Both the position numbers and the translations under genes were made by a program. A stretch of 64,000 nt of DNA from Roseateles sp. SL47 (GTDB taxonomy: Bacteria; Pseudomonadota; Gammaproteobacteria; Burkholderiales; Burkholderiaceae_C), in assembly GCF_026625885.1 (NCBI RefSeq), contig NZ_CP113068.1:1612001-1676000 (forward strand). Reading direction: 5' to 3'. The notes beneath the pieces are model-generated. The model was not told the DNA's origin. It made no database searches and saw only the letters and a list, made by a program, of their open reading frames with translations. This document shows positions 1 through 64,000 of this stretch, one piece after another (position 1 is the first letter of the stretch; each line of letters starts with the position of its first letter).

Positions 1-202
1 CGCGGTCCGCCCACAGGGGGTTGGCCGGGTTGTGGCGCAGGTGGCGGTTCCACAGTGCCACGGCAATGTCCGCCATGCCCATGGGCGCGCCGGGGTGGCC
101 GGAATTGGCCTGCTGGACAGCATCCATGGCCAGGGCGCGGATGGCATTGGCCATCAGGGTGGAGGTGGGGGTGACGGCGACAGCGCTGGAGGACTCAGCC
201 AT
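1..202 (-). CDS. tkt: Transketolase, N-terminal part (runs off the window)
   Basis: The minus strand reads from an ATG at 202 into the window edge, giving the first 67 residues. After a short Ser/Thr/Val-rich leader comes [12 protein letters not shown], then the [13 protein letters not shown] stretch and the [10 protein letters not shown] segment. These are the hallmark N-terminal residues of transketolase, including the conserved His of SGHPG that lies in the thiamine diphosphate active site. Transketolase moves two-carbon units between sugar phosphates in the non-oxidative pentose phosphate and Calvin pathways, in the cytoplasm. The thiamine-binding GDG motif and the C-terminal domains are outside the window, so integrity cannot be judged. 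The next gene on this strand, the MurU-like gene, lies about 95 bases upstream. Confidence 0.93.
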
Positions 203-296
203 GGCAGGAAGGGGGGCAGTTGGCGAAAACCCCGAATTCTAAAGCCGGGTTGTCAATCGCGGTTTTGGGGAGCTTGGGGTGGGGTTCGCTGCCGGC

Positions 297-989
297 TCAG
301 GGCTGGTTGTTCAATGCGGCGATCTGCGCAGGCGTGCCGACATTCGCCCACGGCCCGGTATAGAGCTCGGCTGTCACCGCATGTGCCTGGATGGCGCGGT
401 CCAGGCTGAAACGGATGCGCTGGTGCTGGCCAGGCGAGACGCCGTCAAAAAAGGCGCGGCGGTACAGGCCAATGTTGCTGTACACCTGCAGGTCGCCGTC
501 CAGCGTGGCGTAACCGTCGCGGGCGATGCCGAAATCCCCGGTGGGATGGAGCGGCTGCTTCGGCACGAACCAGAGGTGGGCCAGCAACGGGCTGGCGGCA
601 AAGGCAGCGGCGCGGGCGGCGTCGAAACGGAAATCGGGAATGAAGATGTCGGCGGACACGGCCCAGAAGGCCTCGTCGCCGTCGGCGCACAAGAGGTCCA
701 GGGCCGTGGCAATGCCGCCGCCCGTCTCCAGCGCTCCACCAAACCGCTGCCCCTCATGGCTGTAGTGCAGATGGATGCCCCAACGGCTGCCATCACCCAG
801 CACCGCTTCGAACTGCTCGTCCAGCCAGGCGGTGTTGATGACGATGTCCCGGATGCCCGCCGCCACAAACGCCGCAATGTGCCACTCAATCAGCGGCTTG
901 CCACGCACCATCAACAGCGGCTTGGGCGTGTGGTCAGTCAACGGCCGCATGCGCTCGCCGCGCCCGGCCGCGAGAATCATGGCTCGCAT
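297..989 (-). CDS. murU: MurU-like sugar-1-phosphate nucleotidyltransferase
   Basis: This 230-residue protein starts MRAMILAAGRGERMRPLT and continues with PKPLL, the nucleotide-binding signature of sugar-phosphate nucleotidyltransferases. The length and the sequence match N-acetylmuramate alpha-1-phosphate uridylyltransferase (MurU), which makes UDP-MurNAc from recycled MurNAc-1-phosphate in the cell-wall recycling route found in many Gram-negatives. Conserved acidic metal ligands are plausible in the VSADIFIPDF segment (Asp in SAD). In other proteobacteria MurU pairs with the kinase AmgK; no kinase is next to it here, so a broader role such as mannose-1-phosphate guanylyltransferase-like activity stays possible. 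It is read in the same direction as transketolase. Confidence 0.8.
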   Translation of the reverse strand: MRAMILAAGRGERMRPLTDHTPKPLLMVRGKPLIEWHIAAFVAAGIRDIVINTAWLDEQFEAVLGDGSRWGIHLHYSHEGQRFGGALETGGGIATALDLLCADGDEAFWAVSADIFIPDFRFDAARAAAFAASPLLAHLWFVPKQPLHPTGDFGIARDGYATLDGDLQVYSNIGLYRRAFFDGVSPGQHQRIRFSLDRAIQAHAVTAELYTGPWANVGTPAQIAALNNQP

Positions 990-1068
990 CAGGTGAATCC
1001 AGGGTCAAAAATGAACTGCGACGGAGTGTAGAGGGCGGGCGCTTCGCCCGCTCAATCAATGCCCCGAC

Positions 1069-2199
1069 TCAATGCCCCGACGCCCGCCCCGCCCAGCGCT
1101 CACACTGCTGCCTCACCAACTCATTGAGCAATTGCTCGCGCTCCACCACGCCCCGGGCCCAGGTGGCATCGTTGCCCTGCCAGCGCATTTCCTCGCGGAT
1201 GAAGCGCAGCGCCGGCTCCGCGCGCAGGGCGGCGGCATGTGGCTCCAGCGCATGCAGCGTGACGTTGAGATCTTCCCGCAGGCTGCGGTGCTCACCCGTC
1301 TTGGGATCAACAAACGTGCCGTCCAGACCAAAACGACAGGCCTGGAAGCGGTTGAAGGTGTAGGGCAGATAGTCGTCTTCGGCCAGCGCAAAAGGCTGGT
1401 CGTGGCTGATCCAGCGTGCCAGGCATTGAATGAGCGCGGCCAGCGCCGATGCCTTTTCAATCGTCAGCGGGGTGTCCAACACCCGGACTTCAATCGTCCC
1501 ATACTCCGGCTTGGGGCGAATGTCCCAATAAAAGTCCTTCATGCTCTTGACCACGCCGGTGCGGGTCATCTTTTCGAAGAACACCAGGAAGTCGTCCCAG
1601 GTGAGCACAAAGGGCGCACGACCGGACAGCGGAAACGCAAACACCGAATTCAGCCGCGCCGAATGGAAGCCGGTGTCATTGCCCTGCACATAAGGGGAAG
1701 ACGCCGACAGCGCAATCAGATGCGGAATGAACCGCGAGAGCCCATGCAGCAGCCGCAGGGCCTGGTCCGGCCCTTCGCAGCCGATGTGCACATGCTGGCC
1801 AAACACGGTGAACTGCTTGCTCAGATAACCATACAGGCCGGAGATCTCCTGGAAGCGCGGCTTGTCGAAGATGCGCTGCTTGCTCCAGTGCTGATAGGGG
1901 TGGGTGCCCCCGCCCGAGAGGCCCAGGTTGAGCTTGTCGGCGGCGCGCACCAGTGCATCACGGGTGATGGTGAGCTGTTGCAGCACCTGCTCATAGCTGT
2001 CACACACGCCGGTGCACAGCTCGATCATGCTGTCGGTGATTTCCGGCGTCACATCTCCCGGGAGCGCCACGCCCTTCATCACCCGCAACAAGTCCTTGGA
2101 CCCGGGCATCAGGTCGTAATCGTGACGATTGACGATCTGCAGTTCCAGCTCCACGCCCATCGTCAGCGGGCGCGAGGTGGCAAAGGCTTCCAGACTCAT
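1069..2199 (-). CDS. YbdK-family carboxylate-amine ligase (GCS2 type)
   Basis: This 376-residue protein belongs by its pattern to the glutamate-cysteine ligase type 2 / YbdK family. Visible family features are the [10 protein letters not shown] opening, the [10 protein letters not shown] segment, GQHVHIGCE, the [19 protein letters not shown] run and the [12 protein letters not shown] block near the middle. Proteins of this family bind ATP and form an amide bond between a carboxylate and an amine; the E. coli member has weak glutamate-cysteine ligase activity and its natural substrate is uncertain. The start ATG at 2199 overlaps the stop of the upstream antiporter gene by four bases (ATGA at 2196-2199), so the two are probably translated from one message. 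No link of function between the two is obvious. Confidence 0.88.
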
Positions 2200-3437
2200 C
2201 GCTTGGGCTCCGAATGCGGGGTGTGCGGCTGATGTTCACCGGCCAGCCGCAGGGCCCATTGCACCGCGATGGGCCCCACCAGCTCCATCATCGCAATGGC
2301 GGAAAGAATGACTGGCGCCAGCACCGCAGCAATGTCTGGATGTCGGGCCTGGACCTCGCTGTAAAGCACCAGCGTGGTTCCAGAAAGCGGGCTCAAACAC
2401 ACCGCCAGCGCAATGCCCTGCCGCGCATCAATGCCGCTCAGCCGGGCCAGGCCCACCAGCGCCACCGCCTTGCCCAACAGGCGCAGCAGCAGCAAGGCCA
2501 GTGCCAGCACCGCCCCGGTGGCCAGCGCCTGCAGGTTCCAGGCCGATCCCACCACCACAAACAGCAGCAGCACCAGCACCCCACCGGCGGTGCCGAAGTG
2601 GCGCGGCCATACCCAGGGCCGCTCGGTGGTGTTGCGCAGCACCATGCCGGCGAGCAGCGGCACCAGCAGGGTGGAAAGGTTGAAGACGCGCGCCACGCTC
2701 AGCGCCACCAGCACCAGGCCCAGCAGCATCAGCACCGAGTTCTCATTGCGTAGATCCAGCCGCCGCATCAGCCAGGCCGTCAGCCGCGCCAGCACGATGG
2801 CCACAATGATGGAGCCGACAAAGGCATACAGCGGTTGCGCGATCGCCTCCAGCCAGTCGCCGCGTTGGTCCAGTTGCATCCAGCCCATCATCAGCTTGTG
2901 CGCAAGCACCGCATAGATGGTGTTGAGCGCGGCCAGGGCCACCATGCGTTCGCTGACCTGGCCGGCCGCCTGCAGTTCCGAGCCGACACGGCCAATCACG
3001 GCAGCGGAGGACGCCACCGTGAGCACCGCACAGCTCAGCGCCATCAGCGGCGCCACGCCCAGCAGGGTCAGCCCATAACCCACCACGATCAGTGTGGCGG
3101 CGGCTTCCGCCGCACTGGACCACAGCAGCGCCTTGTTGTTGCGCAGCCAGCGCAGATGGACGCGCGAGCCCATCTCGAACAGCAGCAGTGCCAGCGCCAG
3201 ATCAACGACCAGCCGCAAGCGCGCCGACAGCTCGGGATTGGAGAAGAAGCCATGCCCCAGCGCGGCCAGCAACATGCCAACCACGCTGTAGCCCAGCACA
3301 CGGGGCAGCCCCAGACGGCGGTTGACGAATTCGCCAAGCAGCCCGGCGGCCACCATGATCAGCGAGGCCCAGAACAGCCAGTCCAGGCGCGGAGGCCAGG
3401 TGCTGAACTGAAGAAAGTTCGCGAGGTCGTTCATCAA
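2196..3437 (-). CDS. Cation:proton antiporter, CPA2-like membrane protein
   Basis: This 413-residue protein is almost entirely hydrophobic, with about 11 to 13 likely membrane spans. It carries features of the monovalent cation:proton antiporter-2 family: [20 protein letters not shown] near residues 43-62, a [19 protein letters not shown] segment, and a later [15 protein letters not shown] segment. It lacks the C-terminal TrkA-N nucleotide domain of full-length KefB/KefC, and so resembles the short antiporters. It would exchange Na+ or K+ for protons across the inner membrane; the ion cannot be told from sequence. [20 protein letters not shown] start is consistent with the chosen ATG. The stop overlaps the start of the YbdK-like gene. 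Confidence 0.85.
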
Positions 3438-3547
3438 AACGGAGGTACTCCTCGGTTGGTGAGCGGCCGGCCATTCTAGGCTGCGATCCGCGCTGATTCC
3501 CCGTCAGGATTCAGCGGCGAAAGTGCGGTGGCGCACGTTGACCATGC

Positions 3548-4528
3548 TCACGCCGCCAGAGGCCGGGTGATGTCGTCGATGCGTTGGATCAGTTCGGTTG
3601 TGAGCTTCGGTGTGACGGTCAAGGCGCCGAGGTTGTCCTGCAATTGGGACAGCCGGCTGGCCCCAAGGATGACGGTCGATACCCGTGGGTTGCGGTTGAT
3701 CCAGGCGATGGCCAGTTGCGCCAGCGTGCAACCCAGCGCCTTCGCAATGACTTCCAACTGGGTCACTGCTTCATTCTTGGCCTTGTCCTGCAACTGCTCG
3801 CGCATCCAGCTCATGTTGTCCAGCGACGCCCGGCTGCCGTCCGGAATACCGCTGCGATATTTGCCGGTGAGCAGACCCGACGCCAACGGGCTCCAGGTGG
3901 TCAGGCCCAGGCCGATGTCTTCATACAGGCGGGCATATTCCTGCTCCACCCGCTGGCGGTGGAAAAGGTTGTATTGAGGTTGCTCCATCACCGGCTTGTG
4001 CAGGTGATGGCGCTCCGCAATTTCATAGGCCGCGCGGATGTCCGCAGCGCTCCATTCGCTGGTTCCCCAATACAAGGCCTTGCCCTGCGTGATCATGTCA
4101 CTCATGGCCCGCACCGTTTCTTCGATGGGCGTGTTCGGGTCCGGGCGGTGGCAATACACGAGGTCGATGAAATCCAGCTGCATCCGCTTGAGCGAGCCAT
4201 CAATGGCCTGCATCAGGTATTTGCGGTTGAGTGTGTTCTGGAAGTTGACGGTGACGCCTTCGCGCTCCAGGCCCCAGTAGAACTTGGTGGACACCACATA
4301 GGTGTGGCGAGCCCAGCCCAACTGGCGGAACACCTGGCCCATGATTTCTTCGCTCTTGCCCAGGGCATAGACCTCGGCGTTGTCGAAGAAGTTCACCCCG
4401 GCGTCGCGGGCAGCGGCCATCATTTCCACGGCGGCGCTGATGTCCACCTGGTTGTGATACGTCACCCATGACCCCAACGACAACTCGGAAACTTGCAGGC
4501 CACTGCGGCCCAAACGGCGGTATTGCAT
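3548..4528 (-). CDS. Aldo/keto reductase, Kv-beta/YghZ-like
   Basis: This is a 326-residue NADPH-dependent aldo/keto reductase. The start at 4528 is chosen because [20 protein letters not shown] is the canonical opening of the family and a GAGAGGA-type ribosome site lies just upstream; the frame stays open for about 100 more codons, but that part is not family-like. The catalytic tetrad is visible as Asp49 and Tyr54 ([15 protein letters not shown]), Lys82 (STKFYWG) and His127 (LVYCHRPDP). The C-terminal cofactor region is seen in [17 protein letters not shown]. The family resembles voltage-gated potassium channel beta subunits and the E. coli methylglyoxal reductase YghZ. It faces away from the hydroxylase gene at 4761. 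Confidence 0.92.
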
Positions 4529-4760
4529 GGTGGTGTCCTCTCTCGTGAAGAATCGCTGCGGCTCCTCCGCCCAGGTGGGACGGTGGCCGCAGACAGCGAG
4601 CAAGCGTAGCGGACTTGCATCAACCTTGCGCCAACGCAGCATCGGTGTTGGGCGGAGGGCGAAAGCCGCGCCGTTGGAGGGGCAGGTCACGGGGGCGGCG
4701 CTATAGTGACCGCACCGTGCCGCCGCCGTCGGGCGGCACCTGCCGTACGGGGCCACCGCC

Positions 4761-6053
4761 ATGTCAGAGTCCACTGCCCGCCACGCCTTTGGTGCTTCTC
4801 GCTTTTCCAGTGCGTCCCGCGCTGAGGCCTCGTCGCAGGCCACTGCGGGTGCGTCCTCGTCCCTGAGGCTGGCCGTGGTGGGGGCCGGGCCGGCCGGTCT
4901 GGCCCTGGCGCTGCTGGCGGCACGTTATCTGCCGCTGGCGCAGATCAGCCTGTTTGATGCACGCCCGCTGGAGCGGGATGTGTCCAAAGACCCGCGCACC
5001 TTGGCCCTGTCCCTGGGCAGCATCCAATTGCTGCAACGATTGAAGGTGTGGCCGGCGGCGCATGCGCAGCCCATTCGTGAAGTCCACGTCAGCCAGGCCC
5101 CGCCCACGCTGCGGAGCCCATGGTTCGGTGCTTCGGGAGAGCCCGAGGTGCGGATCTCGGCCTCGGAGCAGGGCGTCGATCAATTGGGCGCCGTGCTGAG
5201 TTATGGGCAACTCGTGGCCCCGCTCCAGGCCGCCTGGCAAGCCGCAGCGGCCTTGGAGCCGGCGCGCTTGTTCACCCGCTTTGGTCAGCCGGTGACCGGC
5301 ATGAAGCAGGACACGGCGGGTGAGGTGGAGATCGACGCGGGCATTGTTGAACGTTTTGATCTGGCCATCGTGGCCGAAGGCGGGGTGTTTGCCGAGCAGG
5401 CGCGCAAGGCGCTCAGCCACGACTATCGGCAAAACGCATGGGTGGGCACGGTGACCTTGTCTCCGGGCACACCGGCGGGTGTCGCCTATGAGCGCTTCAC
5501 ACGTCGGGGGCCACTGGCGCTGTTGCCGCTCCCTGATCAGGACGGACGCCGTCGCGCTGCGCTGGTGTGGTGCCAGCCGCAGGACGAGGATGAGGTCGCG
5601 TCGCTCAGCGATGCCCAGCGCCTGATGGTCATCCAGCACCAATTGCCCGATGCCGTGGGGCCACTGCTGGACATCAGCGCCCTGAAGTGTTTCCCGCTGG
5701 GCCTCAATGCGGAACGGACCCTGGTGGAGGGCCGCTGCGTGCGCATCGGCAATGCGGCGCAGACCCTGCATCCGGTGGCCGGGCAGGGGCTGAATCTGGG
5801 TCTGCGGGATGCGTTCTCGCTGGTGGAGGCCTTGCGGCGGCAAGCGTCGGTGGACGCGGCGCTGCGCCGGGTGGAGTTCCAACGTGCGCCGGACCGTTGG
5901 GCCACCATCGTCACCACCGATGCCCTGGCCCGCAGCTTTGTCTGGCGGTGGCCCGGTCTGCCGGCTGCGCGAGGCATGGGTCTGGCCGCGCTGCAAGCCC
6001 TGCCCCCCGTCAAGCGGATGCTTGCACAACAGATGATGTTTGGCCGCCGGTGA
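4761..6053 (+). CDS. UbiH/COQ6-family FAD-dependent monooxygenase
   Basis: This 430-residue flavoprotein has the FAD dinucleotide motif at residues 41-46 ([14 protein letters not shown]), the [15 protein letters not shown] motif of ubiquinone hydroxylases, and the second FAD motif [22 protein letters not shown] with the His-Pro pair typical of the UbiH/UbiF/UbiI group. Such enzymes hydroxylate the ring of ubiquinone precursors on the inner membrane face. Which ring position is used cannot be told without comparison with paralogues, so no symbol is given. The first 35 residues before the FAD fold are Ser/Ala-rich and not family-like, and the true start could be later, although no better ATG is seen. 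A TATAGT box lies at 4702-4707. The stop overlaps the next gene. Confidence 0.85.
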
Positions 6054-7261
6054 CCGCTGCTTCCAGTGACTGGGCCCAGCCCGGCACCCCGGCTTATCGC
6101 CGTATCACAGTCGCCCTGTTCCTCGCGGGTTTCACCACGTTCTCGCTGCTCTACAGCGTGCAGCCGCTGCTGCCGCTGTTTGCGCAGGAGTTTCAGGTGG
6201 GGGCCGCAGCGAGCGCCTTGTCGCTCTCGCTGGCCACCGGCTGCCTGGCCTTTGCCATCCTGTGCGCGGGCGCGCTCTCGGAGAGCATGGACCGGCGTCG
6301 GCTGATGTTTGCCTCGATGACGCTGGCTGCGCTGCTCAACCTGCTGGCGTCGCTGCTGCCCAGCTGGCATGGTTTGCTGCTGGCCCGCGCGGTGGAAGGC
6401 TTGGTGCTGGGCGGTGTGCCTGCCGTGGCCATGGCGTATCTGGCGGAGGAAATTCATCCCGGCGGCCTGGGGCGCGCCATGGGGCAGTATGTGGGGGGCA
6501 CGGCCTTTGGCGGCATGATGGGCCGTGTGGGTGTGAGCGTCTTGAGTGATGCGTTTGGCTGGAGGCCCGCACTGTTGATCGTCAGCGGGGTGGGGCTGTT
6601 GGCGGCGGCGGGTTTCTGGTGGCTGCTGCCGCCCTCCAAGCACTTTGTGCGTCGGCAGGGTGTGAAGCTGTCGGACCATGTGTCGGCCTGGCGTGCGCAC
6701 CTGACGCATCCGGCCTTGCCTTTTCTGTTTGCCATGGGCTTCCTGATGATGGGAACGTTTGTGGCGTTCTACAACTACGCGGGCTTCCGTCTGATGCGGG
6801 CGCCGTTTTCGCTTAGCCAGAGCGCCATCGGGCTGATCTTCTGCGCCTATCTGTTTGGCATCGTGGCTTCGACCACGGCAGGTGGGCTGTCAGACCGGGT
6901 GGGGCGTGCGCCTGCCTTGCTGACGGGCATCGGTCTGGCGATGGCGGGGGTGTTGCTGGGCCTGTCGAGCTGGCTGCCGGTGGTGATTGTTGGCATCGTA
7001 TTGCTGACCATCGGTTTTTTCGTTGCGCATTCGGTCAGCAGCGCCTGGGTGGGTGCGCTGGGTGGCCGCAGCAAGGGCCATGCGGCGTCGCTGTATCTGT
7101 TGGCCTACTACGTGGGGTCCAGCACGCTGGGCGCGTTTGGCGGCTGGTTCTGGGACCACCAGGGGTGGCCGGCACTGGTGGTGTATGTGGTGACGCTGCT
7201 GGTCACGGCGTTTGGGGCTGCGCTGGTGCTTCGGGGCAGAACTTCGCGCCCCGCTCAGTGA
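6050..7261 (+). CDS. MFS transporter, YnfM-like, with GTG start coupled to the hydroxylase
   Basis: This 403-residue 12-span major facilitator protein is read from a GTG at 6050-6052 that overlaps the TGA of the hydroxylase (GTGA). The open frame extends far upstream inside the hydroxylase gene but gives no membrane sequence there, so the GTG is the most sensible start. After a short hydrophilic leader the first span is ITVALFLAGFTTFSLLYSV, followed by PLLPLFAQEFQ. The MFS loop 2-3 signature appears as ALSESMDRRRLMF and the central GGLSDRVGRAPALL repeats it in the second half. The E. coli YnfM group are putative arabinose or drug efflux proteins. Substrate unknown; coupling to a quinone-type hydroxylase may only reflect genome packing. 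Confidence 0.87.
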   Translation: MTAASSDWAQPGTPAYRRITVALFLAGFTTFSLLYSVQPLLPLFAQEFQVGAAASALSLSLATGCLAFAILCAGALSESMDRRRLMFASMTLAALLNLLASLLPSWHGLLLARAVEGLVLGGVPAVAMAYLAEEIHPGGLGRAMGQYVGGTAFGGMMGRVGVSVLSDAFGWRPALLIVSGVGLLAAAGFWWLLPPSKHFVRRQGVKLSDHVSAWRAHLTHPALPFLFAMGFLMMGTFVAFYNYAGFRLMRAPFSLSQSAIGLIFCAYLFGIVASTTAGGLSDRVGRAPALLTGIGLAMAGVLLGLSSWLPVVIVGIVLLTIGFFVAHSVSSAWVGALGGRSKGHAASLYLLAYYVGSSTLGAFGGWFWDHQGWPALVVYVVTLLVTAFGAALVLRGRTSRPAQ

Positions 7262-7295
7262 CGCACCTGGCGGGCAGCGCCACTCGCTGATTGGA

Positions 7296-7526
7296 TCAAG
7301 TGCGTCGATGGCGACGATGAACTTGGCGCAAGGCCGCCAGCACACTCAACTGCAGCAGGCAGATCAGCAAGGCCATCAGTACAACCGACGACCATCCGTT
7401 TGTGTCGGTGAAGTAGATCAGCGCGATGATGCCCAGACACTGAAAGACAAAGAACGACCAGAACTTGGCAGGGCTTCCCACCACGCTGTCGATCCAATCG
7501 TCAGGAGGATTGAGGAGGGTTCGCAT
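7296..7526 (-). CDS. Small two-span membrane protein, unknown
   Basis: This is a 76-residue open frame on the minus strand, convergent with the MFS gene. It shows a hydrophilic start (MRTLLNPPDDWIDSV), then two hydrophobic stretches, FWSFFVFQCLGIIALIYF and SSVVLMALLICLLQLSVLAAL, then a basic tail ending in HRRHRRT. That charge pattern fits a real inner-membrane protein. Against it, no strong ribosome site is visible and the frame is short. The local composition is less G+C-rich than the surroundings. I do not recognise a family. A second overlapping frame (7255-7497) is discarded because it lacks membrane logic. Confidence 0.45.
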   Translation of the reverse strand: MRTLLNPPDDWIDSVVGSPAKFWSFFVFQCLGIIALIYFTDTNGWSSVVLMALLICLLQLSVLAALRQVHRRHRRT

Positions 7527-7689
7527 GTCCGCAACGATCGGCTTTCCGAAGACATCCGTCCATCAACCTTTTTGAGGACACCCCGCAGCCTGGAACCCGT
7601 AGCCCCGTCTCCCTGACACCACGCTGAATCCCACGCTTGGGGTTTCCCAGTACGTATTCATGTGTGTGCATTTGGCCGGGATTGATGCA

Positions 7690-7705
7690 CCATCTTCCAA
7701 GATGG
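7690..7705. promoter_or_regulatory. Inverted repeat upstream of the branched-chain transporter
   Basis: CCATCTT-CC-AAGATGG is a perfect 7-2-7 inverted repeat about 100 bases before the binding-protein start at 7805. It lies in a gene-free stretch (7527-7804) and is a reasonable candidate operator for a dimeric regulator. No regulator is identified. Confidence 0.35.
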
Positions 7706-7804
7706 CCGGCATCCTCACGCCGCGCGCGTTCGTTCGGTGTGCAACGGCGCGACAGTCGGCCCTCGGTGCCCTCATGTTCACGAGATCAAAGACGGAGACA
7801 AAAC

Positions 7805-9061
7805 ATGAAGTTCAGCGCGCGTTGGATGGGTGTTCCCCTGTTGGCTATTCCCCTGGCCATTCCCTTGGCCCTGACCAGTTTTGGTGCACAGGCAGCCGAT
7901 CCCATCAAGATCGGGGTGTCCGGGCCCTTCACCGGTGGCTCTTCCTCCATGGGGGTGAGCATGCGGGACGGCGTTCGGCTGGCCGCTCAGGAAATCAACG
8001 CCGCTGGCGGGGTCTTGGGCCGGCAGATTCAGCTGGTGGAGCGGGATGACGAAGCCAAGAACGAGCGCGGCGTCCAGATCGCCCAGGAGCTGATCAACCG
8101 CGAAAAGGTTGCCGCCACCGTCGGCTTCATCAATACCGGCGTCGCCCTGGCGGCCCAGCGCTTCTACCAGGAAGCCAAGATCCCGGTGATGAACAACGTG
8201 GCCACCGGCTCGGTGATCACCCAGCAATTCGCCAATCAGCCCGACAACTACATCTTCCGCAATGCCGCGCATGACAGCATCCAGGCGCCGATGATCGTGG
8301 AAGAAGCATTGGCCCGCCGCGGTTTCAAGAAGGTGGCCATCCTCGCCGATTCCACCAACTACGGTCAGCTCGGCCGGCAGGATCTGGAGAAGGCGCTGGA
8401 CCTCAAGGGCATCAAACCGGTGGCGGTGGAAAAGTTCAACATCAAGGATGTGGACATGACCCCGCAACTGCTCAAGGCCAAGGAAGCCGGTGCGGAGGCC
8501 ATCCTCACCTACGGCATCGGCCCTGAGCTGGCCCAGATCGCCAACGGCATGACCAAGCTGGGCTGGAAGGTGCCGATGATCGGCAGCTGGACCCTATCGA
8601 TGGCCAATTACATCGACAACGCCGGCCCCGGCGGTGAAGGCGCCCGCATGCCGCAGACCTTCATCCAGGAGCCCACCACGCCCAAGCGGCAGTCCTTCAT
8701 CGTTGCCTACCTGAAGACGTTCAACCCGAAGAACAGCCGCATCGACTCCCCCGTGTCGGCGGCCCAGGGCTACGACTCCATCTACCTGCTCGCCGCCGCC
8801 ATCAAGCAGGCCGGCAGCACCGACGGCTCCAAGATCAGGGCCGCGCTGGAAGACCTGAAAACCCCGGTGGAAGGTGTGGTCACCACCTACAACAAGCCGT
8901 TCTCCAAGGCCGACCACGAAGCCATCACCGCCAACATCCCGGTGTTTGGCGAGGTGAAGGGCCAGCGTGTGGTCTACGCCTATGAGGCCGACTTCAAGAA
9001 GGCCTCCGAGGTGCGCGTCAAGGACGTCAACGCCAAGGGCGCCCTCAGCCAGAAGAAGTGA
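7805..9061 (+). CDS. Branched-chain amino acid type ABC transporter, periplasmic binding protein
   Basis: This 418-residue exported binding protein opens MKFSARWMGVPLLAIPLAIP and continues to an AQAADPIKIG signal-peptidase site. The ATG at 7805 follows a GGAGAC ribosome site; an upstream extension of the frame is not protein-like. The fold markers of the Leu/Ile/Val-binding family are clear: IKIGVSGPFTGGSSSMG, GVRLAAQEINAAGGVLGR, ERDDEAKNE and the AAQGYDSIYLLAAAIKQAGS helix. It captures the substrate in the periplasm and hands it to the permease pair encoded next. The true ligand could be an amino acid, amide, urea or aromatic acid; family membership alone does not decide. A hairpin after the stop may let this gene be expressed above the membrane genes. 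Confidence 0.92.
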   Translation: MKFSARWMGVPLLAIPLAIPLALTSFGAQAADPIKIGVSGPFTGGSSSMGVSMRDGVRLAAQEINAAGGVLGRQIQLVERDDEAKNERGVQIAQELINREKVAATVGFINTGVALAAQRFYQEAKIPVMNNVATGSVITQQFANQPDNYIFRNAAHDSIQAPMIVEEALARRGFKKVAILADSTNYGQLGRQDLEKALDLKGIKPVAVEKFNIKDVDMTPQLLKAKEAGAEAILTYGIGPELAQIANGMTKLGWKVPMIGSWTLSMANYIDNAGPGGEGARMPQTFIQEPTTPKRQSFIVAYLKTFNPKNSRIDSPVSAAQGYDSIYLLAAAIKQAGSTDGSKIRAALEDLKTPVEGVVTTYNKPFSKADHEAITANIPVFGEVKGQRVVYAYEADFKKASEVRVKDVNAKGALSQKK

Positions 9062-9069
9062 CTCCCCGT

Positions 9070-9096
9070 ACGGCCGCCTCCAGCGGCCGTTTTGTT
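9070..9096 (+). terminator. Hairpin with T-rich tail after the binding-protein gene
   Basis: ACGGCCGC (9070-9077), loop CTCCA, GCGGCCGT (9083-9090), then TTTGTTGTT. It begins 9 bases after the stop and 70 bases before the permease gene, so it may be a partial terminator that trims expression of the downstream genes relative to the binding protein. Confidence 0.65.
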
Positions 9097-9165
9097 GTTC
9101 ACCCGTGACGGCCGCGCCTTCGTCCTGGAGGTCGCTGCCGTTGCGTCAGCAGTCCCGGACCCGGT

Positions 9166-10044
9166 ATGCAGATCCTGACTCAACTGGTGTTCAGCGGCAT
9201 CGCGCTCGGCATGATCTATGCGGTCATCGCCTTCGGCTACCAGCTGACCTTCTCCACTTCCGACACCCTCAACTTCGGCCAGGGCGAATCGCTGATGCTC
9301 GGCGCCCTGGTGGGCCTGACCCTGGTCACGCAACTCGGCCTCAACTATTGGCTGATGCTGCCGCTGGTGTGCCTGTTCGGCGCGCTGCAAGGGGCCTTGG
9401 TTGAGCGCATCGGCGTGCGCCCCGCCATCAAGATCAAAAGCGAGTTCGGTTGGATCATGTCCACCATCGCGCTGGGCATCATCTTCAAGAACGTGGCCGA
9501 GAACGTCTGGGGCCGGGATGACCTGCGCTTCCCCTCGCCGCTGCCCGAAGCCCCGCTGAAGATGCTGGGCGCCAATGTGCTGCCGATGGAAATCCTGGTG
9601 GTGGTCGGCGCGGTCTTGATGATGTTGGCGGTGGAGGTCTTCAACCGCCGCTCCATCTACGGCCGCGCCGTGGTGGCCACCTTCAACGACCGGGATGCCG
9701 CCAAGCTGATGGGCATCAATACCGGGCTGGTCATCACCTTCTCCTACGCGATGTCGTCCGCCACGGCCGCCTTTGCGGGCGTGTTGATCGCGCCGCTCAC
9801 CCTGACTGGCGCCACCATGGGCGCAGTGCTGGGCTTAAAAGCCTTTGCGGTGGCCATCATCGGCGGCCTGACTTCCGGCATGGGCATCATCGTCGGCGGC
9901 ATCATTCTCGGCATCGCCGAGACCACCACCGGCTTCTACCTCTCCACCGGCTACAAGGACGTGCCCGGCCTGGTGCTGCTGCTCATCGTGCTGGCCCTCA
10001 AGCCAGCGGGCCTCTTCGGCAAGACTGCGATCAAGAAAGTATGA
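9166..10044 (+). CDS. livH: Branched-chain amino acid type ABC permease, LivH-like
   Basis: This 292-residue integral membrane protein has about eight spans. LivH-type markers are visible: the start region VFSGIALGMIYAVIAFGYQLTFSTSDTLNFGQGE with its NFGQGE motif, the SYAMSSATAAFAGVLIAPL run, and the AIIGGLTSGMGIIVGGIILGIAET segment near the C terminus, which contacts the ATPase. It forms the import channel with the LivM half of the next protein. Its stop overlaps the ATG of the fused LivM-LivG gene by four bases (ATGA at 10041-10044). The symbol reflects family, not a proven leucine substrate. Confidence 0.9.
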   Translation: MQILTQLVFSGIALGMIYAVIAFGYQLTFSTSDTLNFGQGESLMLGALVGLTLVTQLGLNYWLMLPLVCLFGALQGALVERIGVRPAIKIKSEFGWIMSTIALGIIFKNVAENVWGRDDLRFPSPLPEAPLKMLGANVLPMEILVVVGAVLMMLAVEVFNRRSIYGRAVVATFNDRDAAKLMGINTGLVITFSYAMSSATAAFAGVLIAPLTLTGATMGAVLGLKAFAVAIIGGLTSGMGIIVGGIILGIAETTTGFYLSTGYKDVPGLVLLLIVLALKPAGLFGKTAIKKV

Positions 10045-11963
10045 ACGCCAAGAAACTTGTCGCCGGCCTGGTGGCCGTGATCGTGCTGTTCGGTTTTCCC
10101 CTCGCCTCGGGCAACCCGTATTACATCCACCTGGTCGAGACCATCATGATCTACGCGATCGTGCTGTTCGGCCTGGACATCGTGGTGGGCTATACCGGAC
10201 AGGTCTCCCTGGGTCATGCGGGTCTGTTTGGCATCGGCGCTTATACCGCCGGTGTGCTGATCATGAAGCTGGATGCACCGGTGCTGCTGACGCTGCCCGC
10301 GGCCATCGCCGTCACCGCCGCGTTTGGCGCGGTGCTGGCGCTGCCAGCGCTCCGCGTGACCGGGCCCTATCTCGCGATGGTCACGCTGGCCTTTGGCACC
10401 ATCGTCCAGATCCTGATCAACGAAATGGATTTCCTGACCAACGGGCCCATGGGCATCACGCTCACCAAGCCGTCCTTGTTCGGCCATCCGTTGGACGAGA
10501 CGGAGTATTACTGGATGGTGGCCGTGCTGCTGATCGCGGCGCTGGTGTTTGTGCACCGTGTGCTGCGCTCGCATCTGGGCCGGGCCTTCGAGGCGTTGCG
10601 GGGCAGCCCGGTGGCGTCCGACTGCATGGGCGTGTCGGTCTATCGCTACAAGGTCTATGCCTTTGTGATCAGCGCCGGCCTCGCCGGCCTGGCCGGCGCG
10701 CTGTATGCCTATTCCGAGCAATACATCTCGCCCAACACCTACAACTTCGAACTGACGGTGCTCTTCCTGCTGGCCATCATCATGGGCGGCCGCAAGACCC
10801 GCACCGGGGCGCTGCTGGGCGCCGCCATCATCGTGCTGCTGCCCAAGCTGCTGGATGACCTGTCCCTGTTCCGCTGGGTGTCGGTGATGTTTGCGGTGGT
10901 GGTGGCTGTCGCCACCGTCGTGGCCCTCAAGCGAGAGAAGGTGACCGTCGGGCAGGCGGCGATTCCGGTGGTGGGCAGCATCGCGCTGGCCGGGCTGTCG
11001 TTTGTGCTGCAGACCATGACTGACTGGCGCTTGTCCGTCTTTGGTCTCATCACGCTGTTTGTCGTGTATTACCTGCAGGACGGCATCGTGGGCTTTGTGC
11101 GGCAGGCGCTGAAGATCAAGGCCAAGCCGCTGGGCGATTCGGTGCCCGTGGCCACCAGCTCGGCCGACGCCATTGCCAACGCCGCCAGCGGCCATGGCGA
11201 GGTGCTGCTGGACGCCAAGGGCGTGCTGATGCAGTTCGGGGGCCTCAAGGCGCTGAACCAGGTGGACCTGCAGGTGCGGCGTGGCACCATCCACGGCTTG
11301 ATTGGCCCCAACGGTTCGGGCAAGAGCACCATGATGAATGTGCTCACCGGCATCTATGTGCCCACCGCCGGCAGCCTGCAGTTTGGCGGCCGTTCGCTGG
11401 TGGGGCGGACGTCGGCCGACATCGCCTTGTCCGGCGTGGCCCGCACCTTCCAGAATGTGCAGCTGTTCGGCGAGATGAGCGCGCTGCACAACGTGATGGT
11501 GGGCCTGCACCACAGCTTCCGCAGCCATTTGCTGAATGTGGCGCTGCACACGCCGCGCTACTTGAAAGAGGACCAGGGTGCGCAGGCCCGGGCGCAGAGC
11601 CTGCTGGACTTCGTCGGGCTGGGAGCCCTGGCCACCGAGGAAGCGCGCAACCTGCCCTATGGCAAGCAGCGCTTGCTGGAGATTGCCCGTGCGCTGGCGC
11701 TGGACCCTCAACTGCTGCTGCTGGACGAACCCGCAGCCGGCCTCACCGCCCCAGACATCAAGGAGCTGATGCGCATCATCGCGAAGATCCGTGACCACGG
11801 CATCACCGTCATCCTGATCGAACACCACATGGACGTGGTGATGGGCATCTGCGACACGGTCTCGGTGCTGGACTTCGGCCAGAAGATTGCCGAGGGGCGG
11901 CCTGCGGACGTGCAGGCGGACCCCAAGGTGATCGAGGCTTACCTCGGCGGCCAGGCGGCCTGA
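10041..11963 (+). CDS. livM-livG: Fused LivM permease and LivG ATPase of the branched-chain type importer
   Basis: This is one 640-residue chain with two parts. Residues 1 to about 345 are a LivM-type permease (GYTGQVSLGHAGLFGIGAYTAG, then IIMGGRKTRTGALLGAA). After a charged linker, residues from about 390 form a LivG-type ATPase with Walker A GPNGSGKST (about 422-430), the VARTFQNVQLF Q-loop, the LPYGKQRLLEIARALA signature in place of LSGGQ (usual for LivG), Walker B LLLLDEPAAGL, and the H-loop His in ILIEHHMDVV. E. coli has these as two genes. Fusions are known in several betaproteobacteria, and here the joint is in frame with no stop, so it is a true single protein rather than a frameshift artefact. 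Confidence 0.92.
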   Translation: MNAKKLVAGLVAVIVLFGFPLASGNPYYIHLVETIMIYAIVLFGLDIVVGYTGQVSLGHAGLFGIGAYTAGVLIMKLDAPVLLTLPAAIAVTAAFGAVLALPALRVTGPYLAMVTLAFGTIVQILINEMDFLTNGPMGITLTKPSLFGHPLDETEYYWMVAVLLIAALVFVHRVLRSHLGRAFEALRGSPVASDCMGVSVYRYKVYAFVISAGLAGLAGALYAYSEQYISPNTYNFELTVLFLLAIIMGGRKTRTGALLGAAIIVLLPKLLDDLSLFRWVSVMFAVVVAVATVVALKREKVTVGQAAIPVVGSIALAGLSFVLQTMTDWRLSVFGLITLFVVYYLQDGIVGFVRQALKIKAKPLGDSVPVATSSADAIANAASGHGEVLLDAKGVLMQFGGLKALNQVDLQVRRGTIHGLIGPNGSGKSTMMNVLTGIYVPTAGSLQFGGRSLVGRTSADIALSGVARTFQNVQLFGEMSALHNVMVGLHHSFRSHLLNVALHTPRYLKEDQGAQARAQSLLDFVGLGALATEEARNLPYGKQRLLEIARALALDPQLLLLDEPAAGLTAPDIKELMRIIAKIRDHGITVILIEHHMDVVMGICDTVSVLDFGQKIAEGRPADVQADPKVIEAYLGGQAA

Positions 11964-11983
11964 CAGCGAGGGGACTCACAACC

Positions 11984-12706
11984 ATGTTGAAAATCGATCA
12001 ACTGCATGCGGGCTACGGCAAGGTGGAAGTGCTGCACGGCATTTCCATCGAGGTGCCCAAGGGGCGGGTGGTGACGCTCATCGGCAGCAATGGCGCCGGC
12101 AAGACCACCACCATGCGTGCCGTGTCCGGCATGATCGCGCCCAGCGCCGGCCAGATCTCCCTGAACGGCAAGCGCATTGACGGCCTGGAGTCATATCACA
12201 TCGCCCGGCTGGGCCTGGCCCATTCACCGGAAGGGCGGCGGGTGTTTGCCACCATGACCGTCACCGACAACCTGCGCTTGGGCGCATTCCCGCGCTACAC
12301 CGGCGCCCGCCCCAAGGGGGATGTGGACGCCGACCTGCAACGGGCGATGGAGTTGTTCCCGCGCCTCAAGGAGCGGCGTCAGCAACTGGCGGGCACCTTG
12401 TCCGGCGGTGAGCAGCAGATGCTGGCGATGGCGCGAGCGACCATGCTCAATCCGGAAGTGGTGCTGCTGGATGAGCCGTCGATGGGCCTGGCCCCGATCC
12501 TGGTGGAAGAGGTCTTCCGCATCATCGAACGGCTCAAGTCCCAGGGCGTCACCATGCTGCTGGTGGAGCAGTTTGCGGCGGCGGCCCTGGCGGTGGCGGA
12601 TTACGGCTATGTGCTGGAAAACGGCCGCATCTCGCTGCATGGCCCTGCCGAGAAGCTGCGCACCGACCCGGCGGTCAAGGCGGCCTACCTGGGCGGCGGG
12701 CACTGA
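11984..12706 (+). CDS. livF: Branched-chain amino acid type ABC ATPase, LivF-like
   Basis: This 240-residue ATPase is the second nucleotide-binding subunit of the importer. Walker A is GSNGAGKTT around residues 35-43, the Q-loop follows, the signature is LSGGEQQMLAMARA, and Walker B is VVLLDEPSMGLAP. HSPEGRRVFATMTVTDNL is the LivF-specific stretch that separates it from LivG. A GAGGGG ribosome site precedes the ATG by about ten bases, and the gap after the fused permease-ATPase gene is 20 bases, so it belongs to the same operon. It works with the LivG half to power uptake. Confidence 0.93.
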   Translation: MLKIDQLHAGYGKVEVLHGISIEVPKGRVVTLIGSNGAGKTTTMRAVSGMIAPSAGQISLNGKRIDGLESYHIARLGLAHSPEGRRVFATMTVTDNLRLGAFPRYTGARPKGDVDADLQRAMELFPRLKERRQQLAGTLSGGEQQMLAMARATMLNPEVVLLDEPSMGLAPILVEEVFRIIERLKSQGVTMLLVEQFAAAALAVADYGYVLENGRISLHGPAEKLRTDPAVKAAYLGGGH

Positions 12707-12711
12707 CCATC

Positions 12712-12745
12712 AAAAAAGGGGGGGACGTCGCAACGTTCCTCCCCT
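12712..12745 (-). terminator. Terminator of the AAHS-type MFS gene (minus strand)
   Basis: Read on the minus strand, AGGGGAGGAACGT pairs imperfectly with ACGTCCCCCCCT across a TGCG loop and is followed by TTTTTT. It lies between the convergent livF and MFS genes, 55 bases past the MFS stop. Confidence 0.65.
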
Positions 12746-12800
12746 GCGTCTGCTCACGGTGCCGCGCGGACGCAGCCCGTTGCGCACGCTCCGGTGCAGA

Positions 12801-14162
12801 TCAATCGGCCGTGCCGGGCGCGGCCTCCAGCCGCTGTTGGCGCTCGGCCCGGTTCCACCATTGCGTGGTCACGATGGCGACGGCGGCGAGTGCGGCCGGT
12901 ACCGCCAGCATGCTCAGAATGCCGCCGAAGCCCCAGCCCATGCCCAGCAGCGCACCCCCAAAGGCCGAGCCAAGAATGCTGCCGAAGCGGCCCATGCCCA
13001 GCATCCAGCTCACGCCGGTGGCGCGGGCGACGGTGGGATAGCAGCTGGGTGCAAAGGCATTGAGGCCGGTCTGGGCGCCGCTCATGAAGAAGCCGGCCGA
13101 GAACACCAGCAGGGCCAGCATCGGTGACACCGCGCCGGCTTCGCCCACGGCCAGCACACACACGCCGCCCAGCAGATAGGCCGCGCCGATCACGCCGGCC
13201 GGCCGGGTCCGGTCCATGATCCAGCCCACCGCAATGGCGCCGATGGTGCCGCCGATCTGGAACATGGCGGTCACGTTCGCGGCTGTGGAGATGGGCAGGC
13301 CCGCATCCTTCATCAGCGTGGGCAGCCAGCCGGTCAGCAGATAGATCACCATCAGGCCCATGAAGTAGGTGACCCACAGGGCCAGCGTGACCTTGGCAAA
13401 GCCTTGCGAGAACAACATGCCGATGGGGGTGCGGGAGGCCATCGGCGGCTCGTTGGAGACGAAGTTCTCCTGGCCGGTGAACCGGGCGCCGCACACCCGG
13501 TTCAGCAGCGCGGCAATGCGTGGCCTGGACTTGCCTTGCACCGTCAGCAACCGGGCCGATTCCGGCAGCAGCCACACCAGCACCGGCACCAGCACCAGCG
13601 GAAACGCGCCGCCCAGCAGCAGTACCGTGCGCCAGCCATGGGTGGGGATCAGCGCCGCAGCCGCAAAACCGACCAGCGCCGAGCCGAGGTTGAAGCCGGT
13701 GAACATCACGGTGATCAGCAGCGAGCGCTTGCGAGTGGGGGCGTATTCGGAGAGCAGCGTCGTGGTGTTGGGCATGGCCGCACCCAGACCGATGCCCGAC
13801 AGCAGCCGCAGCAAGGCCATCGAGGCCGGGCTGGTGGTGTAGGCCGTGAGGATGGTGAAGATGCCGAACAGGAAGACCGAGGCGATCAGCACCTTCCTGC
13901 GGCCAAAGCGGTCGGCGGACGGGCCGGCGACCAGCGCGCCGATCACCAGCCCGATAGGCGCTGCGCTCATCACCAGGCCAAAGGCCGGGCGCGAAATGCC
14001 CCACTCTTGAATGATGGCCGGCGCCAGGAAGCCCATGATGGCCACGTCCACGCCGTCAGCGGTGACCACCAGGAAGCACAAGGCCACCAGCAGCCACTGG
14101 AATGTGGAAATCGGCCGTTCATCAATGAAGGCCTTCACGTCGATATCTCGGTTGCTCTGCAC
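12801..14162 (-). CDS. MFS transporter, aromatic acid:H+ symporter (AAHS) type
   Basis: This 453-residue, 12-span major facilitator protein has the N-terminal pattern of the AAHS family (PcaK, BenK): ISTFQWLLVALCFLVVTADGVDVAIMGFLAP, where DG-x-D in span 1 is the known proton/substrate motif. The loop 2-3 signature is GPSADRFGRRKVLI, and ARATGVSWMLGMGRFGSILGSAFGG near the C terminus is also typical. Family members import benzoate, 4-hydroxybenzoate and related acids with protons. No ring-cleavage gene is near, so the substrate stays open. It is convergent with livF and shares direction with the SDR gene 262 bases upstream, though that distance argues for its own promoter. Confidence 0.88.
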   Translation of the reverse strand: MQSNRDIDVKAFIDERPISTFQWLLVALCFLVVTADGVDVAIMGFLAPAIIQEWGISRPAFGLVMSAAPIGLVIGALVAGPSADRFGRRKVLIASVFLFGIFTILTAYTTSPASMALLRLLSGIGLGAAMPNTTTLLSEYAPTRKRSLLITVMFTGFNLGSALVGFAAAALIPTHGWRTVLLLGGAFPLVLVPVLVWLLPESARLLTVQGKSRPRIAALLNRVCGARFTGQENFVSNEPPMASRTPIGMLFSQGFAKVTLALWVTYFMGLMVIYLLTGWLPTLMKDAGLPISTAANVTAMFQIGGTIGAIAVGWIMDRTRPAGVIGAAYLLGGVCVLAVGEAGAVSPMLALLVFSAGFFMSGAQTGLNAFAPSCYPTVARATGVSWMLGMGRFGSILGSAFGGALLGMGWGFGGILSMLAVPAALAAVAIVTTQWWNRAERQQRLEAAPGTAD

Positions 14163-14423
14163 CGTTGTCTCCTGCTCTTTATGCGCTGGAGTCTAGAAAT
14201 CGACAGGGCTCACCGTCAGATGCTGGGGAGCGCCGCGTGATAACTGTTTGTTATCGGGATGATGCGGAGAGACAGGGGGCTGTGCGGCGCAATCGATGGG
14301 AACCGTCAAGCCAAGATGAAAAAGCGGCTCATGCCGGCTTCGTTGCGGGTCTGTTTCTGACATCGCGCAAGAAGAGCATGGCCGCTGATCCCGGGGCAGG
14401 TGCCTGGGGTGATAGCCGCAGGT

Positions 14424-15197
14424 TTACACAAACATCCCGCCGCTGGCTTCAATGCGCTGCGCGGTGATCCAGTGGCTGTCCTCCGATAGCAGCGAGGCCA
14501 CCACCGGCCCGATGTCGTCCGGCAGGCCGGCACGCCCCAGCGCGGTCACGCTGGCCACAAAGCGGTTGAGTTCCGCATTGCTGCGCAAGGCGCCGCCGTT
14601 GAAGTCGGTCTCGATGGCGCCCGGGGCCAGCGTATTGACGCGGATGCCCCGGCTGCCCAGTTCCTTCGCCAGATAACGGGACAGCACCTCCAGGCCGCCC
14701 TTCATCGTGGCGTAGGCGCCGTATCCCGGCACGGCGAAGCGGGTCAGGCCGGACGAGATGTTGAGGATGCTGCCGCCGTCCTGAATCATCGGCGCCAGGG
14801 CCTGGGTCAGGAAGAACGGACCCTTGAGGTGGACGTTCAGCAACGCGTCGAACTGGGCTTCGGTGGTCTGCGCCAGTGGCAGGTGAAGGCCGGTACCGCC
14901 GTTGTTGACCAGGTGGTCGATGCGCGCCCGCTGCCAGTGCCGGGCCAGCAGCGCCTGCAGTGACGCGACAAAGGCCGGGAAGGTGGCGGTCTGGCTCACG
15001 TCCAGCTGCAGGGCTGCGGCACGGCCGCCCTGGGCTTCGATCTGCTGCACAACGGCCAGGGCCTCGTCCTGGCTGCTGCGATAGGTGAGGATGACATCCA
15101 TCTGTTTTTGCACCAGATGCAGGGCGGCATTGCGGCCCAGGCCACGGCTGCCGCCGGTGATCAGGGCGATGGGAGCGGAAGAAGGCGCGGGGGTCAT
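14424..15197 (-). CDS. Short-chain dehydrogenase/reductase
   Basis: This 257-residue classical SDR has the cofactor motif TGGSRGLG near residue 15, NNGGTG after the fourth strand, the catalytic Ser in ILNISSGLTRF and the YATMK active-site pair (Tyr-x3-Lys). The tail RVNTLAPGAIETDFNGG is the usual SDR C-terminal substrate region. The ATG at 15197 is preceded by a clear AGGAG site; the longer upstream frame runs through the regulatory region and is rejected. It is divergent from a LysR-type regulator, the standard layout in which the regulator controls the neighbouring enzyme. Substrate unknown. Confidence 0.92.
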   Translation of the reverse strand: MTPAPSSAPIALITGGSRGLGRNAALHLVQKQMDVILTYRSSQDEALAVVQQIEAQGGRAAALQLDVSQTATFPAFVASLQALLARHWQRARIDHLVNNGGTGLHLPLAQTTEAQFDALLNVHLKGPFFLTQALAPMIQDGGSILNISSGLTRFAVPGYGAYATMKGGLEVLSRYLAKELGSRGIRVNTLAPGAIETDFNGGALRSNAELNRFVASVTALGRAGLPDDIGPVVASLLSEDSHWITAQRIEASGGMFV

Positions 15198-15255
15198 GGT
15201 GGTCTCCTGAGAAGTCCTGCGGACAGGCGGTAAAGGAATGCCATGAACTGTATTG

Positions 15256-15272
15256 ATCCGCTTCAGTCGGAT
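15256..15272. promoter_or_regulatory. LysR-type box between SDR and LysR genes
   Basis: ATCCG-CTTCAGT-CGGAT is a perfect 5-7-5 inverted repeat inside the divergent intergenic space, the form expected for a LysR-type recognition site. It lies 59 bases from the SDR start and 44 from the regulator start. Confidence 0.5.
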
Positions 15273-15295
15273 AAACGTGTTAAAAATGATTTGAC

Positions 15296-15314
15296 TGTTC
15301 ATCCATAATGAACA
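15296..15314. promoter_or_regulatory. Second palindrome directly before the LysR start codon
   Basis: TGTTCAT-CCATA-ATGAACA is a perfect 7-5-7 inverted repeat that ends one base before the regulator ATG at 15316. Its position suggests autoregulation of the LysR gene, or an RNA hairpin hiding its start. No ribosome site is visible before that ATG. Confidence 0.5.
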
Positions 15315-15315
15315 A

Positions 15316-16257
15316 ATGAATGCCATCCCTTCCCTGGACACCCTGCAGGTTTTCGTCAAGGTGGCGGAGCTGTCCAGCTTCACCCAGGCGGCGCTCAGCC
15401 TGGGGGTGCCCAAGGCCAGCGTGTCCACCGCCGTGCAGCGGCTGGAAGCGGCGCTGGGCACCCGGCTGTTCCACCGGACCACGCGCCGGGTTCAGCTGAC
15501 GCAGGACGGCCAGGCCTGCCTGGAGCGCTGCCTGGATCTGCTCTCCGAGCTGACCGACATGCAGACCATGTTCCAACCCTCGGCCAGCGGCTTGAACGGC
15601 CGGCTGCGGGTGGATATTCCTCTGCGCCTGGCCCGAGACCTGGTCACGCCCGCCCTGCCGGCCTTCTTTCAGGCGCACCCCGGGTTGGAACTGGAGCTGA
15701 GCAGCACCGACCGGCGGGTGGATGTGGTGCGGGAGGGCTTCGACTGCGTGTTGCGGGTGGGGCCGTTGAACGATTCCAGCCTGGTGGCCCGGCCGCTGGG
15801 CGCGCTGGAGATGGTGAATCTGGCCAGCGTGGGCTACCTCCAGCAGCACGGGGAGCCGAGGACGCTGGATGATCTTGCCCGCCATCAGCTCATCCACTAC
15901 ACCCCGCTGCTGGGGCAGCGCTCGTCCGGGTTTGAATGGCAGGACGGGCAGGGCGTGCAGCACTTCGTGCCGATGGCTGGCGGCTTGACCGTCAACAATT
16001 CGGAGGCCTACATGGGCGCCTGCCTGGCCGGCCTGGGCATTGTGCAGGTGCCACGCCGGGGCAATGATGGCGAGGTCCACGGCGGCCGCCTGCGCGAGGT
16101 GCTGCCGGATTACCGGGCGGCGCCGATGCCGGTGCATCTGCTCTATCCGCACCGCCGCCAACTGCCGCGCCGTGTGCAGGTCTTCATGCAATGGCTGGCC
16201 GACTTGATGGCACCGCGTCTGATCCCGTTATCCTCCAGGGACGCGGTGGCGAACTGA
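15316..16257 (+). CDS. LysR-family transcriptional regulator
   Basis: This 313-residue regulator has a winged helix-turn-helix at residues about 6-65 (LDTLQVFVKVAELSSFTQAALSLGVPKASVSTAVQRLE, then LFHRTTRRVQLTQDG) and a periplasmic-binding-like effector domain after residue 90 (GRLRVDIPLRLARDLVTPALPAFF). The subgroup resembles CrgA/DmlR-like regulators, which often sit beside a reductase gene. The start at 15316 gives the usual spacing to the HTH. It is divergent from the SDR gene and probably controls it; the palindromes in the shared space support this. The following diguanylate cyclase gene starts 22 bases after its stop, so read-through is likely. Confidence 0.93.
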   Translation: MNAIPSLDTLQVFVKVAELSSFTQAALSLGVPKASVSTAVQRLEAALGTRLFHRTTRRVQLTQDGQACLERCLDLLSELTDMQTMFQPSASGLNGRLRVDIPLRLARDLVTPALPAFFQAHPGLELELSSTDRRVDVVREGFDCVLRVGPLNDSSLVARPLGALEMVNLASVGYLQQHGEPRTLDDLARHQLIHYTPLLGQRSSGFEWQDGQGVQHFVPMAGGLTVNNSEAYMGACLAGLGIVQVPRRGNDGEVHGGRLREVLPDYRAAPMPVHLLYPHRRQLPRRVQVFMQWLADLMAPRLIPLSSRDAVAN

Positions 16258-16279
16258 AACCACCGCGCGCCCCACGTCA

Positions 16280-17917
16280 TTGCGCTCTAGCCTCTTGGAC
16301 CTGCTCACTTCTTCCCAGTTCGCTCAGGCCGCCCTGCAGGCCGGCGATGCCCTGGCCGCCCAGGCGCCCGGCGATGAATGGCTGCTGCTGGCCATGGAAG
16401 CGGGCGACCCGGCCCAACAGGCCCAGGCGCTGCTGCACCTGGCCCGCTGCGACCGCGCGCTGCACCGCCCGCGAGAGGCGCGCCCGCGCAGCGAGCTGGC
16501 CGCCCGGTTGTTCCGCCAACTGGGGGAGGCGGCCGGTGAAGCCAGCGCCTTGTCGGTGCTGGCGCATACCGCTTCGCTGGCCGGCCATCACGAAGAAGCC
16601 ATCGAGGCCGCGCTGCTGGGCCTGCGGCTGGCCCAATCCAATACCGATGGCGTGGCGCAGGTGATTGCGCTGCAGGACCTGGGGGCCTGTTATGTCTGGG
16701 CCCGCAGTTTCGAGCGTGCCCAGCAGGTGCTGCGTCAGGCGGCCGATGCCGCCAATGCCTGCAAGCCCCGCCAGACGCCACTGGCCGCCTGTCTGTGGCT
16801 GGCCACAGCGGAGTTGTTGCGGCTGGCCGGGGAACGCGAGCAACGCGGCCAGTTGCCCACGCTCGGCGCACTGGAGGCCCATCTGATCAATGCCCGGCAT
16901 CTGCTGGGAGAAGTCCTGGAAGGCGCCGTGGGCGGCGTCACCGGCGAACTGGCCGGTGAGGCGCAGTGCTGGTGGACGCTGATGCAGACCCTGGCCCAGA
17001 TCTGGAAGGGTGCCTCCGGCCTGGCCCAACCCGAGTTTCAGCAAGCGCTGGCGCTGCTGCCGGGCGGCGATCGCCACTGGCTGGCGGCCCTGGCCGCCTG
17101 GGTGCAGGCGGAACTGGCCTGGTCGCGGCGCCTGTGGCCGCAGGCCCGGCGGGCGGCATCGCAACTGGTGATGCAGGCCGATGCGGTCCAGCATGAACCG
17201 CTGGCCCAACTGGGGGAGTTGATCGCCAGCCAGATCGAGGAACAACAGGGCCAGCCCCAGCGGGCGCTGCAGCGCATGCGCGCGCTGCGGGAACGCGAAG
17301 CGCGGGTGCGCATTGCCAGTCTGGACAGCCGGACCGACGCGGTGCAATGGCAACTGGATGCGCGCCGCAGCGAACGCGACCGGGCGCAGTTGGCCGATCA
17401 GGCCCAGCGGCTGGAAAAGCTGTCGATGGAAGATCCCCTCACCGGGCTGGCCAACCGCCGCAGCTTCGAGGCCCAGGCCGATGTGCTGTTGCGCACGGGG
17501 GGCGTTGTCAGTGTGGCGCTCATCGACGTGGACCACTTCAAGAAGGTCAATGACCAGCACTCCCATCTGGTCGGCGACCAGGTGCTCAGCCAGATCGCCC
17601 GGCTGATGCGGCTGCATGTGCGTGAGCAGGACATGGCGGCCCGTCTGGCGGGCGACGAATTCGTGCTGCTGCTGCGCGGTGCCACCGAAGAGATTGCCCA
17701 GCAGGCCTGCCTCCGCCTGTCCTCGGCCGTCCGGGAGCATGACTGGGGGGCGATTACCGAAGGGCTGGAGGTGAGCATCAGCATTGGGGCGGCCCAGCGC
17801 CAGGACGGAGACACCCTGCAGACCTGGCTGGCCCGTAGCGATGCCGCCATGTATGCCGCCAAGCGGGTGCGTCATGCCCAGGGGCTGGCGGACGGTGAAG
17901 GCGACACGCCGGACTGA
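16280..17917 (+). CDS. Diguanylate cyclase with helical-repeat N terminus and AGDEF active site
   Basis: This 545-residue protein has an Ala/Leu/Gln-rich, probably TPR-like region (about 1-340), a short coiled stretch (SERDRAQLADQAQRLEKLS) and a GGDEF domain starting DPLTGLANRRSFEAQ. The active-site loop reads AGDEF at residues 457-461 instead of GGDEF; Ala at the first position is known in some active cyclases. The inhibitory RxxD site is present (REQD, five residues before the loop). It would make cyclic di-GMP and control motility or biofilm. No membrane span is seen, so it is cytoplasmic. The assigned start is a TTG at 16280 without a clear ribosome site; a later start (for example the ATG near 16395) is possible. 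Confidence 0.87.
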   Translation: MRSSLLDLLTSSQFAQAALQAGDALAAQAPGDEWLLLAMEAGDPAQQAQALLHLARCDRALHRPREARPRSELAARLFRQLGEAAGEASALSVLAHTASLAGHHEEAIEAALLGLRLAQSNTDGVAQVIALQDLGACYVWARSFERAQQVLRQAADAANACKPRQTPLAACLWLATAELLRLAGEREQRGQLPTLGALEAHLINARHLLGEVLEGAVGGVTGELAGEAQCWWTLMQTLAQIWKGASGLAQPEFQQALALLPGGDRHWLAALAAWVQAELAWSRRLWPQARRAASQLVMQADAVQHEPLAQLGELIASQIEEQQGQPQRALQRMRALREREARVRIASLDSRTDAVQWQLDARRSERDRAQLADQAQRLEKLSMEDPLTGLANRRSFEAQADVLLRTGGVVSVALIDVDHFKKVNDQHSHLVGDQVLSQIARLMRLHVREQDMAARLAGDEFVLLLRGATEEIAQQACLRLSSAVREHDWGAITEGLEVSISIGAAQRQDGDTLQTWLARSDAAMYAAKRVRHAQGLADGEGDTPD

Positions 17918-17966
17918 CACCGGGCGGGTTGCCGCACGTTGCAGCACGTCGCCGCGTGTCACGCAC

Positions 17967-19214
17967 TCACTTGAAGAACCAGTACCCCACGAGGATGGTG
18001 CCCACCAGCCCCACCCCATCGGCAATCAGTCCGCAGGTCAGCGCATAACGGGTCTTGCGGATGTTGACGCTGCCAAAGTACACCGCCAGCACATAGAAGG
18101 TGGTTTCGGTGGAGCCCTGGATGATGGCAGCGAGCTTGCCCTGGAAGCTGTCCACGCCATAGGTCTTCATCACGTCCACCATCAGCCCGCGCGCACCGCT
18201 GCCCGACAAGGTCTTCATCAACCCGACCGGCAGGGCCGGGACGAAGTCGGTCGGCAGGCCCATGGCTGCCACTGCTGCGGCAATGCCGCGTACCACATAG
18301 TCCATGCAGCCGGTGGTGCGGAAGACCGAAATCGCCACGAGGATGGCGATCAGGTAGGGAATGATCTGCACGGCCACGCCAAACCCTTCCTTGGCGCCTT
18401 CCACGAAGCTCTCGTAGACGTTGATACGCCGCCAGGCGCCCACGGCGATGAACAGCACGATGATGCTCATGACGACGAGGCTGCCCAGCAGCCCCATCAT
18501 GCGCGACATCTCCTCGGGCGGGTATTGATGCAGCCAGCCGAAGACACCCGCCATCAGGCCGATGAAACCCGCCACCAGCGCCAGCACCGGTGCAGTGAAC
18601 AGATTGATGCGCTGATAAACCGCCACCGCCACCAGCCCGGCCATGAAGGAAATGAAGGTGCCCACCAGCGTCGGCAGGAAGATGTCGGCGGCGTTGAAGT
18701 TGACCAGATGCTGGTCCAGCGCGATGGCCTGACGGATCGCGATGACCGAGGTCGGGATGAGGGTGATGCCCGCCGTGTTGAGCACCAGGAACATGATCAT
18801 CGCGTTGCTGGCGGTGTCCTTCTGCGGGTTGAGGTCCTGCAGCTCGCGCATCGCCTTCAGGCCCAGCGGCGTGGCGGCGTTGTCCAGCCCCAGCATGTTG
18901 GCCGAGAAGTTCATCACCATCGACCCGCCCGCCGGGTGGCCACGCGGCACATCCGGGAAGATGCGGGCGAAGAAGGGGCCCATCCAGCGCGCAAACAGCT
19001 GGATGACACCCGCCTGTTCCCCGATCTTCATGATGCCCAGCCACAGGCTCATCACACCCACCAGGCCCAGTGAGATGTCAAAGCCGGTCTTGGCGGTGTC
19101 GAAGATGCCGTTCAGCATCTGGCTGAAGAGCGTCAGGTCCCCCTGAAACAAGCGCCACAGGGCGACTGCAAAGCCGATCAGGAAAAAGCCGATCCAGATG
19201 AAATTGAGCACCAT
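17967..19214 (-). CDS. SpmA-SpmB-type fused membrane protein (nucleoside recognition domains)
   Basis: This 415-residue integral membrane protein has two nucleoside-recognition (Gate) domains in tandem. The first half carries GLVGVMSLWLGIMKIGEQAGV and the motif MNFSANMLGLDNAATPLGLKAM, typical of SpmA; the second half carries IIPYLIAILVAISVFRTTG and GSGARGLMVDVMKTYGVDSF with QGSTETTFYVLAVYFGSV, typical of SpmB. Bacillus has these as separate spore maturation genes, but fused forms are common in non-sporulating proteobacteria, where the role is unclear and probably concerns transport. About ten spans are expected. The start ATG at 19214 leads straight into the first span. It is convergent with the diguanylate cyclase, 49 bases apart. 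Confidence 0.85.
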   Translation of the reverse strand: MVLNFIWIGFFLIGFAVALWRLFQGDLTLFSQMLNGIFDTAKTGFDISLGLVGVMSLWLGIMKIGEQAGVIQLFARWMGPFFARIFPDVPRGHPAGGSMVMNFSANMLGLDNAATPLGLKAMRELQDLNPQKDTASNAMIMFLVLNTAGITLIPTSVIAIRQAIALDQHLVNFNAADIFLPTLVGTFISFMAGLVAVAVYQRINLFTAPVLALVAGFIGLMAGVFGWLHQYPPEEMSRMMGLLGSLVVMSIIVLFIAVGAWRRINVYESFVEGAKEGFGVAVQIIPYLIAILVAISVFRTTGCMDYVVRGIAAAVAAMGLPTDFVPALPVGLMKTLSGSGARGLMVDVMKTYGVDSFQGKLAAIIQGSTETTFYVLAVYFGSVNIRKTRYALTCGLIADGVGLVGTILVGYWFFK

Positions 19215-19589
19215 GGGGGCGGATTATTCCCGTGCCGCCGCCCCCCGCATGCGCCGCCTCGGGTTGACGAGCATGACAGGCACAACAGGGGCCATAACCG
19301 GGCACTGGATTCGGCACCCAAGTTGGCGCTCAAGTCGTCACCCCAGTCGGCACCCAACGGGGCGCCGACTTGGCAGCGATTTGGCAGCGACCTGGCGCTG
19401 ACGCTGGCCCAGAAGCTAACCCTGCAGCTGCCCCTGAAGCTGCTGCCGCTCTTGGTGCAGACCCTGATGCCGACCGTGGCGCTGACTTCCAGTCACCGAT
19501 CGACGTTTACGGCATAGTCCCGCCACCTCCAATTTCAAAGGGATTGACCGCTGGCAGGGTCATCCCCTCAGAACTGATCAAGGCCCTTC
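19215..19589. other. Intergenic stretch, 375 bases, no gene seen
   Basis: This stretch separates the divergent SpmAB-type and M2 peptidase genes and should hold both promoters. It has a low-complexity part (about 19318-19410) with repeated TTGGC/GGCGC words and two exact copies of TTGGCAGCGA at 19370-19379 and 19381-19390. Short open frames here are compositional and are not called. No convincing -35/-10 pair was picked out. Confidence 0.5.
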
Positions 19590-21467
19590 ATGACACGTTC
19601 CCGTCCTTTCCTCCGCAGGTCTCACCTGGCCACGGCGGCTTTCCTTTGTGGTGGCGCCCTGGGTGCGGTGGCTGCCACCGGCGCGGTGCCGGCATCGCCG
19701 CCCGCGCGCAAGGCATCGGCGCCGACCGCTGAAGAAGCCGAGCGCTTTGTGAAGACGGCCGAATCCCGTCTCGAAGCGCTGCTGATCAAGTCGCAACGCG
19801 CCGAATGGGTGGCAGAAAACTTCATCACCGACGACACGCAGCAGATCACCGCCGAGGCCAATGAGGAACTGCTCAAGGCCAATGGCGAGCTGGCGCTGGC
19901 CGCCCGCCGCTACAACGGCCTGAAGCTGCCGGCCGACACCGCCCGCAAGCTCAAGCTGATGCAGCTGACGCTGATGATCCCGGACGATCAGGAACGGGCC
20001 CGATTCACCCGGCTGGCCACCAGCATGACCAGCGCCTACGGCATGGCCAGGTACTGCCCGCAGAAGGCGGACGGGTCCAAGGACACCTGCTTGCCGTTGG
20101 ATGAACTGGAGAAGATCATGGCCGAGAGCCGCGATCCGGCCCAACTGAAAGACGCCTGGGTGGGCTGGCATGCGCAGTCCAAGAGCTACAAGCAGGATTA
20201 CGTTCGCTACGTCGCCTTGTCCAACAAGGGCTCGCGCGCGATGGGTTTTGCCGATACCGGCGCGTTGTGGCGTTCCGGCTATGACATGAGCCCGGCAGCG
20301 TTCTCGGCCGACATCGAGCGCTCCTGGCGCCAGGTGCAGCCGCTGTATGAATCGCTGCACACCTACGTGCGTTTCAAGCTGCGCCAGACCTATGGCCCGG
20401 ACGTGGTGCCAGCGACCGGCCCGATTCCCGCCCACCTGCTGGGCAACATGTGGAGCCAGAGCTGGGAAAACATCTATCCGCTGGTCAAACCGGCCGCCCG
20501 CCCGGGGGATTACGACCTCAGCCAGGTGCTGGCCCAGCGCGGCACCTCCGCCAAGGAGATGGTGAAGTATGCCGAGGGCTTCTACACGTCCCTGGGCATG
20601 GAGGCCCTGCCGGAGACCTTCTGGGAGCGTTCGCTGCTGACCAAGCCGCAGGACCGTGAAGTGGTCTGCCACGCCTCCGCCTGGGACATCGACCAGCAGC
20701 AGGATGTGCGGGTGAAGATGTGCATCCGCCCGACGGAAGAAGACTTCATCACCATTCACCACGAACTGGGCCACATCTATTACGACCTGGCCTACCGCCG
20801 TCAGCCCACGCTGTTCCGCAATGGCGCCAATGATGGATTCCATGAAGCCATTGGCGACACGGTGGCCCTGTCCATCACGCCGGACTATCTCAAGCGCCTG
20901 GGCCTGATGAAGGCGGACGACCGTCCCGGCGACGACATCGACAACCTGCTGATGCAGGCCCTGCGCAAGGTGGCCTTCCTGCCGTTTGCCTACAAGGTGG
21001 ATGCGTGGCGCTGGCAGGTGTATGCCGGCCAGGTGAAGCCGCAGGAGTACGACAAGGCGTGGTGGTCCCTGAGTGAAACCTACCAGGGCATCTCACGCCC
21101 GGCGCCGATGCAGGCGGACGGCTTTGACGCGGGCGCGAAGTTCCATGTGGCGGCCGATGTGGCCTATGCGCGCTACTTCGTGGCCCACTTGCTGCAGTTC
21201 CAGTTCCAGCGCGCCCTGTGCCGCGAAGCCGGCTACACCGGCCCGCTGCACAGCTGCTCGATCTTTGGCAACAGGAAGGCCGGCGAGAAATACCAGGCCA
21301 TGCTCAGCCTGGGCGCCAGCAAGCCCTGGCCGGAAGCACTCAAGGCGATGACGGGTGAGGAGCAGCTCGACGGCAGCGCGCTGATCGAATACTTCGCACC
21401 GTTGAAGGCCTGGCTGGATCAGCAGAATGCGCTGCTGGCCCAAAGCGATGCGGCGCTGAAGCGCTGA
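19590..21467 (+). CDS. Secreted M2-family peptidyl-dipeptidase (ACE-like)
   Basis: This 625-residue protein starts with a basic n-region and hydrophobic core (SHLATAAFLCGGALGAVAA), so it is exported. The zinc site is complete: HELGH at residues 391-395 and the third ligand Glu419 in GFHEAIGD, exactly 28 residues after the first His, the same spacing as in angiotensin-converting enzyme (383 and 411). FWERSLLTKP and the C-terminal FQFQRALCREAG block are also family features. M2 enzymes release dipeptides from peptide C termini. The size fits one ACE domain. It probably acts in the periplasm or outside. It stands alone between the SpmAB-type gene and the met transporter. Confidence 0.93.
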   Translation: MTRSRPFLRRSHLATAAFLCGGALGAVAATGAVPASPPARKASAPTAEEAERFVKTAESRLEALLIKSQRAEWVAENFITDDTQQITAEANEELLKANGELALAARRYNGLKLPADTARKLKLMQLTLMIPDDQERARFTRLATSMTSAYGMARYCPQKADGSKDTCLPLDELEKIMAESRDPAQLKDAWVGWHAQSKSYKQDYVRYVALSNKGSRAMGFADTGALWRSGYDMSPAAFSADIERSWRQVQPLYESLHTYVRFKLRQTYGPDVVPATGPIPAHLLGNMWSQSWENIYPLVKPAARPGDYDLSQVLAQRGTSAKEMVKYAEGFYTSLGMEALPETFWERSLLTKPQDREVVCHASAWDIDQQQDVRVKMCIRPTEEDFITIHHELGHIYYDLAYRRQPTLFRNGANDGFHEAIGDTVALSITPDYLKRLGLMKADDRPGDDIDNLLMQALRKVAFLPFAYKVDAWRWQVYAGQVKPQEYDKAWWSLSETYQGISRPAPMQADGFDAGAKFHVAADVAYARYFVAHLLQFQFQRALCREAGYTGPLHSCSIFGNRKAGEKYQAMLSLGASKPWPEALKAMTGEEQLDGSALIEYFAPLKAWLDQQNALLAQSDAALKR

Positions 21468-21555
21468 GCCGGGCTTCCCGAGGGCGGTCAGTCGATGTCC
21501 TGAGCGCCGGGGCCGCCGGGTCCCGCCGCTGCCCTCTTGGGCTGCGCCCTGCGGA

Positions 21556-22338
21556 TCAGAAGGCCGGAACCACCGCGCCCTTGTATTGCGTCTGGATGAA
21601 GCGGCGCACCTGCTCGCTTTGCAGGGCTGCGGCCAGCTTCTTCACCGCCGGGGCCTGCTGGTTGTCGGCGCGGGTGACCAGCCAGTTGGCATAGGGCGAA
21701 TCACCGCCTTCCAGGGCCAGCGCATCCTTGGTCGGATTGAGCTTGGCTTCCAGTGCGTAGTTGGTGTTGATCAGGGCCAGATCGACCTGCGGCAGGATGC
21801 GCGGCAGTGTGGCGGCTTCGATCTCGCGGAACTTCAGACCCTTGGGGTTGTCCGCAATGTCCTTCACGGTGGAGAGGATGTTGGTCTTGTCCTTCAGACG
21901 GATCACGCCTGCCTTGTCCAGAAGGATGAGCGCACGGCCGCCGTTGGTCGGGTCATTCGGCAGGGCCACGGTGCCGCCCTTGGGCAGGTCGCCCAGGGCC
22001 TTGTGTTTGGTGGAGTAGGCGCCGAAGGGTTCCACATGCACGGCCACCACCGGCACGAGGTTGGTGCCCTTGCCCTTGTTGAATTCATTCAGATAGGGCT
22101 TGTGCTGGAAGAAGTTGGCATCCAAGCGCTTCTCGCTCACCTGGATGTTGGGCTGCACATAGTCGGTGAACACCTTCACCTCCAGCTCCACGCCCTGTTT
22201 GGCCAGCTCCGGCTTGATGAGATTCAGGATCTCGGCATGCGGTACCGCCGTGGCGGCCACGGTGAGTTTTTCGGCCAGCGCCGTCCCGGCGGCCAGGGTG
22301 GACAGGGTCGCCAGTGCGGCAACAAGCATCTTCTTCAT
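21556..22338 (-). CDS. metQ: Methionine ABC transporter binding protein, MetQ/NlpA family
   Basis: This 260-residue exported protein has the signal peptide MKKMLVAALATLSTLAAGTA and ALAEKLTV after it. The start at 22338 has an AGGAG site seven bases upstream; the longer frame is not used. Family markers are VAATAVPHAEILNLIKPELAKQG, EVKVFTDYVQPN, LDANFFQHKPYLNEFN and VALPNDPTNGGRALILLDKAGVI. MetQ binds D- or L-methionine in the periplasm. There is no lipobox Cys, so it is a soluble rather than lipid-anchored form. It ends a metN-metI-metQ operon on the minus strand, 52 bases after metI. Confidence 0.93.
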   Translation of the reverse strand: MKKMLVAALATLSTLAAGTALAEKLTVAATAVPHAEILNLIKPELAKQGVELEVKVFTDYVQPNIQVSEKRLDANFFQHKPYLNEFNKGKGTNLVPVVAVHVEPFGAYSTKHKALGDLPKGGTVALPNDPTNGGRALILLDKAGVIRLKDKTNILSTVKDIADNPKGLKFREIEAATLPRILPQVDLALINTNYALEAKLNPTKDALALEGGDSPYANWLVTRADNQQAPAVKKLAAALQSEQVRRFIQTQYKGAVVPAF

Positions 22339-22390
22339 GTTCAAACTCCTCATCTCACAAAAGCAGCTCAGAAAAGCAACTCGGAACACC

Positions 22391-23068
22391 TCAGCGGTGT
22401 GACACCCGCTTGACCAGCCAGTCCCCCAGCATCTGCAGCAGCTGGACCAGCACCAACAACAACACGACCGTGACCACCATCACTTCCGTCTGGAAGCGCT
22501 GATAGCCGAAACGGATCGCCAGGTCACCCAGCCCACCCCCGCCGATCACGCCGGACATGGCGGTGTAGGACACCAGGGTGATGGCCGTGACCGTGAGGGC
22601 CGAGACCAGACCCGGCAGGGCCTCGGGCAGCAACCCCTGCCAGACGATCTGGCGGGTGGTGGCGCCCATGGAGAGACCGGCTTCCACAATGCCCCGGTCC
22701 ACGCCACGCAACGCGGTTTCCACCAGCCTGGCCAGGAAGGGCGTGGCGCCCACCACCAGCGGCGGAATGGCGCCGGCCACCCCCAGCGAGGTGCCGGTGA
22801 TCAGCAGCGTGAACGGGATGAGCACGATCAGCAGAATCACGAAAGGCAGCGAGCGCAGCACGTTGATCAGCAGCGACAGCAGGCCATACAGGCGCGGCGA
22901 CGAGAGCAACTGTCCGCGGTCGAACAGGAACAGCAGGATGCCCAGGGGCAACCCCAGCACCGTGGTGAACAGCAGCGAGCCGCCCAGCATCAGTAGCGTG
23001 TCGCCACCGGCCAGCGCGATCTCCGACCAGTCGATGCTGCTCAAGGCTTGGAGGACACCGGTGCTCAT
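22391..23068 (-). CDS. metI: Methionine ABC transporter permease, MetI
   Basis: This 225-residue inner-membrane permease with five to six spans has the MetI pattern: [42 protein letters not shown], the EAA loop [25 protein letters not shown] that docks on MetN, and [25 protein letters not shown] near the end. Its start overlaps the metN stop by four bases (23065-23068). It forms the homodimeric methionine channel. Confidence 0.94.
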
Positions 23069-24072
23069 GCGCGCAGCTCCTCCACCTGGACACCCCGGGC
23101 CAACAACAGCTGCCGCGCCGCCGCCAGGTCGCCGCCGGTGACCGCAATGGTGAGCTGGCCGTAGGGGACACGCTTGATGCGGTCGATGCGGCCGGAGAGG
23201 ATGCCGAAGTCCAGTTGCGCATGGCGGGCCACTTCACCCAACAGCGGCTCATAGGTGCGCTCACCCAGGAAGGTCAGGCGCCACAGATGGCCCAGCACAT
23301 GGGCATGGTCGTCCTGCTGCTCGCCTTCATCCACCTGCTCGGCGGCCAGTACAAAGCGCCGCGCGGTGGGTGACTGCGGGTGCAGGAAGACCTGCGCCAC
23401 CGGCCCTTCCTCCACGATGCGTCCGCCCTCCAGCACCGCCACCCGGTCGCAGATGCGGCGCACCACATCCATTTCATGGGTGATCAGCACGATGCTGAGC
23501 TTCAGCTCCTGATTGATTTCCGCCAGCAGGTCCAGGATGGCGCGGGTGGTCTCGGGGTCCAGCGCGCTGGTGGCTTCATCACACAGCAGCACCTGGGGCT
23601 CCAGCGCCAGCGCCCGGGCGATGCCCACCCGCTGCTTCTGTCCGCCGGAGAGTTGTGCCGGATATTTGTCGGTGTGCTCGCTCAGGCCGACCCGGGCCAG
23701 CAGCGCCTGCACCCGGGCGTTGATGCGGGCGGCATCCCAGCCGGCGACGCGCATTGGCCAGGCGACGTTCTGCGCCACGGTGCGCGAGCTCAACAGATTG
23801 AAATGCTGGAAGATCATCGCGATGCGCTGGCGCGCCGCGCGCAGGCCGGCGGCGTCCAGCGACTGCAGGTCCTGGCCGGCCACCACCACGCGGCCGCTGT
23901 CCGGCCGTTCCAGCAGATTGATGACACGTAGCAGCGTGCTCTTGCCGGCGCCGGAAGCGCCGATGACACCGAACACCTCACCGGGCTGGACCTGCAGGTC
24001 CACGCCCTTCAAGGCGGCCACCTGCCGACCGTCGACCGTATAAGACTTGTGGAGTTGTTGAAGCTGGATCAC
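23065..24072 (-). CDS. metN: Methionine ABC transporter ATPase, MetN
   Basis: This 335-residue ATPase has Walker [10 protein letters not shown] near residue 37, a Q-loop in MIFQHFNLL, the signature [16 protein letters not shown], Walker [14 protein letters not shown], and the H-loop in ITHEMDVV. After residue 240 a C-terminal NIL domain of about 80 residues is present ([32 protein letters not shown]), which in characterised MetN binds methionine and stops transport when the cell has enough. It is the first gene of the met operon. No SAM riboswitch is recognised upstream. Confidence 0.94.
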
Positions 24073-24119
24073 GAACGGGCCGATACCGGCGCGTGCCGGA
24101 CCTGGGCGAAAACCCGTGA

Positions 24120-24147
24120 TCGTTAGGGATTACCCGAAATTTGGCAA
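24120..24147 (-). promoter_or_regulatory. Possible promoter of metNIQ
   Basis: Minus strand TTGCCA (24142-24147), 16-base spacer, TAACGA (24120-24125), about 50 bases before metN. The match to sigma-70 boxes is moderate. A TGCATATGCA palindrome lies just upstream at about 24158-24168. Confidence 0.3.
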
Positions 24148-24185
24148 CAACTAATTGTGCATATGCATATGAATGGTGGGGAAAT

Positions 24186-24226
24186 CCCCTCAGTTCTTGC
24201 ATAAAGAAGCCGCAATTCCTGAGGGG
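24186..24226. other. Nested inverted repeats upstream of the met operon
   Basis: CCCCTCAG (24186-24193) pairs with CTGAGGGG (24219-24226), and inside it TTCTT (24194-24198) pairs with AAGAA (24204-24208) around GCATA. The structure lies between the lipoprotein stop (24316) and metN (24072). It has no T-run, so it is not a simple terminator; it may be a regulatory RNA element or an operator. Confidence 0.35.
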
Positions 24227-24315
24227 GCGTGCGACGAGTGTGCGGCGGCTCTGCGGCGGCGGCGGCGCGTCGTGGGCCCCGAGCCAGCCTCAAAGTCGCG
24301 CACCGCGATGGCCGT

Positions 24316-24978
24316 TCAGGCGGGCAGCGGCAGGGAGGCCAGTTCCCTCAGAAGCTCGGCGATGTTGGCGCGCAAAGCGCCTTCGGTCGCGATGCGCAGC
24401 TGCTCATTCGGGCTGAGGCTGTCGTCCAGCCCCGCCTTCTGGGTGGTGCGCAAGGTCCGCTGATACACCGGCTTCTGGGCGGTTCGTTCGGTCAGTGTGT
24501 AGCGCACGGCCACTGCCACTTCCGGCGATACCGGCACATTCGGCTGGGCCACGGCCAGCACTTCCACCTTCAGCTGATAGCGGCCGGTGTCCGGCACGTC
24601 CGGCATCAGCCCTACCCGGCGCAGCGACTCCTGATAGGCCTGGTTCAGGCTCATGTCGCTGATGCGGGTGCCCCACAGGCGATTGGTCTCCTGGCCACCC
24701 AGCACCGGCTCCAGGTCGACATTGCGGCGCAGTTGGGGGCTGAGCCAGGACCGCAGCTGCAGCGAGTCCATGTCGGTGATGGCCAGCTCCAATGGGCGCG
24801 CAGGGGCGCCGCAGCCGACCAGCGACAGGGGAGGCAGCATCAACAGCGGCATGCACAGCGTCAGCGACAACAGGCGACGACGCGCGCCAGCACGTGCAGG
24901 TCGCCGTCCTGCCAGGCCGGTGGACAAGAGGCGCGGCGCCTGGAGGCGCTGCGACGGGGCCGTGCGATGGTCGATCAT
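24316..24978 (-). CDS. Putative lipoprotein, unknown function
   Basis: This 220-residue protein has a basic, Arg-rich leader of about 37 residues, a hydrophobic core (LLSLTLCMPLLMLPPLSLV) and the lipobox LVGC, so the mature protein should be lipid-anchored at Cys. The mature part holds ITDMDSLQLRSWLSPQ, a QETNRLWGTRISDMSLNQAYQESLRRVGLMP segment, and a conserved-looking beta region YQLKVEVLAVAQPNVPVSPEVAVAVRYTLTE. I do not recognise a named family. The leader is longer than usual, so a later TTG start is possible. It lies on the same strand as, and downstream of, the Nit-like gene, 136 bases away. Confidence 0.7.
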   Translation of the reverse strand: MIDHRTAPSQRLQAPRLLSTGLAGRRPARAGARRRLLSLTLCMPLLMLPPLSLVGCGAPARPLELAITDMDSLQLRSWLSPQLRRNVDLEPVLGGQETNRLWGTRISDMSLNQAYQESLRRVGLMPDVPDTGRYQLKVEVLAVAQPNVPVSPEVAVAVRYTLTERTAQKPVYQRTLRTTQKAGLDDSLSPNEQLRIATEGALRANIAELLRELASLPLPA

Positions 24979-25114
24979 GCCGGCATCTTGCCTGCAAGCG
25001 CTGGGGCTGATCGGTGGAATTGAACGGGGATCGGCGCGGATTCCTGGATCAAGGCTGGATCTGCGGTAACGCAGCCGATCACAGCCCGGTCACAACCCGA
25101 TCACAGCGAACCGT

Positions 25115-25963
25115 TCACAGCCGCCGGTGATTCAGCGCCGGCAACTGTGTCCGCACTTGCTTGAGCCGCAGCGGATCGATGTCCGCGATCGCCAGGCCTT
25201 CCCCTTCCGGCACGCGCGCCAGCACTTCGCCCCAAGGGTCGATGATCATGCTGTGGCCCCAGGTCCGGCGGCCGTTTTCGTGCTGTCCGCCCTGGGCGGC
25301 GGCAATCACAAACGCCTGGTTTTCCACCGCGCGGGCGCGCAGCAGCAGTTCCCAATGGGCCTGGCCGGTGGTGTAGGTGAACGCGGCCGGCACGCTGATC
25401 AGATCCAGCGGCGGCTGGCCGGGCTGGAAGCTCATGGCCCGGTACAGCTCCGGGAAGCGCAGGTCATAACAGACCGACAGGCCGATGCGCAGATCCGCAT
25501 CGCCCCGGCCCATGTGGACGGTGACCGTGGACGGGGTGTCGCCGGCTTCCAGCACACGCCCCTCGTCGTAATGCTCCCGGCCGTTGTCGTAGCGGAACAG
25601 GTGCAGCTTGTCGTAGCGGGCGGCCAGGGTCCCGTCCGGCGCAAACACGCAGGTGGTGTTGCGCACCCGTTCGGCCGGGGCCGCCTGGCCTTCCAGCGCC
25701 ATCGGCAGCGTGCCGCCCAGCACCCAGGTGCCGGTGTCTCGCGCTGCGCGGCTGAGCATGCCCTGGATGGGGGCCTCCAGATCACCCGCACGCTCGGCAA
25801 AGGCCAGCTTGTCGCCGTCGTGATGCCCCATCAGGCAGAAATATTCAGGCAGGGAGACCAGGCGCGCACCCTGGGCGGCGGCCTGTTCGATCCAGTGCCG
25901 GGCACGGTCCAGGTTGGCCTGGAGCTGGGTGCCGGACACCATCTGGATGGCTGCAATCTTCAT
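25115..25963 (-). CDS. Carbon-nitrogen hydrolase, Nit/omega-amidase-like
   Basis: This 282-residue nitrilase-superfamily protein has the full catalytic triad: Glu40 (LVSLPEYFC), Lys119 (RYDKLHLFRYD) and Cys165 (IGLSVCYDLRFPELYR). The motifs fit the Nit1/YbeM branch, whose members hydrolyse deaminated glutathione or omega-amides, a metabolite repair reaction in the cytoplasm. Its ATG overlaps the stop of the yhdP gene (ATGA at 25960-25963), so the two are translated together. This yhdP-nit arrangement beside glnE is familiar in betaproteobacteria. Confidence 0.9.
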   Translation of the reverse strand: MKIAAIQMVSGTQLQANLDRARHWIEQAAAQGARLVSLPEYFCLMGHHDGDKLAFAERAGDLEAPIQGMLSRAARDTGTWVLGGTLPMALEGQAAPAERVRNTTCVFAPDGTLAARYDKLHLFRYDNGREHYDEGRVLEAGDTPSTVTVHMGRGDADLRIGLSVCYDLRFPELYRAMSFQPGQPPLDLISVPAAFTYTTGQAHWELLLRARAVENQAFVIAAAQGGQHENGRRTWGHSMIIDPWGEVLARVPEGEGLAIADIDPLRLKQVRTQLPALNHRRL

Positions 25964-28900
25964 GGTGCGCTGTCTCCTTCATTCCGCGCGGCGCTGTTGC
26001 CGCTGGGGCCGCCGCTGATGGCGCCGCTGGACGAGCCCTGCGGCAGGGTGCGACGCGGCATCTGCTCGATTTTGGGGTCGGTCCAGCTGCCCGTCACCCG
26101 GAACTCTTCAGTGCTGGCCGCGACAATGGGCTTGCGCAACAACCACTGGGCCAGGAAGGTGCCCAGGCCGATGGCCGGGTTGATGGCGGCATAGGCCAGC
26201 GCGGCGCCGCCAGCGTTGATCTCGGGGACCACCAGCACATGCAGGTCCTGCGTCTCGGCGGCCAGGTCTGCCGAACCTTCCATCAGCACGGCGGCCTGCA
26301 AGCCCTTCATGCGCAGGTTGTCGCTGCGGGCCACGCCCTTGGCGATCTGGATGTCCCCGCCGACATTGTCGAAAGCGAAGCCCTCCGAGAAGATGTCCCG
26401 GAAGTCCAGGGTCAGCCGACGCGGAATCGACTGCAGGCTCAGCACGCCGAGCAGGCGGCCCACGCCGGGTTCGGCCTTGAGGAACTGGCCGGCATCCAGC
26501 GCAATGTTCATCTTGCCGGTCATGGACGGATAGTCCGGCGACATCGGTGAGCCCAGCCACGCCAGTTGCCCGGTGAGCTGGCCCTTGCCATGGCGCAGCA
26601 CCTGGCCCTGGCCCATGCGCTCGGCCAGCTTGCCGGCGTCTTCCACGTCCAGGGTCCAGTTCAGGTCGGTGCGCCGCGCGTTGCGGCCGGGTTCTGGCGC
26701 CCACTGGCCGGTGGCCGTCAGCGTGGCGTCTTCATTCTTGAGCAGCAGCTTGTTGAGCTTCCAGTCGCGAGCGTCGCTCTGTTGCTGGGCCTCGATCTCC
26801 AGCCGGCCGAGGCGCTTGCCCTTGAGTTCGAAGTTGTCCACCACGATGTCCAGCGTGGGGATGGAGCGCGGTTGGTTGTCCAGGAACTGCTCCACCGAGT
26901 CGGCATCGCTTTTCGGGACGGAGAGCCGCGCCAGACGGGCAAACACGCGGCCCGGTTGATTGGGGCGCGCCAGACGCACCTGGATGAAGCCGCTGAGCTG
27001 CTCGGCGTCAATCGAGGCGCTCCAGCTGTTGGCCGCCGCATCATGGGTGAGGCCCGCCACCACACGATTGAGCGTACGGCCGCTGAGCTGCAAGGTCTGC
27101 ACTTTGAGGGCCAGTTGCGTGGGGACGTAGGGGCTGTCGATGCCGCCCTCCGCCGTCGGGTCCGGTGGGCTGGCCGTGCCGGTGGTGGTGGGGCCGATGA
27201 GCGTGGTCACCGCCGACTGCCAGGCATCCACGCTGAACTGGCTCAAGCCCACGCGGGCAATCACGCCCTGGGTCGGCAGGTCCGGCAGGCGATCGCCCAG
27301 GGACACCGCCCCGCGCAGCACCTTGGCGGACTCTCCGGTCACATCACGCTGATACAGCGCGGCCACCGGGCCGGCCTCCACCCGCAGTTCGTCCCGCTGG
27401 GTGCCGGCCGGTGCGTTCAGTGCGCGCAGACTCACCCGCATCGGCCAGGACTCGTCCGCAGCCTTGTGCAGCGGTGCGGGCAGGTCGATGCCAATGCCCT
27501 GCAGCGTGCTGGAGAGGGCGATTTCCGTCTGGCCCTTGACGATGCCCAGTTCAAGACGCACCGGGGTCTGGCCGGTCATCACCGTGGCCAGGCGCGAGCC
27601 GGCGACCAGCTCCGGCGCATTACGCAGCGCCTCGGCAGTGACCGTGCCGTTGGCCACGAAGCGCATGTTGCCGTCCGCCAGGGAGCCGCCTTCAAAGCTG
27701 GCGTCGCCGCCCAGCACCCGGGCCTGGCCGCCACGGATCTGCAGGCCCTTCTGGTCGAAATCGATGCGCGCGCGGGCCTGGCCGAAGAAGGGCACATCTG
27801 GCCGCAGCCGCAGGTCATTGCCGGGGAGTGTCACCTGGCCCTTGACGGTGGTGTCGTCGATATGCGCCAGCGGCAGTCGCAGCGCCAGCTTCAACGCCAT
27901 CGTCCCGCTGCCCACGGACGACTCCAGCACATGGCTGGTCAGTTCATTGACCGGGGAGTGGCGGACATAACGCAGGGCATCGGCCAGCGCGCCCCGGCCG
28001 TCACCGGAGATGTCCAGCACCGGGCTGTGGTGATACAGGTCCTGGATCAGCCCCTGCACATTGCTCAGCTCCACGCCGGACAGCTTGGCCTGACCGTTGC
28101 GGATGCTCATGCTGGCGCGGTCAAAGATCAGCTCAGCGCTGAGTTGCTCCATGACGGGCCAGGGGGAGTTGAACGCCGGCTGGCCGTTCTCGGCGGGATG
28201 GCTGGGCACGTAGGCCAGCGTCAGGTCACGGACCTGGCTGCTGATCTTGAAGATGCCTTTGCTGCGCGGCGCATCGAAGGGGAAATCCGCCAGATCGCCC
28301 TGCAGGCGGACGGCCACCTTCTGGACGGTGCCGTCCCGGATGGCGTCCCGCACATACTGGCGGGCGTCGGCGCCCATGCTGGTGGGCAGGTACCGCAACA
28401 CACGATTGGCACGGACTTCCTCGATGTGCGCGGTGAGGTCCAAGCGGCCGGTGTCGTGGGCATGGCGGGCGGCGCCGCTGCTTTGCCAGCTGCCGTCGAT
28501 GTCGGCCTGCAGATCGTCAGTGATCAGGCGGACCTTGCTGAACTGGACGGTCCAGACCGGGGCCGCCGCGACTGGTGCGGACGCGGAGGACGAGGCTCTT
28601 TGGGCCGCCGCCAGCACCGCCAGGCCGCCCACCGGCGCACTGGCAGCGCCCGGACGTTGGGCTCGCCAACTGAGCGAGGCCTGCGCATGGCGCAGCGGCA
28701 GGGTGGGCTCGGCGAACACCCCGGGCAGGGTGATGTCGCCGTCCTTGATGACCAGAGAGGCCGTGCCGCCCTGGTCGGTGGCGTCAAAGCTGAGGTCGGC
28801 ATTGCTGACACCCGGGCGGCCGGTGGGGGGCGACGAGGCCGGGTCGGCGGGCGTTGCCACTTCCGCAGCCGCCAGACGCAGCCCCTGAAGCTGGCCCTTG

Positions 28901-30219
28901 GCCCGGTAGCTGCGCGGGCGCTCCAGCGGGCCATCCCAATGCACCTGCAGCGCATTGAGCAGCCCTGCGGGTTTCATGTCCGCCACCAGCGTCCTTGGAG
29001 CGTCCCCGACCGGGAGCCGCGAGAGGATCTGGGCGCCCAGCGTCAGGTCCAGTTGCTGGGCCTGGAAATCGCCGCCGGTCACCTGGCCGGTCTGGGCGTC
29101 GCGCTGCAGATCCACCGACCAGTCGGAGCGCGGCCATTCCAGGCCATCCCCGGCGCTGAATCCCAATTGGCGGGCCTGCAGCAGGAATTGGCTGGCGGAC
29201 TGCTTCATCACCAGCCGGCCCTCGATGCGAGCCAGGTCCAGCTCCGGCAGGCTGGGGGCCACCCGCAGCTTGACCGCGCGCAGGCCCATGTCCAGCGTCA
29301 GGCTGCTGGCCTGGCCCTTCTCCATGTCGAGCCAGGCGCGCAGCGCGCCGTCGCCTTCATTCAGCTCAAAAGGCAGGTCCAGATAACGGCGCAGCTCCCG
29401 CACGTCGGTGCGCGGCAGGTCGGCAAACAGCTGGCCGCTCCAATGCTGCAACGCCCCCGGGCGCTCCAGCAGCGATTGGGTGAACTGGCCTCGCAGGCTG
29501 AAGCGCTGGCCCCAGCCTGCCGGAGGGGTGGCGTCCAACCGGAGCTGGTGACGGCGCAGACCGTTGCGCAGCACCAGGTTCAGGTCGAAAAGCTCCAGCG
29601 GGGGCGCCTGGCGCAGTTCATCCACCCAGCGGATGCGGCCATGCAGGATGACGAACTCATGCTGCTGGAAAAACCAGTCCGCGGCATCGTCAGAAGCAGA
29701 CGCGTTCTGGGAGTTCTCGTCCACGCTCAGGCCGGCCACATACACCCGGCCCTGGGCGTCCCGGCGCAGCAGCAGCTCGGGGCTGTCCAGCAACAATTGT
29801 GAAAAACGCAGTTCCAGGGCCAGCAGGGAGCGGGCCGAGAGGGAAGCGCTGACGCGCGGCAGTCGCAGGGATTCCCGCCCGGAAGGGTCGGTCATGCGAA
29901 CATCGCGCAGGTCCAGGGTGGGCACCCAGCCGGTGGAATTGGCGCTGATGCTGCCGATGCGAACCTGTATCCCCAATGCCTGGGTGGCTTGCTTTTCCAG
30001 GTTGGGGCGCCAGTCGTCGATGTGGGGCAGAATCGCCCACTGCAACGCCAGCCAGGCCACGAGGAGCAGGGCCAGCAAGCCCACAAGCGGCCCGACGATC
30101 CATAGCGCGCAAAGGGTCCACCAGCGTCGCGTCGCGACCGGGGACCCGGAGGCAGTGCTGGAATCGGCGGGAGAAGACATGTAAGAGGGAACGGCGGACG
30201 CCGAATCTAGCACAGCCAT
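25960..30219 (-). CDS. yhdP: YhdP-family AsmA-like envelope protein
   Basis: This 1419-residue protein has one N-terminal membrane span (about residues 33-62, LWIVGPLVGLLALLLVAWLALQ), followed by a very long, beta-rich periplasmic region with repeated short domains such as IRWVDELRQAPPLELFDLNLVLRNG, and a C-terminal AsmA-type end (VPEINAGGAALAYAAINPAIGLGTFLAQ). YhdP, TamB and YdbH are the long bridge proteins thought to carry phospholipid to the outer membrane. The size (usual range about 1200-1400) and domain order fit YhdP. Two ATGs are possible, 30219 and 30180; the second keeps the membrane span and leaves more room before the divergent glnE gene. Neither has a strong ribosome site. Confidence 0.9.
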   Translation of the reverse strand: MAVLDSASAVPSYMSSPADSSTASGSPVATRRWWTLCALWIVGPLVGLLALLLVAWLALQWAILPHIDDWRPNLEKQATQALGIQVRIGSISANSTGWVPTLDLRDVRMTDPSGRESLRLPRVSASLSARSLLALELRFSQLLLDSPELLLRRDAQGRVYVAGLSVDENSQNASASDDAADWFFQQHEFVILHGRIRWVDELRQAPPLELFDLNLVLRNGLRRHQLRLDATPPAGWGQRFSLRGQFTQSLLERPGALQHWSGQLFADLPRTDVRELRRYLDLPFELNEGDGALRAWLDMEKGQASSLTLDMGLRAVKLRVAPSLPELDLARIEGRLVMKQSASQFLLQARQLGFSAGDGLEWPRSDWSVDLQRDAQTGQVTGGDFQAQQLDLTLGAQILSRLPVGDAPRTLVADMKPAGLLNALQVHWDGPLERPRSYRAKGQLQGLRLAAAEVATPADPASSPPTGRPGVSNADLSFDATDQGGTASLVIKDGDITLPGVFAEPTLPLRHAQASLSWRAQRPGAASAPVGGLAVLAAAQRASSSASAPVAAAPVWTVQFSKVRLITDDLQADIDGSWQSSGAARHAHDTGRLDLTAHIEEVRANRVLRYLPTSMGADARQYVRDAIRDGTVQKVAVRLQGDLADFPFDAPRSKGIFKISSQVRDLTLAYVPSHPAENGQPAFNSPWPVMEQLSAELIFDRASMSIRNGQAKLSGVELSNVQGLIQDLYHHSPVLDISGDGRGALADALRYVRHSPVNELTSHVLESSVGSGTMALKLALRLPLAHIDDTTVKGQVTLPGNDLRLRPDVPFFGQARARIDFDQKGLQIRGGQARVLGGDASFEGGSLADGNMRFVANGTVTAEALRNAPELVAGSRLATVMTGQTPVRLELGIVKGQTEIALSSTLQGIGIDLPAPLHKAADESWPMRVSLRALNAPAGTQRDELRVEAGPVAALYQRDVTGESAKVLRGAVSLGDRLPDLPTQGVIARVGLSQFSVDAWQSAVTTLIGPTTTGTASPPDPTAEGGIDSPYVPTQLALKVQTLQLSGRTLNRVVAGLTHDAAANSWSASIDAEQLSGFIQVRLARPNQPGRVFARLARLSVPKSDADSVEQFLDNQPRSIPTLDIVVDNFELKGKRLGRLEIEAQQQSDARDWKLNKLLLKNEDATLTATGQWAPEPGRNARRTDLNWTLDVEDAGKLAERMGQGQVLRHGKGQLTGQLAWLGSPMSPDYPSMTGKMNIALDAGQFLKAEPGVGRLLGVLSLQSIPRRLTLDFRDIFSEGFAFDNVGGDIQIAKGVARSDNLRMKGLQAAVLMEGSADLAAETQDLHVLVVPEINAGGAALAYAAINPAIGLGTFLAQWLLRKPIVAASTEEFRVTGSWTDPKIEQMPRRTLPQGSSSGAISGGPSGNSAARNEGDSAP

Positions 30220-30227
30220 TCCGGGCC

Positions 30228-32978
30228 ATGAGCCAACGAGAGTTTTCTTTACCGATGGATTCAGTTGCTTCAGCGGTTACCGCAGACCACAGCCGATTTG
30301 TACAAAGAATCCGGCGGCGTTACGGTGCCGAATTGTCTCTGCTGCCGCCCGGCCTGCCGGATGACATTGTCATGCGGGAGTTGGTGGCTCGCCTGGAGCA
30401 AGGCGGGCGCCCGCTGGCCGCAGCCCTGCGGGTGATGCGCCAGTTGGTGCTGGAACGTCTGGCGGTGCTGGATGTGGAGCAGGCCGTCCCGATGACGGAC
30501 GTGACCCAGGCCATGACCCACCTGGCCGAGGTGAGCCTGGACATCGGCCTGGCCCACTGCCGGGCTGAACTGGATGCGATGCACGGCAAACCCCGCAACG
30601 ACCAGGGCCAGGAGATCGACTTCTGGGTGGTCGGCATGGGCAAGCTGGGCGGGCGGGAGCTGAATGTCTCGTCCGACATCGACCTGATCTATGTGTATGA
30701 GGATGACGGCCAGACCGACGGTGCCCAGCGCATCACGGCCCACGAGTATTTCGCGCATTTGTCTCGCCGGCTGTCCACGCTGATCGGGGACGTGACCGAA
30801 GACGGCCAGGTGTTCCGGGTGGACCTGGCCCTGCGGCCCAATGGCAATTCCGGCCCGCCAGCGGTCAGCATGGCGATGCTGGAAGAGTATTTTTTGGTGC
30901 AGGGCCGTGAATGGGAGCGGTTTGCCTGGCTCAAGAGCCGTGTGATTGCTCCCCGCGCCAGCGTGGCCAACGGCCGGGCGCTGCAACTGCGGCATCTCGT
31001 GCAGCCCTTTGTCTACCGCCGTTATCTGGATTACGGCGTGTTTGAAGGCCTGCGGCAACTGCACCGCAAGATCCGCGATGAAGCCCAGCGACGGGCCGCC
31101 GGTCGTCCCGAGCGGGCCAATGATGTGAAGTTGTCCCGCGGCGGCATCCGGGAAATCGAATTCATCGTGCAGTTGCTGCAGGTGGTGCGGGGCGGGCAGT
31201 TCCCGGAAATCCGCACGCGCTCCACGCTGAAGGCGCTGAACCGGCTGGCCGCCCGTGGACTGATGAAGCCGGACACCGCCTCCGCCCTGGCCAAGGGCTA
31301 CGACTTCTTGCGCCGGGTGGAGCACCGCATCCAATATCTGGACGACCAGCAGACCCATTGCCTGCCCGGCGGCGACGAAGACCTGAGCTGGATTGCCCGA
31401 AGCCTGGGCTTGATCTGCCGCAACGACACCTGCCAGTTGCTGGACCGACTGCTGGAAGTGCGTGAACTGGTGGCCACCGAATTCGACGCTCTGCTGCATG
31501 ACGGCGTGGCCCCCACCTCCGGCGGCTGCCGCAACGGCATGTGCGGCGGCCCGCCGATGCCCATCGACAGCGAGGACTTTCTGGACAAGCTGCAGCCCGA
31601 GTTGGCCGCCAATGTGCGCCGCTGGGCCCAGCAGCCTCGGGTGCAGAACCTGCGGGAAGAATCTCGCTTGCGGCTGGCCAAGCTGGTGGGGCGTGCATCC
31701 CTGGCGGTGAAGCAGGGGGAATGCACCCTGGAAGCGGCGCAGCGTTTTGTGGATTGGGTGGAGCCGCTGCTGCGGCGTGAGAGTTATCTGGCGCTGCTGG
31801 TGGAGCGGCCTGCGGTGCAGGGCCGCTTGCTGCGGCTGCTCGGCCTGGCCCGCTGGCCGATGCGTTATTTGATGCAGCATCCCGGCGTGATCGATGAGCT
31901 GGCGGACACCCGGCTGCTGCATGAGCGTTTTGAAGGCCCCGCGTTCATCCAGGATCTGCAGGCCCGGCACGACGCCTGGGCCGAACACGGCGAGGCCAAT
32001 GAAGACGCGTTGCTGGACAGCCTGCGCCGGGCTCACCATGCTGAAGTGTTCCGCACGCTGGTGCGGGATGTGGAAGGCCAGATCAGCGTGGAGCAGGTGG
32101 CGGACGAGTTGTCGCTGCTGGCCGATGCCACGCTGCAATGCGTGATCGACTGGGCCTGGGACCGACTCAAGCAGAAGCATCGCCCCTCCCCGCGCCTGGC
32201 CGTGGTGGCCTACGGCAAGTTGGGCGGCAAGGAACTGGGCTACGGCAGCGATCTGGACCTGGTCTTCCTGTTTGATGACGAGGACGAAAACGCGCCCGAG
32301 ATCTACGGTGCGTTTGTCCGCAAGCTGATCACCTGGCTGACCCTGCGCACCGCTGCGGGGGAGCTGTTTGACATTGACACGGCCCTGCGGCCCAACGGCA
32401 ACTCCGGGCTGCTGGTGACCTCGCTGGCGTCCTTTGACCGCTACCAGACCGGCCGGGGCAGCAATACTGCCTGGACCTGGGAGCATCAGGCGATCACCCG
32501 GGCCCGCTTCTGTGCGGGCGATGCGTCGCTGGCGGAGCGTTTCGAGGCCACGCGCCGGGCGGTGATCACCTCGCCGCGCGACCCGCAGGCCTTGCGCCAG
32601 GAAGTGGTGGCGATGCGCGACAAGCTGCGCGCGGCCCGGCCGGTGCGGGACGGCTTCTTTGATGTGAAGCACAGCCCGGGCGGCATGGTGGATGCGGAGT
32701 TTGCGCTGCAGTATCTGATCCTGGCGCATGCCGGTGCCCATGAAGAATTGCTGGCCAACGCTGGCAACATCGCCTTGCTGCAACGGGCGGAAGCGGTGGG
32801 CCTGCTGCCGGCCGGTGTGGGCCGAGCGGCTGCTGATGCCTACCGTGAGCTGCGCCGGGTGCAGCACCGGGCGCGCCTGAATGAGCAGTCCACCGCGCTG
32901 GATGCCGAGGCCGCCCAGGCGCTGGACAGCCAGCGCGAGGCGGTGCTTGCGCTGTGGCGCGCGGTGTTTGGCGGCTGA
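30228..32978 (+). CDS. glnE: Bifunctional glutamine synthetase adenylyltransferase/deadenylylase
   Basis: This 916-residue protein carries two nucleotidyltransferase domains. The first, with VGMGKLGGRELNVSSDIDLIYVYEDD around residues 135-160, is the deadenylylating half; the second, with VAYGKLGGKELGYGSDLDLVFLFDDED around 660-685, is the adenylylating half. Each keeps the G-x-GKLGG and SD-x-DL metal motif, so both activities should be intact. GlnE switches glutamine synthetase off and on in answer to PII and glutamine. Start 30228 (MSQREFSLP) lies only eight bases from the yhdP start; an in-frame ATG at 30252 is an alternative. The frame is open further upstream but that part overlaps yhdP and is not family-like. 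Confidence 0.95.
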   Translation: MSQREFSLPMDSVASAVTADHSRFVQRIRRRYGAELSLLPPGLPDDIVMRELVARLEQGGRPLAAALRVMRQLVLERLAVLDVEQAVPMTDVTQAMTHLAEVSLDIGLAHCRAELDAMHGKPRNDQGQEIDFWVVGMGKLGGRELNVSSDIDLIYVYEDDGQTDGAQRITAHEYFAHLSRRLSTLIGDVTEDGQVFRVDLALRPNGNSGPPAVSMAMLEEYFLVQGREWERFAWLKSRVIAPRASVANGRALQLRHLVQPFVYRRYLDYGVFEGLRQLHRKIRDEAQRRAAGRPERANDVKLSRGGIREIEFIVQLLQVVRGGQFPEIRTRSTLKALNRLAARGLMKPDTASALAKGYDFLRRVEHRIQYLDDQQTHCLPGGDEDLSWIARSLGLICRNDTCQLLDRLLEVRELVATEFDALLHDGVAPTSGGCRNGMCGGPPMPIDSEDFLDKLQPELAANVRRWAQQPRVQNLREESRLRLAKLVGRASLAVKQGECTLEAAQRFVDWVEPLLRRESYLALLVERPAVQGRLLRLLGLARWPMRYLMQHPGVIDELADTRLLHERFEGPAFIQDLQARHDAWAEHGEANEDALLDSLRRAHHAEVFRTLVRDVEGQISVEQVADELSLLADATLQCVIDWAWDRLKQKHRPSPRLAVVAYGKLGGKELGYGSDLDLVFLFDDEDENAPEIYGAFVRKLITWLTLRTAAGELFDIDTALRPNGNSGLLVTSLASFDRYQTGRGSNTAWTWEHQAITRARFCAGDASLAERFEATRRAVITSPRDPQALRQEVVAMRDKLRAARPVRDGFFDVKHSPGGMVDAEFALQYLILAHAGAHEELLANAGNIALLQRAEAVGLLPAGVGRAAADAYRELRRVQHRARLNEQSTALDAEAAQALDSQREAVLALWRAVFGG

Positions 32979-33002
32979 GCCGTTCAGGCGGCGGAGCAGC
33001 GG

Positions 33003-33611
33003 ATGCCGGGGCGAACTTGGGTGCTGATGGCGCTGGGATTGGCCGCGTGCTCGCTGCTGGTGTGGGGGGAACCGGAGGCCTGGCAAAACGCCTTGGTCTG
33101 GCGCCCTGAGGTGGCCTGGGCCCAACCCTGGCGAGCGTTCACGTCAGCCTGGATCCACTGGAGCCCACAGCACCTGGTGGCGAATCTGGCCGGCTGTGCG
33201 GTGGTTGGCCTGCTGGGTGTCACTGCCCGATTGGGCCACGCCGAGGCACTGGCCTGGGCCCTGGCCTGGCCGCTGACGCAGTTCGGACTGCTCTGGGAGC
33301 CGCAACTGGCCCGTTTTGGTGGGCTCTCCGGCGTGCTGCATGCGGGTGTGGCGGTGGCGGCGGTGTCGCTGCTGCGGGCCCCTCGCGCGCATGGCCGGGC
33401 CCGTGTCATCGGGTTGTTGATCACCATCGGCTTGATCGTGAAGGTGATCGGCGAGCAACCACTGGCCGAGCCGCCCCTGCGGCATTGGGACGGCTGGAAC
33501 ATCGCCATCGCGCCGCTGGCGCATCTCACCGGAGCGCTCAGCGGGGCGCTGATGGCCGTGATGTGCCTGGGGGGCGCGGCATGGCGCGCACGCCGGGCCG
33601 CCCCGACATGA
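33003..33611 (+). CDS. rrtA: Rhombosortase (rhomboid-family intramembrane serine protease)
   Basis: This 202-residue membrane protein has five to six spans. Rhomboid features are His57 and Asn61 in WIHWSPQHLVANLAG, the nucleophile Ser109 in GGLSGVLHAG, and His174 in APLAHLTGALSGAL as the likely dyad partner. The short size and the SGVLHAG motif are those of the rhombosortase group, which cleaves proteins with a GlyGly-CTERM tail. No protein with such a tail was seen in the window, so its substrates are elsewhere. It follows glnE by 24 bases and overlaps the next gene by four (ATGA), so the three are likely co-transcribed. Confidence 0.85.
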   Translation: MPGRTWVLMALGLAACSLLVWGEPEAWQNALVWRPEVAWAQPWRAFTSAWIHWSPQHLVANLAGCAVVGLLGVTARLGHAEALAWALAWPLTQFGLLWEPQLARFGGLSGVLHAGVAVAAVSLLRAPRAHGRARVIGLLITIGLIVKVIGEQPLAEPPLRHWDGWNIAIAPLAHLTGALSGALMAVMCLGGAAWRARRAAPT

Positions 33612-34288
33612 AGCCCTCTGCTGGCGCGGCGAAATCCACGCTGTCCTCGATCGAGGCGGTGGTGGTGTCGGCGCTTTGCTTCGGGCTGTTCAGCCTGTGG
33701 TCGATCCAGGCTGTGCTGGCGGGTTTTCCGGCCGCGCGGTATTCCAATGACGCCGTGATCCAGATGATCTTGCTGGAGCTGGTGCTGGCCGGTGTGGCCC
33801 TGCTGTTCCTGCGGCTGCGTGGTTTTGATGTGAAGTCCCTGCTGCCCCGGCCCACCTGGTGGGACACCTTGCTGGGCGCACTGACCTATTTGGCGGCGTG
33901 GCTGCTGGAGACGGTGTGCCAGTCGGTGTACCAGGCGGTGGTGCCGCCGTCCCCGACACCGCCGGTCATCGAGTTCTCGTTCACGGGCCTGACGGTGGCC
34001 ACGCTGGTCGGCTTCGCGGTCGTGAACGGCTTGTTCGAAGAGGTGTTTCTGCTGGGCGTGCTAACCCGTGGCCTGCGTGGGCTCGGGCTGGGCCTGGCGA
34101 TCGGCCTGCCGATGCTGCTGCGCCTGCTGTATCACACCTACCAGGGGCCTCTGGGGGCGCTGGGCGTTGTGGCCTTTGGCCTGACCGTGACGCTGGTGTA
34201 TGTGAGGACCGGACGCCTGTGGCCGTCGGTGTACGCCCACATCCTGGCCGATGTCATTCCGATGGCGGTGTGGGGTGTGAGCCAGTAG
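33608..34288 (+). CDS. CPBP-family intramembrane metalloprotease homologue
   Basis: This 226-residue membrane protein has about six spans. The start ATG at 33608 overlaps the rhombosortase stop; the longer frame upstream is rejected. CPBP (Abi, Rce1-like) motifs are FEEVFLLGVLTRGLRG (Glu-Glu pair of motif 1), RLLYHTYQGPLG with its His (motif 2) and SVYAHILADVIP with His and Asp (motif 3). The Arg that normally follows the Glu pair (EExxxR) is Leu here, so activity is not certain, though such variants exist in the family. These proteins process prenylated or membrane substrates, or serve in bacteriocin immunity. Pairing with another intramembrane protease is notable. Confidence 0.85.
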   Translation: MKPSAGAAKSTLSSIEAVVVSALCFGLFSLWSIQAVLAGFPAARYSNDAVIQMILLELVLAGVALLFLRLRGFDVKSLLPRPTWWDTLLGALTYLAAWLLETVCQSVYQAVVPPSPTPPVIEFSFTGLTVATLVGFAVVNGLFEEVFLLGVLTRGLRGLGLGLAIGLPMLLRLLYHTYQGPLGALGVVAFGLTVTLVYVRTGRLWPSVYAHILADVIPMAVWGVSQ

Positions 34289-34442
34289 GCAGCGAGGGGC
34301 GCCGCGGTGCCGGATTCGTCCGGACCGTGAAGGATTGGTTACATGCAGGTGAAGCTCCTTGCGGACAATCAAGGGGCCCTTGCCAGCGGATTGCAGTCGC
34401 AGCACGTCCCGAGGGTCGTACTGGATTTGCAAGAGCTGTTGT

Positions 34443-36023
34443 ATGCACCCGAATGAAGTCAGGAACCGGCGCTGGCCGTGGATGATCCGTGTTGCCGCCG
34501 TGTGTGCGGTGAGCGCGTTGACCGCTTGTGGGGGCGGCTCCGGCGGGAGTGACGCGTCGACGCCGGTGGGGGCCGACCCGTCTTCGCCGGTGGCGAGTTC
34601 GCCGAGCACGGGGACGGGGAGCGGGACTGGAACGGGCACAGGGACTGGCACCGGGACTGGATCGGGCACCGGCACTGGCTCTAGCGATGGCACCACCACT
34701 CAGCAGCGCACGCTGAGCTTCACTGCCACCGATGCCGAGATCCCGAATCCGGAGCGCGGCTTTTACCGCTGGGCCTGGACCAATCTGGAGGCCCTGAGCG
34801 CAGCGGATGCACAGGACGCCTACACCAACGGCTACCGCCTCGTATATGCCCCCCTGAACCTGGCCACCTGGCGCACCACCGATCTGCCGGCCAGCCTGCT
34901 GACCCAGCTCACCACGGCTTTTGCCAATGCGCGCGCGTCAGGCATCAAGCTGGTGATCCGTGCGGTCTACAACTACCCGCAATCCGAGACGGAATATCAG
35001 AATGCCCAGGACGCGACGTTGGCGCGTGTGCAGGGCCATATCAATCAGCTCAAGCCGGTGCTGCAGGCCAATGCCGATGTGATTGCCTATGTACAGGCCG
35101 GATTCATTGGCGCCTGGGGTGAATGGCACACCTCCTCCAACCAGTTGACGACGGTGACCAACCGGACGGCGGTGCGAGACGCGCTGCTGGCGGCCGTGCC
35201 CGCCACGCGCTTCATCCAGCTCCGCTATCCGCCGTATGTGATGGAGTGGACACCCACGCTGCCCAGCCTCTCGTCCGTGCTGAGCGCCAACAGCTATCGG
35301 GTGGGCGTCCACAACGACTGCTTCCTGGCCAGCACCACGGACGTCGGCACCTACGACGACGATGCCAGCGTGCGGGCCTCGCAGCGTGACTACGTGTCCC
35401 GCCTGGGAGACCTGGCGCCGTTTGGTGGCGAGACCTGCAACCCGGCGGACGAGGCGAATGCGGTGCCGCGCACCACCTGCGCCGACATCCTGGCGGAGGG
35501 TGCCACCTACCGGCTGACGTATCTGAATGACGAGTATTACCGCGACCTGTTCCATGCCAAGTGGATCCAGAACGGCTGCATGGCGGAAGTAAAGCGCAAG
35601 ATGGGTTACCGGTTGCAACTGGTGTCGGCGACGCATGCCACGGCGGCGACGCGTGGTCAGCCCCTGGCGCTAACGCTCACCGTGCGCAACACGGGCTGGG
35701 CGCGGCTGTTCAATCCGCGCGGGGTGCAGGTGCTGTTGCGGGATGCCTCGGGCGCCGTGCGCCGACTCACCGCCACGGGGGCGGACCCGCGCAGCTGGGT
35801 GCCAGGAGCGGACCAGACGGCCAGCCTGTCGGTCACGATTCCGTCGGACCTGGCCGTGGGCAGCTATGCGCTGTGGCTGGCCTTGCCGGACGGGGAAAGC
35901 GCCTTGGCGGCGGACGCACGGTATGCGGTGCGCGTGGCCAATGCGGATGACACGGCTACGGGCCAGAAATGGGATGCGACCTTGGGCGCGTTTGCATTGG
36001 GGTCGTCGATTGACGTGAAGTGA
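34443..36023 (+). CDS. DUF4874/DUF4832 lipoprotein
   Basis: This 526-residue protein is exported as a lipoprotein: basic start (RNRRWPWMIR), hydrophobic core and lipobox LTAC, followed by a Gly/Ser and Gly/Thr linker (about residues 54-80). The mature part starts with PNPERGFYRWAW, characteristic of DUF4874, continues with a barrel-like region (VIRAVYNYPQSETEYQN, YVQAGFIGAWGEWHTS, where the Glu could be catalytic as in glycosidases), and ends with a beta-sandwich DUF4832 region (LALTLTVRNTGWARLFNPRGV, then SYALWLALPD). Such proteins are suspected carbohydrate-active surface proteins. An upstream extension of 28 codons is rejected because it would bury the signal peptide. Confidence 0.82.
   Translation: MHPNEVRNRRWPWMIRVAAVCAVSALTACGGGSGGSDASTPVGADPSSPVASSPSTGTGSGTGTGTGTGTGTGSGTGTGSSDGTTTQQRTLSFTATDAEIPNPERGFYRWAWTNLEALSAADAQDAYTNGYRLVYAPLNLATWRTTDLPASLLTQLTTAFANARASGIKLVIRAVYNYPQSETEYQNAQDATLARVQGHINQLKPVLQANADVIAYVQAGFIGAWGEWHTSSNQLTTVTNRTAVRDALLAAVPATRFIQLRYPPYVMEWTPTLPSLSSVLSANSYRVGVHNDCFLASTTDVGTYDDDASVRASQRDYVSRLGDLAPFGGETCNPADEANAVPRTTCADILAEGATYRLTYLNDEYYRDLFHAKWIQNGCMAEVKRKMGYRLQLVSATHATAATRGQPLALTLTVRNTGWARLFNPRGVQVLLRDASGAVRRLTATGADPRSWVPGADQTASLSVTIPSDLAVGSYALWLALPDGESALAADARYAVRVANADDTATGQKWDATLGAFALGSSIDVK
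34603..34681 (+). repeat. Low-complexity GGSACN-type repeat coding a Gly-Thr linker
   Basis: Short imperfect repeats of GGGACN/GGCACN code the Gly-Thr/Gly-Ser linker behind the lipid anchor of the DUF4832 protein. The repeat length is a multiple of three per unit pair, so copy changes would alter only spacer length. Confidence 0.7.
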
Positions 36024-36030
36024 TGGGGCT

Positions 36031-36045
36031 GGGGGCGCAGCCCCC
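36031..36045 (+). other. G/C-rich hairpin after the DUF4832 gene
   Basis: GGGGGC-GCA-GCCCCC lies seven bases after the DUF4832 stop. There is no T-run, so it is at best a weak or factor-assisted terminator before the TPS genes. Confidence 0.35.
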
Positions 36046-36277
36046 GATCCAGGCGGGCCTCACGAGTTCATGCGAAATCACCGCCATCCCCAGATTCCAT
36101 GGGGGAGAGGCCCTGGTCGGGCATGCCGCTTGACGGGGCCCGATGTCAGAATCCCGTCACAAATTCGTGTGGCGGGCGGGGCCCTGCCCATCGCCATGGC
36201 GATGGTGGATGCAGGGGATCCCGGGCATTTCCAGACAACCAGGCCGCCACGAACTACAGCAGTCGTTGGGGTTTGGG

Positions 36278-39200
36278 ATGAGTTCTTTGCGGAATGCTTC
36301 GCAGCGGAGCAGTCGTCGCCACACCTGTGGCGGGACGGCTGGGCGTCGCCATGCGCGCGAAGGGGCTCCGCAGGCCTTGTGGCTGGTCACCTTGTGCCTT
36401 GCCGCCGGGGCGGTTCAGGCCGGGCCGGCCGGGGCCCGTGTCACCGCCGGAAATGCCACCATTTCACAGACCACCACCACCACCACCACCACCATCACCC
36501 AGACCAGCGCTCGGGTCTCCCTGAACTGGCAGAGCTTCAATACCAGCAGCCAGGAGGTGGTCCACTTCGTGCAGCCTTCGGCGAATGCCATCGCCGTGAA
36601 CCGCATTGCCGATGTCAACGGCACCCGGTTCTTCGGTCGCCTCCAGGCCAATGGGCAGGTGTTCCTGATCAATCCCAATGGGGTACTGTTTGGGGCGACC
36701 GCGCAGGTGAATGTTGGTGGCCTCGTGGCCAGCACGCTCCACCTCAGCGACGACAGTCTGGCCGGCAGCCAGCGCACATTCGCCGGCAGTGGGGCCGGCC
36801 GGGTGATCAACCAGGGCAAGATCCAGACGGCGGATGGCGGCTATGTCGCCCTGTTGGCTGCAGAGGTCAGCAACGAGGGGCAAATCAATGCGCCGCGCGG
36901 CACTGTTGCCTTGGGCGCGGGCAAGCGCATCACGCTCGGGTTCCAGGACCATCAGCTGCTACGCCTGCAGGTGGATGACCAGGCCGTGGCGGCCAGCGCC
37001 GCCAATGGTGGCTGGTTGCAGGCGGACGGCGGGCAGGTCCTGATCAGCGCGGGAGCCCGGGACAGCCTGCTGCCCAGTGTGGTGAACAATACTGGCGTTG
37101 TGCAGGCTCGCACCCTTGAAAACCGCAACGGCACCATCGTCCTGCTGGGCGGCATGGCGGCGGGGCGCACGGAGGTCGGCGGCACGCTGGATGCGTCTGC
37201 GCCAGCGGGAGGCGACGGGGGGTTCGTGGAGACCAGCGCCCATCGGGTCCACGTGGCTGATGGGGCCCGCATCCACACCAGCGCGGCGGCCGGTGCGCAC
37301 GGCACCTGGCTGATCGACCCTGTGGACTTCACCGTGGCCGCCACCGGCGGGGACATCACGGGCACCACGCTTTCGACGAATCTCGCCAGTGGCAACGTCA
37401 CTCTCCAAAGCACCTCCGGCACCACGGGCGGCACGGCGGGAGACATCAACATCAATCAAGCCGTGAGCTGGAGCGCCAACACGACGCTCACGCTCAACGC
37501 GCAGAACAACATCCACTTCAATGCGGACGTGACGGCCAGCGGCGCCACAGGAAAACTCGCGCTGCAATATGGGCAGTCGAGCACAGCCGGCACGGGCAGT
37601 GACTATGTGATTGCCAAAGGCGTGAAGATCAATCTTCAGGCCGGAAGCAATTTCTCCACCAAGCTGGGCAGCAGTGGAACGACCAAGGTCTATACCGTCA
37701 TCACGACGCTGGGTGTGGCGGGGGACGTCAGCAAGACAACGCTGCAGGGCATCAACGGCGACCTCTACAACACCAATGCCAACTATGTGCTGGGCGCCGA
37801 TATCGATGCCACATCGACGGCCAGCTGGAATGCGGGGGCCGGGTTCGCGGCCATCGGCCACGACACCTTCAGCAAAGACAAGTTCATTGGCACCTTCAGC
37901 GGCCTGGGGCACACGATCACCAATCTGACGGTCAAGGAGACCCATGCGGCAGGGCTGTTTGGCAAGACACAGGGCGGGGAGATCCGGGATGTGGGCTTGG
38001 TTGGTGGCTCCGTGTCCACCAGCGGCGGCAGTTATGCCGGCGGCTTGATCGGCATCAGCGAAGGTACGCTGATCAGCAATGTTTATACCGAGGGCATGAC
38101 CAGTTCCGGCTCCGCTGGGCTGGTGGGGCTGGCGCAGTTGGGGACGACGCTGCGCAACAGCTATTCCACCAATACGGTGACTGCTTCGAGCGGCGGCGGC
38201 CTGGTGGGGGTGCTGCAGACGGCTTCGACCATTGCCAATAGCTATTCGGCGGGTAGCGTGTCCGGCGGTGCCAGTGGTCTGGTGGGGATCGTCAACGACA
38301 CGTCCAGCATCAGCAACAGTTATGCCGCAGGTTCGGTCGCGGGAGGTGGGAGCGGACTGGTGACCAGTCTGAACGGCACCGCGTCGATCACGAACAGCTA
38401 TGCGGCTGCGGCGGTCAGCGGCGCTGGTGCCGGCTTGATCGGAACGCGAGGGGCCAGCACGACGGTCACCGCCACGTATTGGGACAAGACGGCATCCGGC
38501 AAGAGCGCTGCGGTGGTCTCCGGTAGCGCGACCGGGATGACGGGGCTGACGTCAACGCAGATGAAAGACTCGGCCAACTTCTCGGGTTGGAGTCTGGCGA
38601 CGGCGGGCGGAAGTTCGTCGGTCTGGCGAATCTACAGTGGTCAGACGGCGCCCTTGCTGAGAAGCTTTTTGTCGCCGCTGACCGTCACAGCGGACAGTGG
38701 GGCACGGGTGTATGACGCCACCACCAGCACGGGCAGTCTGGGCGTGAGCTATTCAACTTCCACCAATGCCAATCTGCTGGGTTCGGCGCTACTCACCTTG
38801 AGCAGCAAGGATGTGGGCAGCCGCATAGTGACGGCCAGTGGGCTGTATTCGAACCAGAAGGGCTATGACATCGCTTATGTGTCGGGGGTCATGACCATTA
38901 CACCGGCGGCCATCGCGCTCAGCGGCTTGCAGGCCGTCGATAAGGTCTACGACGCCTCCAGCGCAGCGACCTTGAGCGGTACGGCAACTGTGGCCGCGCT
39001 GGGCAGCGATGTGGTGAACGTGAGCGGTACGGCGAGCGCGAGCTTTGCCAACAAGAATGTGGGGACGAGCAAGCCCGTGACGGTGAGCGGTTTGACGCTG
39101 GCTGGTGCCGATGCAGGCAATTACACGCTGGTGCTGCCTTCCAGCCTCAGCGCGAGCATCACGCCTGCTTCGCTGGCAGTGACTGGGCTTGGCGCGGTGG

Positions 39201-40489
39201 GCAAGGTTTACGACGCGAGCACGATCGCCAGCCTGAGTGGCACCGCCAGTGTCACGGCTCTGGCTGGCGACACGGTCACCTTGAGCGGCACTGCCAGCGG
39301 CAGTTTTGCAGACAAGAACGTTGGTACGAGTAAACCCGTGACGGTGGGCGGTTTGAAGCTGGCCGGTGCCGATGCGGGCAACTACACGCTGGTGCTGCCT
39401 TCCAGCCTTAGCGCCAGCATCACGCCTGCTTCGCTGGCAGTGACTGGGCTTGGCGCGGTGGGCAAGGTTTACGACGCGAGCACGATCGCCAGCCTGAGTG
39501 GCACCGCCAGTGTCACGGCTCTGGCTGGTGACGCGGTCAGCTTGAGCGGAACTGCGAGTGCCAGCTTTGCGGACAAGAACGTCGGCACCAGCAAGCCGGT
39601 GACGGTGAGCGGTTTGACGCTGGCTGGTGCCGATGCAGGCAACTACACGCTGGTGATGCCTTCCAGCCTCAGCGCGAGCATCACGCCTGCTTCGCTGGCA
39701 GTGACTGGAATTGGCGCGGTGGGCAGGGTTTACGACGCGAGCATGATCGCCAGCCTGAGTGGCACTGCCAGTGTCACGGCTCAGACTGGTGACGCAGTCA
39801 CCTTGAGCGGAACCGCAAGCGCCAGCTTTGCAGACAAGAACGTCGGCACCAGCAAGCCCGTGACGGTCAGCGGCCTGACACTGACTGGCGCCGACGCCGC
39901 GAACTACACCCTCATCCTGCCCCCCACACTTGCCGCCAACATCACGCCTGCACCGCTTACCATTACTGGTGTGCAGGCTTCCGACAAGATCTACGACGGC
40001 AGTCGGGTCGCGACCCTGGTGGGTGTGGCGACCGTGTCCCCTTTTGCACAAGATGTCGTGAGCCTCACCGGCCCTGCCACCGCGACTTTCAGTGACAAAG
40101 ACCCAGGCATCGGCAAGCCCGTCACCGTGACCGGATACCGTCTGACCGGGCCGGACGCTGGCAATTACGAACTGAGTGGCCCCTCGGGGCTGTCCGCCAG
40201 CATTCGCGTAGCTGCCCAGTCCTCCTCGGCGATCCCGCTGGCCTCGGGCATGACGACCGCTCCTCAGGTGGCCGATGACGTCTCTTCCGCGCCCACCTTG
40301 ATCGTGCTGCAAGAATCGCAGTCCCAGGACCTTGCTCTGCTGGAGCACCCGCCCGAACCGGCGCCGCGGCGCTCTGTCCGGGCCAATGCGCTGCTTCAGA
40401 TCATCGACGGGGGCGTCCGTTACGGTGCCGATGGTGCCAAAAAGGCCGTTCAATCACGTCCGCAACGTGCGGACGGCTCGGGCTCATGA
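36278..40489 (+). CDS. TpsA exoprotein with filamentous-hemagglutinin N domain, GLUG motifs and MBG repeats
   Basis: This is a 1403-residue secreted exoprotein from ATG 36278; the frame is open to 36143 but that lead is not signal-like. Order: basic leader and hydrophobic core (LWLVTLCLAAGAVQA), a Thr tract, then the TPS secretion domain (about 50-300) with INPNGVLFG and the repeat VDFTVAATGGDITGTTLS. About 550-760 holds GLUG-type repeats (ISNSYAAGSVAGG, GLVG). From about 810 come MBG/YDG domains, the last five of 87 residues each (motif VYDASTIASLSGTASV, then NVGTSKPVTV and ADAGNYTL). No toxin domain or cysteine-rich tail is seen at the C terminus. It should be threaded through the TpsB pore and stay on or leave the surface as an adhesin or biofilm factor. 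Its stop overlaps tpsB (ATGA). Confidence 0.9.
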   Translation: MSSLRNASQRSSRRHTCGGTAGRRHAREGAPQALWLVTLCLAAGAVQAGPAGARVTAGNATISQTTTTTTTTITQTSARVSLNWQSFNTSSQEVVHFVQPSANAIAVNRIADVNGTRFFGRLQANGQVFLINPNGVLFGATAQVNVGGLVASTLHLSDDSLAGSQRTFAGSGAGRVINQGKIQTADGGYVALLAAEVSNEGQINAPRGTVALGAGKRITLGFQDHQLLRLQVDDQAVAASAANGGWLQADGGQVLISAGARDSLLPSVVNNTGVVQARTLENRNGTIVLLGGMAAGRTEVGGTLDASAPAGGDGGFVETSAHRVHVADGARIHTSAAAGAHGTWLIDPVDFTVAATGGDITGTTLSTNLASGNVTLQSTSGTTGGTAGDININQAVSWSANTTLTLNAQNNIHFNADVTASGATGKLALQYGQSSTAGTGSDYVIAKGVKINLQAGSNFSTKLGSSGTTKVYTVITTLGVAGDVSKTTLQGINGDLYNTNANYVLGADIDATSTASWNAGAGFAAIGHDTFSKDKFIGTFSGLGHTITNLTVKETHAAGLFGKTQGGEIRDVGLVGGSVSTSGGSYAGGLIGISEGTLISNVYTEGMTSSGSAGLVGLAQLGTTLRNSYSTNTVTASSGGGLVGVLQTASTIANSYSAGSVSGGASGLVGIVNDTSSISNSYAAGSVAGGGSGLVTSLNGTASITNSYAAAAVSGAGAGLIGTRGASTTVTATYWDKTASGKSAAVVSGSATGMTGLTSTQMKDSANFSGWSLATAGGSSSVWRIYSGQTAPLLRSFLSPLTVTADSGARVYDATTSTGSLGVSYSTSTNANLLGSALLTLSSKDVGSRIVTASGLYSNQKGYDIAYVSGVMTITPAAIALSGLQAVDKVYDASSAATLSGTATVAALGSDVVNVSGTASASFANKNVGTSKPVTVSGLTLAGADAGNYTLVLPSSLSASITPASLAVTGLGAVGKVYDASTIASLSGTASVTALAGDTVTLSGTASGSFADKNVGTSKPVTVGGLKLAGADAGNYTLVLPSSLSASITPASLAVTGLGAVGKVYDASTIASLSGTASVTALAGDAVSLSGTASASFADKNVGTSKPVTVSGLTLAGADAGNYTLVMPSSLSASITPASLAVTGIGAVGRVYDASMIASLSGTASVTAQTGDAVTLSGTASASFADKNVGTSKPVTVSGLTLTGADAANYTLILPPTLAANITPAPLTITGVQASDKIYDGSRVATLVGVATVSPFAQDVVSLTGPATATFSDKDPGIGKPVTVTGYRLTGPDAGNYELSGPSGLSASIRVAAQSSSAIPLASGMTTAPQVADDVSSAPTLIVLQESQSQDLALLEHPPEPAPRRSVRANALLQIIDGGVRYGADGAKKAVQSRPQRADGSGS
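36470..36493 (+). repeat. (ACC)8 trinucleotide tract in tpsA
   Basis: Eight perfect ACC codons give a run of threonines directly behind the signal peptide region of TpsA. Slippage would change length in frame, without switching the gene off. Confidence 0.85.
38900..40204 (+). repeat. Five 261-bp tandem repeats coding MBG domains of TpsA
   Basis: The repeat boundary word ACGCCTGC or ACACCGGCG recurs at 38900, 39161, 39422, 39683 and 39944, a constant 261-base period (87 codons). Units two to four (39161-39943) are nearly identical at DNA level, including long exact stretches around GTGACTGGGCTTGGCGCGG; units one and five are diverged. Such closeness points to recent duplication or gene conversion. 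Confidence 0.9.
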
Positions 40490-42174
40490 GGCTGCGGCAT
40501 CGACGTTCCTCGCGGATCGTCGGGCTGTTGTCGTCGGCGTCTCTTTCACTGCTGTGGGGCTCGGCCCAGGGGGCCATCGATTCGCCCCCCTGGCAACCAC
40601 CCGCCGCACCTTCTCCCTCAGCGTCCCGCTCGCCCGACATCAAGGTTCTGGAGCCTGCAGCATCGCGCGCATTGCCTGGCGCGAGTGCCGAGCCGCAACT
40701 GTCGGTGATCCAATTCCGCATCGAAGGCAACACCCTGTTGGACAACGCCACGCTGCAGGCGTTGATTGCAGACGCGCAGGGGCGCTCGCTCAGCCTGGAT
40801 CAGCTCCATGCCATTGCCGAGCGCATCACTGCTTTCTACCGCCAACAGGGCCATGTCTACACCCGTGCAATCGTGCCGGCGCAGGTGATCAACAACGGCA
40901 TCGTGACAATCCTCGTCATCGAAGCGCGTTATGGCCGTGTCCAGATCGACAACCGCAGCGCCGTACCCGATCAATTGCTGCGGGACCTGAGCGCAGAACT
41001 GCAGCCGGAACGCCCCGTGCTGCAGCGCCGGATGGACCGGGCACTGTTGCTGATGTCCGACCTGCCCGGCGTCGTTGTGCGCGGCACCTTGAGCCCCGGT
41101 GAGAAGGTCGGCAGGGCGACACTCGCCATCCAGACGGACGCAGGGCCTCGCTGGGGTGCCAATGTCACGGCGGACAATTTCGGTAGCCCGTTGACCGGGC
41201 GATATCGCGTAGGCGGAGACCTGGTCTGGAACAACCCCCTGGGAAGCGGAGACCAGGCGCAGTTCGGCGCGTTGAGTGCCGGCAGCGGGCTCAATCACGC
41301 ACGCCTTGCCTACGAACGGCCGTTGGGTGGGTGGGGCACGCGGGTCAATCTTGGCCAGACCGTGCTGCGCTACGGCCTGGATGGGTTGCTCACCCATCTC
41401 GGCGCCAGTGGAACCATCAGCACCACGGGGTTGTCGTTGAATCAGCCGGTGGTACGTGGCGTTGAGTCCAACCTGCAATTGCGGGTGTTGGTGGAATCCA
41501 CGCAGCTGCGAGAGCGCATTGTTGCAGCTGATCTCAACAATGATCGCGCGGTGCAAGCGGCCACATTGAGCCTCAGTGGTGACCTGCGCAGCAGCACCGA
41601 CGCGCTGCGCATGGGGACCTGGCAGGTGGCTTGGGCCCATGGTCACTTGCGCCTGAAGGATTCGCTGTCACAGAGTTCGGATGCGACGACCGCACAGACC
41701 CAGGGCAGCTTCGACAAGTGGAGCGTTGTGCTCACTCAGCAATGGAGACTCGGACAGGCGGGGAGCGTGTATGGAGCGGCTTCCGGCCAGTGGGCCAGCA
41801 AGAATCTGGACACCTCGCAGAAGCTCAGCTTCGGTGGTCCGAATTCGATTCGCGCATTTGATGCCGGGGTGGCCAGCGGTGATAGCGGTGTGCAATTCAC
41901 GCTGGAATATCGACACCGTTGGCTGTTGAAACCGGACCTTCCGGTGCAGGGGGTTCTGTTCTGGGACGCAGGACGGGTCATCCAGAACAGATCCCCGTGG
42001 TCGGACACCGCCAATCGCTTCACTCTGCAGGGCGGTGGCGTGGGAGTGGTGTGGGCGAACGGTCAGGGGAGCCAGTTGCGCACGATGCTCGCAACGCCCA
42101 TGGGAAAGGTCCCGAGCCAGGTCGGCGCAAGGTCCTCGACCAAGTTTTGGGTGGATGTTGTGCAGAGCTTTTGA
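40486..42174 (+). CDS. TpsB outer-membrane transporter, ShlB/FhaC/HecB family
   Basis: This 562-residue protein is the partner of the preceding exoprotein; its ATG overlaps the tpsA stop by four bases. After an export signal (LLSSASLSLLWGSAQGA) comes a Pro/Ser-rich stretch, then a POTRA-2 domain (about 68-145: VIQFRIEGNTLLDNATLQALI, AERITAFYRQQGHVYTRAIVP), a ShlB-type second POTRA, and a C-terminal beta-barrel with alternating aromatic patterns and the usual GGPNSIRAFDAGVASGDSG signature (about 450-468) that marks the L6 loop region of FhaC. It recognises the N domain of TpsA and secretes it across the outer membrane. Confidence 0.92.
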   Translation: MRLRHRRSSRIVGLLSSASLSLLWGSAQGAIDSPPWQPPAAPSPSASRSPDIKVLEPAASRALPGASAEPQLSVIQFRIEGNTLLDNATLQALIADAQGRSLSLDQLHAIAERITAFYRQQGHVYTRAIVPAQVINNGIVTILVIEARYGRVQIDNRSAVPDQLLRDLSAELQPERPVLQRRMDRALLLMSDLPGVVVRGTLSPGEKVGRATLAIQTDAGPRWGANVTADNFGSPLTGRYRVGGDLVWNNPLGSGDQAQFGALSAGSGLNHARLAYERPLGGWGTRVNLGQTVLRYGLDGLLTHLGASGTISTTGLSLNQPVVRGVESNLQLRVLVESTQLRERIVAADLNNDRAVQAATLSLSGDLRSSTDALRMGTWQVAWAHGHLRLKDSLSQSSDATTAQTQGSFDKWSVVLTQQWRLGQAGSVYGAASGQWASKNLDTSQKLSFGGPNSIRAFDAGVASGDSGVQFTLEYRHRWLLKPDLPVQGVLFWDAGRVIQNRSPWSDTANRFTLQGGGVGVVWANGQGSQLRTMLATPMGKVPSQVGARSSTKFWVDVVQSF

Positions 42175-42270
42175 GTGCCGCGCTTGCTGCGTCGAGTACT
42201 TCGTCTGCTCGATCTGTTGATGGCGCAATGCCAGCAGGAGCGCTGAGTTTGAAGTGACCGCCCAATCAAG

Positions 42271-42690
42271 ATGAAACTCCGAATAACAAGTATTACGGCT
42301 TCTGAATTCGGCGAGTTGATCAATGGCGTAACGACCGCATTAGAAGATCGACTGCGTCCCCGCATTGAGCCGTGTGACTACGGCGGTGGCATCCAGCAGT
42401 TTGCGGTGTTCTTCGTGTCGGTTGACTCTGATCCTTTGGAAAACAAGCGGTACTGTCTCGCTAACAATCGAGCCAGCAGATACAAGGATCTATTGACCCA
42501 TCAGGTGGTCAAGTTCGTTGGGATCGCCATCCCGGTCGATCCTGCGACGGTCCTGCGCTTGCCCCAGGCGGAACTATCAGCGCTCTTGGAAGGCCAACTC
42601 TTGGCCGAATTGGAATCGCCCGTTTACGCAATGCCCAGGAAGTTTGATCGTCAGCGACTGCTCGCCGATATCAAAGCAGTATTGCTTTAA
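42271..42690 (+). CDS. Orphan cytosolic protein, A+T-richer than neighbours
   Basis: This 139-residue protein has no signal peptide and no membrane span. It begins MKLRITSITASEFGELINGV, contains a Gly-rich CDYGGGIQQFAVFFVSVD strand pair and ends with a charged helix (RQRLLADIKAVLL). I do not recognise a family with certainty. Base composition and codon use are visibly less G+C-rich than the TPS genes before it, which suggests recent transfer. Its place directly behind tpsB recalls immunity genes of contact-dependent inhibition loci, but the TpsA here has no toxin tail, so that role is only a guess. A gap of 96 bases separates it from tpsB. Confidence 0.65.
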   Translation: MKLRITSITASEFGELINGVTTALEDRLRPRIEPCDYGGGIQQFAVFFVSVDSDPLENKRYCLANNRASRYKDLLTHQVVKFVGIAIPVDPATVLRLPQAELSALLEGQLLAELESPVYAMPRKFDRQRLLADIKAVLL

Positions 42691-43777
42691 CTTGAATCAC
42701 AGACAATGGAGTGGCTTGAGAATATTAAGTCGACCTTGATTGTGCGGCCCGAGCCGCACAAGCGTGGGTGCCGGGACCGCTGAGCATGGTATGGCGCGAG
42801 AGGTGCGCCGCTGAGGGCCCGCAGCGCAGGAAGGCGCTTTCTGGGGCGAGACGTGTGGCCTCCAATCAAGCGCCAGCCGCGTGGACGCTGGTCGCCTCGC
42901 AGAGTGACCTCCTGCACTGTGAGTCCCTACCGTCCAGGCGGCGTGATGGCCAGGTCACAGCTTCGTTCAATTCGAGGCGCGCGCGCCTATCCCGCACACA
43001 CCCAGGCCGGCCGTCGCGCACCCGCTTCGCGCTGTCATCGCGGAAAGTGACAGTGCGTCTCGCACTTTCCTCAGTCTGCGATTCGACGCGGCCCACCAAG
43101 GCCGCTTTCACCGAAGGCTTCGGTGATGTGATGGCCGGACTCAATACACGTAGCGCGCTCCGGCGCCCGCCAGTCGAACGCGTATCTGTGAGCCGCATTT
43201 GAGCGCCCGGCCGGGAACGGCTGCAGCCCGTGCTTCGGGTTCGCGCATGGGCGCCGACAGCACCCGAGTCAGCCGACGCCATCACCCGCAATAACGCTGG
43301 ATTCAATCAACACCAATAAGGTGCATTTCCTGTCGCGTGATGCATATTGGGGCATTGTGAAAATTGTTGGGGCATCACGAAAATAATTTGGCCCGCATAC
43401 ATGGTCGGCGTGTATTTGTGATGTTTGAGGGTTAAGTTTTAATGCTGATCGCAACAGAGTTTCTCAAATGACAGGCTGCCGAATTTCAGAATTGATACCT
43501 GAAATCGCCCTCCCTCCTCTGATCCGATCAGCGAAGCGCACGCACCCAACGTCGTGCGACAGGCCGCTTCTGTGTGCATTCCACGGGCTTCACCCGTCAC
43601 CCGGCCACAACACCCATCCCAAACCTTAATAAACATATGCGACCTGGGCAGATAAATTCGCGCCCGTTGAGCATCGTGCAACTTTCCTCTGGATACCAGC
43701 AGGGAAATTGAGCCGCCTCCTTCGGCGCCGCTTGCATATCCAAACTTGGCGCCGCGGGCGCAGCAGGAGTGATGGGA
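42691..43777. other. About 1.1 kb without a convincing gene
   Basis: The first half (42750-43300) is G+C-rich and contains overlapping open frames on both strands (for example plus 42768-43202 and minus 42866-43306) with Arg/Ser-rich, structureless products; these look like noise or decayed DNA. It has a 7-1-7 palindrome ACCGAAG-G-CTTCGGT at about 43108-43122. The second half (43300-43650) is A+T-richer, holds two direct repeats (see 43347-43384), and probably carries the promoter of the TonB-dependent receptor. No transposase or terminal repeat was recognised. Confidence 0.5.
43347..43384 (+). repeat. Two 18-base direct repeats, 20 bases apart
   Basis: TTGGGGCATTGTGAAAAT (43347-43364) and TTGGGGCATCACGAAAAT (43367-43384) share 15 of 18 bases and are phased by 20 bases, two helical turns. 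This is the layout of sites for regulators that bind in tandem. They lie about 390 bases before the receptor gene in A+T-rich DNA. Confidence 0.5.
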
Positions 43778-46387
43778 ATGATTCACCAGAGATTTGATCG
43801 CTTTGCCCTTACCGCACTGGGCTTGGCCGTAACCACCCTGGTCGCTGCAACCAGCGCTAAAGCGCAAACGATTGCAGACGCGCCGAAGCCGGCAACGGAC
43901 ACCTCGAAGCCCGCACCGGACGCCGCAAAGAAGGCGTCCGACTCAGACAAGAAGGCCGCTGACGCCCCGAAGGACCAGACCCCGCAGCGCGCCACGGCGT
44001 CCAGCACGTCCAACACAACGAACACCAACTCCACCAAGGCCACCATCCAATCCCTGGAGAAGGTGACCGTCAACGGTCGCCAGGAGATCGGAGGCGGCCT
44101 GATGTCGGTGCAAGTCGCGCCCAAGGCCGTCTCCACCATCACGCGCGCGGCCATTGAGGAAGGTGCGCCCAGTGCCACCTATGCACAACTGATCGACTCC
44201 ATTCCCGGCGTCGTGGCCATCACCGACGACCCGAGCGGCCTGTTCGACGGCAACTACCAGATCCGCGGTTTCACCAACGATCAGATCGGCGTCACGGTCA
44301 ACGGCGCACCGGTCAACGACAGCGGCAACTACCGTGTCTATCCGACCGAATACGGCGACACGGAGAACATGAACGACATCACCGTGCTGCACGGCTACCC
44401 GGATGTTGATCAGGCAGTGGCCGGCGCGGCGGGAGGCTCCATCGCCTGGTCCACCATCGACCCGTCCCACAAGTTCAGCTTCGACACCACCTTGTCCGGC
44501 GGCAGCAACCACTACCGGCGCGGATTCATGCGCGTGCAGACGGGGGACATCGGCCCGGTGCGCTCATGGCTGTCCTACTCCCACAACAGCACGGACATCT
44601 GGCGCGGCAAAGGCAACGCCGAGGTCTGGAAGGTGGACGGCAAGTCGGTGTGGACCATCAACAGCGGCAACTCGATCTCGGCCTCGCTGCAGTACAACCA
44701 CCTGATCCGCACCGGCGGCTATCAGTACGAGACACAGGCCACTGCGTCATCGAACTACTACGCCAATTACGACACCACCTACACCGGCGCCAATACCAAC
44801 TACTACAAGCTGCACACCAATCCCTTCAAGGATTACATGCTGAGCCTGGACGGCGAGTTCACGCTGACGCCCAACCTGCACCTGACCGTGATCCCGTACT
44901 TCCAGTACGGCTCCGGCGGCAGCGGCTCCGGCTACACCATGACCGAGAACACAACGGCCGCCAACGTGGGCCGCTTCGGCTACGTCAACTATGACCTGGA
45001 CGGTGACGGCGTTGTCACCAATGCCAAGAAGGTGATGACCTACACCTACAGCGGCTCGCAAACCTGGCGTCCGGGTGTGCTGGCCAAGCTGATCCAGGAC
45101 TTCGGCGACAAGGACACCCTGACCTACGGCATCTGGTTCGAGCGTCCCCGCCAGGAGCAGAGCCAGAACTATTCCAAGGTGGATGCCGATGGCAACCCCC
45201 TGGACATCTGGGGCGAGAAAAACCTGATCAGCTATGTGGACGGTGGCGGGCCGCAGTACAACTATCTCGACAGCACCACCACCACGCTCAAGCGCGCCTT
45301 TGCCAGCAACGAGTGGACACCGAATGACCAGTGGACGGTGACCCTGGCGGGCGCCTACACCAGCGTGGAGCGCGCGGGCTACGGCTACCAGCATTACGGT
45401 GCCCACGCGGCCTCGGCCAGCCTGGCCTACCTCAACCAGTACGGCGGCTACAGCTCCCACACCTGGAACAAGTTCACCCCGTCGGCGGGTGTGAAGTTCC
45501 AGGTCGACAAGTCCAACCAGCTCTACATCGGTTATGGCCGCAGTTTCCGCGCGCCCGTGAACGGTGTGGTCACTCAGAGCGATGCCGTCAGCGCCTTCTA
45601 CGCGCAGAACCCGAGTGAAGTCGCGTACAGCGGCTACACGCAGGAGCAATTGCAGGCCGCGCTGAACAAGCTCGCCTCCAATCAGCCGGAAACGGCCGAC
45701 ACGGTCGACCTCGGCTGGCGCTACTACCAAGGCGCCTTTGCAGGCAGCGTCAACGTCTATGGCTCCAACCTGAAAAACAAGCAGGTCAACGGCTACGACA
45801 GCGCCAGCGGCCAGACCATCTACCTGGCGGTGCCGATGCTGCACCAGCGCGGCATCAACGCCGAAGGCGCCTACAAGCTGACCCGCAACCTGAGCTTCTA
45901 CGCCTCCTACGCGCACACCAAGTCCACCATCATGGACGACACCTTCGCGCTGGGCGACGGCACCTATCCCACCACCGGCAAGTCCTTCGTGGACATCCCG
46001 AAGAACACCTTTGCGCTCGGCACGAACTATCGGATCGGTGCGTTCTGGATCGGCGTGAACGCCAAGTACCGTGGGCCGTTCTGGGCCGACTGGATGAACA
46101 CCGAGCAAGCGCCCGGCTTCACCACGGTGAACCTCAATACCGGCTGGAACTTCGGCGATGTGGCCTCCTGGGCCCACAAGGTCAAGCTGAAGGTCAACGT
46201 GACCAACCTGACCGACAAGAAGGCGGTGACGTTCGCAAGCGCCACCAACTTCATGTCCAAGAACCCGGCGGGTGCGACCCAGTTGATCGACGCGACCACG
46301 GGCAAGGCCCTTTACGCCAGCGCCTCCACCTACAACCTGCAGGCCCCACGCGCCGTGATGGTGACGCTGAGCGCGTCGTTCAACTGA
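43778..46387 (+). CDS. TonB-dependent outer-membrane receptor
   Basis: This 869-residue receptor starts at the ATG at 43778, which is eight bases behind AGGAG (43765-43769); GTG 43769 and ATG 43772 are in frame but too close to that site. A signal peptide ends near ATSAKAQT. A Lys/Pro/Ala/Asp-rich segment of about 60 residues follows, then the plug: IQSLEKVTVNG (possible TonB box region), PSATYAQLIDSIPGVV, and DGNYQIRGFTNDQIGVTVNGAPVND. The rest is a 22-strand barrel rich in aromatic strands, ending in APRAVMVTLSASFN with a terminal Phe-x pair as in outer-membrane proteins. It imports an unknown ligand with TonB energy. A lamin-tail lipoprotein and an S1/P1 nuclease follow. Confidence 0.92.
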   Translation: MIHQRFDRFALTALGLAVTTLVAATSAKAQTIADAPKPATDTSKPAPDAAKKASDSDKKAADAPKDQTPQRATASSTSNTTNTNSTKATIQSLEKVTVNGRQEIGGGLMSVQVAPKAVSTITRAAIEEGAPSATYAQLIDSIPGVVAITDDPSGLFDGNYQIRGFTNDQIGVTVNGAPVNDSGNYRVYPTEYGDTENMNDITVLHGYPDVDQAVAGAAGGSIAWSTIDPSHKFSFDTTLSGGSNHYRRGFMRVQTGDIGPVRSWLSYSHNSTDIWRGKGNAEVWKVDGKSVWTINSGNSISASLQYNHLIRTGGYQYETQATASSNYYANYDTTYTGANTNYYKLHTNPFKDYMLSLDGEFTLTPNLHLTVIPYFQYGSGGSGSGYTMTENTTAANVGRFGYVNYDLDGDGVVTNAKKVMTYTYSGSQTWRPGVLAKLIQDFGDKDTLTYGIWFERPRQEQSQNYSKVDADGNPLDIWGEKNLISYVDGGGPQYNYLDSTTTTLKRAFASNEWTPNDQWTVTLAGAYTSVERAGYGYQHYGAHAASASLAYLNQYGGYSSHTWNKFTPSAGVKFQVDKSNQLYIGYGRSFRAPVNGVVTQSDAVSAFYAQNPSEVAYSGYTQEQLQAALNKLASNQPETADTVDLGWRYYQGAFAGSVNVYGSNLKNKQVNGYDSASGQTIYLAVPMLHQRGINAEGAYKLTRNLSFYASYAHTKSTIMDDTFALGDGTYPTTGKSFVDIPKNTFALGTNYRIGAFWIGVNAKYRGPFWADWMNTEQAPGFTTVNLNTGWNFGDVASWAHKVKLKVNVTNLTDKKAVTFASATNFMSKNPAGATQLIDATTGKALYASASTYNLQAPRAVMVTLSASFN

Positions 46388-46499
46388 TCTGGATCGTCCA
46401 GCAGCGCCTCTGGCGTCGCGCACGGCACATGCCGGAGCAGACGCCTGGCGCAGCCCCCTCATGTGCCGGCACAGCGGTCGGCGAGTCAAGGAAACCCTC

Positions 46500-47960
46500 A
46501 TGAAGACCTTCAATTTCTGGATGGCCGGTGCAGCGCTCGCCGTGCTGGCCACACTCTCCGGGTGCGGCGGCGGCGGCGACAGCAGCAGCCAGGTGTCCCC
46601 CACACTGTCCGCAACGCTGCCGACCACGGCCACCGCCGGTGTCGCGGTGACCATTTCCGGCATCACCGCCACCAACACCTCGGCCCTGACCGTGGATTGG
46701 GGCGACGGCACCCAAGAGGCCCCGGCGACCATTCCGACCAGCCTGACCCACACCTACGCCGCGACGGCGACCTGCGTGAAGGCCGGGTCGTGCAGCATTG
46801 ACCTGGCGGCGCTCGGCTCGGGCACGCCTGCTGAGGTCAAGGGCACCGTGGTGATCAGCCCGGCCCCCACACTGACCGCCACACTGCCGACCATCGGCAC
46901 GGCAGGCGCGGCGATTACCGTCTCGGACATTGCAGCCGCCAATGGCACCGCGCTGTCGGTGGACTGGGGCGACGGCACGAAGGAAGCGCCGGCCACCAGC
47001 AGCACCAGCCTGACGCACACCTACGCCGCCGCAGGCAGCTACACCATCGACCTGGTGCTGACCGGCGCGAACGGCAGCTCGGCGGAGAAGAAGGGCAGCA
47101 TCACCATCAATTCCGCTGCGGATCCGGCGCTGGCCGCCACGCTGCCCACCAGCGGTGTGACAGGCACGGCCGTGAGCGTGACGGGCATCACCACCTCCAA
47201 CGGCACGGCGCTGAGCGTGAATTGGGGGGACGGCACCACCGAGGTTGCGGATGTCAGCGCCACCAGCCTGACCCACACCTATGCGGCGACCGGCACCTTC
47301 ACCATCACCCTGACCCTGGACGGCCCTCCGACCAGCACGCCGAGCGTGAAGACCGGCAGCATCACGATCAACACGCCCGAGCTGTTCTTCAGCGAGTACG
47401 TTGAAGGTTCCAGCAGCAACAAGGCGCTGGAAATCTACAACCCGACCTCGAGCACGGTGGACCTGAGCCTCTACTCGGTCCAGATGTGGTCGCGCAGCGC
47501 CTCAGGTGTGCCAGTGGCCTCCACGGCCAGCCAGACGCTGACCTTGACGGGTACGCTGGCCCCGGGCAAGACCCTGGTGATCTACAACGCCTCGTCGTCG
47601 GCCACGCTGACCTCGGCCGTTGCCGCCAGTGGCACGCAGACCCAGGCGGACGGCACCTACGCGTCCACCAACGGCCACCAGGTGACCTCCTTCAATGGCA
47701 ATGACACGGTGTTCCTGCTGAAGTCGGGGACGGTAATCGACGCCATCGGCGCCACCACCGACCTCGCCTCGGGCGCTACCGGACCCACCTCCGGCTGGGG
47801 CGCAGCCGACGCCTCCGGCACGATGTTGACGGTGGACCATACGCTGCGTCGCAAGGCGGGCATCGGTCGCGGTACACCCAGCCTGGATGAAACCTGGGAT
47901 CCGACCGTGCAGTGGGATGTCTACGTGAAGGACACCTTCACCGGCCTGGGCGCGCGCTGA
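46500..47960 (+). CDS. Lipoprotein with three PKD-like repeats and a lamin-tail domain
   Basis: This 486-residue protein has the start MKTFNFWMAGAALAVLATL behind an AAGGA site, and the lipobox LSGC followed by a Gly stretch. Three repeats of about 90 residues each contain WGDGT (TVDWGDGTQEAP, SVDWGDGTKEAP, SVNWGDGTTEVA) and SLTHTYAA, the mark of PKD-like beta-sandwich domains. From about residue 300 a lamin-tail domain starts with ELFFSEYVEGSSSNKALEIYNP and continues with YSVQMWSRS and HQVTSFNGNDTVFLLKSG. In other bacteria lamin-tail domains often occur in secreted nucleases such as ExeM; here no nuclease domain is fused but a nuclease gene follows. The end is a plain DTFTGLGAR, with no sorting tail. 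Confidence 0.88.
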   Translation: MKTFNFWMAGAALAVLATLSGCGGGGDSSSQVSPTLSATLPTTATAGVAVTISGITATNTSALTVDWGDGTQEAPATIPTSLTHTYAATATCVKAGSCSIDLAALGSGTPAEVKGTVVISPAPTLTATLPTIGTAGAAITVSDIAAANGTALSVDWGDGTKEAPATSSTSLTHTYAAAGSYTIDLVLTGANGSSAEKKGSITINSAADPALAATLPTSGVTGTAVSVTGITTSNGTALSVNWGDGTTEVADVSATSLTHTYAATGTFTITLTLDGPPTSTPSVKTGSITINTPELFFSEYVEGSSSNKALEIYNPTSSTVDLSLYSVQMWSRSASGVPVASTASQTLTLTGTLAPGKTLVIYNASSSATLTSAVAASGTQTQADGTYASTNGHQVTSFNGNDTVFLLKSGTVIDAIGATTDLASGATGPTSGWGAADASGTMLTVDHTLRRKAGIGRGTPSLDETWDPTVQWDVYVKDTFTGLGAR

Positions 47961-48012
47961 GCCCCCGGTGATTCAGGCCAGCGTTGTTCCTCTGGCCCTG
48001 AAGAAGACCACG

Positions 48013-48041
48013 GCCCTGCCTCCATTTGGCAGGGCTTTTTT
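48013..48041 (+). terminator. Rho-independent terminator after the lamin-tail lipoprotein
   Basis: GCCCTGCC (48013-48020), loop TCCATTT, GGCAGGGC (48028-48035), then six T. It is a textbook terminator that ends the receptor-lipoprotein unit before the nuclease gene. Confidence 0.93.
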
Positions 48042-48092
48042 ACTTCGGCGCGGCCGTGCCACGCCGTGTCACCCCGCATCACAGCACCCACC

Positions 48093-49001
48093 ATGACCCA
48101 GCAGACCCTCTCCCGCCCGCGGCTGCGCCGCGCCTTGATCGCTCTCGCTGCGGTCCCTTTGTTCGCGGCGCCCAATGCCTTCGCCTGGAGCCATCTCGGC
48201 CATTGGCTGGTGGGCGACCTGGCCCAAGGCCAGCTCACACCCGCAGCACGTCAGCAGGTGGCCCTCCTGCTGAAGGATGAGCCGACCCCGACGCTGGCCG
48301 GCGTGGCCTCCTGGGCGGATGAGATGCGCAGCTCCGGTTCAGAGCTCGCCAGGAAGTCCGCCAAGTGGCATTACGTCGATCTCGACCCCAATCGTTGTGA
48401 CTACGAGCCCCAGCGCATGTGTCCCGACGGGGATTGCGTGATCAACGCGATCGACGTCCAACGCAAGATCCTTTCCGACACCACCCAGCCGCTCGAGGTG
48501 CGCCGCGATGCACTCAAGTTCCTGGTCCACTTCATTGGAGATGTGCATCAACCGCTGCACGCCGGTTCACGCCAGGATGCCGAAGGCCATACGGACGCGG
48601 GCGGCAACAAGTACCAGATCAGCCTGCGCACGGCGGTCACGCCGCAGTCGCGCAACGACAAGCAACGCGCGCCAGGCGGCCCCCTCGGCACCAACCTGCA
48701 TGCGGTCTGGGACTACTACGAACTCGAATCGGCGGTGCTGCCCCCGGACGACTACGCTGCGAAGCTGCGGCAGGCGGGCGTTCCCTTGCCCACACCGGAG
48801 ACCCTGGGCACGCCAGCCGAGTGGGCCGTTGAATCCTGCAAGGGCATCAACACGCAAGGCATCTATCCGCTGGATGACGACGGCCAATGGCAGCACAAGA
48901 TCGGTGGCGGGTATCTGGATGCCAAGCGGCCCTATGCTGAAGCACGCATCCGCATCGCCGCCGGCCGCTTGGCCGAGGTGCTCAATGAAACGCTGAAGTA
49001 G
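48093..49001 (+). CDS. Secreted S1/P1-type nuclease
   Basis: This 302-residue protein has a signal peptide that should be cleaved before Trp32 (NAFA|WSHLGH), so the mature protein begins with the Trp whose amino group binds zinc, as in P1 nuclease. The nine zinc ligands can be placed: Trp32, His37, Asp in ASWADE, His in WHYVDLD, His and Asp in HFIGD, His in HQPLH, and His and Asp in HAVWD. P1/S1 enzymes cut single-stranded DNA and RNA and remove 3'-phosphates. Start 48093 is chosen over 48066 because it precedes the basic n-region (SRPRLRR). A terminator separates it from the lamin-tail gene, so it has its own promoter. Confidence 0.93.
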   Translation: MTQQTLSRPRLRRALIALAAVPLFAAPNAFAWSHLGHWLVGDLAQGQLTPAARQQVALLLKDEPTPTLAGVASWADEMRSSGSELARKSAKWHYVDLDPNRCDYEPQRMCPDGDCVINAIDVQRKILSDTTQPLEVRRDALKFLVHFIGDVHQPLHAGSRQDAEGHTDAGGNKYQISLRTAVTPQSRNDKQRAPGGPLGTNLHAVWDYYELESAVLPPDDYAAKLRQAGVPLPTPETLGTPAEWAVESCKGINTQGIYPLDDDGQWQHKIGGGYLDAKRPYAEARIRIAAGRLAEVLNETLK

Positions 49002-49061
49002 TGGGAGCAGACGGTGGTCCGGCGCGTTGAGCGCCTGGCCGCTGCTGTTCGGCAGGCCTGC

Positions 49062-50015
49062 TCAGCGTGGGCCGCTGGCCGCCGCCGCTCTGGGTACCGC
49101 ACCGGGCGCCGCACCGGGCGCGACCACGGCCTTCGGTTCGCTCACGGTCACCTCACCCGAGGTCTGATGGATGGCCTTGTAGGCCGAGCGCTCCACCGAC
49201 TTGACCAGCTTGCCGATCAATTCACCGTTCGACATCTGGCTGGCGACGTCCAGTGCTGTGGAGTCCGGGTCGGCGTACTTGGTGTTGTCGAAATGGCGTT
49301 CGCGCCTGATCAGCGCCATGGACTTGGCGTCGAAGGTGAGCCGTTCGAAGTACATGTAGGGCGCGACATAGGTCGATGCGTGCGCCGTCTCGCCCGTGCG
49401 CGGATTGACCGTCTTCTCGTCACCGTCATCGCCCTGGCTCATGATGAGGGAGCCTGCGGCCGAGCCATCATTCATGCTGTCGAGGTCGAAGTCCATGCGC
49501 TCCACCGGCTGCACGTACACGCCGATGCCGCTGAGCTTGGTGCCGATGCCCTTCATCTCCAGGTCGGCGTACGCCGGGACAATCACTTCGATCCGGTCCC
49601 AGGTCTGTCGTTCCGCCAGGCCGTTCAGGTGCTCGGTCAGCGCCGCCAGCACAATGCCCTGACGCTCATTGCCGCGTGCCTTGGCCAGCCTGGAGGCCAC
49701 GTCGTCGGGCATGGTCCATTGCAGGAGCACATGCTGGGCGCCGGGTTCTTCTTCCGTCAGCGCTTGGTCCAGTCCACGCAGCACCGCGAAGTTCAGTGCC
49801 TGGCCGGACACCTGCAGCGTCTGGCGCTTGTAGGGCGCGGTCTTGCTGCTCGAGCGCTTGAGCTGGCGCACAAATTCGATGCGATCACCGACAGCGGCCA
49901 GCAGGGCCAGCGTGGGTGGTGTCACCGGCCCAGCCTGGGCGGCCACCACCATCAGCGGCTGGGTGAGCGCAAGAGCAAGAACAAGAGCGAGCGCTAGAGG
50001 GGGGAGCGATCTCAT
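49062..50015 (-). CDS. Exported protein of unknown function
   Basis: This 317-residue protein has a clear signal peptide (MRSLPPLALALVLALALTQPL, cleavage probably near VVAAQA). The mature part shows VGDRIEFVRQLKRSS, ALNFAVLRGLDQALTEEEP, an Ile/Val-rich segment RIEVIVPAYADLEM, a GVYVQPVERMDFDLDS segment, and an aromatic stretch ASTYVAPYMYFERLTFDAKS. The tail is Ala/Pro-rich. No family is recognised, and no Cys or metal motif stands out. It is convergent with the nuclease gene (60 bases between stops), so its link to that locus is not proven. Confidence 0.75.
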   Translation of the reverse strand: MRSLPPLALALVLALALTQPLMVVAAQAGPVTPPTLALLAAVGDRIEFVRQLKRSSSKTAPYKRQTLQVSGQALNFAVLRGLDQALTEEEPGAQHVLLQWTMPDDVASRLAKARGNERQGIVLAALTEHLNGLAERQTWDRIEVIVPAYADLEMKGIGTKLSGIGVYVQPVERMDFDLDSMNDGSAAGSLIMSQGDDGDEKTVNPRTGETAHASTYVAPYMYFERLTFDAKSMALIRRERHFDNTKYADPDSTALDVASQMSNGELIGKLVKSVERSAYKAIHQTSGEVTVSEPKAVVAPGAAPGAVPRAAAASGPR

Positions 50016-50127
50016 GGAGGCACCGGCAGGGGTTTCGATCCAGGGATGCTAGGGACGGTATGTACGGGGCTTGTGAAGCGGGGCGGGTGTGTTGCGCCGA
50101 TGCCCTGTCATGGTCGGCCCTCTTGCA

Positions 50128-51471
50128 TCAATCGACAGGCAGCTCCCGATACGACGTCTTCACGCGTCCCGTCGCCGCAAAGTCCTTCAACAGTTCCAGG
50201 AGCGAAACCGGCTGGCGTGTCGCCAGTCGATTCCCGTCAACTTCTTCAAACGCAAAGAGGCCATGCTCGACATGCGGGTAGACCACCACTGAAATCGGGT
50301 GGCCTTCCTGCTTCAGTTTCTTCAAGCGCCTCAAGGTTTCACCGTGCGGTGCGTCGATGTCTTCGCCCCCCAGGATCCACAGTTGGGGCACCTTCAGCGT
50401 TTCCAGCACTGGCATCGGGTCGTAGTCCGGCTGGACGCCGTTGAATGCAACCGGGCCGATCTGGCGAATGGTCGCCTCCGGCATCTCCATCATCAGCCGG
50501 GTGAGGTTGCCTCGCACGAACGGGAACCATGGCTCGTTGCGATAGGACGCCAGCAAGGCCGCCAGTTCCTGGTAACCGGATTGAAAGCCGCTGCGGAGAA
50601 TGGCCTCAGCGGCTTTCCCGATCTCAAGGGCCTTGGCGGTTTCCTCGGGGCCGAAACCGTGCCGGGTCATGTCGAGCGCCAGGGCCTCCTGGTCTTGCTC
50701 AATCGGCTTGATGGCAAGCCCGTAGCCCACCATCACGAAATCGGCGCGGGTGAGCGTGGCCGCGCGTGGGGCCGTCCACCCGCCCTGGCTGGTGCCATAG
50801 AAGCCGACCCGGTCGAGACGGGGTCCAGTCAAGCGCCGAACTTCGGAGAGTGCTGCTGCGGCGTCGCCTGCCAATTGACTGATGTCGTGGGTAAAGGTGC
50901 CGAAGGAAGCTCCCGTGCCGCGCTTGTCGTACACAAAGGCGCCCACCCCCACAGCGGGTAACAGGCGCTGGAGGGCGTAGAAGCGCAACGCGGAGAAATC
51001 TTCGGAGCCGTGCACCAGCACGACCACCGGCACGCGCGCCCTTCCTGGCGGCAGGACAAGCCGGCCCGCCAGCGTGACATCTCCGCTGGCAAAGCGGCTC
51101 TCGACCACAACAAGGGGCTCCCGCTGCGCCCTCTGCCCTTTAAAAATGATGTGTCCTTTTGCACAAGAGCGGGTGTCGACCTGTACGCCATCTGGGCGGC
51201 CCGTCCAGCCCAACGTGCTGGTCCATCCCCGTTCGCCCGACGGTGTGAGGAGTCCAGAGGTGCCGTCAGGGCGCCGCCAGCGCAGCTTGCCGTCCGCCGC
51301 CGGGCCGAGATCCACGCCACCTCCCCCCGGGAGACGGTAGTAGCCGACTTCGCAATCCACGGGGCGGTCGGATGAACGGACAGCCGAGCCGGCCGCCGCA
51401 CTGGTGCCACCGGTTGCCAGCGCCGCCCAAAAGACCAACAGAAAGCGGGCCATCAGGTCTTGGAGCTTCAT
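50128..51471 (-). CDS. Exported alpha/beta hydrolase
   Basis: This 447-residue protein starts at ATG 51471 behind an AAGGA site; the longer frame is not used. A signal peptide (MARFLLVFWAALATGGTSAAAG) leads to a family-unknown N-terminal part (VDCEVGYYRLPGGGGVDLG, which resembles a small beta domain), then an alpha/beta hydrolase fold from about residue 145: VPVVVLVHGSEDF (oxyanion His-Gly), GFYGTSQGGWTAP with the Ser nucleophile, WILGGEDIDAPHGET with the Asp, and YPHVEHGLF with the His. The layout fits esterase or peptidase-like members with an N-terminal extension. Substrate unknown. It is divergent from the GntR gene. Confidence 0.85.
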   Translation of the reverse strand: MKLQDLMARFLLVFWAALATGGTSAAAGSAVRSSDRPVDCEVGYYRLPGGGGVDLGPAADGKLRWRRPDGTSGLLTPSGERGWTSTLGWTGRPDGVQVDTRSCAKGHIIFKGQRAQREPLVVVESRFASGDVTLAGRLVLPPGRARVPVVVLVHGSEDFSALRFYALQRLLPAVGVGAFVYDKRGTGASFGTFTHDISQLAGDAAAALSEVRRLTGPRLDRVGFYGTSQGGWTAPRAATLTRADFVMVGYGLAIKPIEQDQEALALDMTRHGFGPEETAKALEIGKAAEAILRSGFQSGYQELAALLASYRNEPWFPFVRGNLTRLMMEMPEATIRQIGPVAFNGVQPDYDPMPVLETLKVPQLWILGGEDIDAPHGETLRRLKKLKQEGHPISVVVYPHVEHGLFAFEEVDGNRLATRQPVSLLELLKDFAATGRVKTSYRELPVD

Positions 51472-51686
51472 CACGGACGTCCTTCCAACCAGGTGGGGAG
51501 AACTGCAAGGTTCAGCGGGTGGGCCCGAGCCGGCAGGGGGGGGCGTCTGAGGCCCCACGAGGCGCCCGCCATGGTTCTGATTGTCAGACTCAGCGGCCAG
51601 CTCAAGGAATAGCGCCCCCTGCATCTCATCCCCCCTTTCCTGCATTTCGTCGCCCACCCTTGGCGCGCCCCCCTGGCCCTCGTTAT

Positions 51687-51710
51687 GGTGTGTTACCTCA
51701 CCAACACACC
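51687..51710. promoter_or_regulatory. Operator of the GntR/ABC operon
   Basis: GGTGTGTT (51687-51694) and AACACACC (51703-51710) form a perfect 8-8-8 inverted repeat 22 bases before the GntR start. YtrA-type GntR regulators are known to bind long inverted repeats next to their own operon, so this is a strong candidate for autorepression. Confidence 0.75.
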
Positions 51711-51731
51711 GGCGCCTTGGCGCCCCACCCG

Positions 51732-52082
51732 ATGCCCAGCTGGAACGACCATGCGCCGATCTACCAGCAGCTTGCCGACCAATTGGCCGCGCAATTGCTG
51801 GACGGTGATCCCCATGAAGGCGATGCCATGCCCTCGGTCCGGGTGCTGGCCAGCCGCTATGTGATCAACCCGTTGACCGTCAGTCGGGCCCTTCAGTCGC
51901 TGGTGGACGAGGGCCTGCTGGAGAGCCGCCGCGGCATGGGCATGTATGTCCGCAGCGGCGCCCGCACCCGCCTGCTGCAGACGGAGCGCGAGCACTTCCT
52001 GCAGCAGGAATGGCCCCGGCTGCGGGAGAAACTGCGTCGCCTGGGCCTGCGCCAGGAAGACCTCTCCTGGGAGGACGCATGA
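51732..52082 (+). CDS. GntR-family regulator, YtrA subfamily
   Basis: This is a 116-residue protein with a winged helix-turn-helix (APIYQQLADQLAAQLLDG, PSVRVLASRYVINPLTVSRALQSLVDEGLLESRRGMGMYV) and a short C-terminal helical pair (TEREHFLQQEWPRLREKLRRLG). The lack of a large effector domain is what defines the YtrA group, which control ABC transporter operons. The start at 51732 (MPSWNDHAPIYQQ) gives the usual distance to the HTH; the open frame upstream runs over the operator and is rejected. It is the first gene of an operon with the following ATPase and permease. Confidence 0.94.
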   Translation: MPSWNDHAPIYQQLADQLAAQLLDGDPHEGDAMPSVRVLASRYVINPLTVSRALQSLVDEGLLESRRGMGMYVRSGARTRLLQTEREHFLQQEWPRLREKLRRLGLRQEDLSWEDA

Positions 52083-52143
52083 GCCTCCTGGCCTGCCGCA
52101 CCAACCCGTCGAACATCCGGATCACACGCGATAGGGAGCACCC

Positions 52144-53016
52144 ATGACCCACCTGATCGAGGCTCGCAACCTCAGCCTCCAGTACGGCCGCAAGGTCGCC
52201 TTGCAGGACGTGAGCTTCAACATCCCGCCCGGCCGGGTGGTCGGGCTGCTGGGCCACAACGGCGCCGGCAAGACCTCCTTGATGAAGGCGCTGGTCGGCA
52301 TCAAGGCCTTCAGCGGCGAATTGAAGGTGCTCGGCCTGGACCCGCATGCCCATCGCAGCCAGTTGCTCGACGCTCTGTGCTACATCCCGGATGTGGCCGT
52401 GCTGCCCCGCTGGGCGCGCGTGGCCGACCTCATCACCCTGATGTCCGGCCTGCAGCCCCGGTTCTCCGCCGACCGCGCCCGGGCGCTGCTGCGCCGCACC
52501 TCGGTGGGTGAGCGCGACAGGGTCAAGCAGCTCTCCAAAGGCATGGTCACCCAGCTTCACCTGGCGCTGGTGGCCGCCATCGATGCCCGCCTGATGGTGC
52601 TGGACGAACCCACCCTGGGGCTGGATGTGATGTCCCGCAAGAGCTTCTACGAGATGCTGATCGACGAGTGGTGTGATGGCGAGCGCAGCGTGCTGATCTC
52701 CACCCACCAGGTGGAGGAAGTGGAAACCCTGCTGTCGGATGTGATCATGCTGGACGAGGGCCGCCTGGTGCTCAACATCAGCCTGGCCGAGATCGACGCC
52801 CGTTTCGTGGCGCTCTCCCACGACCCCGAGGCGGCAGCGGCCATCGAAGCCAGCCATCCGCTGCTGCGCTACCGGGTGCAAGGCCGCCCGGCCGCGCTGT
52901 TCGATGGACCGCCCCCGGAGGACATCAGCCAACTGGGCCAGCGCTTGCGGCCCAACCTGGTGGACCTGTTCATGGCCCTCACACGCAAGCCGGAAATCCA
53001 GGCCCGCGAGGCCTGA
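52144..53016 (+). CDS. ABC transporter ATPase (YtrB-like)
   Basis: This 290-residue ATPase has Walker A GHNGAGKTS around residues 38-46, the signature LSKGMVTQLHLA in place of LSGGQ (usual in this subgroup), Walker B LMVLDEPTLGLD and an H-loop His in ISTHQVEEVETLL. After about residue 215 a C-terminal extension ends with AREA. The neighbours (GntR regulator, one permease) match the ytr type of exporter operons that answer cell-wall-active compounds in Gram-positives; in proteobacteria the cargo is unknown. It starts 61 bases after the GntR stop. Confidence 0.9.
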   Translation: MTHLIEARNLSLQYGRKVALQDVSFNIPPGRVVGLLGHNGAGKTSLMKALVGIKAFSGELKVLGLDPHAHRSQLLDALCYIPDVAVLPRWARVADLITLMSGLQPRFSADRARALLRRTSVGERDRVKQLSKGMVTQLHLALVAAIDARLMVLDEPTLGLDVMSRKSFYEMLIDEWCDGERSVLISTHQVEEVETLLSDVIMLDEGRLVLNISLAEIDARFVALSHDPEAAAAIEASHPLLRYRVQGRPAALFDGPPPEDISQLGQRLRPNLVDLFMALTRKPEIQAREA

Positions 53017-53035
53017 AGCGCGGAGATACCCAAGC

Positions 53036-53923
53036 ATGAGAACCTTCAATACCCTGCTGCTGCGCGAGTGGCTTCAATACCGTTGGGGCTGGGCCGGCAT
53101 CGTGCTGATCCCGGTGATCGTGCTGCTGGCACTGGTGCCCTTCAGTCAGGTGGCCGGCGTGGAAACGATGGCGCCGGAACCGATCGCCCTCATCAGCGCG
53201 GGGCTGACCATGGGCCTGGTGATGGCCATCACCCTCGCCACATCGTTCTATCAACTGATGGCCCTGCCGAGACGCGATCAGCAGGATCGCTCGATCGAAT
53301 TCTGGAAATCCCTGCCCGGCACCGACAGCCAGAGTCTGGCTGCACCTCTGCTGGCGCATGCCCTGCTGCTGCCCCTGAGCGCCCTGGTGCTGGCCACGGC
53401 CGGGGGCGCGCTGGTGGGGGCGGCGATGGCCTTCAAGGAACTGGGCCCGGACGGACTGCGGCAGATGCAGTGGGCCGGGTTGGGCGTGGCTGGCGTGTGG
53501 CTGCTGGCCCGGCTGATGCTGGGGCTGGTGCTTGCCCTGCTGTGGCTCTCACCGTTCCTGCTGGCGCTGATGGCCGCCAGTGCGTGGCTCAAGCGCTGGG
53601 GCGCACCCTTGCTGATGTTCGGCCTGGGGGGACTGATCAAGCTCTATGACGGCCGGGCCCTGATGGAGGTGCTGGGGCGCCAGGTGCTGGGCGCCAAGCT
53701 CTCCCTCATCAGCGGCGCGCCGGGGCTGACGTCCTTCCCGGCAGGCAACACCAGCCTGCCGATGGAAGAGCTGTACGACGCGCTCTATCGCTTCCCGTCC
53801 TGGGCGCCGCAGGACATGCTGCTCGCACTTCAACACATGCTGAGCCCGCAATTCTTCGGCGGGCTGGTGGTGGCAGCCGCGTGCTTCGGGCTGATGGTGT
53901 GGCAGCGCCGTCGGGTGGCGTGA
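53036..53923 (+). CDS. ABC transporter permease
   Basis: This 295-residue membrane protein has six spans: WAGIVLIPVIVLLALVPF, ALISAGLTMGLVMAITLATSF, then a cytosolic loop PRRDQQDRSIEFWKSLPGTDS, typical of ABC-2 permeases of this kind, and further spans ALLLPLSALVLATAGGALVG, VWLLARLMLGLVLALLWLSPFLLALMAA, and FGGLVVAAACFGLMVW at the end. The start ATG at 53036 follows a GGAGA site at the end of the ATPase gene by 19 bases. It should form a homodimer with the preceding ATPase. Confidence 0.9.
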   Translation: MRTFNTLLLREWLQYRWGWAGIVLIPVIVLLALVPFSQVAGVETMAPEPIALISAGLTMGLVMAITLATSFYQLMALPRRDQQDRSIEFWKSLPGTDSQSLAAPLLAHALLLPLSALVLATAGGALVGAAMAFKELGPDGLRQMQWAGLGVAGVWLLARLMLGLVLALLWLSPFLLALMAASAWLKRWGAPLLMFGLGGLIKLYDGRALMEVLGRQVLGAKLSLISGAPGLTSFPAGNTSLPMEELYDALYRFPSWAPQDMLLALQHMLSPQFFGGLVVAAACFGLMVWQRRRVA

Positions 53924-53994
53924 TGATGCGTGGTGGGCCCGTGATGGGCCAGGGCGGCCCGGTATTGGGTGTCGCCGCTGAAACGCGGCGCTGC

Positions 53995-54219
53995 TCAGGC
54001 CAGCGCAGGGCCGCAGGTGGTCCAGTCCGGCGCACGAACCTGACGTAGATCCCCTTCGGCTTCATTCAGCAGCGCCATGGCCGCCCACAGCAGCGCCACC
54101 GCCAGCAGGATGCTGGCAGCGCGCATCAACCGTCGTCGAAAGAGTCGGCGTGCGGCAGCCTGACGTCGTTCCGAGCTTGCGTCCGCCACGGAACCATGGA
54201 GGTGCAAAGGGGCTTTCAT
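53995..54219 (-). CDS. Small single-span membrane protein
   Basis: This 74-residue protein has a charged N-terminal half (SSERRQAAARRLFRRRLMRAA), one hydrophobic span (ILLAVALLWAAMALL) and a short polar tail. An AAGG ribosome site stands about nine bases before the ATG. The many Arg residues before the span fit an N-in topology. It is convergent with the ABC permease gene and lies 37 bases downstream of another tiny membrane gene on the same strand. No family recognised. Confidence 0.55.
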   Translation of the reverse strand: MKAPLHLHGSVADASSERRQAAARRLFRRRLMRAASILLAVALLWAAMALLNEAEGDLRQVRAPDWTTCGPALA

Positions 54220-54256
54220 GGCGATGCCTTGAGGTGAAGCAGAGGGAGATCCGCCC

Positions 54257-54391
54257 TTAGGGCAGCACAGTCCCCAGGCCCCAGAGCAGGGCCGGGTACA
54301 CGGCGCCCCAGGCCACGGCCATGAGGCCGAGAGCCTTGACTCCGATCAGGACAGGTTGTCCGCGCTTGGCGGCTGCAGCAGTCTTCAACAT
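54257..54391 (-). CDS. Very small membrane protein (44 residues)
   Basis: The ATG at 54391 has a strong AAGGAG site, seven bases away; the longer open frame upstream is rejected. The product starts MLKTAAAAKRGQPVLIG, then has one hydrophobic span (VKALGLMAVAWGAVYPALLWGLG). A good ribosome site and a clean span make it more likely real than its length suggests. Function unknown; it may be co-transcribed with the 74-residue gene that follows. Confidence 0.6.
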   Translation of the reverse strand: MLKTAAAAKRGQPVLIGVKALGLMAVAWGAVYPALLWGLGTVLP

Positions 54392-54549
54392 GGTGCTCTC
54401 CTTGAGCTGGCCAACGTACCGTGCAAACGTCGTGCCAGGCCTTTGCGTTGACGGGAGCAACGCCTGCTTGCCGTGCGTTACGCGTGCGTTACTCACGTTC
54501 ACAGCCGGCTTCCGCCAGCTGACGAGCCAAGGCGGCCCGGCTGAGACAC

Positions 54550-55008
54550 TCACGCGTTGCGATCGACCCGCAGCGCCAGCAGCACGGAGGTGTGGGTCTT
54601 CAACACCCCGTCGAACTCCCCGATCTCATCCAGCAATTCGTCCAGCCGCGCCGTGCTTTCTGCTCTGAGCGTGGCCATGTAGTCAAAGGCGCCGCTCACG
54701 GACGCGAGCTGCCGCAATTCCGGCAATCGCGACAGCTTCTTCACCACCTCCCGGCCCGCACGCGGTTCCACGGTGATGCCCACAAACGCCTGCACGCCAC
54801 GTTCCACCGCTGCGCCGCCCAGGCGCACCGTGTAGCCCGCAATCAAGCCGTCCGCCTCCAAGCGCGCCAGCCGAGCCACCACCGTGGTGCGGGCAATGCC
54901 CAATTTCCGTGCCAGGTTGGCCGTGGACTCTCGGGCATTGGCCTGCAGCAGCGTGATCAGGTCACGGTCCAGACGGTCCCTCAGCGAAGGCGGTGTGGAG
55001 TCGCTCAT
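54550..55008 (-). CDS. Lrp/AsnC-family regulator of the adjacent lysine operon (probable)
   Basis: This 152-residue regulator has an N-terminal helix-turn-helix (LDRDLITLLQANARESTANLARKLGIARTTVVARLARLEADGLIAGYTV) and a C-terminal RAM/AsnC effector domain (AFVGITVEPRAGREVVKKLSRLPELRQLASVSGAFDYMATLRAES). The start at 55008 is set by this fold. It is divergent from the four-gene catabolic operon that begins at 55178. Lrp-type regulators beside amino-acid catabolic genes usually sense the substrate or product, so lysine or aminoadipate is a reasonable effector, but this is inference. Confidence 0.92.
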   Translation of the reverse strand: MSDSTPPSLRDRLDRDLITLLQANARESTANLARKLGIARTTVVARLARLEADGLIAGYTVRLGGAAVERGVQAFVGITVEPRAGREVVKKLSRLPELRQLASVSGAFDYMATLRAESTARLDELLDEIGEFDGVLKTHTSVLLALRVDRNA

Positions 55009-55025
55009 GACAAACCCTTGGTTCT

Positions 55026-55100
55026 GACGAAGTGAATGTGGACGATGACGAAACGTCAGGCTAGCAGGCTTTTTCGACGATCTGGTGCTTTCTTTCGTCG
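55026..55100. promoter_or_regulatory. Array of GACGA half sites between the Lrp gene and the lysine operon
   Basis: GACGA occurs at 55026-55030, 55041-55045, 55047-55051 and 55076-55080, with TCGTC at 55095-55099. Two of these make inverted repeats: TGACG-AAA-CGTCA (55046-55058) and CGACGA with TCGTCG (55075-55080, 55095-55100). Lrp-type octamers bind such spaced arrays. The space is 169 bases long and holds both start regions. Confidence 0.55.
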
Positions 55101-55177
55101 CCAGCCCTGGGGAGACTGCGGACAGCTTTGCAAAAACGCTTCGCTCGCATCTCAAACCAGGAACAAGGAGTCGACTC

Positions 55178-56272
55178 ATGAAAGTGGCACTGCTGGGCGC
55201 CGGACACATCGGCCAGACCATCGCGCGCCTGCTGCACGGCAGCGGGGATTACCAGGTCACCGTGATGGACCGCAATGCACAGGCCCTGGCCCTGCTGGCC
55301 AGGGAAGGCATTGGCACCCAGCAGGTGGACACCGAGCACCAGCCGGCCCTGGCCGCCGCGCTGCGTGGGCAGCAGACGGTGGTGAATGCGTTGCCCTACC
55401 ACCTGGCGATTCCAGCCGCCCACATGGCGCTGGAGGCGGGCTGCCACTATTTCGACCTGACCGAAGACGTTGCCGCCACCCAGGAAATCAAGCGCATCGC
55501 CGAAGGCGCCAAGACCGCCTTCATGCCGCAGTGCGGCCTGGCGCCCGGCTTCATCGGCATCGTGGCCCATCATCTGGCCAAGCGCTTCGATGAACTGCAG
55601 GACGTGAAGATGCGGGTCGGTGCCCTGCCGGCCTTCCCCACCAACGCCCTCAAATACAACCTGACCTGGAGCGTGGATGGGCTGATCAATGAGTACTGCC
55701 ATCCCTGCGAGGCCATCCACGACGGCCAGGCCATCTCGGCGCTGCCGCTGGAAGGGCTGGAGCATTTCTCGCTGGACGGGACCGAGTATGAAGCGTTCAA
55801 CACCTCCGGCGGCCTCGGCACGCTTTGCGAAACCTGGGCCGGCCAGGTGCGCAACCTGGACTACAAGACCGTTCGCTACCCCGGCCACCGTGACCTGATG
55901 ATGTTGCTGCTGGACGACCTGCAGCTCAAAAACGACCAGCAGACCCTCAAGGACATCATGCGCCGCAGCATGCCGGCCACCATGCAGGACGTGGTGCTGG
56001 TGTTTGTCACCGTGTCCGGCATGAAGAACGGCATGCTGATGCAGGAAGTCTTCGCGCGGAAGATCTTTGCCCAGCGGGAAGGTGATCAGCCGCTGTCGGC
56101 CATCCAGATCACCACGGCCGCTGGCATCTGCGCCGCCGTGGACCTGTTCCGCGAAGGCCGCCTGCCGCCAAGCGGCTTCATCCGGCAGGAAGAAGTGGCC
56201 CTGCCTGATTTCCTGGCCAACCGCTTCGGCCAGGCCTATCAGCAGTCTCGTCAGGTGGAGTCCATCGGCTGA
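55178..56272 (+). CDS. Saccharopine-dehydrogenase-family protein, probable L-lysine 6-dehydrogenase
   Basis: This 364-residue oxidoreductase has a Rossmann motif GAGHIG at residues 7-12, an LTEDVAATQEIKRIAEGAKTAFMPQCGLAPG region typical of the saccharopine dehydrogenase-like fold, and FPTNALKYNLTWSVDGLINEY with the substrate-side residues. It has an AAGGAG site before the ATG. Within this fold some proteins are L-lysine 6-dehydrogenases, which oxidise the epsilon-amino group to give aminoadipate semialdehyde/piperideine-6-carboxylate. The next gene codes the enzyme that would use that product, which is the main reason for the assignment. Saccharopine dehydrogenase proper is the other option; no lysine-ketoglutarate reductase partner is present. 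Confidence 0.75.
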   Translation: MKVALLGAGHIGQTIARLLHGSGDYQVTVMDRNAQALALLAREGIGTQQVDTEHQPALAAALRGQQTVVNALPYHLAIPAAHMALEAGCHYFDLTEDVAATQEIKRIAEGAKTAFMPQCGLAPGFIGIVAHHLAKRFDELQDVKMRVGALPAFPTNALKYNLTWSVDGLINEYCHPCEAIHDGQAISALPLEGLEHFSLDGTEYEAFNTSGGLGTLCETWAGQVRNLDYKTVRYPGHRDLMMLLLDDLQLKNDQQTLKDIMRRSMPATMQDVVLVFVTVSGMKNGMLMQEVFARKIFAQREGDQPLSAIQITTAAGICAAVDLFREGRLPPSGFIRQEEVALPDFLANRFGQAYQQSRQVESIG

Positions 56273-56286
56273 AGGAGAATCGACCC

Positions 56287-57792
56287 ATGAGCATTGCAAG
56301 CACCGATCTGCTGGCCGCCCTGGGCGTGCCGAGCACCGCCTTCACCGGCGGCTCCCTGACTGTCCGCAGCCCCATCGACGGCGCCGTGATTGGCGCGGTG
56401 CCGGAGGCCGCCGCCGCCGCCATGAGCGAGGCCGTGGGCCGTGCCCACACCGCCTTCCTGGCCTGGCGCCAGGTGCCCGCCCCCAAGCGTGGGGAACTGG
56501 TCCGCCTGTTTGGCGAGGAACTGCGCACCCACAAGGCAGACCTGGCCCGTCTGGTCTCGCTGGAAGCCGGCAAGGTGACCAGCGAAGGCGAGGGCGAAGT
56601 GCAGGAGATGATCGACATCTGCGATTTCGCAGTCGGCCTCTCCCGCCAGTTGCACGGGCTGACCATTGCCAGCGAGCGCCCCGGCCACCGCATGATGGAG
56701 CAGTACCTGCCCCTGGGGGTGGTGGGCATCATTTCCGCCTTTAATTTCCCGGTGGCGGTGTGGGCCTGGAACTCCGCGCTGGCCCTGGTGTGTGGGGACA
56801 CCTGCATCTGGAAGCCCAGCGAAAAGACGCCGTTGACGGCCCTGGCCACGCAGGCGCTGTTTGAGAAGGCGGTGGCCCGTTATGCCGGCGCCCCTGCGCA
56901 TCTGTCGCAGGTGGTGGTGGGCGGTGCCGCTGTGGGCGAGACCCTGGTGGACAACCCCCGTGTGGCCCTGGTGTCGGCCACGGGGTCCACCCGCATGGGC
57001 CGCGCCGTGGGGCCCCGCGTGGCCGCGCGTTTTGGCCGCTGCCTGCTGGAACTGGGCGGCAACAACGCCATCATCGTCACCCCCAGCGCCGACCTGGATC
57101 TGGCGGTGCGCGGCATTTTGTTCGGTGCCTACGGCACGGCCGGCCAGCGCTGCACCACCACGCGTCGTGTGATTGCGCATGAATCCATCCATGACGAGCT
57201 GGTCCAGCGGCTGGAGCGCGCCCGCGCCCAACTCAAGATCGGCAGCCCGATCGAAGCCGGCAACCTCATCGGCCCGCTGATCGACAAGGCCGCGTTTGAT
57301 GCCATGCAGGCAGCACTGGCGGCCGCTCGGGCGCAGGGCGGGGAAGTGACCGGTGGCGAGCGTGCGCTGGCGTCGCGTTATCCGGAAGCCTGGTATGCCG
57401 TGCCCGCGCTGGTGCGCATGCCGGCGCAGACGGCGGTGGTGCGCCAGGAAACCTTCGCCCCCATCCTCTACACCCTTCAATACAAGACGCTGGACGAAGC
57501 CATTGCGCTGCAAAACGATGTGCCGCAGGGCTTGTCTTCGGCCATCTTCACCAACGACATCCGTGAGGCCGAAACCTTTGTCAGCGCCACCGGGTCTGAC
57601 TGCGGTATCGCCAACGTGAACATCGGCACCTCCGGCGCCGAGATCGGCGGGGCCTTTGGCGGGGAGAAGGAAACCGGCGGTGGCCGCGAGTCCGGCTCTG
57701 ATGCCTGGAAGGCCTACATGCGCCGCACCACCAATACCGTCAACTATTCGCGCGAGTTGCCGCTGGCGCAGGGTGTGAAGTTCGATGTCTGA
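56287..57792 (+). CDS. amaB: Aldehyde dehydrogenase of the ALDH7 family, probable piperideine-6-carboxylate dehydrogenase
   Basis: This 501-residue dehydrogenase has Glu255 (LLELGGNNA) and the catalytic Cys289 (GTAGQRCTT). The SAFNFPVAVWAWNSALALVCG and GGAFGGEKETGGGRESGSDAWKAYMRR stretches are characteristic of ALDH7/antiquitin, whose bacterial members oxidise aminoadipate semialdehyde (in equilibrium with piperideine-6-carboxylate) to 2-aminoadipate using NAD. A GGAGAA site precedes the start, 14 bases after the previous stop. The symbol is given by family and context; the substrate is inferred. Its C terminus overlaps the next gene by eight bases. Confidence 0.88.
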   Translation: MSIASTDLLAALGVPSTAFTGGSLTVRSPIDGAVIGAVPEAAAAAMSEAVGRAHTAFLAWRQVPAPKRGELVRLFGEELRTHKADLARLVSLEAGKVTSEGEGEVQEMIDICDFAVGLSRQLHGLTIASERPGHRMMEQYLPLGVVGIISAFNFPVAVWAWNSALALVCGDTCIWKPSEKTPLTALATQALFEKAVARYAGAPAHLSQVVVGGAAVGETLVDNPRVALVSATGSTRMGRAVGPRVAARFGRCLLELGGNNAIIVTPSADLDLAVRGILFGAYGTAGQRCTTTRRVIAHESIHDELVQRLERARAQLKIGSPIEAGNLIGPLIDKAAFDAMQAALAAARAQGGEVTGGERALASRYPEAWYAVPALVRMPAQTAVVRQETFAPILYTLQYKTLDEAIALQNDVPQGLSSAIFTNDIREAETFVSATGSDCGIANVNIGTSGAEIGGAFGGEKETGGGRESGSDAWKAYMRRTTNTVNYSRELPLAQGVKFDV

Positions 57793-58900
57793 GTTGGGAA
57801 CGATCCAAACGTCCTCCGCTGCTCCCCAGGCCGCCTCTCTGGCGGCTGCGGCAACACAGGGGCAGGCGGTGGAGCAGACGGGTGTCTTCCGGCTGCTGAC
57901 GGTGGCGCTGGGGGAGGTACTGGCTCGCCAGGCCTTTGCGCAGTTGCATGTGGTGCCTGCATTGCTGCGCCCGGTGGAGGCGTGGGTGAGCCGCGCCGAA
58001 CTGGCGCAGGCCCTGAACATGGCGCTGTTCCTCGACGTCACCCGGCGGGTGCCGATGGCGTCGGCCTATGTGGCGGACCTGCAGCGGGCCGGCGAGCGGC
58101 TCGTGTTTGACCATGGCGCGTTGCGCACGGTGGCCTGGCCGAGTGGCCAGCTCCCGCCCGGCGAAGCCTCCATCACACGTGTGCTGCGGCCGTTGGGATT
58201 CGAGATGGCGGCCACCTATCCGCTGCCTCGGCTGAAGATGACCGGTCGGGCCTGGCGTCATGCCGACCTGCCGGAGGACGTGGCGCAGTACTTTGTCTCC
58301 GAACTGCATCCGGAGCGTTTCTCCGAAGGCTTCCAGGCGACGGTGACGCGGGTGTTGTCCACATCGCGAGATCCGCTGTCGCCGGCCGACCTCGCCTTGC
58401 TGGAGCAACTCGCGCGTGACCGGCAGTTGCCCTTTGCAGCGGCGGAGGTCCTGTTGCCGCATCTCATCGCCTGCTTTGCGCGCCACCATGGGCTGTTTGA
58501 AGCGGACGACTATCAGCAACTGCTGAGCGAGTCTGCAGAAATGGCCTGGATCGCCACCGAGGGCCAGGCTTTTAACCATGCCACCGACCGTGTGGCCGAC
58601 GTCGCCGCAGTGGCCGAGGCGCAGCGGGCGCTGGGCCGGCCAGTGAAGGACAGTGTGGAAACCTCGGCCACCGGCCGCGTGCGCCAGACCGCCTTCCGCG
58701 CAGCACGGGTGATGCGCGAGTTTCACGACCGTGGGCAGCGGGTGATGCTGGAAGTGCCTGGCAGCTTCCATGAGTTCATCCAGCGTGAGCCCTTGCCCGG
58801 CTCCACGGCACTGGACCTGGCGTTTGACGCGGGCAATGCCACCGGCATCTTCAAGATGACCGCCGGACGTGCCACCACCGACGAGGCTCCGACATGCTGA
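57785..58900 (+). CDS. DUF1338 protein, probable 2-oxoadipate dioxygenase/decarboxylase (HglS-like)
   Basis: This 371-residue protein starts eight bases inside the end of the ALDH gene. DUF1338 features are visible: the DHGALRTV motif with His110 and Arg114, the FNHATDRV motif with His265, and PGSFHEFIQRE with Glu331. The spacings (His-x3-Arg, about 155 residues to the second His, about 66 to the Glu) match, from memory, the metal ligands His70, His226, Glu294 and the Arg74 of the P. putida enzyme HglS. That enzyme converts 2-oxoadipate with oxygen to D-2-hydroxyglutarate. This protein is shorter than HglS (about 460), so it belongs to a different DUF1338 branch; activity is inferred from motif and operon. 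Confidence 0.82.
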   Translation: MSELGTIQTSSAAPQAASLAAAATQGQAVEQTGVFRLLTVALGEVLARQAFAQLHVVPALLRPVEAWVSRAELAQALNMALFLDVTRRVPMASAYVADLQRAGERLVFDHGALRTVAWPSGQLPPGEASITRVLRPLGFEMAATYPLPRLKMTGRAWRHADLPEDVAQYFVSELHPERFSEGFQATVTRVLSTSRDPLSPADLALLEQLARDRQLPFAAAEVLLPHLIACFARHHGLFEADDYQQLLSESAEMAWIATEGQAFNHATDRVADVAAVAEAQRALGRPVKDSVETSATGRVRQTAFRAARVMREFHDRGQRVMLEVPGSFHEFIQREPLPGSTALDLAFDAGNATGIFKMTAGRATTDEAPTC

Positions 58901-60303
58901 CCGCGCTGCTGGCTCAGGCGCGCGGCCTGTGTGGGGACGCTCATGTGCAGGAGGGCGCCGGCATCGAGCCGCGTTATTTGCAACCGGCCCGGTATGGCGC
59001 AGGGCAGGCGGCGTGCATGGTGCGCCCCTCCAGCGTGGCGGAAGTCTCCGCGCTGATGGCCCTTGCGGCCGACCATGGGGTGCGGGTGATTGCCCAGGGC
59101 GCGCACACAGGGCTGGTGCGCGCCGGCACACCGACGGACGCGCAGCGGGATCTGCTGTTGAGCACCGAACGGCTCAAGCAGGTCTTTGAGCTGGATCTGC
59201 TGGACCGGACCTTGCGGCTGTCGGCGGGCTATCGGCTGTCTGAAGTGAATGAACGGCTGGCCGAGCACGGCTTGTGGTTCCCCGTGGACCTGAGTGCCGA
59301 CCCCAGCATCGGTGGCATGCTGGCCCACAACACCGGCGGTACCCGCATGCTGCGTTATGGAGACGTGCGGGCCAATACCTTGGGGCTGGAAGTGGTGTTG
59401 GCCGAACCGGCGGGGCAGGTGCTGCGGTGTGGCCAGGGCCTGCAGAAGGACAACTCGGCGCTGGCGCTGGGGCATCTGTTCATCGGGTCGTCGGGCAGCC
59501 TGGGTGTCATCACCGAGGCCACGCTCAAGCTGAGCCCACTGCCGCGTCAGCGGGCCGTGGCGCTGGTGGCGCCCAGTGGCCTCGCGCCGGTGTTTCCGCT
59601 CTATCAGACGGTGATGCAGCGCTGGGGTGTGCTGGTGTCGGCCTTTGAGGGCATCAGCCGGGCCGCGCTGGAAGCGGGGCTGCATGGGCAGGATCTGTCC
59701 CGATGGTTCAGTGGCGAGCTGCCGGACTATGCCTTGCTGATTGAACTCAGCAGCGAGCTTCCCTCCGACCAACTCGATCTCCAGGGGCTGCTGCAGGGCT
59801 GGCTGGAAGCTGAGTTTGAGAGCGGCCGGGTGGCAGACGCCGTGCTGGATGCGGACGAGGCCATCTGGGGCCTGCGGCATCGCATCAGCGAAGGGCTGCG
59901 GGTGCAGGGCAAGGTGATCGGGCTGGACCTGTCGCTGCCTCGGCGTGCGTTCATGGTCTTCCGGGAAGAAGGCGCGGCCTGGCTGGCGCTCAACCACCCC
60001 CAACTGCGGCTGGCCGACTTTGGCCATCTGGGCGACGGCGGCCTGCACTTCAACATGGTCTGGCCCAAGGAGGCGGGACCCTTGGACCCGGCGCAAGAAC
60101 TGGCCCTGCGGGAGGGCCTCTATCGGCTGGTGGCGGCGCACGGTGGTTCCATCAGCGCGGAGCATGGTGTGGGACCGCAACTGCAGGAGGCGTATCGGGC
60201 GCATTGGCGTCAGGTCTCGCCTGCGGTGCTGGATTGGGCGGGCCGCGTACAAATGCTCTTTGATCCGCACACACGTTTGGGGGGAACGCAATGGGGCGCA
60301 TAA
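58894..60303 (+). CDS. FAD-linked oxidase, probable D-2-hydroxyglutarate dehydrogenase
   Basis: This 469-residue protein of the GlcD/D-lactate dehydrogenase type starts seven bases inside the preceding gene. The FAD-binding PCMH domain is seen in MVRPSSVAEVSALMALAADHGVRV, AQGAHTGLVRAGTP and DPSIGGMLAHNTGGTRMLRYGDVRANTLG, and the C-terminal substrate domain in FGHLGDGGLHFNMVWPKE, with SAEHGVGPQL near the end. The metal-binding GHLGDGGLH and EHGVG motifs are those of 2-hydroxy-acid dehydrogenases such as YdiJ-N or D2HGDH. In this operon the likely reaction is D-2-hydroxyglutarate to 2-oxoglutarate. No Fe-S domain is fused, unlike YdiJ. Confidence 0.85.
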   Translation: MLTALLAQARGLCGDAHVQEGAGIEPRYLQPARYGAGQAACMVRPSSVAEVSALMALAADHGVRVIAQGAHTGLVRAGTPTDAQRDLLLSTERLKQVFELDLLDRTLRLSAGYRLSEVNERLAEHGLWFPVDLSADPSIGGMLAHNTGGTRMLRYGDVRANTLGLEVVLAEPAGQVLRCGQGLQKDNSALALGHLFIGSSGSLGVITEATLKLSPLPRQRAVALVAPSGLAPVFPLYQTVMQRWGVLVSAFEGISRAALEAGLHGQDLSRWFSGELPDYALLIELSSELPSDQLDLQGLLQGWLEAEFESGRVADAVLDADEAIWGLRHRISEGLRVQGKVIGLDLSLPRRAFMVFREEGAAWLALNHPQLRLADFGHLGDGGLHFNMVWPKEAGPLDPAQELALREGLYRLVAAHGGSISAEHGVGPQLQEAYRAHWRQVSPAVLDWAGRVQMLFDPHTRLGGTQWGA

Positions 60304-60308
60304 AACGC

Positions 60309-60336
60309 TTGCCAACCCCTCCAGCTGTGCTAAAGT
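60309..60336 (+). promoter_or_regulatory. Possible promoter of tRNA-Leu
   Basis: TTGCCA (60309-60314), 16-base spacer, TAAAGT (60331-60336), followed by about 90 bases to the mature tRNA. A leader of this size is plausible but the match is moderate. Confidence 0.35.
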
Positions 60337-60426
60337 CTAATTCTTCGCTGATCAGTGCAGCAAAACAGCAAACAAGCAGCAGCTTGGGAGCTGAAAGCTG
60401 AAGTGGTCAGTGAATAAATCCTGAAA

Positions 60427-60511
<85 letters not shown>

Positions 60512-60517
60512 AATCTG

Positions 60518-60541
60518 AAAGGCCAGCACACGCTGGCCTTT
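60518..60541 (+). terminator. Terminator after tRNA-Leu
   Basis: AAAGGCCAGC (60518-60527), loop ACAC, GCTGGCCTTT (60532-60541). The ten-base stem starts six bases past the CCA end; the T-run is made of the stem's own TTT and a following TCGCATTTC. Confidence 0.85.
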
Positions 60542-60897
60542 CGCATTTCTGCGCGCTGCTGGGCATGTTGAGCATGCGGCCTGCCGTGCCCGAGGCAGGG
60601 CCACCAGTGCGCACGCTGCATCCTCCCCTCACACGGCCGCTCACACGACGCCCCCTCAACGTGCGCCGCTATGTGTGCCGCAACCTGCGCGGCCATGTAC
60701 GCGGCCATGTACGCGCCCATGTACGCGCCCATGTGCGCCCCCCCGGCAAGCCTCAATTTGCGCTGCACGGAGTGCCCCAGTGACTGCACGCGGTGAGTGC
60801 CCCAGTGAGCGCTGCCAGTGAGCGCCTGATGCAGCCCCTCATTTCGCGCTGAACGTCCGTCCCCCCGCTCCCCCGGACATTGCGACAAAATCGGCGC
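60542..60897. other. Intergenic stretch between tRNA-Leu and the LacI gene
   Basis: About 360 bases without a supported gene. It holds the 12-bp tandem repeat at 60688-60735 and two copies of AGTGCCCCAGTGA (60771-60783 and 60796-60808). Short open frames exist on both strands only because the repeat period is a multiple of three. The promoter of the LacI gene should lie in the last 100 bases, but no clear boxes were picked. Confidence 0.5.
60688..60735. repeat. 12-bp tandem repeat (four clear copies)
   Basis: Units CGCGGCCATGTA, CGCGGCCATGTA, CGCGCCCATGTA and CGCGCCCATGTG follow each other without spacer; two weaker units precede them (from about 60664). The unit resembles no known element to me. 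Period 12 keeps all frames open. Confidence 0.85.
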
Positions 60898-61965
60898 ATG
60901 CCCAAACCCGCCACCATCATCGATGTCGCCCGCGAGGCGGGGGTATCGATCAAGACCGTCTCCCGCGTTGTGAACCAGGAGGCCGGGGTACACGCCGAAA
61001 CGCGGGACCAGGTGCAGCAGGTGATGGCGCGGCTGAACTACCGCCCCAAGCAATCCGCCCGAAGCCTGGCCGGTGGCCGGTCCTTTCTCATCGGCCTGCT
61101 GTATTACGACCCCAGCGCGGCCTTCGTGGGCGGCGTCCAGCAAGGGGCCACCTTGCGCTGCCGCGAGGCCGGCTACCATTTGGTGGTGGAATCTCTCCAC
61201 AACGATGCCCCCGACCTGCAGAAGCAGGTGGACCGCATGGTCTCCGCCCTGCGCCCGGACGGCATGATCCTCACTCCCCCGCTGTGCGACAACCCGCAGG
61301 TGCTGCAGGCCCTGCGCGACAGCCAGACCCCCTGTGTACTGATCTCCCCGGCGGCGGACAACCCCGAGCATCCCAGCGTCCGGATGGACGACGTGCATGC
61401 GGCGGAAGAAATCACCAACCTGCTGATCAGCCTGGGCCACCAGCGCATCGCCATCATCAAGGGCGCCAAGGACCAGGTGGCGTCGAAACGTCGCTACCAA
61501 GGGTATGCCGCCGCGCTGAAGGCCCACGGCATCCCGCTGGACAAGGACCTGGTGGTCCAGGGGGACTTCACCTTCCCCACCGGCGTGGACGCCGCTTATC
61601 AGTTGCTGAGCCGCCGCCAGCGGCCCACCGCCGTCTTCGCCAGCAATGATGAAATGGCGCTGGGGGTGCTGGTGGCTGCGCAGCGCCTGGGCCTGGAAGT
61701 GCCAGGGGACCTGTCGATCGCCGGTTTTGACGACACACCCGCCGCAGCCCGCGTCTGGCCTCCGCTGACCACCGTGCGCCAGCCCATGGATGAAATGGCG
61801 CGTGCGGCCGTTGATCTGCTGGTCGGCGCGCCACGGTCCGGGGAGGGCGCCGGGGAGGCCGTCACGCAGGCGGGGCAGCACCGCGTGCTCAAGCACGAAC
61901 TGATCGTGCGTGACTCCACCGCCGCCTCGCTGCACAAACCCACACGCGCCCGCAAAGGCGCCTGA
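60898..61965 (+). CDS. LacI-family regulator, probable controller of the halogenase/receptor promoters
   Basis: This 355-residue regulator starts MPKPATIIDVAREAGVSIKTVSRVVNQEAG, the LacI HTH with hinge helix (YRPKQSARSLAGGRS), followed by a sugar-binding-like domain (LIGLLYYDPSAAFVGGVQQG, PDGMILTPPL, HQRIAIIKGAKD, RPTAVFASNDEMALGVLVAAQRLGLEVPGDLSIAGFDDTP). Members of this subgroup beside TonB-dependent receptors usually sense sugars. The start at 60898 puts the HTH at its usual place; the six-codon upstream extension from a TTG is not used. It is convergent with the halogenase gene, with four bases between the stops. Two LacI-type palindromes lie before the halogenase and receptor genes at 63673-63710. 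Confidence 0.93.
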   Translation: MPKPATIIDVAREAGVSIKTVSRVVNQEAGVHAETRDQVQQVMARLNYRPKQSARSLAGGRSFLIGLLYYDPSAAFVGGVQQGATLRCREAGYHLVVESLHNDAPDLQKQVDRMVSALRPDGMILTPPLCDNPQVLQALRDSQTPCVLISPAADNPEHPSVRMDDVHAAEEITNLLISLGHQRIAIIKGAKDQVASKRRYQGYAAALKAHGIPLDKDLVVQGDFTFPTGVDAAYQLLSRRQRPTAVFASNDEMALGVLVAAQRLGLEVPGDLSIAGFDDTPAAARVWPPLTTVRQPMDEMARAAVDLLVGAPRSGEGAGEAVTQAGQHRVLKHELIVRDSTAASLHKPTRARKGA

Positions 61966-61969
61966 AGCC

Positions 61970-63544
61970 TCAAGCGGCCATCTTCAATCCGGCCCGGCTC
62001 AGCATCAGCTCGATCAGCTCCCGGTGGCGCGGCAGGTCCCGCACGGCATGCTGACCCAACTGGGCAATCATGCGGAACTCCTGCTGTGCCTCTGCTGAGC
62101 GGCGCCAACCCGCGCGGGCACCTTCCAGGCGCGTCTCGTATTCCATCCCATACAGCACATACTGCCAGCTGGCCGGCAGGTACATCTCCACATCGGTGAT
62201 GAAGTCCAGCCGCTGCGGCGGGCGATGGCGCCACATGGCGAGTTTGTCGCGCAGGCTGTCGGGCATGCTGCTGGGGTCCGCGTTGTCGCGCCAGAAGCGG
62301 GTGTCCCGGCGCTGCGTCAGCGCGTAGTGCATCTTGATGAAGTCCACGATGCGGGCATATCGCTCTGACATGAACCGATTGAAGTGGCGGGCCACCGGCT
62401 CGGTATCGCCGTCAAACGGGAACAGCTGTGCAATCAGATAGGCGGCCGTTTCAATCAGCCCGATGCCGGAGGATTCCAGCGGTTCCAGGAACCCGCCGGA
62501 CAGGCCCACGGCCACGCAGTTCTTCACCCACTGCGTTTCTCGATAACCCACATTGAGCGTCAGCTTGCGCGGTGTCAGTGACTGCGCAGCCGGGCCGATG
62601 TAGTGACGCAGTTCCCGCTCCGCAGACTCGTCATCCGTGTGCCGGCTGCTGTAGACATGCCCGATGCCGCGACGCTCCTGCAGTCCGATATCCCAGATCC
62701 ACCCATGGTGCTGGGCCGTGGCCATCGTGCAGGAGGCAATCGGCGCGTCCGGCCGCTCATACGGCACCTGCATGGCCAAGGCGCGGTCCACAAACAGGAC
62801 ATCCTTCAACGGCTTGAAGGCAGAGCCCAGCGCCTGTCCGATCAACCGGGCATGAAAGCCGCTGCAATCCACATACAGCCCGGCCCGCAGCACACCGGCT
62901 TCGCGCGTGTGCACCGCCTCAATCGCACCTTGTTCATCCAGCGCCACCTGATCGACAGTGGCAATCACTCGTTTCACGCCCAGCGACTGGGCCTGCTCGG
63001 CCAGCAACACCGCAAAGCGCCCCGCATCGAAGTGATAGGCATAGTTGAGTGCGCCCTGGAAATCACCATCGCCGGCCCGCTTGGGCCCATGACGCGCATC
63101 CACCACCGCCTTCTGCAGGGTCACGGCTTCTGCAAAGGCCCGGTCGGGACCTGCGTCGCCCATCAGCCAGTACGGCAGCAGTTCCGGCGCGCCCGGGCGC
63201 TGGCTTGGCAGGCTGAAAGGATGGAAGTAGTGATCGCTGCCTCGCTGCTCCGGCCCTCGTTCCGCCACCGGCGGACGCACCCAGTCATTGAACTGCACCC
63301 CCTGTTTGAAGGTCGCGGAGCAGGCCTGCAGAAATCGCGATTCCGAAATGCCGATGGCAGACAGGGTCCCCCGAATCGAGGGGAAGGTGCCTTCACCGAC
63401 GCCGATGATGCCAATGTCGCTAGCCTCCACCAGCGTGATGCGAACCCCACCATGGGCCGTGCCGAGGTGCTGCGCCAGAAACGCCGCCGTCAGCCAGCCG
63501 GCCGTACCGCCACCCACAATGAGAATGTCCTCAATCGCCTTCAT
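61970..63544 (-). CDS. Flavin-dependent halogenase-family protein (tryptophan 7-halogenase-like)
   Basis: This 524-residue protein has the FAD motif GGGTAGW at residues 11-17, the active-site Lys80 in SATFKQGVQFNDW (the residue that holds the hypohalous species in PrnA, Lys79), and Glu357 in GGFLEPLESSGIG, matching PrnA Glu346. The signature that marks halogenases, WxWxIP, reads here WIWDIG (282-287), so Pro is replaced by Gly. The length fits the family. The start has GGAG nine bases upstream. Homologues next to TonB-dependent receptors are widespread in proteobacteria and their substrates are mostly unknown; few have proven halogenation. Its position under a LacI-type operator suggests a role in carbohydrate or glycan uptake, not antibiotic synthesis. 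Confidence 0.9.
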   Translation of the reverse strand: MKAIEDILIVGGGTAGWLTAAFLAQHLGTAHGGVRITLVEASDIGIIGVGEGTFPSIRGTLSAIGISESRFLQACSATFKQGVQFNDWVRPPVAERGPEQRGSDHYFHPFSLPSQRPGAPELLPYWLMGDAGPDRAFAEAVTLQKAVVDARHGPKRAGDGDFQGALNYAYHFDAGRFAVLLAEQAQSLGVKRVIATVDQVALDEQGAIEAVHTREAGVLRAGLYVDCSGFHARLIGQALGSAFKPLKDVLFVDRALAMQVPYERPDAPIASCTMATAQHHGWIWDIGLQERRGIGHVYSSRHTDDESAERELRHYIGPAAQSLTPRKLTLNVGYRETQWVKNCVAVGLSGGFLEPLESSGIGLIETAAYLIAQLFPFDGDTEPVARHFNRFMSERYARIVDFIKMHYALTQRRDTRFWRDNADPSSMPDSLRDKLAMWRHRPPQRLDFITDVEMYLPASWQYVLYGMEYETRLEGARAGWRRSAEAQQEFRMIAQLGQHAVRDLPRHRELIELMLSRAGLKMAA

Positions 63545-63656
63545 GCCGGTTGTCTCCGTGTTTATGCTGTGTTGTGCAAAGGCATCAGTCGTCCGGGATT
63601 GCCCTGCCCATGGGACCTGTGACGCGTCGAGAGGGCAGGAGAGCGACTACGGGTAA

Positions 63657-63687
63657 ATGATAGTGCCCGAAATGACAACGGTGTCAA
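63657..63687 (-). promoter_or_regulatory. Candidate promoter of the halogenase gene
   Basis: On the minus strand TTGACA (63687 to 63682) and TATCAT (63662 to 63657) are spaced by 19 bases. The -35 box lies inside the first palindrome, so a bound LacI-type protein would block it. Confidence 0.55.
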
Positions 63688-63710
63688 TGTTCTCGTTGAC
63701 AACGTTGTCA
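63673..63710. promoter_or_regulatory. Two LacI-type operators
   Basis: TGACAACGGTGTCA (63673-63686, one mismatch pair) and TGACAACGTTGTCA (63697-63710, perfect) have their centres 24 bases apart. The even palindrome with central CG is the classical LacI-family operator form, and the LacI gene is the nearest regulator. Confidence 0.85.
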
Positions 63711-63725
63711 GCGATTGCCTAGGAT
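63696..63725 (+). promoter_or_regulatory. Candidate promoter of the receptor gene
   Basis: TTGACA (63696-63701), spacer of 18, TAGGAT (63720-63725). The -35 box overlaps the second, perfect palindrome. Together with the minus-strand promoter this gives mirror-image control of both genes. Confidence 0.65.
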
Positions 63726-63785
63726 CGCCATCAAATCACAAGAGCAACCTTTCAAGAGCTTCCCGAAAGCCACCCAGGAGACAAC

Positions 63786-64000
63786 ATGACTTCAGCTTCG
63801 TCCCGCAGGCCAGCCATTGGGCTGGTGACCCCCGTTCAGATGGCAGTTCTAGCCTTGATGGCCGGCGCGGTCCACGCTCAGCAGGCCCCTGACACCCCCG
63901 CGCCTCAGCCCGCCCCTCAACAGGAATCCGCCCCTCAGGGCAGCACCGGTGCCACCGCCGAAACCAAGGACGGCAAGCAGGCCTTGCCGCAGGTGCTGGT
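63786..64000 (+). CDS. Start of a probable TonB-dependent receptor (runs off the window)
   Basis: Seventy-one codons are visible from the ATG at 63786, which follows AGGAG by about five bases. A signal peptide (VQMAVLALMAGAVHA) is followed by a Pro/Gln-rich segment (QQAPDTPAPQPAPQQ) and the start of a plug-like region (KQALPQVLV). A Pro/Gln segment between signal and plug is common in TonB-dependent receptors of this phylum. The identification rests on these and on the halogenase/LacI context; the conserved plug and barrel lie outside. Confidence 0.7.
   Translation, partial: MTSASSRRPAIGLVTPVQMAVLALMAGAVHAQQAPDTPAPQPAPQQESAPQGSTGATAETKDGKQALPQVL

Follow-up and report, generated by a model that had tools for sequence, protein, structure and literature searches.

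Halogenase-family genes adjoining TonB-dependent receptors are widespread, and the locus at the end of the window (the whole 64-kb stretch of DNA that was analysed) raises the question of which regulon such a gene belongs to and what its flavoenzyme might do there. The native substrates of BrvH and of three Xanthomonas halogenases are stated as unknown in the part of the literature drawn on here (PMC7336383). The initial annotation had described a LacI gene adjoining a halogenase-family gene, and a divergent 241-base gap with two palindromes, and had predicted that the gene at 63786 encoded a TonB-dependent receptor, with a glycoside hydrolase to be looked for beyond it; all of these elements stand where it placed them (Table 1). 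Inside the window the receptor gene runs from 63786 to 64000, and the remainder was read past the window end, which revealed a protein with both the beta-barrel (PF00593) and the plug (PF07715) domains, followed by a GH1 gene. The genes at the locus besides the flavoenzyme encode the LacI protein, which combines a LacI helix-turn-helix with a periplasmic-binding-like sensor domain, the receptor, the GH1 enzyme, whose leader and domain sit in different frames, and an M13 peptidase.

Table 1. Positions of the genes and putative regulatory elements at the locus.
Feature	Position	Strand	Evidence or remark
LacI-family regulator, 355 aa, recognition helix VSIKTVSRVVN	60898..61965	+	PF00356 63 bits, PF13377 135 bits
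Flavoenzyme of 524 aa (PF04820, "tryptophan halogenase" family) with GWIWDIGL instead of WxWxIP	61970..63544	-	434 bits (cut-off 21)
Divergent regulatory gap, 241 bp	63545..63785	.	
Operator 1 (putative), TGACAACGGTGTCA	63673..63686	.	overlaps TTGACA hexamer 63687-63682 facing the halogenase-family gene
Operator 2 (putative), TGACAACGTTGTCA	63697..63710	.	overlaps TTGACA hexamer 63696-63701 facing the receptor gene
Candidate sigma-70 receptor promoter, TTGACA-18-TAGGAT	63696..63725	+	promoter scan: 1 found, 0.2 expected in shuffles
TonB-dependent receptor, 822 aa	63786 to window-equivalent 66254 (= L003:7254)	+	PF00593 125 bits, PF07715 53 bits (whole protein)
GH1 beta-glucosidase, 3' of the receptor	~ window-equivalent 66.4-67.75 kb (L003:7429-8748)		

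The two palindromes start 24 bp apart. The proposal that each of them covers a -35 box holds strongly for the receptor, whose candidate promoter is the sole promoter-like site found by the same scan in 63480-63850, and more weakly for the halogenase-family gene, where the TTGACA is perfect and the -10 candidates need a spacer of either 16 nt (CACTAT) or 19 nt (TATCAT). The pattern TGACAACGNTGTCA occurs in the 6.39-Mb genome only at the two gap sites, and its reversed control gave 0 matches. When up to 3 mismatches were allowed, the window contained 3 matches vs 1.86 expected, so the window alone is weak evidence and the comparative data bear the weight. A scan of the own genome that tolerated 2 mismatches showed no excess over the reversed control (22 vs 16), and the relatives were therefore used instead, with at most 1 mismatch.

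Within the genus, the operator was found at no more than 1 mismatch in 15 of 16 genomes (reversed control, 0 in 16), and a full-length flavoenzyme gene lies beside it in the same 15, G009 being without either; outside the genus, one exact copy was present in 4 of 59 family genomes. Among 80 relatives, the receptor is divergent from the flavoenzyme in 79, and the neighbours include GH1 (61), an MFS transporter (49), glucokinase (24), an ABC sugar-binding protein (14) and GH9 (8). The genome set G001-G015 and the named loci do not count as independent, since nine of these loci overlap with it. A palindrome lies within 600 bp upstream of all 22 GH1 genes that have their own upstream region, as compared with 86 of 3346 background windows. 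Operators unlinked to the locus precede a GH9-GH48 cellulase operon in 7/7 genomes with GH48 (six at no more than 1 mismatch, the seventh at 2), which in the own genome is situated 1.45 Mb away (GH9 upstream region at 3122386). In 12 genomes such an operator stands before a Na+/H+ antiporter (upstream region at 2806055 in the own genome), and in 7 before an MFS transporter, while the own orthologue of this transporter (4086466, 84% identical) has no operator upstream. For 13 of the 41 unlinked sites no sensible target could be assigned. Three further unlinked sites (TGTCAACGTTGACA) adjoin two other LacI genes, to which they probably belong, and the site L097 (TGACAACGTTATCC) was dropped, as it falls within, or borders on, an open reading frame without a Pfam match.

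The GH1, GH9-GH48 and transporter sites suggest that the palindromes mark a sugar regulon, in line with the sugar-responsive locus that had been postulated. The co-regulated enzymes point more narrowly to cellobiose, or to some related beta-glucoside, as this sugar. It is possible, if the less favored option, that the inducer is glucose or a beta-glucoside other than cellobiose, gentiobiose or laminaribiose for instance: the GH1, ABC/MFS and glucokinase genes would suit many beta-glucosides, and GluR and BglR of Caulobacterales were proposed as sensors of glucose and beta-glucosides (PMC4052901, as far as the source is drawn on here), but the presence of the operator before the cellulose enzymes GH48 and GH9 in every GH48 genome speaks for cellobiose itself.

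The role of the flavoenzyme was approached through its conserved residues. In 29 aligned relatives, the glycines G11, G13 and G16 of the GxGxxG motif are invariant, as are K80, E357, W282, W284, D285 and I286, and in the larger set the pattern of the catalytic lysine was found in 79 of 81 sequences and that of the glutamate in all 81. None of the 81 matches WxWxIP, the W.W.I being retained and the proline replaced by glycine (80) or alanine (1), and WxWxIP is likewise absent from 13/13 plasmid relatives. This Pro-to-Gly change is a motif that sharply marks the subtype off from the enzymes with demonstrated bromination, and leaves halogenation by the flavoenzyme in doubt. The initial annotation had conjectured that the enzyme modifies an imported or periplasmic compound. 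By eye, the N-terminus leads directly into the stretch that binds FAD (MKAIEDILIVGGGTAGW), and the protein is therefore more likely located in the cytoplasm. Most probably it works there in an FADH2-dependent manner and would act on an aromatic or indole-like group accompanying the sugar uptake, adding either halogen or oxygen. Viral relatives are distant (27-29% identity, 12 loci).

Two more specific roles have been weighed, each of them tentative. The enzyme might be a genuine halogenase carried along by the regulon, with an indole or a phenol as the compound to be brominated or chlorinated, and its product would be used for competition or signalling on plant material and not for sugar metabolism. 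The retained lysine and glutamate would be explained, and the more distant relatives BrvH and Xcc4156 brominate indoles in vitro according to the portions cited (PMC5945002, PMC7336383), but the altered WxWxIP argues against it, as does the neighbourhood, in which adjoining biosynthetic genes were not seen and the receptor is the constant element. It might equally act in the manner of a monooxygenase, removing or modifying aromatic aglycones that are set free from aryl-beta-glucosides of plants or from lignocellulose and imported together with the sugar; the residue replaced is the proline of a motif for which a role in suppressing monooxygenase activity has been suggested (PMC5945002, in the part consulted), and the receptor pairing stays constant while the sugar enzymes vary (beta-glucosidase, xylan, GH2 and GH9 loci). 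This role, in turn, is opposed by the retention of the halogen-handling lysine, by the co-regulation with GH9-GH48, which indicates plain cellobiose, and by the locus itself, where no aromatic catabolic genes were seen. There is also a slight chance that the WDIG-type PF04820 enzymes are flavin-dependent modifiers of their receptor or of its uptake machinery, altering an aromatic residue of the receptor (or a carried ligand) before export, and not makers of halogenated metabolites, which would explain a constant receptor (79/80) next to sugar enzymes that differ by locus. The analogy would be to LodB and QhpG, which modify partner proteins. Membership in these protein-modifying families was rejected, the scores being far below the curated NCBIfam cut-offs (QhpG 38/240 bits, LodB 31/400, GoxB 19/400).

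The initial annotation had also suggested SapC or cupin-like genes at the locus. None were found, and the single SapC gene of the genome lies at 5664083, the locus being at 1.67 Mb; the receptor-SapC-cupin-halogenase operon (PF07277, PF13621) is thus not the arrangement here. Within the genus, WxWxIP-type enzymes have SapC and cupin neighbours at L198 and L201, a cupin only at L199, and neither at L200. On alphaproteobacterial plasmids with a WDIG-type enzyme, SapC adjoins the receptor in 5/9 annotated loci and a cupin is present in 4/9, which contradicts a SapC/cupin neighbourhood exclusive to the WxWxIP subtype. An adjacent receptor is missing in 2 of these 9 loci.

The recognition helices bear on whether the adjacent LacI protein would read the operators. 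Among the 80 relatives, LacI proteins with an xK-T-SR helix accompany TGACA-type operators in 27/27 loci, and those with other helices accompany TGAAA-type operators in 26/27, the remaining locus (L090, where no receptor diverges) having none. The operator switch is a single event on the halogenase tree, so that the 53 co-varying loci amount to one replacement and not to 53 tests. Linkage to LacI is not general, because in 26/80 loci the gene is absent from the examined flank and the operators are nonetheless present. The co-variation and the distribution agree with a LacI-type even palindrome with a central CG near the target promoters, and the proposed link between palindromes and LacI thereby gains support, palindrome type tracking helix type. 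That the palindromes are another regulator's, with different targets for the adjacent LacI, is improbable, since, for all the loci without a flanking LacI and the 11 LacI-family genes of the genome (one of them 2.3 kb from the GH9 gene), helix and operator co-vary and xKTVSR is missing from the other 10 helices.

From the locus composition, the conserved operators, their distribution and the co-variation with the LacI helix, all of which come from the comparison, we infer LacI binding, repression, the inducer and the order of steps. The locus is probably part of a LacI-controlled regulon for cellobiose/beta-glucoside uptake and hydrolysis. Without sugar, a LacI dimer would occupy the two neighbouring operators over the -35 boxes, closing both divergent promoters. 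On the arrival of a beta-1,4-glucoside, with cellobiose or a cello-oligosaccharide as the likeliest candidates, LacI would come off the DNA; the receptor would import the sugar across the outer membrane, an inner-membrane transporter would carry it onward and GH1 would cleave it in the cytoplasm, with the flavoenzyme being produced simultaneously. The same LacI would also govern the GH9-GH48 operon and the Na+/H+ antiporter. An outer-membrane sugar receptor and a halogenase-like enzyme thus appear to be co-induced under one sugar-sensing repressor, whose putative site also stands before cellulase genes. One halogenase-like subtype thereby gains a regulon setting in which the operator is defined and both partner genes and a likely inducer can be named, a context that suggests when and with which partners the role of the flavoenzyme could be studied and makes that role accessible to growth experiments.

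Searches of the open-access literature gave only unrelated matches for the operator core. They revealed neither tryptophan halogenase and polysaccharide utilization jointly nor any three together of halogenase, TonB-dependent, glycoside hydrolase, SapC family and cupin-like, and none of the titles, counts and abstracts pointed to the present gene arrangement, which is weak evidence in each case. Among the closest known systems is the Shewanella Bgl regulon, under BglR of the LacI family, which likewise unites a TonB-dependent receptor, beta-glucosidases, an inner-membrane transporter and glucokinase; in contrast to the regulon proposed here, no halogenase-family gene, GH9-GH48 cellulases or Na+/H+ antiporter are named in the description drawn on (PMC2996990). 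By their description, BglR1-3/GluR of Caulobacterales and the CelR/AscG groups also belong to the LacI family and regulate how beta-glucosides or glucose are used, and the main text of that account mentions neither "halogenase" nor "TonB" (PMC4052901, drawn on in part). BrvH and Xcc4156 (PDB 6frl, 6y1w) are, like the flavoenzyme, PF04820 proteins from bacteria with many TonB receptors (PMC5945002, PMC7336383, in the sections cited). BrvH has the WxWxIP motif (PMC5945002, same section), and in the alignment both show W.W.IPL where the flavoenzyme has GWIWDIGL. For PDB 9lu2, 2pyx and 9ltb no function was found in the literature, where only 2pyx is named, in two papers and as unpublished work. 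The flavoenzyme is closer to these three "tryptophan halogenase" entries than to BrvH and Xcc4156, and with WDIAL (9lu2, 9ltb) and WDIGL (2pyx) they belong to the same motif subtype.

The locus, which the initial annotation had read as a LacI-controlled, sugar-responsive uptake system combining a halogenase-like enzyme with an outer-membrane receptor, proved to be real and that interpretation largely right in outline; from sequence, it can be narrowed with high confidence to a predicted cellobiose/beta-glucoside regulon. The window spans positions 1612001-1676000 of one contig of 6,388,479 bases. Two even palindromes lie, as claimed, in the 241-bp gap between the divergent flavoenzyme and receptor genes, beside the LacI gene, and an exact-pattern search for TGACAACGNTGTCA in the whole genome gave no further site outside this gap. 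Their proposed position over candidate -35 boxes was borne out in part: each is overlapped by TTGACA, one facing the flavoenzyme gene and one the receptor gene, with a good -10 at 18 nt on the receptor side only. The anticipated receptor past position 64000 was found, with plug and barrel, and is followed by a glycoside hydrolase, a GH1 gene.

Features of the locus, its surroundings and related loci (L-numbers, fetched loci; G000, own genome)
Feature	Position	Strand	Remarks
Run of genes: saccharopine dehydrogenase-like, aldehyde dehydrogenase, 2-oxoadipate dioxygenase-like (PF07063), FAD-linked oxidase	55085-60303		by family names, a putative lysine/2-aminoadipate-type catabolic cluster
tRNA-Leu (cag)	60427-60511		just upstream of LacI region
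LacI	60898-61965	+	locus gene
PF04820 flavoenzyme	61970-63544	-	PF04820 family member
TonB-dependent receptor	begins 63786	diverges from flavoenzyme	822 aa, runs past window
GH1 gene	past window, downstream of receptor		profile match
GH1 frame break	L003:7376-7580 (window-equivalent 66376-66580)		leader vs catalytic domain frames
M13-type peptidase	past window, after receptor/GH1	opposite	recognised by eye
Antiporter-side site	L095:7055 (G000 2806055)		antiporter PF00999 in own genome, behind malQ
Antiporter-side sites, further genomes	L112, L114-L116, L118, L120-L123, L133, L134
Flavin reductase-like gene	L096:1531-2130		PF01613, 79 bits
Tandem halogenase-family genes	L183:7995-11083		Croceibacterium plasmid

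Among the best 80 of 540 confirmed flavoenzyme matches, the closest of which are Roseateles-group Burkholderiales with 87-90% identity in the halogenase-family protein, a receptor diverges within 700 bp of the flavoenzyme in 79. The neighbours, counted in flanks of at most 10 kb, many ended early by contig ends, were an MFS or ABC permease (66/80), GH1 (61/80), LacI (54/80), glucokinase (24/80), GH9 (8/80) and an antiporter (5/80).

For each locus, the best LacI was taken and its recognition helix compared with the palindromes in the gap, predicted operators of a first, TGACA-like type (A) or a second, TGAAA-like type (B). Helices of the xK-T-SR form pair with TGACANCGNTGTCA in 27/27 loci, and other helices with TGAAANCGNTTTCA in 26/27, the remaining locus having no palindrome; where the flank held no LacI (26 loci), the second type was present in 24, the first in one and both in one. 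Of the 11 LacI-family HTHs in the own genome, that of the locus LacI alone carries xKTVSR. On a tree of the relatives' 80 enzymes and the window's, the operator label switches only once (group A, 29 rows, support 100/96), so that the pairing represents one widely inherited replacement rather than many independent events. Where a gap contains several palindromes, the step from one to the next is mostly 21-24 bp, or roughly two turns of the helix (22 of 26 spacings for type A; mostly 21 bp for type B).

The regions upstream of GH1 provided an independent test of the shared palindrome. Every GH1 gene with its own upstream region had one within 600 bp (22/22, against 86 of 3346 random windows), 21 being of the second type and one, in L037 directly after the enzyme's stop codon, of the first; the predicted operator is thus common to the enzyme, the receptor and the beta-glucosidase in both LacI lineages. 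In the own genome, a change of reading frame separates the N-terminal 18 residues of GH1 from the catalytic domain, whose frame is open for 439 aa with no ATG, GTG or TTG ahead of VACDH. The gene is continuous in 60 of 61 relatives, the remaining one being a partial match that starts at residue 149. The break may reflect a sequencing error or a genuine loss; the genome has another GH1 gene at 3825108.

Within the genus, the palindrome occurs at up to one mismatch in 15 of 16 genomes (reversed control, none in all 16), the same 15 that contain the full-length enzyme, with G009 holding only a 24-bit fragment; nine of the genomes overlap loci L015-L024 among the relatives, so the two sets of counts are not independent. 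Beyond the genus, an exact copy was present in 4/59 family genomes. The unlinked sites inspected (all 39 from relatives and two from the own genome) fall between malQ and a Na+/H+ antiporter gene (12 of 41), upstream of an MFS transporter (7), upstream of a GH9-GH48 operon (6) and before an ABC-GH1 cluster adjoining two other LacI genes (3), and 13 have no assigned target. GH48 was found in 7/16 genus genomes, and the operon is preceded by the palindrome in all seven, including G001, where a site with two mismatches lies 67 bp upstream of the GH9 match. The seven genomes with the GH9-GH48 site and the seven with the MFS site are disjoint sets among the 16, as though cellulose degraders and scavengers had split; no palindrome lies upstream of the own-genome MFS orthologue. 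Antiporters also occur near the flavoenzyme in the five relatives counted, as well as in two of the plasmid loci (H4, H7). The palindrome at the second ABC-GH1 sugar cluster, beside two LacI genes (L135, L138, L146), is a related form, TGTCAACGTTGACA, that probably serves as operator for one of these two regulators. Reduced flavin is required by halogenase-type enzymes, and in L096 the GH9-GH48 operon has a flavin reductase-like gene some 5 kb away.

Thirteen plasmid loci were viewed, four without annotation. In the nine annotated ones, the receptor adjoins the flavoenzyme in seven, and sugar enzymes of varied kinds (beta-glucosidase, xylosidase/GH43, GH3/GH8, GH9, GH2, xylanase) are present in eight, SapC in five, cupin in four and, in two (H4, H7), a cation:proton antiporter beside the flavoenzyme or one small module off. 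Since the sugar enzymes vary, the receptor is the steadier partner. A bold reading would be that the flavoenzyme serves the receptor or its cargo, this steadiness being a ground for the reading and not evidence for it.

The nearest solved relatives of the flavoenzyme are 9lu2, 2pyx and 9ltb (E 1e-127 to 1e-118), and the catalytic Lys and Glu are retained. The proline of the WxWxIP motif is replaced in 81/81 enzymes (Gly in 80, Ala in one) and in 13/13 plasmid relatives examined, out of 91 records. A role in preventing monooxygenase action has been suggested for this motif (PMC5945002), and halogenation by the flavoenzyme is therefore not taken as given; its role is now directly testable. The consulted portions of PMC2996990, PMC4052901, PMC4859513, PMC5945002, PMC7336383 and PMC8269204 do not describe the LacI/flavoenzyme/receptor arrangement. 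In the genus, WxWxIP-type halogenase-family genes accompany a TonB receptor and Cupin_8 in L198, L199 and L201, with SapC too in two of them. W.W.IPL was present in 4/4 other genus halogenase-family genes viewed, out of 14 longer matches, and on the Croceibacterium plasmid a gene with glycine for the motif proline (WDIG type) and a W.W.IPL gene stand in tandem behind one receptor. Unlike the window flavoenzyme, BrvH, Xcc4156 and 9luq align with W.W.IPL.
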